Virus record (IMG/VR): IMGVR_UViG_3300031578_004593
Span: 1-23,415 of that record
From: a virus
Direction: 5' to 3' (one strand)
DNA length: 23,415 bases
The notes under the pieces were generated by a model. That model was not told where the DNA came from. It did no database searches and worked only from the letters and a program-made list of their open reading frames with translations. This document shows, one piece after another, positions 1 to 23,415 of this stretch. Every line of letters begins with the position of its first letter. Within the stretch, counting starts at the first letter, position 1. Both the position numbers and the translations under genes were made by a program.

Positions 1-51
1 TCTCCATCTTAAACAATGGAATGAGCCTATTGTGCGTGCCTAAAGTTTTGC

Positions 52-1455
52 CTACTGTTCTTCCGATTCTTTCTTGGAGCGTTTCCATTTTAGTTTCTCG
101 AATACTTTACGTTTCTCAATCTTCTCTGCTTCTAAAGTCCCTATAGGAACGAGATTCGCAGGAACGTAATAAACATCCCCACCTTCGTAAGGCTCTTTGC
201 CTTCCGCAACCAATATCTCATTAGCTGTCCTTGCTCCCATATTGAAATAAGCTTGGTCTATCTCTGCCTGAACTTTCTTGTCCCTAATATCGATGTCCAA
301 GAACTCAAAGGCAAAAGAAGTAATCTGAAATCCTTCCCAAAGTAAAAGCTCATTTATAACCCAAGTAAAATCCCTCTGTCTCGGATTGATAACTGAGTCA
401 AGATAAATCCTGTCTACGTCCTCTGCTACTGTTCCCCCAAGCTGACCTTTCTCAATGATTGAAGCTCGATAAGGCGGAACGTGATGTGCTGTTAATACAT
501 CATCCCTGTTGTCTTTTCTATACACTCTGAATGATGCTTCTTTAGCCTCAACAGATAACCTCTCAAACTTAACCGTTGCTCCCTCAGGCGTAGAGAATAT
601 CATCGTCCTGTGAGGATTCCTCTTAATCTCGGTCTCGAAATAAGCCTGTATCTCCTTCTTCAAATCGGCATCCATATCTACGCCTTCCAAAATAACGGCA
701 TAGGCAGGTATTCCGTGATTCGAAAAGAAATCGAGATTATATTCCTTCTCCTTCATCTCGCCATACATCTGAAAGAGAGCAGGCAACCATTCAGGCAACC
801 CATAATAAGAAGACCTGTAGGTATGCTGTTTTAGCTGAATCAATTCTGTCCCTGCCATATCAGGGTCTACAGCATCAGAAAAGACTCCTGTCTCTTTATT
901 GAGAATCCTTGGGTCTCCCCACTTCTTAAAATATACTTTATTTATTCCTATCTTCTGAACCCATTTCTCTTTGTCTTTGGTAAGTCTAATCGTAGTAGCA
1001 TTAACGTGATAAAGAGCTTTGATTCCTTCTTCCTTTGTAGGGTCTCTAACTACTTCGAAATAGCCATTGCCACACGCTTCATAATCAAGCATAACCTTCT
1101 TGCAGACTGAAGTAATATCTTCTTCTTCATTACACTTATTAAAGAAATCCATCAACTTGCTATAATCTTCATCCGTAGGCTTCTCTCCTTCTACTTCCTT
1201 GAGCTTCCAACCAATCCCTACAGCATCCTGAACCTTAACCCTTACGCAAGAGGAATGAATTACAGAAATATCGAGCCAACTCATCAACTTCAGAAGGTTA
1301 TAAGGAGGGTCTATAACATCTACCGCCCACTTACCTTCTTCGGTAAATTGCCTTGTCTGCGGTATCTCATACTTCTTCAACTCTACCTCATCAAACATCT
1401 TACCGCCTGTAGTCATAAACACTTTTGTTACTTTAGCATCTCTTTTATTAGTCAT
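52..1455 (-). CDS. Phage portal protein (PBSX-type)
   Basis: This 467-residue protein should form the dodecameric ring at the capsid vertex through which DNA is pumped by terminase and to which the neck and tail attach. The length fits the PBSX/HK97-like portal families. Features I recognise include the YYGLPEWLPAL stretch (about residues 217-227), followed by a long helix and DFFSNHGIPAYAV (about 242-254), both typical of PBSX-type portals, and a charged lysine-rich C-terminus. The ATG is preceded by AAGGAG with a 9-base gap. The gene sits 13 bases downstream of the terminase large subunit, the usual terminase-portal order. I see no truncation. Family assignment is firm; the exact structural class is inferred from motif resemblance. 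Confidence 0.93.
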   Translation of the reverse strand: MTNKRDAKVTKVFMTTGGKMFDEVELKKYEIPQTRQFTEEGKWAVDVIDPPYNLLKLMSWLDISVIHSSCVRVKVQDAVGIGWKLKEVEGEKPTDEDYSKLMDFFNKCNEEEDITSVCKKVMLDYEACGNGYFEVVRDPTKEEGIKALYHVNATTIRLTKDKEKWVQKIGINKVYFKKWGDPRILNKETGVFSDAVDPDMAGTELIQLKQHTYRSSYYGLPEWLPALFQMYGEMKEKEYNLDFFSNHGIPAYAVILEGVDMDADLKKEIQAYFETEIKRNPHRTMIFSTPEGATVKFERLSVEAKEASFRVYRKDNRDDVLTAHHVPPYRASIIEKGQLGGTVAEDVDRIYLDSVINPRQRDFTWVINELLLWEGFQITSFAFEFLDIDIRDKKVQAEIDQAYFNMGARTANEILVAEGKEPYEGGDVYYVPANLVPIGTLEAEKIEKRKVFEKLKWKRSKKESEEQ

Positions 1456-1468
1456 AGCTCATCACTCC

Positions 1469-3097
1469 TTATACTATTGATAGTCCTGCTTTTCTAAAGC
1501 CTTTTTCTTTGACCACCAAAGCGTAAACGACTCCTGCTACTGCATCGGCAATATCCTTACTTCCTTTTGGCGGATGGTCAACTTTCTTCCCCTTTATCAG
1601 CTCAAGTCTTTTCAGCTCATCCAAGAACGGAGTATACTTATAGTATCTGACAAGACCTTGATAAATCTCTTCCTTCATTGTCTCATAAGCATCAAGACCT
1701 TCAACCGACTGCTTGCCTGCTGAGAAGCCGAGCTTCTTCAACTGCTGTATCGAACTCGCACTCTGAAATTGGTCATAGGTAACTCCTGAGATTTTGAACC
1801 CCTTATCCCTAATCTCTTTTATTAAATCTATTACTCCTTGAATATCGACCTCTTCCCCTTTGGTAGGCTTTATCCTGTGCATCAAATCTATCACCGCTAA
1901 TCCCTGCTCGTAATGTCCCATAGCCATACCGCAGGCATCGTGAGTAAGTCCAAGGTCTATGTGTAGGTAGTATTTCCTCCCTGAGAACCCCTTAAAAGAT
2001 GCCTTTAATCGCCCAAATTCATCGAAAGGATGGCTTATTTTGATTGTTTCGACTCCTTGGTCATCCTTTACAGGAGAACGCTCTATGAGGCAGTTTTCGA
2101 CCGCAGTCCAATTCTTCATATACGGCTCAAGAGCTAAGCTCGCAATACCTCCCAAATCCCTCCAAGACTTCTCAGGATTCTTCTCAAAATCCCTCTTATA
2201 CTTGTTCGGTATCTGCTCTCCCCTCAGCTCAAAGGTATCCCCATCCTCAATAGCCTTAATATCCTCAGGTATCACTTCCCAAATCTTATGCCTGCGAACA
2301 AACGTCAAAGGGTCATCCTCCCCTTCCTTCGCTTTCCGCTCAATGAAGTCATCTATGTATCGTGGCGAGCTAATCATAACAAGCAAGCCATTCTTATTGA
2401 ACCGAGATTGTATCCTTCTCTTTAATGTGTAGAATATATCTTCAGCGACATCGTGAGCTTCTGTCTCTGTGTAGAATGCGGACTCATCCATTATTCCTAC
2501 TATCAAATTAAACCCTAATGGAAATGTCGAAGCGGAATTAGCAGGTATGATATTGACTCCTTTATGGAATCGAAGCTCTGATAATATCGTAGGGTCAGGC
2601 TTGCCGTATTTCTGAAACCAAATGCTATTAAGGATTCGGCTCTTTACTTCTCCGAAAACGACCTTCTTAGCCTGAAGTCCATTAACTGACATATTCATAA
2701 TCGTGGCAACTGAAGTAGGGTCAAGGTTAAAGGCGGTCAACGGATTCTCAAGGCACAGCAAATTATATGTAAAATAAGATATGATAATCGAAGTTTTGTA
2801 ACTCTTCCCTGTTCCAATAGCCTCATCAAATACCGCTTCTTCATAAGGACAGAAAGCGAACGAATTCTCATCGCAGAACAACGCCCTCAAATCCTCCATC
2901 ACCGCAGGTCTGATATAAGCTCCAAGATTCAAGAACCTATCTGACATAACGAACTCTTCTATGCAAACAGGCTTCTCCAAATACTCCATTCCTTCAAGGC
3001 TTCGCTCAGCCAAGAACAGAGCCGTCTGCACCTGCTCAGGAGTCTTCATCACTTCTGTCAACTTTGGTAGCTCTTGTGTATTGATTTCTTGCATCAT
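1469..3097 (-). CDS. terL: Terminase large subunit (ATPase/nuclease)
   Basis: This is the DNA-packaging motor: an N-terminal ATPase translocates DNA into the prohead and a C-terminal RNase H-like nuclease cuts the concatemer. In the 542 residues I see a Walker A at about 93-101 (AIGTGKSYK), Walker B at about 198-205 (LIVGIMDE), a coupling motif MISSP at about 241-245, and nuclease acidic residues in HIDLGLTHD (D381), VTYDQF (D442) and GSKDIADAV (D515/D519 region). The start has no clear ribosome binding site of its own. Instead its ATG overlaps the stop of the preceding 41-residue ORF (ATGA at 3097-3094), so translational coupling is likely. Two adjacent ATGs (3097 and 3094) are both possible starts. 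Confidence 0.96.
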   Translation of the reverse strand: MMQEINTQELPKLTEVMKTPEQVQTALFLAERSLEGMEYLEKPVCIEEFVMSDRFLNLGAYIRPAVMEDLRALFCDENSFAFCPYEEAVFDEAIGTGKSYKTSIIISYFTYNLLCLENPLTAFNLDPTSVATIMNMSVNGLQAKKVVFGEVKSRILNSIWFQKYGKPDPTILSELRFHKGVNIIPANSASTFPLGFNLIVGIMDESAFYTETEAHDVAEDIFYTLKRRIQSRFNKNGLLVMISSPRYIDDFIERKAKEGEDDPLTFVRRHKIWEVIPEDIKAIEDGDTFELRGEQIPNKYKRDFEKNPEKSWRDLGGIASLALEPYMKNWTAVENCLIERSPVKDDQGVETIKISHPFDEFGRLKASFKGFSGRKYYLHIDLGLTHDACGMAMGHYEQGLAVIDLMHRIKPTKGEEVDIQGVIDLIKEIRDKGFKISGVTYDQFQSASSIQQLKKLGFSAGKQSVEGLDAYETMKEEIYQGLVRYYKYTPFLDELKRLELIKGKKVDHPPKGSKDIADAVAGVVYALVVKEKGFRKAGLSIV

Positions 3098-3219
3098 AAG
3101 AATCTATTGTTACCGCTCTTTCCCCTATATACTATCAACTCGTAAACCCAAACCAAGCAACATACCAATGTCCAAACCGCCAAGAACACTACACCTAAGG
3201 CTAATTTGATATATCGCAT
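3094..3219 (-). CDS. Small membrane protein between terminase subunits
   Basis: This 41-residue protein begins MRYIKLALGV and has one strongly hydrophobic stretch (about residues 5-27, containing VVFLAVWTLVCCLVWV) followed by a short basic tail, which predicts a single transmembrane helix. The ATG is preceded by GGAG with a 7-base gap, inside the end of the terminase small-subunit gene. The gene starts 2 bases after that gene's stop, and its own TGA overlaps the terL ATG (ATGA). Both junctions argue that it is translated. I do not recognise a family. Small membrane proteins at this position could be holin-like or simply serve coupling; nothing seen decides between these. Confidence 0.72.
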   Translation of the reverse strand: MRYIKLALGVVFLAVWTLVCCLVWVYELIVYRGKSGNNRFL

Positions 3220-3221
3220 TT

Positions 3222-3773
3222 CTAAGCTCCATCTCTTACTCCACCATCTTCCACCACAGCCTGCACGCTTTCCTCTGTTCTAACATTCTCTGCTTCTATT
3301 ACCTTTTCCTTCTTCCCTTCAAAGCTTCTCTCCATCCCCCTCAACGTAGCTATCAACGTCTTCTTCTGCTCAGGACTGTATGTCTTCACAACCTGTCTAA
3401 TCTGTGCCGTCTCCATCTCATTCGTGACCTGAACATCTCCCTGCCCTGTAGTTATCTGCTGATTCAACTTCACTAAGTTTCTTCTATCTTGCCACAACTC
3501 AGGAGCTTGATTCGTCAACCAAAATATAGATGCAGTCATATTGCCTCTCAAGGCTTGATTATAGACTGATTTCGTGACACTAATCGTAGCATTCATCTTC
3601 CCTTTTTTTATAGCCTGACATAATTCGCTGTTCCGCTTCTTCCATCTTGCCAATGTCCGAGGACTTATATCCCAATATGTGCAGAGATTTTCTTCCGTAA
3701 ACCCAAGTCCTGCAAGGAGTTTCGCATCTCCCATCAAATCTTCCCTAAATTTAGTCGGTCTACCTGCACCCAT
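3222..3773 (-). CDS. terS: Terminase small subunit-like HTH protein
   Basis: The 183-residue protein opens with GAGRPTKFRED, followed by an HTH segment (about residues 23-50, with EENLCTYWDISPRTLARWKK) and the sequence NQALRGNMTASIFWLTNQAPELWQD (shown in part), which closely resembles small terminase subunits of many siphoviruses. Such proteins recognise the packaging site and modulate TerL. The tail after residue 120 is acidic and lysine-rich, perhaps an oligomerisation or TerL-contact region. It lies directly upstream of the small membrane ORF and terL, matching the usual terS-terL order. The start is ATG at 3773, after a short gap from the previous gene. An alternative would be a generic phage HTH protein, but the position favours TerS. 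Confidence 0.85.
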   Translation of the reverse strand: MGAGRPTKFREDLMGDAKLLAGLGFTEENLCTYWDISPRTLARWKKRNSELCQAIKKGKMNATISVTKSVYNQALRGNMTASIFWLTNQAPELWQDRRNLVKLNQQITTGQGDVQVTNEMETAQIRQVVKTYSPEQKKTLIATLRGMERSFEGKKEKVIEAENVRTEESVQAVVEDGGVRDGA

Positions 3774-3776
3774 TAC

Positions 3777-4367
3777 CTACTCCTTAATTTTGTCATTTTT
3801 GAGTTTCTCCATTTCGAACCCTAAACACTTGATGCTTCCCTGTGGAAAGAACCCCCTAATCTTGGTCACTTTGTAGCCTGTCATCGCTTCTACCTTATGG
3901 AATAACCTTCCCCAAAAGAACTCCTGATGCTTGTGCAAATCAGGTATCTTCATCCTCTTAGGTATATTCAGGCAGGCTTTCTGAAGCGTAGATGCCATCC
4001 TGAACCTACCCTTATGGTAAGTAGCATCGGTCAAAACAAAGGTCTTCCTACCACTTCCTTCCAACCGAACGATGATATTAAAGAACAACTCCCAAGGCGA
4101 CTTGTCCGAATCTATGTCAAAGTAATTATAAGCATCCAAATCATCTGTGAATATCCCTAATCTATTGTCCTTCTTCTTCGTGGTATCCACGAACTTATAC
4201 GGATATTCCTTGTGACTCTCTACCCTACCGCTCTCTTTATAGCACTTCTTAAATATCGCCCTATCACCCTCCTGAAAGAACTCAAGGATTCTATTCTTCT
4301 TGTGCAGAGCCATCATCTCCCTGCGTAGTAATGTCTTCCCTGCTATAAGATAACCGTTATCTATCAT
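3777..4367 (-). CDS. Unknown protein with DIDxxxSPWE motif
   Basis: I take the start as the ATG at 4367, whose ATGA overlaps the stop of the zinc-protein gene; a longer TTG-started version (4379) is less likely. The product is about 196 residues, soluble and basic. The centre reads YNYFDIDSDKSPWELF and is followed by KTFVLTDATYHKGRFRMA. The DIDxxxSPWE pattern recalls the SAM-methyltransferase segment DxDPxGSP seen in Trm1-like enzymes, and an F/V-L-T-D strand would suit a Rossmann-like core. However, no N-terminal glycine-rich SAM motif is obvious. I therefore leave it as unknown, with a methyltransferase-like fold as a hypothesis. It lies between ParB/zinc genes and the terminase genes, so a DNA-related role in packaging is possible. 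Confidence 0.7.
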   Translation of the reverse strand: MIDNGYLIAGKTLLRREMMALHKKNRILEFFQEGDRAIFKKCYKESGRVESHKEYPYKFVDTTKKKDNRLGIFTDDLDAYNYFDIDSDKSPWELFFNIIVRLEGSGRKTFVLTDATYHKGRFRMASTLQKACLNIPKRMKIPDLHKHQEFFWGRLFHKVEAMTGYKVTKIRGFFPQGSIKCLGFEMEKLKNDKIKE

Positions 4368-4606
4368 ATCTTTCTGCAAAACGGACAGTCAGGGTCTTTG
4401 TGTCTCTGAACCAAGACCTCATCTGCTTTCCTCTCAGAATACTGTTCCACAAAATCATAAAGACCACTCACACAATCAGCACAAAAAGCCACTCTTTTCC
4501 CACCTACAAATCCCAACTTACCTCCGTGCCTAATAGGATTGAAGCTATTCCTACATATTGAACACTTCTTCAAAATCGAAGTTAGCGTCTTCGGTCTGTC
4601 GCTCAT
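4364..4606 (-). CDS. Small zinc-binding protein (three CxxC pairs)
   Basis: This 80-residue protein has three CxxC knuckles: C15/C18, C42/C45 and C74/C77. The first two can form one zinc ribbon; the last, at the very C-terminus (DPDCPFCRKI), may form half of another site or a dimer site. No catalytic motif is visible. It starts 3 bases after the ParB-domain gene, with a GAGGGG ribosome binding site inside the end of that gene, and its TGA overlaps the next ATG. It probably binds nucleic acid or a protein partner. The specific role is not recognisable. Confidence 0.75.
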   Translation of the reverse strand: MSDRPKTLTSILKKCSICRNSFNPIRHGGKLGFVGGKRVAFCADCVSGLYDFVEQYSERKADEVLVQRHKDPDCPFCRKI

Positions 4607-4609
4607 TAC

Positions 4610-5188
4610 TTACCCCTCTTTTGCGACTTCTACCTTGATTCCCTTAACACCTCTCAACGGCTGTAAGGCTTCTATCACCTTATGCCTAAGAGAATCATCA
4701 AATCTTAGGACTACCCAATTCGGCTCATATATATCCTCAAAAAGAACATCCTCAAGAGTAGGTATCTCTTCATTAAGCTTGAACATCAGCTCTACATCAA
4801 GACCTACCAACCTGAGCAATTCGTCATCCAAATTAGCAAGCAAGTCTAAATCATTATGCCCTGTGTTATTATTAAGCCTCAGATTCAGCTCCTGCTCAGT
4901 CTTCAGGTCTTCGATGTAAACATACACTACAGGTATCTTCTCTATTCCTAAAGACTTGGCAACCCTTAACCGCAGATGCCCACCAATTACAATGTTCTTT
5001 CTCTGCTCAGCACCATTGACTATCAAAGGGTCAACGATTCCAAACTTATGAACCGATGCCTTGATATTCAAAAACTCTTCATCTGTCACAGAACGAGGAT
5101 TATACTCTGAGTCTTTCAGAGTCCCTGCTTCTACTTCTACAATTTCTAACTTCTTCTTTTCTTCTTTCGGAGTTTTAGATTCTGTCAT
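4610..5188 (-). CDS. ParB/Srx-type N-terminal domain protein
   Basis: The 192-residue protein contains a classic ParB-N domain at about residues 18-115: NPR (30-32), HKFGIVDPLIVN (47-58) and the nucleotide/phosphate-binding motif IGGHLRLRVAKSLG (68-81). It lacks the C-terminal HTH of chromosomal ParB. Similar standalone domains are common beside phage terminase genes and are often annotated as ParB-like nucleases; whether this one binds or cuts DNA cannot be told from sequence. It is the first full gene after the 5327-5355 promoter and leader/terminator, with AGGGAGG five bases or so ahead of its ATG. Its C-terminal 70 residues are not recognised. Confidence 0.87.
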   Translation of the reverse strand: MTESKTPKEEKKKLEIVEVEAGTLKDSEYNPRSVTDEEFLNIKASVHKFGIVDPLIVNGAEQRKNIVIGGHLRLRVAKSLGIEKIPVVYVYIEDLKTEQELNLRLNNNTGHNDLDLLANLDDELLRLVGLDVELMFKLNEEIPTLEDVLFEDIYEPNWVVLRFDDSLRHKVIEALQPLRGVKGIKVEVAKEG

Positions 5189-5200
5189 CTCGCCTCCCTA

Positions 5201-5238
5201 AAAACAAAAAAGACTAACCGCAACTATTCAGTTAGCCT
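5201..5238 (-). terminator. Intrinsic terminator in the leader of the packaging operon
   Basis: On the minus strand the arm at 5237-5229 pairs with 5220-5212 (GGCTAACTG with CGGTTAGTC, nine pairs with two wobbles, eight-base loop). It is followed at once by TTTTTTGTTTTT (5211-5200). This is a good rho-independent terminator fold. Unusually, it lies downstream of a near-perfect promoter and upstream of the ParB-domain gene, and the leader ORF stop codon lies in its loop, so it looks like an attenuator rather than an end-of-operon terminator. Confidence 0.75.
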
Positions 5239-5277
5239 CCTATATTCTTTCAGTCTCAGGGTATAAAAAACCGTCAT
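5224..5277 (-). CDS. 17-codon leader peptide ORF
   Basis: The ORF encodes MTVFYTLRLKEYRRLTE and has a perfect AGGAGG site (5288-5283) five bases ahead of its ATG. It lies wholly between the 5327-5355 promoter and the ParB-domain gene. Two adjacent AGG codons near the end of the ORF form a second AGGAGG sequence. The last codons cover the left arm of the terminator, and the TAG (5226-5224) sits in its loop. A ribosome reaching the stop would mask the left arm and could prevent termination. No family is expected for such a peptide. That it is translated is inference from the ribosome binding site and arrangement. Confidence 0.55.
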   Translation of the reverse strand: MTVFYTLRLKEYRRLTE

Positions 5278-5326
5278 CACTTCCTCCTATTCGAAGAAAG
5301 CAGACATCCCTAAGATGATTATTATT

Positions 5327-5355
5327 ATTATATCTCAAGTTTTCTCTTTTGTCAA
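5327..5355 (-). promoter_or_regulatory. Perfect-consensus sigma-70 promoter for packaging operon
   Basis: On the minus strand TTGACA (5355-5350) and TATAAT (5332-5327) are separated by exactly 17 bases. The -35 box overlaps the TGA stop of the upstream gene. Transcription should start near 5320, giving a leader of about 130 bases before the ParB-domain start codon. Such a strong match usually means high basal activity, which makes the downstream terminator meaningful. Confidence 0.88.
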
Positions 5356-5765
5356 GCTTTTTCAGCTTCTTGTTTGTCTTTACTCTCTGTATTGTTTTCT
5401 TTATCCCAAGCTGACTGTGCTTCTTTGAGCCTATTCCATACCCTTATTACTAACTCATTAGCTTGAGGGTCAGGAGTATGCTCGTTCCAACACTTCATCA
5501 AGAACTTAAAATCCTCATACTCAAGCTTCGCCTTCTCCGCTTCTCCAACCTTGATAGCATTCATCAAATCTGAGCGAACCTTGTAAAGCTGACTATGCTC
5601 CGCCATCTTCAAACCATTCGACTTCTTGCCTTTTTGAACAATAGCATTAACTGCTACACTCACGAACAACTCCTCAGGTTTCATATCCTTCGGAAGATTC
5701 GTCAGTCCCTCTGACTCAATCTTCATATTGATGTAGAAGGGATTCTTCTCTTCATTCTTGCTCAT
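5352..5765 (-). CDS. Unknown phage protein
   Basis: This is a 137-residue, highly charged, probably helical protein with no membrane segment. The middle (residues about 58-110) contains KVRSDLMNAIKVGEAEKAKL and WNEHTPDPQANELVIRVWN; the C-terminal 25 residues are a low-complexity acidic/lysine tail. It resembles the style of small phage proteins that carry an HTH-free helical regulator or assembly chaperone, but I do not recognise the family. It starts by ATGA overlap with the NRS/ER-like gene, with GGAGGC ahead of the ATG, and its stop codon forms part of the downstream promoter's -35 box. It is therefore the last gene of the sugar-nucleotide block. Confidence 0.7.
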   Translation of the reverse strand: MSKNEEKNPFYINMKIESEGLTNLPKDMKPEELFVSVAVNAIVQKGKKSNGLKMAEHSQLYKVRSDLMNAIKVGEAEKAKLEYEDFKFLMKCWNEHTPDPQANELVIRVWNRLKEAQSAWDKENNTESKDKQEAEKA

Positions 5766-6634
5766 AATGAGCCTCCTTTTTTCTGACTTCCATCTAAGCG
5801 TTTCTTACCTTCAGCAATAAGCATCGCTTCGATTCTGTCTCTAATGTTAGGCATTACAAATCCTTCATCCTCTAATTTCTTTGTAGATAAAATACAATTC
5901 GACCTACCTGCTTTCAAGGTCTTCGCCAATGCTTCATAGCTTATAATCTCATACTTCAAATCCTTATAGACCCACTTCTTATACATCTCCAATATTTCTT
6001 CGTTCGTCATCGAACCTTTATTAACGACATTCCACGTTCCTGTATGTCCTTTCTCAGCCAAGAACTTAATCGCTTCCACCAAGTCTGCAAGGTAAGTCAT
6101 CGAATTCGGCAGGCTACAAATCGGCTTGCCTGCATAAGTATATTTCAAAAGCTTTGAAATCAGACTCCTGTCACCCATATACTCATCAATCGGCATCCTG
6201 ATTCTTAAAACACAACACTCAGAGAAACCCTCCAAGATGTCCTGAGACCATTTCTTTGTCCTTGCATAAAAGCTTCCATCAAAATCAGGAACGTCTTCTT
6301 CTGTATAATCTTGGTCATACCCATCATAAATACAACCACTCCCTATGTGAATCCAATACTGCTTTATCTCATAACACAGCTCGGCTATCATAGTAGGTAT
6401 CCCAACATTAGCTCCAAACACAACATCCTTATGGTCTTCGCACCAATCCACATTCGGCTTCCCTGTCTTACCTGAACAGTTAATCAAAACGTGACTCGGA
6501 TACTCCTTCAAAAGCAAATTCTTTAAGACATCAGCACTCTCTATATACCCTTGAATCAGCTTTGCGTTCGGAAGCTTAGTAGCAAGATAACCACCGATGT
6601 AACCACTCCCAATTATTAAGAAATTAAGAGCCAT
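5762..6634 (-). CDS. NRS/ER-like sugar-nucleotide 3,5-epimerase/4-reductase (RmlD superfamily)
   Basis: This 290-residue short-chain dehydrogenase-type protein has an NAD(P) loop IGSGYIGGYL (8-17), PNVDWCEDHKD (60-70), GSGCIYDGYD (98-107), an active-site YARTK (Y123, K127), LRIRMPIDE (143-151), LPNSMTYL (175-182) and GRSNCILSTKKL (243-254). These stretches match plant NRS/ER enzymes (UDP-4-keto-6-deoxyglucose 3,5-epimerase/4-reductase, as in RHM C-terminal domains) better than classic RmlD, whose equivalent of the SGCIYDG segment is usually STDYVFDG. NRS/ER enzymes epimerise and reduce in one polypeptide. With RmlA and RmlB nearby and no RmlC visible, it could finish dTDP-L-rhamnose. Substrate and bifunctionality are inferred. 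The start has GGAGGGTAAGAAG ahead of the ATG and overlaps the upstream gene by 11 bases. Confidence 0.88.
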   Translation of the reverse strand: MALNFLIIGSGYIGGYLATKLPNAKLIQGYIESADVLKNLLLKEYPSHVLINCSGKTGKPNVDWCEDHKDVVFGANVGIPTMIAELCYEIKQYWIHIGSGCIYDGYDQDYTEEDVPDFDGSFYARTKKWSQDILEGFSECCVLRIRMPIDEYMGDRSLISKLLKYTYAGKPICSLPNSMTYLADLVEAIKFLAEKGHTGTWNVVNKGSMTNEEILEMYKKWVYKDLKYEIISYEALAKTLKAGRSNCILSTKKLEDEGFVMPNIRDRIEAMLIAEGKKRLDGSQKKGGSL

Positions 6635-7034
6635 TCTTCTTACCCTCCTTCTTGCTTTCCTTCTTGCCTTCCTTTTTCTCTTCCACAGGGACTAATCCCA
6701 TCTTAACCCTTTCTTCAGTCTTAGTATCTGAAGTAATCACAGGATTATCTACCTTCTCTTCAAGTATCTCCTTCTTCTTAATCGGAGCTGTCTGCACTAC
6801 AGGAGGAATCGTAGAAGTTACCTCTACCTTAACAATCTCTGCCTTAGAAAGCGAAGCCATCAGCTTCTTCCTACGCTTAGCAAATTCTTTCCTCTTCTTC
6901 CTTCTACATTTCTTACATCTTCTCGGCTCTTCCAAAGCCTTCCTGATAAAAAATTGTTGCTCATCCTTAGTAAAAACATACTTGCTATTACATACTGTGC
7001 AAGTCATCATCCTATCTTGTAGCTCAATGCCCAT
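6624..7034 (-). CDS. Small zinc-ribbon protein with low-complexity tail
   Basis: The N-terminal 50 residues form a zinc ribbon of the kind TCTVCNSKYVFTKDEQQFFI followed by RRCKKCRRKK, with C12/C15 and C40/C43. This is the pattern of the zf-trcl-type 'probable zinc-ribbon' family, where FxxxEQxFF and a basic CxxCR follow the first knuckle. The rest (residues 60-136) is lysine/glutamate-rich with a proline-threonine linker and a repetitive EGKK tail, likely disordered. It has GAGGGGGT ahead of its ATG and overlaps the NRS/ER-like gene by 11 bases. The function in the family is unknown; nucleic-acid or protein binding is likely. Confidence 0.8.
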   Translation of the reverse strand: MGIELQDRMMTCTVCNSKYVFTKDEQQFFIRKALEEPRRCKKCRRKKRKEFAKRRKKLMASLSKAEIVKVEVTSTIPPVVQTAPIKKKEILEEKVDNPVITSDTKTEERVKMGLVPVEEKKEGKKESKKEGKKNGS

Positions 7035-7043
7035 AATACCCCC

Positions 7044-7280
7044 TCAGTTTTTCTTCTTCTTTGAGATAATCATAATTGCTTCTCTCACCTCAACCCAATG
7101 AGGCTTATTAGTAAACTGTGGAAGGACTTCATCCATACCCACAGCAATAACTCCGCTAACTCCTTTTACAAGAGTCCCTATCGGCTTCTTAGTTTTTGTA
7201 TCGTAATATATCTTCCACTTGATAACTTCTTGAATCTCAGACTTCTTAATATCTACAACTATATCAGGCGTCTCACTCAT
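7044..7280 (-). CDS. Unknown 78-residue protein
   Basis: This is a small soluble protein with likely beta-rich character (KWKIYYDTKTKKPIGTLVKG) and a lysine-rich C-terminus. Its ATG overlaps the rmlA stop (ATGA), so it is translated with rmlA. No motif or family is recognised. Position alone does not prove a link to sugar metabolism, since unrelated small genes are scattered through this block. Confidence 0.6.
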   Translation of the reverse strand: MSETPDIVVDIKKSEIQEVIKWKIYYDTKTKKPIGTLVKGVSGVIAVGMDEVLPQFTNKPHWVEVREAIMIISKKKKN

Positions 7281-7999
7281 TTCTCCTCCTTGTCTACCTG
7301 AAACTCAGCCTTCATAAGAGTCTCAAATGTTCCGCAGTCTGTCCAACTGCCTTCTAACTCTGCAAATAATGCACTCTGTCCCTTTATGTAATACCGATTA
7401 ACATCGGAAATTTCGTATTCTCCCCTTCCGCTCGGCTTCAATGTCCCAATAATCTTAAACACATCAGGCGTATACATATAGATTCCTGTCAGAATCTTAT
7501 TGCTCGGAGGGTCTTTCGGCTTCTCTATCACATCAACTACCCTGCTCTGCTCAAATTTAAGCACCCCAAATCTATGCGGAGTATCCGACTTCTGAAAGAA
7601 CAACACAGCTTCACTTTGCACAGGAGACTCTTTGAAATCTTCAACATAATTACGAAGAGAGGTCTCAAAAATATTATCCCCTAAGATAACAACCATCTTG
7701 TCCCCATCCACAAACGGCTCTGCAAGTGCCAAAGCCTGAGCTATTCCACCTGCTTCGTCCTGAATGGAATAAGTGATTCTGACTCCCCACCTTGAACCAC
7801 TACCTAAATACTTAACGACTCCCTGATAATTCTCTCCACCTGTGACTACGTGGATATTGTCAATCCCTGCTTCTATCAACCGTGACAATGGATATTCAAT
7901 CATAGGAGACTTGCCAATCCTGAGCAAATGCTTGTTCGTTGCAATCGTAAGCGGTCTCAGCCGTGTTCCACTTCCGCCTGCAAGAATAATACCTTTCAT
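7277..7999 (-). CDS. rmlA: Glucose-1-phosphate thymidylyltransferase, short form
   Basis: The enzyme joins glucose-1-phosphate and dTTP to give dTDP-glucose, the first step to dTDP-rhamnose. Diagnostic motifs are LAGGSGTRLRPLT (6-18), the paired lysines K23 and K30, QDEAGGIAQAL (80-90), the metal-binding LGDN (D108), VIEKPKDPPSN (157-167), GRGEYEISDV (191-200) and GSWTDCGTFETL (217-228). At 240 residues it is shorter than the roughly 290-residue RmlA of enterobacteria and lacks the C-terminal region that forms the allosteric site there; this matches the short NDP-sugar pyrophosphorylase forms. Nucleotide preference (dTTP or UTP) is inferred from the RmlB neighbour. Both ends overlap neighbours by 4 bases. 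Confidence 0.93.
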   Translation of the reverse strand: MKGIILAGGSGTRLRPLTIATNKHLLRIGKSPMIEYPLSRLIEAGIDNIHVVTGGENYQGVVKYLGSGSRWGVRITYSIQDEAGGIAQALALAEPFVDGDKMVVILGDNIFETSLRNYVEDFKESPVQSEAVLFFQKSDTPHRFGVLKFEQSRVVDVIEKPKDPPSNKILTGIYMYTPDVFKIIGTLKPSGRGEYEISDVNRYYIKGQSALFAELEGSWTDCGTFETLMKAEFQVDKEEK

Positions 8000-8439
8000 T
8001 TATCCCTCCAATGAACTAATCTATAAAAGAACCCAAGAATAAAATCAGAAGCAATTCCAATCTTCCACTCAAAAAACTCCCAAAGAACTTCTCCTAATTT
8101 ATGCTTATCTGTTAATTCAATCTTATCATAAGATACCCACGCCTTTTCATTCGTAACGAAACTATGTGTATCAGGCTCAACCATAAAACCATAATTATGA
8201 TTATGCCACATTACTTCTACCTTATCCCAATCCAAATCCATAATCCCAACATAAATCATCCCCTCAGGAGTCTTTAATCTCGCTTGATTCTTAGTAGGAT
8301 GGTATCTCAAAATACTGCAAACCCACTTCTTGAATAAATACTTTACTTCCCACTTCACTCTTCTCCAACCTTCCTGAATCATCATCCCTATAAGAATGAA
8401 AAGAAACTTAATGAAACCAAAGGGACTCATAAACTTCAT
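7996..8439 (-). CDS. Unknown membrane-associated protein
   Basis: I place the start at the ATG at 8439 (147 residues), because GGAGGGAGAAG precedes it and its ATG overlaps the stop of the upstream 31-residue ORF. A longer start would swallow that ORF. The N-terminus is hydrophobic (FGFIKFLFILIGMMIQEG), predicting one membrane helix. The middle (LKTPEGMIYVGIMDLDWDKVEVMW) looks like a small beta domain, and the C-terminus (EFFEWKIGIASDFILGFFYRLVHW) is aromatic and could be a second membrane-associated helix. It directly precedes rmlA with ATGA overlap. No family is recognised; a role near the membrane in glycan handling is only a guess from context. Confidence 0.65.
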   Translation of the reverse strand: MKFMSPFGFIKFLFILIGMMIQEGWRRVKWEVKYLFKKWVCSILRYHPTKNQARLKTPEGMIYVGIMDLDWDKVEVMWHNHNYGFMVEPDTHSFVTNEKAWVSYDKIELTDKHKLGEVLWEFFEWKIGIASDFILGFFYRLVHWRDK

Positions 8440-8531
8440 TTCTTCTCCCTCCGTGCTATCCAAGCCTCTACTTTGAGCTGAAAATGATAATAATAAAACT
8501 TCAAAAAGTGCCAAGGACTTGAAAATCTCAT
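8436..8531 (-). CDS. 31-residue ORF with ATGA overlap at both ends
   Basis: The ORF starts MRFSSPWHFLKFYYYHFQLK and ends in a basic tail. Its ATG overlaps the TGA of the preceding gene (8531-8528), and its own TGA overlaps the ATG of the next gene (8439-8436). That double coupling is the only evidence that it is real. The composition is unusually aromatic (three consecutive Tyr) and basic. It may simply keep ribosomes moving between the two larger genes. No family is recognised. Confidence 0.45.
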   Translation of the reverse strand: MRFSSPWHFLKFYYYHFQLKVEAWIARREKK

Positions 8532-8725
8532 TCTATTCCTAAATTCTTTTCCAAAGTTTCTAAGGTCTTTACTCTATCTTCTTCGTGAGCCATCTGTCTC
8601 CAAAAATAACGTCTCTGCTGTCGTGGTATATCAGCCTTCCTCATAAAGCCTTCCAAAGATGATAATAAAGTCAAGGCGTATCGGACTCGTCTTCTAAAAT
8701 ACCAACGCTTGATTCGTCTAATCAT
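8528..8725 (-). CDS. Small basic protein of unknown function
   Basis: This 65-residue protein is strongly basic at the N-terminus (MIRRIKRWYFRRRVRYALTL) and probably all helical, with an acidic C-terminal helix. It may bind nucleic acid or a membrane surface. Its ATG overlaps the stop of the radical SAM gene (ATGA at 8725-8722), so it is translated with it. No family is recognised. Confidence 0.6.
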   Translation of the reverse strand: MIRRIKRWYFRRRVRYALTLLSSLEGFMRKADIPRQQRRYFWRQMAHEEDRVKTLETLEKNLGIE

Positions 8726-9732
8726 CCTTGCTTTATAAAATCTTTGTTAAAGAAATCGTAAGTCTTAGCAAACCCCTCGATATTACCTTTGCCATTACAA
8801 CAATCATCTTGATTCGCCCACAAATATCTGAATTTCTCATAGTCATCATCGCCATCATAGCAAACTGAGAAATCCGCTCCCTTTATCCAACATACTTCCC
8901 TGATATTCTCATAATAATACCGCTTCTCTTCCGTAGAAAAGTGCAACGCCTGATTCTTCTGCTTCGTGGATGTGTCGAACAACCAAGTCAAATCTTGCCC
9001 TGTCTTATCCTTAATCCATTTTATATTCCAAGAAGATAACCTCAAGAATCCTGCAATGATAGTATTAGCTCCTGCGTCAATGCTCCTATCCACAAGACTC
9101 CAATCGAAGTATCGGAACTTCCTTGCTCCTGTAGGAAACTTCTTCTTCTGTGAAAAATAACCATCAGGATACATCGGAAACAACGGATTGATTCTTACTG
9201 CTGTATAAAAGCCTGCTTCGCTAACCTTCTTCAAAGCTTCGAGCCTCTCACTTGTCGAGCTTGCATTCCCCTCAAACTTCTTCGAAACGCTATCGTAAGG
9301 AGTCGTAATCGAGAACTGAATATACGCTAAATGCTTCTTCATAAACCTCGCATACTCAGCCACCAACTTATTCTTCGTGAGTATCAAGTAAGGATAATTG
9401 AAATGATTCAGCATCTTGATTATCGCATAGGTAGACCTTTCGAATTCTTCTATGTCCCCAAAGCAATCGGTCATTCCTCCAAGTCGAACAGGCAACCTCT
9501 CCCTTATCAACTCCTTGAACTTACCTTTATTATTAGAAAGAGCATCACTAAATATCTTTTCCAACTTATCTACATCGGCTACAGAAGGACTTTCAGGATT
9601 CCAAAGACTCCTAAACTCAAGGCAACTCTTAGCATAACAATAGAGACAATCATTCGAACAGCCACAACCATAGGCATCTAACTTAAAAGGATAAAAGCAC
9701 CTATGAACTTCTCCTCCTGAAGGAAGCTTCAA
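8722..9732 (-). CDS. Radical SAM protein, SplB/Rv2578c-like
   Basis: The protein has the radical SAM cluster motif CxxxCxxC at C25, C29 and C32 (CGCSNDCLYCYAKS). It is followed by GGMTDCFGDIEEFERSTYAIIK, PYLILTKNKLV, a strand QFSITTPYD, and RLEALKKVSEAGFYTAVRINPLFP, the order seen in the SPL (spore photoproduct lyase)-like family, where a [4Fe-4S] cluster cleaves SAM to a radical. Cysteines near the C-terminus (CCNGKGN) could add a second site. The substrate is unknown; DNA repair or base/tRNA modification would fit. The TTG at 9732 is doubtful: AAGGAG lies about 12 bases upstream, and the frame stays open further upstream without an ATG, so the true N-terminus may be longer. Confidence 0.88.
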   Translation of the reverse strand: MKLPSGGEVHRCFYPFKLDAYGCGCSNDCLYCYAKSCLEFRSLWNPESPSVADVDKLEKIFSDALSNNKGKFKELIRERLPVRLGGMTDCFGDIEEFERSTYAIIKMLNHFNYPYLILTKNKLVAEYARFMKKHLAYIQFSITTPYDSVSKKFEGNASSTSERLEALKKVSEAGFYTAVRINPLFPMYPDGYFSQKKKFPTGARKFRYFDWSLVDRSIDAGANTIIAGFLRLSSWNIKWIKDKTGQDLTWLFDTSTKQKNQALHFSTEEKRYYYENIREVCWIKGADFSVCYDGDDDYEKFRYLWANQDDCCNGKGNIEGFAKTYDFFNKDFIKQG

Positions 9733-9748
9733 GGGACTCTTAAACTCC

Positions 9749-9979
9749 TTACTTTTCGATGATTTCTTCCCTACCTTTTTCAGCGACTTCTCCTGCTTTA
9801 ACTAAAAGCTCACCTATTACCTTAACCATCTGAGGCTTGCTTCTTAAAAAAACAAACTCAGTCTTTTGATGATTAGTCAAAACTGAGCATCTGCCATCCT
9901 TGTGAACTTTAACGTGGATGTGCTGATTGTTTTCTCCCTCAATCCTAAATTCGCTTACTGTTACTTTAAGCTCAGGCAT
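9749..9979 (-). CDS. Unknown 76-residue protein
   Basis: This is a small soluble protein with a probable beta-strand N-terminal half (LKVTVSEFRIEG, HIHVKVHKDG) and a helical acidic C-terminus. It overlaps the upstream gene by 8 bases. The composition is unremarkable and no motif is recognised. Confidence 0.6.
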   Translation of the reverse strand: MPELKVTVSEFRIEGENNQHIHVKVHKDGRCSVLTNHQKTEFVFLRSKPQMVKVIGELLVKAGEVAEKGREEIIEK

Positions 9980-10244
9980 CTGTTATCGACATCCCCCCTG
10001 TATCTAATAACTTAGCTTTAACAGGAACTCTTGGAAATTCTTTCACATCAGGAAAGCTCGCACACTCTACAGTAAATAACATCTCTTGAGCATTAACCTC
10101 TAAAGACTTAGGGTCAATACTGTCCTCAAAGTCACTACCGTCTGCATACTGCATCTTTAGAACTTTAGTCTTATCTGTAATGAGTCTCTGAAGAGCTAAC
10201 CCAAAGTCTGTAGCAGTAATTATGAATACTTTTCTCTTTGCCAT
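9972..10244 (-). CDS. Unknown 90-residue protein
   Basis: This is a soluble, slightly acidic protein with an N-terminal FIITATDFGLALQRLI stretch and a C-terminal beta-like region. AGGAGGGTATT precedes the ATG. The gene follows rmlB by 12 bases and overlaps the next gene by 8 bases, so it is part of the same transcript. No family is recognised. Confidence 0.62.
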   Translation of the reverse strand: MAKRKVFIITATDFGLALQRLITDKTKVLKMQYADGSDFEDSIDPKSLEVNAQEMLFTVECASFPDVKEFPRVPVKAKLLDTGGMSITDA

Positions 10245-10256
10245 AATACCCTCCTA

Positions 10257-11222
10257 TTATAATAACCACCAAGGATTCTCAGCATACCACTTGATTACTT
10301 TCTCAAGACCTTCAGCCATCTTCCACTCAGGTCTCCAACCTAAATTCTGAAGCTTGCTTCCTGAAATTGCATAGCGTCTATCGTGAACAGGTCTGATATG
10401 AGAATCAGGTATGAACGTCACTCGTCCTTCAGGCTTATCAAGAACTGCTAAAATCTTATGAGCTAACTGAACATTCTCTAACTCCTCAGCTCCTGCAATA
10501 TGAAAGATGCCTCTCGACTTTCTCTGTATCAAGAACCATATAGCCGAGCAATGGTCTTCCACGTGCAACCACATTCTCTTATGTTTACCATCGCCATACA
10601 CAGGTAACGGCTCATCAGCTAATGCTTTCTTAACAAACGCAGGAAGGACTTTTTGAATATGCTGATATTCCCCATAATTGTTTTCTGTCCTTGTAATAAT
10701 AAATGGAATGCCGTAGGATTGACACCAACCTAAAACCAACATATCGGCTGATGCTTTCGTTGCGGAATATGGATTGGTAGGATTCAAAGGAGACTCTTCG
10801 TAAAAGAATCCTTCTTCTGCTTGTCCATACACCTCATCCGTAGAAACTTGAACCATAATTGTATCCTGACTCTTATAACCTTTTAGTTTCCTAATCTGCT
10901 CTAAAATATTAAAAGTGCCAAAGATATTATTTCTTACGTGAGATTCTGCGGAACGGAATGAATGGTCTACGAAAGTTTTTGATGCGAAGTGAACTACTAT
11001 ATCGATATTCTCAATAACATCTGAGATGTCGCCTTTAAGGTCTGCGTATACTAATTGAAAACGGCTATTATCTAAATAGCCGTCTAATCTTCGGAGATTC
11101 TTTTGGTCTACATTCATATCGAGACCAATCACCGAAACATCCTTGAAATTATCTAATGTATATTTAACGAACCGACTGCCTATGAACCCTAAACAACCTG
11201 TTACAAGCACCCTCCTCGTCAT
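10257..11222 (-). CDS. rmlB: dTDP-glucose 4,6-dehydratase
   Basis: RmlB converts dTDP-glucose to dTDP-4-keto-6-deoxyglucose using tightly bound NAD. The 321-residue protein is an extended short-chain dehydrogenase: GCLGFIGS (9-16) binds NAD; HFASKTFVDHSF (78-89) is a family block; STDEVYG (127-133) carries the dehydratase Asp-Glu pair (D129, E130); and PYSATKASAD (151-160) holds the catalytic Y152 and K156. RTENNYGEYQHIQKVLP and the MWLHVEDHC stretch also match RmlB. It is the first gene after the 11264-11293 promoter, with GAGGGAT before the ATG. Close alternatives are UDP-glucose 4,6-dehydratases; nucleotide choice is inferred from the adjacent rmlA. Confidence 0.94.
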   Translation of the reverse strand: MTRRVLVTGCLGFIGSRFVKYTLDNFKDVSVIGLDMNVDQKNLRRLDGYLDNSRFQLVYADLKGDISDVIENIDIVVHFASKTFVDHSFRSAESHVRNNIFGTFNILEQIRKLKGYKSQDTIMVQVSTDEVYGQAEEGFFYEESPLNPTNPYSATKASADMLVLGWCQSYGIPFIITRTENNYGEYQHIQKVLPAFVKKALADEPLPVYGDGKHKRMWLHVEDHCSAIWFLIQRKSRGIFHIAGAEELENVQLAHKILAVLDKPEGRVTFIPDSHIRPVHDRRYAISGSKLQNLGWRPEWKMAEGLEKVIKWYAENPWWLL

Positions 11223-11263
11223 AAGTTATCCCTCGTTTACAGTTTACAATATAACGTAAGCTT

Positions 11264-11293
11264 AGAATAACACGAATGTTAGGAATTAGTCAA
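11264..11293 (-). promoter_or_regulatory. Sigma-70-type promoter for the rml block
   Basis: TTGACT (11293-11288) and TATTCT (11269-11264) are 18 bases apart on the minus strand. The predicted start near 11257 leaves a leader of about 35 bases before rmlB. In that leader TGTAAAC occurs twice in tandem on the minus strand (about 11234-11248), which could be a small operator. Confidence 0.65.
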
Positions 11294-11302
11294 GTAATTT
11301 CT

Positions 11303-11315
11303 TAACAATTTGTTA
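11303..11315. promoter_or_regulatory. Palindrome upstream of the rml promoter
   Basis: TAACAA-N-TTGTTA, a six-base inverted repeat around one central base, lies about ten bases upstream of the -35 box. It has no U-run for termination, so an operator or activator site is more likely, for example for the HTH protein encoded at 13313-13570. AT-rich palindromes also arise by chance in such sequence. Confidence 0.35.
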
Positions 11316-11328
11316 CTATTCTGTTTTG

Positions 11329-11550
11329 TTATTTTTCAGAACAAGTTTCTCTTGATACTAATTTGATATGTTTACACGGAACTGTTCGTCCCATTTGGTA
11401 GGCAACACAATCGCAGGTATTAAATTGCAGGTCTACTGTATAAACCTTATCCAACTCCCTAAAAGACTTAACTTGATACACTCCTTCCTTAATTTCTTTA
11501 ACGAAATCAGGACTCAAGGGATTCGGTTTAGGCTTCGGAATTCTTTTCAT
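11329..11550 (-). CDS. SWIM-type zinc-finger protein
   Basis: The 73-residue protein contains C46-x-C48-x10-C59-x-H61 (CDCVAYQMGRTVPCKHI), the signature of SWIM zinc domains, which bind DNA or proteins and are found in recombination-related proteins such as eukaryotic Shu-complex Sws1 and in SWI/SNF-associated bacterial proteins. The preceding beta-rich segment (YQVKSFRELDKVYTVDLQ) is the usual lead-in. I use the ATG at 11550 rather than the TTG just before it. It overlaps the upstream gene by 23 bases and closes the recombination operon. The link to the Rad52-like protein in the same operon is inference. Confidence 0.78.
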   Translation of the reverse strand: MKRIPKPKPNPLSPDFVKEIKEGVYQVKSFRELDKVYTVDLQFNTCDCVAYQMGRTVPCKHIKLVSRETCSEK

Positions 11551-11848
11551 CAAAGATTTTACCTACTCCATCTATGAATTGATTCTGAGACTTCATAACT
11601 CTTCTGACATCTTCTGTGATAGGCAAATGGTCAGCGAGCTTATCCATCTCTTTTCTGTCCCAACCTTTTGACAAATCGATAACGATTGTCTTCTTCTGCT
11701 CAGGCTCTTCTTCAATCTTTCTTATTTCTTTTATAGCCATCTCCATTTCCCTCCACTTCTCAAAGTCTAACTTGCCCTTTTGAAGCTTGTCCATAGATTT
11801 GATGCAGAACTTCCTTAATATCAATCTAAGCTTCTTCTCTTCTATCAT
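11528..11848 (-). CDS. Unknown helical charged protein
   Basis: This 106-residue protein is dominated by charged helices (MIEEKKLRLILRKFCIK, FEKWREMEMAIKEIRKIEEE) with a short KKTIVIDLSKGWD segment in the middle. It is probably a coiled-coil or small adaptor. GAGGGAAT precedes its ATG one base after the RuvC-like gene. No family is recognised; position suggests a partner in replication or recombination. Confidence 0.62.
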   Translation of the reverse strand: MIEEKKLRLILRKFCIKSMDKLQKGKLDFEKWREMEMAIKEIRKIEEEPEQKKTIVIDLSKGWDRKEMDKLADHLPITEDVRRVMKSQNQFIDGVGKIFDEKNSEA

Positions 11849-12316
11849 TTATTCCCTCACTAATTTCTTAAATTTCAGAACGGTCTTCCATCTCAATGCC
11901 ATCACATAGGCATCCGCTTCGTGATTATTAAGCTTCTTCCCACATTCTTGCTCAGCTATCATCTGAGTCACCCTCTTGTCAGCTTGTCCTTTCCACTCCC
12001 TAACCCCAACAAATTCTATCTTGTTTCGGTCTATCAAGGAAGCAGTAATCACTCCTATCGCAAGCATTAAGAGCTGAATACTCCTTGCATTCCTAACTGA
12101 GTAATCTCCCATCCTCATAAATGAATCAGGTAACTCTATAAGGACTAAATCTCCCTTATATTTCATCGCCCTGAAGTAAACGCTAATCTCTCTAAGCCTA
12201 TCAATGAGAGTATCTTTAGGGTCTGTCCTAAAGGTATTCGAACTCACAAGTCTCCTACCATCTAATCGAGCTATCCCTATCGTAGTAATCGAAGGGTCTA
12301 TCGACATTATCTGCAT
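11849..12316 (-). CDS. RuvC-like Holliday junction resolvase
   Basis: This RNase H-fold nuclease should cut four-way junctions during phage recombination or before packaging. Numbering from the preceding TTG, it starts MSIDPSITTIGIARLD with the first catalytic Asp in SIDPS (D8), has LIELPDSF with the second acidic residue (E62), and ends with NNHEADAYVMALRW giving the C-terminal acidic pair (E134, D136). The length of 155 residues matches RuvC and small phage resolvases. I choose ATG at 12316, which overlaps the upstream stop as TGATG. Debranching of branched DNA before terminase is the family role in some phages; here it is inferred. Confidence 0.85.
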   Translation of the reverse strand: MQIMSIDPSITTIGIARLDGRRLVSSNTFRTDPKDTLIDRLREISVYFRAMKYKGDLVLIELPDSFMRMGDYSVRNARSIQLLMLAIGVITASLIDRNKIEFVGVREWKGQADKRVTQMIAEQECGKKLNNHEADAYVMALRWKTVLKFKKLVRE

Positions 12317-12807
12317 CAAGTTACCGCCAATCCATCCACAAAGAAGACATCCTGACCACCAATCATAGGCTCATACATCATCATATCATCTATGTAATTC
12401 CTCTGAATATTATCCAATTTGTCCTGAACCTTCTTCCTATTAACCTCATCATCCTCAGGAAGCACGCTTAAAAGCTGTCTGAGAGACCGTATAGCCTCCT
12501 TATCCTGCTCCTGAGCAACCTCTTTCATAGAGAAAAAGTCCTTAACCTCCTGATTTTCAAAGAATTCAGGCTTAACTTTGCGTCTCTCGTCCTTTGCAAG
12601 GTCGAAATATTCCTTGGTCAACCCTATAGGCATCGGCATCGGAGTATATTTCACTCCTTCGAAATGCTCCGCAAGCATCCAATAAGCAAGCTCTTTATTA
12701 AACTCTTCCTCCGTAATCTTCCCACTTGTCCTACGCAGGAACAGCTCCTTACCGAACCTAATGCTCCGCAACTCTTCTTCAGTCCTTTTAGATTCCACGG
12801 CTATCAA
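12316..12807 (-). CDS. Unknown replication-block protein
   Basis: This 163-residue, acidic, mostly helical protein has a central EVAQEQDKEAIRSLRQLLSV region. The first codon is TTG (12807), which overlaps the upstream stop as TTGA and has AGAGGT five bases ahead; GTG at 12798 is an alternative. No conserved motif is recognised. Its place immediately after the replication-initiator-like gene suggests a replisome partner such as a helicase loader, but no Walker motif is present. Confidence 0.65.
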   Translation of the reverse strand: MIAVESKRTEEELRSIRFGKELFLRRTSGKITEEEFNKELAYWMLAEHFEGVKYTPMPMPIGLTKEYFDLAKDERRKVKPEFFENQEVKDFFSMKEVAQEQDKEAIRSLRQLLSVLPEDDEVNRKKVQDKLDNIQRNYIDDMMMYEPMIGGQDVFFVDGLAVT

Positions 12808-13310
12808 AAATACCTCTTTATCCCTATAGGCAATGGAGCTTCATCATCATACTTTCCCTCAAGTATCTTAACATAATTCGTATCGTTTTGAATAATGAAG
12901 TCGAAGCCAACCTTCCACTTTTTATCTGTAAATCCTAATAGAAATTTAGACTTCTCAATCCTATCTACAACCCTCTTATAATTATCCCTAAAGTGAGCCA
13001 CAGAAAACCTTTGTTTCAAATGTTTTCTTCGCTCATCACTAACCTTTATAACTGCTGTCAAAGCAGGATATTTCTTTACAAAATCATTCCAATATGCCAC
13101 AGCCTCTTCTTCAAAAACCTTGTAATCATTCTTAGGAGCAGGCTCTTTCTCAGGCTTCTTCTCTTTGCCTGCACCAAGAACAGCTATGATTTCCTCGGCT
13201 TTTTTGCTTGGGTCAATAACAACGAAAGGCTTAAATACTTTATTAAGAACTTTATTAAGCTCTCCATCGCACTCACCAAGAATCTTCTCGATGTCTTTCT
13301 TCTCTACCAC
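12804..13310 (-). CDS. Phage replication-initiator-like protein
   Basis: The C-terminal half (about residues 70-168) matches a pattern common at the end of phage replication proteins: YWNDFVKKYPALTAVIKVSD, then ERRKHLKQRFS, RIEKSKFLLGFTDKKWKVGF, DFIIQND and VKILEGKYDD. In characterised phages, proteins with this region initiate replication or load the helicase. The N-terminal half is a lysine/glutamate-rich linker with no visible winged helix, so the DNA-binding part may be short or supplied by a partner. The start is GTG at 13310, with only a weak ribosome site, two bases after the HTH gene stop. The call relies on pattern memory. Confidence 0.7.
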   Translation of the reverse strand: MVEKKDIEKILGECDGELNKVLNKVFKPFVVIDPSKKAEEIIAVLGAGKEKKPEKEPAPKNDYKVFEEEAVAYWNDFVKKYPALTAVIKVSDERRKHLKQRFSVAHFRDNYKRVVDRIEKSKFLLGFTDKKWKVGFDFIIQNDTNYVKILEGKYDDEAPLPIGIKRYF

Positions 13311-13312
13311 GG

Positions 13313-13570
13313 CTACTTACCGTTCCTTCCGTTCTTCGTAATCTTGAATATATCATCGAACTCAGTCTCTACGTTCCTATCATTAAACAACTTCAGGATG
13401 TTCTCTCTCAACTTACCTGAAGGTCTAAACTCAGGAAACTTCTCATTCTTGAGATTCGACAGATATATCCTATTGATTCCGAGCATCTTAGCGACTTCGA
13501 TGTAAGTCAGATTCGCTCTTGCCACCGCCTCCTCGAATGCCCTTTGCTTAATCTGAACTCTCACTTCCAT
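13313..13570 (-). CDS. Small helix-turn-helix regulator
   Basis: I choose ATG at 13570 (85 residues) because GGAGGGTAATT precedes it; a longer frame to 13693 has no such site and overlaps the upstream gene. Residues about 18-62 form an XRE/Cro-like helix-turn-helix: ANLTYIEVAKMLGINRIYLS, then NLKNEKFP as the wing/loop and a helix RENILKLFN. It should bind operator DNA as a small repressor or activator. Candidate sites in this window are the promoter-proximal repeats at 11303-11315. It follows the small zinc gene by 2 bases. Confidence 0.75.
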   Translation of the reverse strand: MEVRVQIKQRAFEEAVARANLTYIEVAKMLGINRIYLSNLKNEKFPEFRPSGKLRENILKLFNDRNVETEFDDIFKITKNGRNGK

Positions 13571-13572
13571 AA

Positions 13573-13812
13573 TTACCCTCCACCCCTTGTCTTCTGCAAG
13601 AGATAATTCTTCACGCTCGGATTCTCCGAACATAAAGGATACCCTGCCATAATAACCATCGTATTTGTATGCTGTCTTCCGCACCATTTGCACTTGAAGT
13701 ATCCTGAATTCTCTTCAACCCAATAATGCGAATCGAATGCCCACTCAGCAATAGTCAAATCCTCTTGTTCTATGTCAGGGACTCTGTATACGTTAATCCT
13801 TTTTATCGGCAT
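13573..13812 (-). CDS. Small zinc-binding protein of unknown function
   Basis: The start at 13812 is supported by GGAGGGGGACG before the ATG, giving 79 residues beginning MPIKRINVYRVPDIEQED. The C-terminal half has FKCKWCGRQHTNT and GYPLCSENPS: one CxxC plus His and Cys that could complete a zinc site. The upstream, longer frame has no ribosome site. It overlaps the nuclease gene by 20 bases. No family is recognised. Confidence 0.65.
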   Translation of the reverse strand: MPIKRINVYRVPDIEQEDLTIAEWAFDSHYWVEENSGYFKCKWCGRQHTNTMVIMAGYPLCSENPSVKNYLLQKTRGGG

Positions 13813-14986
13813 CGTCCCCCTCCAAACCGTTACTCTCGATGGGAGCAAGGTCATCTTTCGGCTTACATTTCTTTCCTTTGAAACTAACACCAACTTTTTT
13901 CCTCCCTATTGCTTCAACAATCTTTTGAACCGTAACATCTTTCAACCTTCTCTTCAACTTCCTATTATCTATTGTCAAACAATCAAGTAAATCTATTCCT
14001 GCTTCTTCACACTTTACAATAAAGTCATTGATGTCTGAAATCTCCCAAGTGCTACTTACCGTGAAACCATATTCTTTCCCTCCTGCAACAACCGCTCCGT
14101 GATTATCACAGTAAATCTTTAAGATGTCAGTAGCTTCAGTCCTAAGCTTCGTATGCTTCTCTATCTTAACCGCAAGCTCCTGAGCTTCTTTGTCATTCAT
14201 CGGCATAGTGAACATTCTCTCCTCTGCCTTCATCGCAGGACAAAGATTCCAACAACCGCAATATGCACAAGTTTTCCCAAGCTTAGGCTCAAATTTCGTC
14301 TCATTCTCAATCAAGAAGACCTTTGACATTATCTTCTTCTCGATTGTAGCCAACTCATCTTCCTCAATCGTAAAAGTCTTCTGCCATTCGTGCCTTACGA
14401 AATCAAGCTCTATCTCAAACATCGATACGTGCTTGTATACTTGCTTCACTCCCCAAGCATAAATCTCAAGCTGAAACCTCGGAGCATCCATCAACCATCC
14501 TGCCTTGTAATCCGTAATCTTAGCTACATCCCCTGCTATCTGAAGGAAGTCTATCATAAACCTAAAGAAGACATCAGGAGCTTCCCAATCTACCTGCTCC
14601 CCTTTCCTATTGATAGCGATAGTTTCTTCTGCTCCAACCGCACTCTCAAGAGCCACTACGTGATGGGATGCGTAATTCTTAACCATCTCCAAGACTTCAG
14701 GATAATGCTCAGCTTCTAAATTCTCCTGCCTCAAAGCAAGGTAAGCACACTCTTCCCACTTCTCAAAATCCTGCTCCAACTTATTATTGAGACAATGCCG
14801 ATTGTAGATATTGATTGCGTTATGAACAACTCGCCCAACTATCATCAATGGATTCGTCTCTTGCACCTTCTTCTCGATATGCTTCATCTTGAACATAAAA
14901 GGACAGGCTTCAAAATCCTGTATCTTTGTCCAAGAGAAAGACAATACCTTCTTTACCTCTTTAATTTTCTTAGCCTTCTTCGCCAT
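13793..14986 (-). CDS. PD-(D/E)XK nuclease with Fe-S-type cysteines (Cas4/RecB-like)
   Basis: The 397-residue protein opens with the classic LSFSWTKIQDFEACPFMFKM (first Cys C28), then GRVVHNAI (H55), MIDFLQI (D145), the nuclease motif ITDYKAG (D159, K161) and FQLEIYAWGV (Q172 region). CAYCGCWNLCP (C240, C243, C249) supplies the remaining cysteines expected for a [4Fe-4S] cluster shared by Cas4, AddB and PDDEXK_1 proteins. Such enzymes resect DNA ends. Beside a Rad52-like annealing protein it would give a two-component exonuclease/annealing system for recombination. The C-terminal 130 residues are not assigned. AGGAGGT precedes the ATG, which overlaps the HNH gene by 17 bases. Confidence 0.88.
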   Translation of the reverse strand: MAKKAKKIKEVKKVLSFSWTKIQDFEACPFMFKMKHIEKKVQETNPLMIVGRVVHNAINIYNRHCLNNKLEQDFEKWEECAYLALRQENLEAEHYPEVLEMVKNYASHHVVALESAVGAEETIAINRKGEQVDWEAPDVFFRFMIDFLQIAGDVAKITDYKAGWLMDAPRFQLEIYAWGVKQVYKHVSMFEIELDFVRHEWQKTFTIEEDELATIEKKIMSKVFLIENETKFEPKLGKTCAYCGCWNLCPAMKAEERMFTMPMNDKEAQELAVKIEKHTKLRTEATDILKIYCDNHGAVVAGGKEYGFTVSSTWEISDINDFIVKCEEAGIDLLDCLTIDNRKLKRRLKDVTVQKIVEAIGRKKVGVSFKGKKCKPKDDLAPIESNGLEGDDADKKD

Positions 14987-15296
14987 ATAACCTCCTGCTA
15001 TCGGCTTTGCTTTTCAGCCGTTGATAACGGCTCTCCCATTTCGGATGTCTCGATAAGAGATGTGTAGCTATCCAAGCCACTTCACTCGCACCGTGAATCC
15101 CTCTACTTCCTGTATGATGCTCAAAACAAGATGCCCAAAGATTCTCATCACTATCGTCATTCCTATTCCTGCTGATGTGATGAATATGCTCAGTCTTTCT
15201 TCCACATATCTCACAATTCGGATGCCTATCAGCGTAATCCTGCTGAGCCTTTGTCCTGCTATAGCTTCTCTTCTTCATCTTTAGCTTGCTTCTCAT
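14970..15296 (-). CDS. HNH endonuclease-like protein
   Basis: This 108-residue basic protein carries CEICGRKTEHIHHISRNRND (CxxC, then HIHH with the catalytic-type His) and DSDENLWASCFEHHTGSRG (Asn plus CxxHH-like metal residues), the beta-beta-alpha metal layout of HNH nucleases and NinG-like proteins. A role in nicking or processing recombination or replication intermediates would fit its position between the annealing protein and nuclease genes. The start could be 15296 or the ATG at 15278; neither has a strong ribosome site. The gene overlaps its upstream neighbour by 38 bases from the first start, 20 from the second. Confidence 0.8.
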   Translation of the reverse strand: MRSKLKMKKRSYSRTKAQQDYADRHPNCEICGRKTEHIHHISRNRNDDSDENLWASCFEHHTGSRGIHGASEVAWIATHLLSRHPKWESRYQRLKSKADSRRLYGEEG

Positions 15297-16227
15297 CTAT
15301 CTTTGCATTAAGTCTCTTCTTCAGCTCCTCAAGCTTATCCTGCTTCTTATAGGAACGATAGATAGCTATTCTCTTACCTTGCGGAATGCTAAGTATATCA
15401 AATCCCTTAGCGATGTCTTCAGGAATAACGTCCTCTGTAACCTCTGATGCTTTAACCTCAATAGCGTTCGAGATGTCCACGAAGTGCCTTCTCTGAATAA
15501 AAGCTGTAGAAGTATAATCAAACTTCTCGAATATCAACTTCTTCAGACCACTATGTCCAATCTTAGCTTCCTGAGCTAATATTTCGAGCCTCATTCTCTG
15601 AGTATCCGTAATCGGAGCTTCAGGATGATTCTCGTCCTGTCTCCTTTTGACCGCTCCTGAATAGACATCAAGAGCTATACCAAACATCGAAGCACACTTC
15701 TTAACGCAATCAGAGACCGCTCCTTTCATATCATTGCCAAAGTCAAGGTAGCCTCCACCCTTCCGCTCTTTCAAATCAGCCTTACCAAAATTGGTCTTCT
15801 TGACAATATCTCCCTTATTACTATATAGTTTCAAAGAACCACGGACTATGAATTGTCCAACCTCTTTCGCTTCAGTAAGACTTGTCTGCCACTCGATGTC
15901 AAAATCCCAACGATGCCCTGTAAGAATATTCAACTGCTCAAGAACGTATCCAATGTCTACATAATCAAAGGTCATTCCTCCTTTACCCTGACGCTTACGA
16001 ATCTTGTAACGTGGAGTCTCATTCAATAAGAGATTCCTTTGAGCTTGGTCGAATACCTGTGGAATACTATTTTGAATCTCTTCCACAAGCTTCTTCTGCT
16101 CCTCATTCTCAAGAGTAATAAGGTCTTTGACCTCTTCTACTTTCTTGACAGCTTTCTTTTTCTTAGCTGTCTTCTTTTCCTGTGGCGGAATCACTTCCTG
16201 AACCACATCTTTTTTCTCGTTTTCCAT
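15259..16227 (-). CDS. Rad52-like single-strand annealing protein
   Basis: Residues about 70-192 match the Rad52/Rad22 superfamily as seen in phage annealing proteins: YKIRKRQGKGGMTFDYVDIG, the helix VLEQLNILTG with HRWDFDI, strands (FIVRGSLKLYS, KKTNFG) and the glycine-lysine segment NDMKGAVSDCVKKCASMFGI. The protein would coat and anneal complementary single strands. N-terminal 40 and C-terminal 100 residues are charged and probably flexible; the C-terminus may contact the single-strand binding protein or nuclease. It is the first gene after the 16264-16292 promoter, with AAAGGAGG five bases ahead of its ATG, so it should be strongly expressed early. Confidence 0.86.
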   Translation of the reverse strand: MENEKKDVVQEVIPPQEKKTAKKKKAVKKVEEVKDLITLENEEQKKLVEEIQNSIPQVFDQAQRNLLLNETPRYKIRKRQGKGGMTFDYVDIGYVLEQLNILTGHRWDFDIEWQTSLTEAKEVGQFIVRGSLKLYSNKGDIVKKTNFGKADLKERKGGGYLDFGNDMKGAVSDCVKKCASMFGIALDVYSGAVKRRQDENHPEAPITDTQRMRLEILAQEAKIGHSGLKKLIFEKFDYTSTAFIQRRHFVDISNAIEVKASEVTEDVIPEDIAKGFDILSIPQGKRIAIYRSYKKQDKLEELKKRLNAKIDEKQAKDEEEKL

Positions 16228-16263
16228 ATTAGCCTCCTTTACATAGAGAACGACTTTACCTAT

Positions 16264-16292
16264 ATTATATTGGATGTTATAGTTTTAGTCAA
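16264..16292 (-). promoter_or_regulatory. Sigma-70-type promoter for recombination operon
   Basis: TTGACT (16292-16287) and TATAAT (16269-16264) are 17 bases apart on the minus strand. Transcription should start near 16257, about 30 bases before the Rad52-like gene. No terminator or operator is evident between this promoter and the upstream SpoVG gene. Confidence 0.85.
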
Positions 16293-16336
16293 GTGAAATT
16301 ATGTTTTAATTAGGTAGGAATTTTAGGATAGACTTC

Positions 16337-16621
16337 TTAAAGTAATTCTTCAGGAGTAGGCTCTTCTTCCTCTGTCCCTGTAAATCTCTTAATCACTTCT
16401 TCATTGATTGATTTGCGGAGTGCTTCATCTCTAATTGTCACGATAGGATACCATTGCCCATCGCCACCTTTGGTCTGTGGCATAGCAACGAAGATTCCAT
16501 TCTGTCCTTGAACTACTCTACAACCTCTAATCACTATCTTATCACTCAAGGATATATCGCAGAATGCTTTTAAGGCTTTTGATTTGTCTGTAAGCTCTGT
16601 CAAACGGATAACTTTAATCAT
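16337..16621 (-). CDS. SpoVG-family RNA-/DNA-binding protein
   Basis: The 94-residue protein matches SpoVG along its length: an N-terminal strand VIRLTEL, then ALKAFCDISLSDKIVIRGCR and VVQGQNGIFVAMPQTKG (the family's DG.NGLFVAMPS block), and a C-terminal helix EALRKSINEEVIKRF. SpoVG in Firmicutes and spirochaetes is a site-specific nucleic-acid-binding regulator of sporulation, cell division and virulence. A phage copy could modulate host or phage transcripts. Its ATG overlaps the stop of the preceding small gene (ATGA), and GGAGAAAG lies ahead. It is the last gene before the recombination promoter. Confidence 0.88.
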   Translation of the reverse strand: MIKVIRLTELTDKSKALKAFCDISLSDKIVIRGCRVVQGQNGIFVAMPQTKGGDGQWYPIVTIRDEALRKSINEEVIKRFTGTEEEEPTPEELL

Positions 16622-16782
16622 TTCTTTCTCCTTCCATCGAACTTCCTTAAATAATTTATCTTCTTATCAAATTCTTTGACCTCTGCATCACACATACTGC
16701 TTATCAATTCAAAGCCTTCCTCACATTCCTTTTGAGTCTTACCCCTGATAGTAACTTTAAGAAACTTAGTCATCGCATACAT
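16618..16782 (-). CDS. 54-residue unknown protein
   Basis: The ORF begins MYAMTKFLKVTIRGKTQKEC and continues as a charged helix ending in RRKK. AAGGAGGTAGAA precedes the ATG, and the TGA overlaps the SpoVG start (ATGA). It starts 2 bases after the previous gene. These joints make it a convincing gene despite its size. The composition suggests a soluble helical protein; no family is recognised. Confidence 0.72.
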   Translation of the reverse strand: MYAMTKFLKVTIRGKTQKECEEGFELISSMCDAEVKEFDKKINYLRKFDGRRKK

Positions 16783-16784
16783 TT

Positions 16785-16970
16785 CTACCTCCTTAATGAA
16801 TCGTGCTGATGTTTCCTCAATAGCTTCTTTAATGTCTTCTTATCCGTCCCATATCTTGCTACCACCGCATCCATACCACCGTGAACCATCACAACTACCT
16901 TATTCCTTTTAAGAGCAATAATTTGGTCAGAACAAGGATAATCGATTACTGCATACTTCGGCTTAGACAT
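16785..16970 (-). CDS. 61-residue unknown protein
   Basis: This is a small protein with alternating strand-like segments (YAVIDYPCSDQIIALKRNK, VVVMVHGGMDAVVARYG) and a basic helical end. It overlaps the upstream gene by 8 bases and ends 2 bases before the next. No family is recognised. Confidence 0.6.
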   Translation of the reverse strand: MSKPKYAVIDYPCSDQIIALKRNKVVVMVHGGMDAVVARYGTDKKTLKKLLRKHQHDSLRR

Positions 16971-17235
16971 CTTGACCGCCCTTCATTATCTCATAATTCC
17001 TATATATGAACAACAGCATATACCTTCCCCAACACATAAAATTAAAAGTCTTCTGTTTCATATAATGAGATTTCCACTCCATTGTTTTCAAGAAAGAATT
17101 TACATATTCCTGAATGATTTGGTCTGCCCTCTGCCAACCCCAATCTCTTGCCTCTAATCTTGAAGTCCTCCTTGCCTTGATAACAAGCTCTATCTCAAGG
17201 AGAGCCATCTTATCTGCCCATTGCTTAGTAGTCAC
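16963..17235 (-). CDS. 90-residue unknown protein
   Basis: The start is GTG at 17235, overlapping the previous stop as GTGA, with GAGGTAATAGG ahead. The N-terminal half is a charged helix; the C-terminal half is aromatic and hydrophobic (FNFMCWGRYMLLFIYRNYEI) and might contact a membrane. No family is recognised. Confidence 0.6.
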   Translation of the reverse strand: MTTKQWADKMALLEIELVIKARRTSRLEARDWGWQRADQIIQEYVNSFLKTMEWKSHYMKQKTFNFMCWGRYMLLFIYRNYEIMKGGQDV

Positions 17236-17456
17236 CCTATTACCTCAACTAAACCAAAATCAAAATTCTGCTTTGTTATCCAAAAATCCGTTCCATTCAT
17301 AGATAAGTAGACTATCTTCTGACCGCCTGCTAAGGTATTCTCCCCTACATAAGTAACAATCGAACCTAAAGGAATCGAGAATGGCTTATCATCCTTATCT
17401 AATGGAGAGATAAGAGACCAACAAAGACCATAAATAGTCCTATATCTTTTCTGCAT
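17232..17456 (-). CDS. Small unknown protein downstream of structured RNA
   Basis: I favour the ATG at 17456 (74 residues). A GTG start at 17513 would add 19 hydrophobic residues that could be a membrane anchor, but that extension runs through the structured element at 17464-17592, and neither start has a normal ribosome site. The body contains PFSIPLGSIVTYVGENTLAG and a beta-rich end, suggesting a small SH3-like barrel. If the ATG is correct, initiation occurs 8 bases after the closing stem of the RNA fold, so the fold could control translation. No family is recognised. Confidence 0.55.
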   Translation of the reverse strand: MQKRYRTIYGLCWSLISPLDKDDKPFSIPLGSIVTYVGENTLAGGQKIVYLSMNGTDFWITKQNFDFGLVEVIG

Positions 17457-17463
17457 AATATTG

Positions 17464-17592
17464 GAGAGGTATCCTATGGCGAGTAGAAAAAATCCACCAA
17501 AAACAACTCGCACTCTCGGTCTAAAAAGTCTCTTGCGAGACAGATTGGATTGGATTTAGAGCCTCAGCAATAGAGCATAGGATAACGCTCTC
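17464..17592. ncRNA. Candidate structured RNA: compact three-way junction
   Basis: Three helices close on each other with only one unpaired junction base. P1: 17464-17468 with 17588-17592 and 17470-17478 with 17576-17584 (5 + 9 pairs). P2: 17479-17484 with 17506-17511 (6 pairs, 21-base loop). P3: 17513-17516 with 17572-17575, then 17518-17525 with 17555-17563 (one bulge), capped by a hairpin 17528-17532/17537-17541. Only base 17512 is unpaired at the junction. The pairs are Watson-Crick, so strand cannot be decided from wobbles. As part of the minus-strand transcript it would be an intercistronic or 5' element of the gene at 17456; on the plus strand its P2 loop would be A-rich, as is typical of RNAs. 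It does not match a tRNA or any class I recall. Confidence 0.6.
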
Positions 17593-17599
17593 GTTTCCT

Positions 17600-17791
17600 T
17601 TAGTCGTTTAATCCAAGATAATTAGCATTATTGTAAGGATTACCATCCCCTGAAACATCCTTGTAATGCCCACTCACATACGTCCCATCACTTCTTGAAT
17701 AAGGACTAATGTAACGTATTTCTGCCTGTGCTACTGAGCAGAATGCGAACAGAGCAATTACCAATACCATCAACATAGCAACTGTCTTCAT
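17600..17791 (-). CDS. Small exported protein
   Basis: This 63-residue protein has a clear signal peptide (MKTVAMLMVLVIALFAFC, cleavage likely after AQA near residue 23) and a mature part of about 40 residues rich in Ser, Tyr, Gly and Asn (SRSDGTYVSGHYKDVSGDG). That mature segment resembles the YVxGYxRxDGTYVxxHYR motif found in many small exported bacterial proteins of unknown function. The residue before the Cys is Phe, so a lipoprotein is unlikely. It ends 8 bases before the structured RNA. Confidence 0.75.
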   Translation of the reverse strand: MKTVAMLMVLVIALFAFCSVAQAEIRYISPYSRSDGTYVSGHYKDVSGDGNPYNNANYLGLND

Positions 17792-17816
17792 TTCCGAACC
17801 TCCTTCCTTTCTTTTA

Positions 17817-18110
17817 TTAAACCTGTAACTCGATACTGAAATCTTCTAAATCTTCTACTCCTACGAATACTGCTTTAATCTCATTCTTCTCAAACCAATG
17901 GCTCAGGTATTTTAGCTCTTCCATAGGAAACTTGCTTCTCTTAGTCTTAATAAGATAAGTCTTTCCTTTCTCAAGAGCGTATCCTGCTCCTTGATATTCA
18001 AACTTAACAGCAGGCTTATCATAATACTTCTGAACCTTTATCATTGTCTGTATCGCAATCACACAAACTACAACCAAGAACGTCAATGGAATCAGATATA
18101 ACCAAATCAT
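17817..18110 (-). CDS. Membrane-anchored unknown protein
   Basis: This 97-residue protein has one N-terminal transmembrane helix (about residues 3-22: WLYLIPLTFLVVVCVIAIQT), followed by a soluble domain of about 70 residues with EKGKTYLIKTKRSKFPMEEL and a strand-rich acidic end. The topology is probably N-out with the domain in the cytoplasm, based on positive charges after the helix. No family is recognised. Confidence 0.65.
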   Translation of the reverse strand: MIWLYLIPLTFLVVVCVIAIQTMIKVQKYYDKPAVKFEYQGAGYALEKGKTYLIKTKRSKFPMEELKYLSHWFEKNEIKAVFVGVEDLEDFSIELQV

Positions 18111-18130
18111 AATTGAACCTCACTCCTTCT

Positions 18131-18325
18131 TTATTTATATCTTCCTAAAGCAGAATCATTGTATGCACGTCCACATCCCTTATAGACAGCAGTATCTTCT
18201 TGCGGATTAGGAAGCTCTATAGCACTACATCCTATGCAATTCTGCTCCCTGTCTACCATAGCGACAACTTTCCCACACATCGTAAGCAATATAATAACTA
18301 CAACTAAAACTAAATACTTCCTCAT
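18131..18325 (-). CDS. Small exported Cys-rich protein
   Basis: I choose ATG at 18325 because GAGGAGGAGAGT precedes it; the longer frame from 18352 has no such site. The 64-residue product has a signal-like N-terminus (MRKYLVLVVVIILLTMCGKV) and a mature part with several cysteines (NCIGC, GCG), which might form disulfides outside the cytoplasm. The lipobox fit is poor (Met before the Cys). No family is recognised. Confidence 0.65.
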   Translation of the reverse strand: MRKYLVLVVVIILLTMCGKVVAMVDREQNCIGCSAIELPNPQEDTAVYKGCGRAYNDSALGRYK

Positions 18326-18335
18326 ACTCTCCTCC

Positions 18336-18563
18336 TCACTTATTAAAATCATCCCTCAGCATATTGAAACCTCTCGCAAGCTTGTATCCTAAAGGCATCA
18401 GGATTATCTCATCAATTAGGTCTCTAATATGTAAATTCTCCAATTCAGTCTCCCCCCTGCCACAACAGCATTTGTAATCCTTCGGATGAATACAAATTTC
18501 CTTCTTCTTCGGTTTCACGAAATTAAAAAGAAAGCGTTTCCTTTCTATCCCAAAAAAAATCAC
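18336..18563 (-). CDS. 75-residue unknown Cys-containing protein
   Basis: This is a basic N-terminus followed by CIHPKDYKCCCGRG, a four-cysteine cluster that may bind metal, and an acidic helix. The ATG overlaps the preceding stop (ATGA at 18563-18560). No family is recognised. Confidence 0.58.
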   Translation of the reverse strand: MIFFGIERKRFLFNFVKPKKKEICIHPKDYKCCCGRGETELENLHIRDLIDEIILMPLGYKLARGFNMLRDDFNK

Positions 18564-18892
18564 AGCTCCAACTTCAACTGTTCCTTCTCAACCTTATCAA
18601 TTCTTATCGGATAATCTATTAACTGAAAAGGCTTTGCTCCTGCGAACTTCGATGGAATCATCTTCTGATGAGACATTTTCCCTAATGTTCTAAGCTCCTC
18701 AGGAGATAGCGTCATCGTGCCTTTCACTCCTGTTTCTTCTGAAAAAGTAAATCTAACAGGATTATGATTCTTAATATAATCTCTAACATTATAATCCCTA
18801 AGAGAAGCTTTACCTTGAAAAAGTTTTTTGATATGCTCCTCTACTAATTCACCATACTTCGCCTTCTGCCTTCTCTGACCTTTATTTCCCAT
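18560..18892 (-). CDS. 110-residue unknown protein
   Basis: This is a basic soluble protein that starts MGNKGQRRQKAKYGEL; its middle (NPVRFTFSEETGVKGTMTLS) is strand-like. The start overlaps the end of the 48-residue gene by 11 bases, with AAGGAGGGAAG ahead of the ATG. No family is recognised; charge suggests possible nucleic-acid contact. Confidence 0.62.
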   Translation of the reverse strand: MGNKGQRRQKAKYGELVEEHIKKLFQGKASLRDYNVRDYIKNHNPVRFTFSEETGVKGTMTLSPEELRTLGKMSHQKMIPSKFAGAKPFQLIDYPIRIDKVEKEQLKLEL

Positions 18893-19028
18893 CTTCCCTC
18901 CTTAAATATTTCTTGAAGAATCTCTCCAACCTTCGATACCAAAGATAGTATTCCTCCCTGTCAATGGTCAACATACTAATTATCAAAACTTTCTTCTTGT
19001 CCACAACCTGCGTAATTATCTTAAACAT
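18882..19028 (-). CDS. 48-residue unknown protein
   Basis: The ORF begins MFKIITQVVDKKKVLIISML and has an Arg/Tyr-rich amphipathic C-terminus (EYYLWYRRLERFFKKYLRR). GAGGGTAGATTG precedes the ATG, and the gene overlaps the next one by 11 bases. The cationic aromatic helix could be membrane-active. It is a small but plausible gene. Confidence 0.55.
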   Translation of the reverse strand: MFKIITQVVDKKKVLIISMLTIDREEYYLWYRRLERFFKKYLRREDGK

Positions 19029-19038
19029 CAATCTACCC

Positions 19039-19200
19039 TCATTTCAGCAACTTTATTCCTTCGAGGATGCCCATAGCGAGAAGAAGTCCTGCCAAGGCGA
19101 TGATACATACCCCTGCAATTATACCACTATCCATTCTCGACTTCCTACCGTAATACTCCTGCCTCTCTTTATCATTCGGATAAATATTATCTAAGTGCAT
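19039..19200 (-). CDS. Small single-helix membrane protein
   Basis: This 53-residue protein has a charged N-terminal 23 residues (MHLDNIYPNDKERQEYYGRK) and then a clear transmembrane helix (about residues 25-44: SGIIAGVCIIALAGLLLAMG) and a short tail. GGAGGAATT precedes the ATG, inside the end of the upstream gene. Topology is likely N-in. Such proteins in phages include superinfection-exclusion or lysis-related factors, but there is no recognised family. Confidence 0.72.
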   Translation of the reverse strand: MHLDNIYPNDKERQEYYGRKSRMDSGIIAGVCIIALAGLLLAMGILEGIKLLK

Positions 19201-19715
19201 AATTCCTCCACGATTACCTTAACTCTTTTATATGATAGAGGTTTCTTTCTTTTCTGTAATTTATAAGGCACTTTGTTATATACTCTTGGATAATATAAAA
19301 CCTTGAGACCATCTCTCTGATTCTTACTAATCTCATTAGGCTTACTGAATCTAAGCACGCTTAGAGAACCTTCATTCATCCATCCTGATATTGACTTCTT
19401 ATTCTTCTTTTCTACAGGATGCCAAAATTTTGCTCTACCCTTCCACCTAACTGTTGTTCGACTTATCTTTCTAACCGCCCAAACGAATCCTTCTTTATCA
19501 AGTTTCTTGCATTGAAGGCGATATTTGACTCTTTCTTTCCTAAAACATTGACCCAACGTATTACTAAGCACGAGATTAGGATTATCAAGAGTAATCTCTA
19601 TAGCCTCCCACATCTTCAATCCTCTCAAAACAGCAAAAAGATTTTCGTATCTATACTTTCTCTTTATGCTCCAAAAGATTTTATTAGGATTTATCTTCTT
19701 AATCTTGATGCTCAT
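19191..19715 (-). CDS. 174-residue basic unknown protein
   Basis: This is a strongly basic soluble protein without membrane segments. It is rich in Lys, Arg and aromatic residues (KYRYENLFAVLRGLKMW, RTTVRWKGRAKFWHP). It might bind nucleic acid. The ATG lies 3 bases after the stop of the 54-residue gene. No motif or family is recognised. Confidence 0.65.
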   Translation of the reverse strand: MSIKIKKINPNKIFWSIKRKYRYENLFAVLRGLKMWEAIEITLDNPNLVLSNTLGQCFRKERVKYRLQCKKLDKEGFVWAVRKISRTTVRWKGRAKFWHPVEKKNKKSISGWMNEGSLSVLRFSKPNEISKNQRDGLKVLYYPRVYNKVPYKLQKRKKPLSYKRVKVIVEELCT

Positions 19716-19718
19716 TTC

Positions 19719-19883
19719 CTACCTTCTGACTTTCTTAATGTCTTTCATTTTCATCGCCCAATCGAAATGCCAACTACGAGTCAACGAACGAAGCAAGAGA
19801 CTGATAATCTTAACAAAATACTTATAGGACTGCTTACTTGGAAATCTTGCCCTTATAACTATCTCGACTTTAGTTTCTTCCAT
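19719..19883 (-). CDS. 54-residue unknown protein
   Basis: The ORF begins MEETKVEIVIRARFPSKQSY. After the strand-like first 12 residues comes a helix with RSWHFDWAMKMKD and a basic end. AGAGGTGATATAAT precedes the ATG at 19883, and it fits exactly between its neighbours. No family is recognised. Confidence 0.62.
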   Translation of the reverse strand: MEETKVEIVIRARFPSKQSYKYFVKIISLLLRSLTRSWHFDWAMKMKDIKKVRR

Positions 19884-19889
19884 ATTATA

Positions 19890-20090
19890 TCACCTCTTCC
19901 CTTCCAACATCTTAATCCTCTCCTTCAACTTGAGTATCTCCCTTTGTGCCTTCCTGTCTTTTGCCTGATGATGAACCGCAATCAACTGATTCCCTGCTCT
20001 CTTCGTAACTGTGTAACCCTTCTTAACCCTCTTTAACTCATTGTCATCTAAATAGACATCAAGATATTCTTTCTTCCTTAGCCGTCCCAT
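19890..20090 (-). CDS. 66-residue unknown basic protein
   Basis: The first 30 residues are lysine/arginine-rich (GRLRKKEYLDVYLDDNELKR) and the end forms a predicted coiled coil (REILKLKERIKMLEG). It starts 1 base after the upstream stop. No family is recognised. Confidence 0.6.
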   Translation of the reverse strand: MGRLRKKEYLDVYLDDNELKRVKKGYTVTKRAGNQLIAVHHQAKDRKAQREILKLKERIKMLEGKR

Positions 20091-20091
20091 T

Positions 20092-20346
20092 TTATCCTTT
20101 CTGAAATATCCCTGCTATCTTTTCTATAAGTGTAGGTCTATTGACAATAAAACTCTGCCTGAGCGAAACATTCATAATTGTTCCGAGCCTTCTCCAACTC
20201 TTTGCATTGACTCCTCTATAGAGAATCCTGACCCTGCTATTCTTTCTGAAGCGAATTTCCTCTATCTTCAGGTCAATCTGAGAAGCTACTCCCCTTGTCT
20301 TCTTTTGCAACCTATACTTCCTACTTCTCTTCTTATGAGTCTTCAT
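20092..20346 (-). CDS. 84-residue basic protein with RxxILYR motif
   Basis: This protein has a strongly basic N-terminus (MKTHKKRSRKYRLQKKTRGV) and a beta-hairpin-like segment RVRILYRGVNAKSWRRLG. The same R-x-x-I-x-[YI]-R...K-x-W pattern recurs in the next upstream gene product and, more loosely, in the product of 21161-21385. It overlaps its upstream gene by 4 bases. The function is unknown. Confidence 0.6.
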   Translation of the reverse strand: MKTHKKRSRKYRLQKKTRGVASQIDLKIEEIRFRKNSRVRILYRGVNAKSWRRLGTIMNVSLRQSFIVNRPTLIEKIAGIFQKG

Positions 20347-20570
20347 ACAATCTCCTTCTCGAATCTAATATCAGCTCCATTGACATAAGATAGGCTTGCA
20401 AATATTCTCCATCTCTTCGGCTTCTCTTGCCTGATAGAAATATATATCCTGTCCTTGCCCTTCTTACCTGCCTTTTGTTCTATAGCGAAGATGTCTATTC
20501 CTTTGAAAGATGCTATCTTCTTAGCATTACCATACTGCACTATCTTTTCAGCTCCTGTTGCTCTCTTCAT
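20343..20570 (-). CDS. 75-residue protein with related hairpin motif
   Basis: This is a basic protein. Residues about 40-57 (DRIYISIRQEKPKRWRIFAS) resemble the motif in the 20092-20346 product. AAAGGAGGAGTCAA precedes the ATG. It could be a paralogue of that gene; the similarity is short and needs alignment. No known family is recognised. Confidence 0.6.
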   Translation of the reverse strand: MKRATGAEKIVQYGNAKKIASFKGIDIFAIEQKAGKKGKDRIYISIRQEKPKRWRIFASLSYVNGADIRFEKEIV

Positions 20571-20583
20571 TTGACTCCTCCTT

Positions 20584-20796
20584 TCATTTTTTTAATTCCT
20601 CTTCCTGATAAGTCATTCCGCATAGAGTGCATATAAAACCTTGACCTGATTCTTTTCTACCTTCGCTTAGATTCGTTATGTCCCTATAATAAAAGGTAAG
20701 CTTCTTCGAATAACATCTGAGGCGATGCACAAGATAATAAAATAAAGGAAATAGTTTATCTGACAATCTCAACTTCAACTGTGATAAGTCCCTCAT
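20584..20796 (-). CDS. 70-residue protein with C-terminal zinc knuckle
   Basis: The N-terminus is basic and aromatic (FPLFYYLVHRLRCYSKKLT); the C-terminus has FICTLCGMTYQEEELKK, one CxxC. It overlaps the end of the RlpA-like gene by 41 bases, an unusually long overlap, and no strong ribosome site is seen, so the start is uncertain. Confidence 0.5.
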   Translation of the reverse strand: MRDLSQLKLRLSDKLFPLFYYLVHRLRCYSKKLTFYYRDITNLSEGRKESGQGFICTLCGMTYQEEELKK

Positions 20797-21160
20797 CTAA
20801 TTCAGCTATCCTGCTGAATGCTTCTTTGGTCAGGTCTACAATTCTTCCGAGCTTTTTATTAGCTCCTAAATCATTAACCCTAACCTCAACTGATTTGCCA
20901 TTGGCTTGATTTGTAACTTCAAGAATTGATTCAAAAGGAAATTGATATGATGCACAAGTCAAGGCAGTAGGCGAGAACACCTCACTCGTGGCAGTTTTGG
21001 TATCTAACTTCTCGCCACCGCCATACCAAGAAGCGACTCCTATATAAAGGATTCGCTCCTCCTGTTTATTTAATTTGGTATTGCATTGATAGAAAGCCAA
21101 GGAAATAGAAACAGCAATCCAAAACAAAATCAAGATGATAAGATATTTCCTATCGTCCAT
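20756..21160 (-). CDS. Membrane-anchored RlpA-like double-psi beta-barrel protein
   Basis: After one membrane helix (about residues 5-23), the domain at 40-134 follows the RlpA/expansin barrel: YIGVASWYGGGEKLDTKTAT, SEVFSPTALTCAS, ESILEVTNQANGKSVEVRVN, DLGANKKLGRIVDLT. RlpA proteins act on peptidoglycan or septal glycan. The family's TAAH motif (with the His involved in lytic transglycosylase activity) is here TCAS, so the His is absent and enzymatic activity is doubtful; the VND Asp is kept. A wall-binding or loosening role is more cautious. It is the second gene after the 21460 promoter. Confidence 0.83.
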   Translation of the reverse strand: MDDRKYLIILILFWIAVSISLAFYQCNTKLNKQEERILYIGVASWYGGGEKLDTKTATSEVFSPTALTCASYQFPFESILEVTNQANGKSVEVRVNDLGANKKLGRIVDLTKEAFSRIAELDEGLITVEVEIVR

Positions 21161-21385
21161 TTATTTCTTACGCTTATCTAAATAGATTAGATTTTCTAAA
21201 CTTCCACCTTTGAATAATCTCAAAGGAGAAAAATTCTTAGCTGTTTTTCTTTTGTAGTGAATATGTAATGTGGAATCTCTTTGGATGATTCGAACAATGA
21301 TTTGACCGCCACTTGAATCATTTACTGAAATGATGGTCGGCTGATACGTGCGAGATTTCTTTCTTATCGGAGATAAGTGTTTCAT
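21161..21385 (-). CDS. 74-residue basic unknown protein
   Basis: This is the first gene after the promoter at 21460-21489, with AAGGAGGATGA ahead of its ATG. It is basic (MKHLSPIRKKSRTYQP) with a strand-rich centre (GGQIIVRIIQRDSTLHIHYK) that loosely resembles the hairpin motif of the 20092 and 20343 products. No family is recognised. Confidence 0.6.
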   Translation of the reverse strand: MKHLSPIRKKSRTYQPTIISVNDSSGGQIIVRIIQRDSTLHIHYKRKTAKNFSPLRLFKGGSLENLIYLDKRKK

Positions 21386-21403
21386 TCATCCTCCTTCTTT
21401 CTC

Positions 21404-21418
21404 GTTGCAGAGTGCAAC
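21404..21418 (-). promoter_or_regulatory. Leader hairpin GTTGCA-CTC-TGCAAC
   Basis: A perfect six-pair hairpin with a three-base loop lies in the leader of the transcript from the 21460 promoter, about 14 bases upstream of the ribosome site for the gene at 21385. It has no U-run. It may affect mRNA stability or serve as a protein-binding site. Confidence 0.4.
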
Positions 21419-21456
21419 CTTATTTTATGTTGTCTTATATATGAACAACCTTGTCA

Positions 21457-21669
21457 CTAAGTATACACTATCTCATCTGATTTTGTCAAGTTTTTTTTAG
21501 TTATGTCTTTCATCTTCCAATCGATAGAAGATTTGTCTTTCGAATCAGGATGATTCTTATGCCACTCTGTCCAAGAGCGAAGTGCCTGCTCCAAAGTAGT
21601 GATTATAAACCTTCGGACTCCTGCCTCTCCGCTCTTAATTGAAATATCTATTCTGATTTTAGATTCCAT
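21457..21669 (-). CDS. 70-residue unknown protein
   Basis: This is a soluble protein with an N-terminal IRIDISIKSGEAGVRRFI strand-helix stretch and a helical middle (EQALRSWTEWHKNHPD). Its last codons contain the -10 box of the downstream promoter. It starts 1 base after the upstream stop. No family is recognised. Confidence 0.62.
   Translation of the reverse strand: MESKIRIDISIKSGEAGVRRFIITTLEQALRSWTEWHKNHPDSKDKSSIDWKMKDITKKNLTKSDEIVYT
21460..21489 (-). promoter_or_regulatory. Sigma-70-type promoter for small-gene block
   Basis: TTGACA (21489-21484) and TATACT (21465-21460) are 18 bases apart on the minus strand. It lies inside the 3' end of the 21457-21669 gene and should start transcription near 21453, driving the genes from 21385 to the SpoVG homologue. 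Confidence 0.68.
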
Positions 21670-21670
21670 T

Positions 21671-21949
21671 TCACCTCTCTCCCTTGGCTAATCGTATATT
21701 ACATTCCCAAGAATTAAAACTCTTATACTCCCTTGCTTCTGACATCGGACTTGCACAAACTGTAAACTTTGCTTTACCGCTAACAAGATTCTCTGAAGAA
21801 CCTTCAAAGCCTCCATTCAATTCTTTCTCATACTCCTTACCTGCTTCTATGGCTTTTCGGCTATGAGTATCAATTCTCTTAACTAAATCGAATCGAGATT
21901 TCCTCTTAGACCCTTGCCACTCTGTAACAATCAGATAATATTCGGTCAT
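21671..21949 (-). CDS. 92-residue unknown protein
   Basis: This is a soluble, mixed-charge protein (MTEYYLIVTEWQGSKRKSRF at the start, then a helix KAIEAGKEYEKELNG). AAGGAGGAATGA precedes its ATG. The next gene begins after 1 base. No motif or family is recognised. Confidence 0.62.
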   Translation of the reverse strand: MTEYYLIVTEWQGSKRKSRFDLVKRIDTHSRKAIEAGKEYEKELNGGFEGSSENLVSGKAKFTVCASPMSEAREYKSFNSWECNIRLAKGER

Positions 21950-21966
21950 TCATTCCTCCTTCTCTT

Positions 21967-22245
21967 TTAATATCGATACATCTCAAATGCTTCTTTATCG
22001 CACTCTACAAGCTTCTTGATATGTCTTTCTCCAATCACCTTGTCTCCCTGATGCTCTATCCACTCGTAAGACTTCTCTGCGAAGTGACAATAGATAGTCC
22101 AATCGTGGATGCCTCCCCTGACAGCTACCCATCTAAGCATCTGTCCTGAATTCATCATATTGATTCCTTCAGGCGAGTCAACTATCTCTCCTTTCGCAAA
22201 GATGGTCTGAGGCGGTAAAGCCTTCAACTTCTCTAATGTTAGCAT
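21967..22245 (-). CDS. Conserved-looking phage protein of unknown function
   Basis: The 92-residue protein (LKALPPQTIFAKGEIVDSPE, SGQMLRWVAVRGGIHDWTIY, ending CDKEAFEMYRY) has the character of a hypothetical protein family I recall from phages and prophages of Firmicutes, with the WVAVRGGIHDW block most constant. The function is unknown. GAAAGGGG precedes the ATG, and the upstream alternative hairpins at 22262-22285 lie in its leader. Confidence 0.68.
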   Translation of the reverse strand: MLTLEKLKALPPQTIFAKGEIVDSPEGINMMNSGQMLRWVAVRGGIHDWTIYCHFAEKSYEWIEHQGDKVIGERHIKKLVECDKEAFEMYRY

Positions 22246-22261
22246 AAAATACCCCTTTCTT

Positions 22262-22285
22262 GAGCCTTAAACGGCTCGTAGAGCC
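22262..22285 (-). promoter_or_regulatory. Two mutually exclusive hairpins before 22245 gene
   Basis: On the minus strand GGCTC-TAC-GAGCC-GTTTAA-GGCTC places one GAGCC (22277-22273) between two GGCTC copies. It can pair with either (22285-22281 or 22266-22262), giving two alternative five-pair hairpins. The arrangement sits in a 46-base gap just ahead of the ribosome site. It may be a simple translation switch or an RNA-processing site. Confidence 0.42.
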
Positions 22286-22291
22286 TACTTC

Positions 22292-22573
22292 TCAGAGACC
22301 CCTATAGTCAGATACCCCTGCTTTTAGCTGTGATAAAAACCTATTAAACTTAGCCACCGTTGCTTCTTTGGTAGGCTCTCCCCTAAGATGTTCTAACTTG
22401 AAAATCTCTCTTCCATAATTTTTATAATGTTTTCTTATTCGACTTAATGCCTTATCTGTAAGCATCCAACTCACAACTTTCTGTTTCTCAGGCTTAATAG
22501 AGAATTCAAAATTCTGATTTCTTAATGGAATCAAATCTTCTTCCTTTACAACATCCCCATACTGTTCCATCAT
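22292..22573 (-). CDS. 93-residue unknown protein
   Basis: This is a basic helical protein (residues about 40-90: TDKALSRIRKHYKNYGREIF and FNRFLSQLKAGV). Two ATGs stand at the start (22573 and 22570); the first overlaps the peptidase stop as ATGA. No family is recognised. Confidence 0.62.
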   Translation of the reverse strand: MMEQYGDVVKEEDLIPLRNQNFEFSIKPEKQKVVSWMLTDKALSRIRKHYKNYGREIFKLEHLRGEPTKEATVAKFNRFLSQLKAGVSDYRGL

Positions 22574-22938
22574 TTTCCTTTCTTGGCTTCGATTGCATTA
22601 TCTCCGTGCCTCTTCTTCCTTGCGACATATTGCTTCCCTAATTGAACACACTTTCTCGGTATCGCTATTCCGTATTCCCTAAACTTCTCATTGGCAAACT
22701 TCTCCGCTTGAGCTTCTCTAATATAGCTCCTCTGCTTCTTATGGTCTAAGACTACGTGTCCTATTTCGTGGAAGAATCCGTGCAAAGTAGAACGAGTCGC
22801 TACCTCACTATCAAAATGGATAACAGGCTCATCCCAATTCACAAAGCCTCTCTTATGTCCTTCGTCTCCACAGAGACCTCTGCACCAAGAGATTTTGTAT
22901 CTCTTCAATTCAAACTCGGCTATTTCTCTATATGTCAT
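22570..22938 (-). CDS. HExxH metallopeptidase-like protein
   Basis: The 122-residue protein has HEIGHVVLDH (H57, E58, H61), the zinc-binding and catalytic motif of gluzincins, and a following acidic residue in REAQAEKFA (E75 or E79) as the likely third ligand. The layout resembles ImmA/IrrE-type phage proteases (short N-terminal domain, HEIGH, helix with AE.FA). Such proteins can cleave a repressor to induce prophage genes. The target and partner HTH repressor are not evident here. The gene lies between the DUF932-like gene and an unknown gene, with ATGA overlap. Confidence 0.8.
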   Translation of the reverse strand: MTYREIAEFELKRYKISWCRGLCGDEGHKRGFVNWDEPVIHFDSEVATRSTLHGFFHEIGHVVLDHKKQRSYIREAQAEKFANEKFREYGIAIPRKCVQLGKQYVARKKRHGDNAIEAKKGK

Positions 22939-22954
22939 ATCACACCCCTTAATA

Positions 22955-22976
22955 GGGTAGGCGTTTCCACCTACCC
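22955..22976 (-). promoter_or_regulatory. Intergenic hairpin between DUF932-like and peptidase genes
   Basis: GGGTAGG (22976-22970) pairs perfectly with CCTACCC (22961-22955), with an eight-base loop, on the minus strand. It is followed by TATTAAGGGG, not a U-run, so it is not a classic terminator. It may stabilise the upstream transcript end or partially attenuate. Confidence 0.5.
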
Positions 22977-22988
22977 CATCTCCGAGAC

Positions 22989-23415
22989 TTATTTCTTGTT
23001 TACCTTTATCTCAGCAACTTCGAGGATTCCATCAAGAGCTTTCCTCTTTAATGAAGCTCCACTTCCAAACCAAATATTCTTTAGCCTGTTAGTAGCGTCT
23101 TCTTTAACGCCTCTAATTGTCCTGTGATGGTCAACATATTCAGTCACCGCATTATAAGCAGTCCAAGCGGAATGCTTAATATCGGCTTTGTCATTTCCCT
23201 TACCGCTCTCGAACAACGCAAGCAAATCATTTCTCTGATTCAAGAGAATCTTTTGCTCTTTGTCTTCAACAGCTTGTCCAAACAATAGCTGATTGTAATA
23301 AGCTTCGACCTGAGCTGTATTCAATTTTACATCAGCAAGCTGATTCGCAATTCTCTCAAACTGAGCATACACGTTAATCGAGATTCCAAGAACCTTACGT
23401 GCATCATCAATCTTC
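22989..23415 (-). CDS. DUF932/phage-plasmid-like protein, C-terminal part
   Basis: The frame is open to the edge of the window, so the N-terminus is missing; the GTG at 23372 is internal. The visible part begins KIDDARKVLGISINVYAQFE and ends with NIWFGSGASLKRKALDG, both typical of the C-terminal region of DUF932 (TIGR03299) proteins, which are widespread in phages and plasmids. The function is not established. At least 141 residues are visible. Confidence 0.75.
   Translation of the reverse strand, partial: KIDDARKVLGISINVYAQFERIANQLADVKLNTAQVEAYYNQLLFGQAVEDKEQKILLNQRNDLLALFESGKGNDKADIKHSAWTAYNAVTEYVDHHRTIRGVKEDATNRLKNIWFGSGASLKRKALDGILEVAEIKVNKK

Follow-up and report, generated by a model that had tools for sequence, protein, structure and literature searches.

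The question raised by this locus is whether a stretch of phage DNA that can fold strongly, lying between two genes, acts as an RNA, and on which strand. The window (the whole stretch of DNA analysed) is a record of 23,415 bases from an uncultured tailed phage. It encodes a terminase large subunit, a portal protein and a terminase small subunit, and all of its called genes are on the minus strand. A second contig, of 16 kb, is a 99.75% match to window positions 1-6097 and stops short of the region 17464-17592. The foldable block occupies most of the gap 17457-17599, which, alone among the window's gaps of more than 100 nt, holds no promoter-like sequence and no small ORF. The long gaps 5189-5351, 11223-11328 and 16228-16336 have promoter-like sequences, and the gaps 3098-3221 and 18893-19038 are readable as small ORFs. 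If the block were removed, 14 nt of the gap would remain, a length similar to that of the neighbouring gaps (20-25 nt or less). A search for tRNA and tmRNA genes found none. The features discussed here are as follows.

17232-17456, minus strand: downstream gene, 74 aa from ATG 17456, without a proximal Shine-Dalgarno (SD) sequence; the coding signal starts at this ATG
17457-17463, minus strand: 7-nt spacer CAATATT between P1 and the start codon
17464-17592: foldable block of 129 nt, with three predicted helices on the + strand and only P1 on the minus strand
17464-17478: low-coordinate arm of P1, GAGAGG-TATCCTATG on the + strand
17479-17511, + strand only: P2 hairpin, 6 pairs (17479-17484 with 17506-17511) and a 21-nt loop
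17513-17561, + strand only: P3 and its capping hairpin, the outer four pairs weak
17528-17532 with 17537-17541, + strand: capping hairpin of P3
17562-17575, + strand: junction segment of 14 nt, single-stranded or holding a 3-bp P4
17576-17592: high-coordinate arm of P1, CATAGGATA-AC-GCTCTC on the + strand
17524-17541, minus strand: terminator-like hairpin GTCTC-GCAA-GAGAC followed by T5, an alternative to the P1 fold
17596-17600, minus strand: SD-like AAGGA, proposed as the remote ribosome site; it overlaps the TAA with which the upstream gene stops
17600-17791, minus strand: upstream gene, 63 aa, with a putative signal peptide and a SDGTYVSGHYKD..GNPYNNANYLG motif

Several other parts of the window are of interest in their own right. 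On the minus strand of 5189-5351 a consensus promoter (TTGACA-N17-TATAAT) is followed by a leader with AGGAGG and a 17-codon ORF (MTVFYTLRLKEYRRLTE) and then by a strong terminator. This arrangement stands directly ahead of a ParB-like gene and resembles either an attenuator leader or the gene of a small RNA. Uncalled minus-strand ORFs are possible at 3094-3219 (a hydrophobic protein of 41 aa that overlaps the start of the terminase) and at about 18882-19028 (a protein of about 48 aa). A phage-encoded SpoVG homologue (Pfam PF04026, E 3e-16) at 16337-16621 adjoins a Rad52-like recombinase and a PD-(D/E)XK nuclease.

The three-helix fold proposed in the initial annotation is recovered as a prediction on the + strand, where P1, P2, P3 and the cap fold at -40.2 kcal/mol. 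The z-score is -4.1 (0/200 shuffles) or -4.2 (0/400 shuffles); an earlier value of -7.9, from 20 shuffles, was noise. Predicted probabilities on this strand are 0.99 for P2, 0.93 for inner P3, 0.99 for the cap and 0.75 for outer P1. The minus strand folds with equal energy at z -3.0 to -3.2, P2 has a probability of 0.09 there, and the three G-U pairs of P3 are possible on the + strand only. In these predictions the three-way junction exists on the + strand only, and a minus-strand transcript keeps only P1. The junction is also looser than first described. Twelve P3 pairs had been counted, of which the inner ones hold and the outer four (17513-16 with 17558-61) reach a probability of only 0.31. 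Base 17512 had been called the only unpaired base, but the 14 nt at 17562-17575 are in the junction as well; a possible fourth helix of 3 bp within them (17563-65 with 17573-75) has a probability of 0.39. The fold is real as a prediction, ordinary in its predicted strength and unusual in its place.

The gene following the block on the minus strand appears to begin at ATG 17456. Codon usage from this ATG is coding-like (0.20, compared to 0.24 +/- 0.19 for coding sequence), and that of the 19-codon extension up to GTG 17513 is non-coding (-0.39), which led to rejection of the longest-ORF start and agrees with the earlier statement that the block encodes no convincing protein. The AlphaFold model of the 93-aa frame is of low confidence (pLDDT 57.6) and was set aside. 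The sequence ahead of the start codon is GGATACCTCTCCAATATT-ATG, in which the best SD match within 18 nt upstream is 3 nt long. The gene had been said to lack a ribosome site, and for the proximal sequence this is true. Most genes of the phage have an SD at normal distance, and this gene is among the few without a proximal one.

On the far side of the block, an SD-like AAGGA overlaps the stop at the end of the upstream gene. Relatives of that gene occur in L187 and L188, where the normal ribosome binding site of the next gene overlaps the stop at the equivalent place (TAAAAGGAGAAAACATG and TAAAAAAGGAGGGAAATATG). Relatives of the 63-aa protein in viral contigs share 39-61% identity with it and occur without the block and without the downstream gene; no relatives of the downstream 74-aa protein were found. 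A 5-nt SD match is found in 7.4% of random 10-nt stretches. In two other contigs (L199 and L200, about 3182-3300) relatives of the 63-aa protein are directly followed by an imperfect hairpin of great length, with -55 kcal/mol across 200 nt; it is not homologous to the block.

The minus-strand layout is TAAAGGAAAC-[GAGAG ... CTCTC]-CAATATT-ATG, where the bracket is the block closed by P1. In the linear sequence 139 nt separate AAGGA from the start codon, and the P1-closed block begins 3 nt after AAGGA and ends 7 nt ahead of the ATG. The block could be read as lying between two cistrons of the minus-strand mRNA and dividing the ribosome site of the gene at 17456 in two. Closure of the 14-pair P1 helix would set the 129 nt aside as a side domain, and AAGGA and AUG would then be separated by 3 + 7 = 10 unpaired nt instead of 139 nt. 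With both in reach, a 30S subunit could engage AAGGA and AUG at once and initiate at 17456, with initiation coupled to translation of the upstream gene. The block may have arisen by insertion into a normal ribosome site, or it may have grown gradually. Since the genes are co-directional, we infer that AAGGA and the gene at 17456 are on one transcript; that the mRNA is produced, that P1 forms in the cell and that the ribosome uses AAGGA are each likewise inferred. The P1 bridge, not the three-way junction, would be the working part, because the minus-strand transcript is predicted to keep only P1.

A spacing of 10 nt falls inside the range of 7-11 nt counted from the sequences for AAGGA-type SDs at other genes of the phage. 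The outer pairs of P1 have probabilities of 0.92-0.97 on the minus strand in contexts of 163-221 nt. At 37 C these values fall in longer contexts, to about 0.45 in 321 nt and 0.05-0.54 in 501 nt; at 15 C the 321-nt context gives 0.91. AAGGA is unpaired with a probability of 0.23-0.82 depending on context and is partly paired in some. When the 129 nt were shuffled, bridging of at least 0.9 arose in 5 of 600 cases. Among 29 junctions with an SD after the stop and no proximal SD, the one at the block was the only one bridged (0.69; the next best reached 0.16). These results suggest, tentatively, a split ribosome site on the minus-strand mRNA as the most explanatory reading, although on balance a doubtful one. 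The layout came to notice post hoc, AAGGA makes only a modest SD, P1 weakens in long contexts at 37 C, no homologues were found, and the + strand gives the better fold (z -4.2 versus -3.2) and is the only one with the G-U pairs of P3. The 129-nt side domain is also far larger than in known cases; we know of no split ribosome site as large as this. The fuller version of the proposal seems unlikely: between a stop-overlapping SD and a start codon, an inserted domain of several helices and about 129 nt would fold aside, and ribosomes would initiate as though it were not there. Such a domain would possibly be the scar of an inserted element, tolerated because it is foldable.

Homologues of the block were sought in Rfam and in phage, plasmid, viral-contig and genome collections, and none were found. 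A search of the window with the covariance models of Rfam 15 gave 0 matches at the gathering threshold and no relevant match up to E = 10, and blastn against phages and plasmids found none. A covariance model made from the single sequence recovered only the block itself from 85 + 9 phage loci, and gene order around the gap is not shared by 80 loci with Rad52-like neighbours. A 15-mer from P1/P2 occurs in 56 stretches of viral contigs without conserved structure, the best of them inside coding sequence. The pattern of the P1 arms (9-bp arms) had 2 matches among 2.9 million viral contigs and 33 among 84,980 genomes, with unrelated interiors. One of the pattern-selected loci matched the covariance model weakly (E 0.11) and is a palindrome from Cytophagales. 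Three copies of a palindromic element of about 118 bp, with ends TTTAAACCCTATCCTATGGATA, are present in one uncultured Cytophagales genome; it is likely a miniature inverted-repeat element unrelated to the window. A Clostridiaceae MAG and an Anaerosalibacter share a near-identical palindromic stretch of about 120 nt in opposite orientation, which is open in no frame.

The main rival to the split ribosome site, and in our estimate just as likely, is chance: the gap would be non-coding DNA, decayed or recently acquired, that happens to hold an inverted repeat without RNA function, and the fold would be an accident in a genome where such z-scores are not rare. The initial annotation considered the pairing unlikely by chance, which is overstated. 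Minus-strand coding stretches of the same contig (at 16144, 16064, 13344 and 22864) have z-scores of -4.0 to -5.2, equal to or stronger than that of the block. Among 92 gaps of 100-200 nt from phages with a related Rad52-like gene, 12 on the sense and 9 on the antisense strand reach z <= -3, so that about one in ten comparable gaps folds equally well. The entire gap at the block has a z-score of only -2.5 (sense) and -3.3 (antisense), and the failed homologue searches also fit chance. A 9+5 bp inverted repeat of the P1 kind is expected 0.12 times per shuffled window. Against chance, the fold coincides with the sole long gap that lacks both a promoter and an ORF, and it is bordered directly by an SD-like sequence at one end and a start codon at the other. 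If the split ribosome site is not true, the block is a strong-looking fold in a phage gap that is within the range of comparable gaps and coding sequence.

The remaining explanations are less likely than either of these. The block may be a small mobile or inserted element of the miniature inverted-repeat type that landed in a ribosome site, P1 being its terminal inverted repeat. Taking out 17464-17592 restores a 14-nt gap with normal SD-ATG spacing, and the ends form an imperfect 17-bp inverted repeat. However, no target-site duplication is seen by eye, no second copy was found in the window (the sole other copy of the low-coordinate P1 arm there is its own partner arm), the arm scans of viral contigs and genomes gave only unrelated matches, and multiple copies with the same terminal repeats, as expected of miniature inverted-repeat elements, were found in none of the window, viral contigs and genomes; we consider an insertion improbable. 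A minus-strand terminator or attenuator, in which transcription would be stopped or metered by the hairpin at 17524-17541 in competition with the P1 fold, is more improbable still. This hairpin was called terminator-like, and its cGCAAg loop is a stable GNRA loop on the minus strand only, but its stem has just 5 pairs, its probability is 0.03-0.31 in 37 C ensembles, 0.7 such matches are expected by chance in the scanned region, and the five genes downstream have no promoter of their own before the gap 16228-16336. Least probable of all is a free RNA from the + strand that would be antisense to the leader of the 17456 gene and would fold into the three-way junction as drawn. The best fold is on that strand, with P2, inner P3 and the cap above 0.9 and the three G-U pairs of P3 possible only there, and a CATAAT box is present 5 nt upstream of 17465. 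Yet no promoter-like hexamer pair was found near 17464 on the + strand, no + strand gene is called, no terminator-like site was found near the 3' end, and searches gave neither an Rfam match nor homologues. With modest confidence the split ribosome site is favoured over this RNA. Of the two options offered initially, the free RNA has poor support; the better fit is control of the gene at 17456 by an intercistronic element.

Some features of the block recall known systems. Like the intrinsic terminators and attenuators of phage operons, it has a GC-rich hairpin followed by T5 on the sense strand, but here the stem is very short and is rarely formed in the predicted ensemble. The ribosome binding site of E. 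coli thrS is split into two segments, and the ribosome accommodates the folded domain that lies between them (PMC3936740), as would be the case here; thrS is an autoregulated host operator, whereas nothing in the block suggests a protein ligand. In phage T4, RNA structures between SD and AUG shorten the spacing from 22 to 5 nt at gene 38 and from 27 to 11 nt at gene 25, as shown through mutation and probing (PMC3014915). As at these T4 genes (gene 25 at the gene 26-25 junction), the putative SD and the AUG of the gene at 17456 are too distant from each other in an intercistronic position of a phage operon, and a helix between them would restore functional spacing, here by prediction from 139 nt down to 10 nt. 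The T4 structures are short hairpins proven via mutation and DMS probing, whereas the block is a 129-nt domain known from prediction, of which only P1 is well predicted on the sense strand and for which no relatives were found. If the reading is true, such genes would escape gene finders and ribosome binding site models that look for an SD no more than about 15 nt from the start, and the split ribosome site of T4 genes 25 and 38, known with hairpins of less than 30 nt, would be extended to a domain that measures well over 100 nt.
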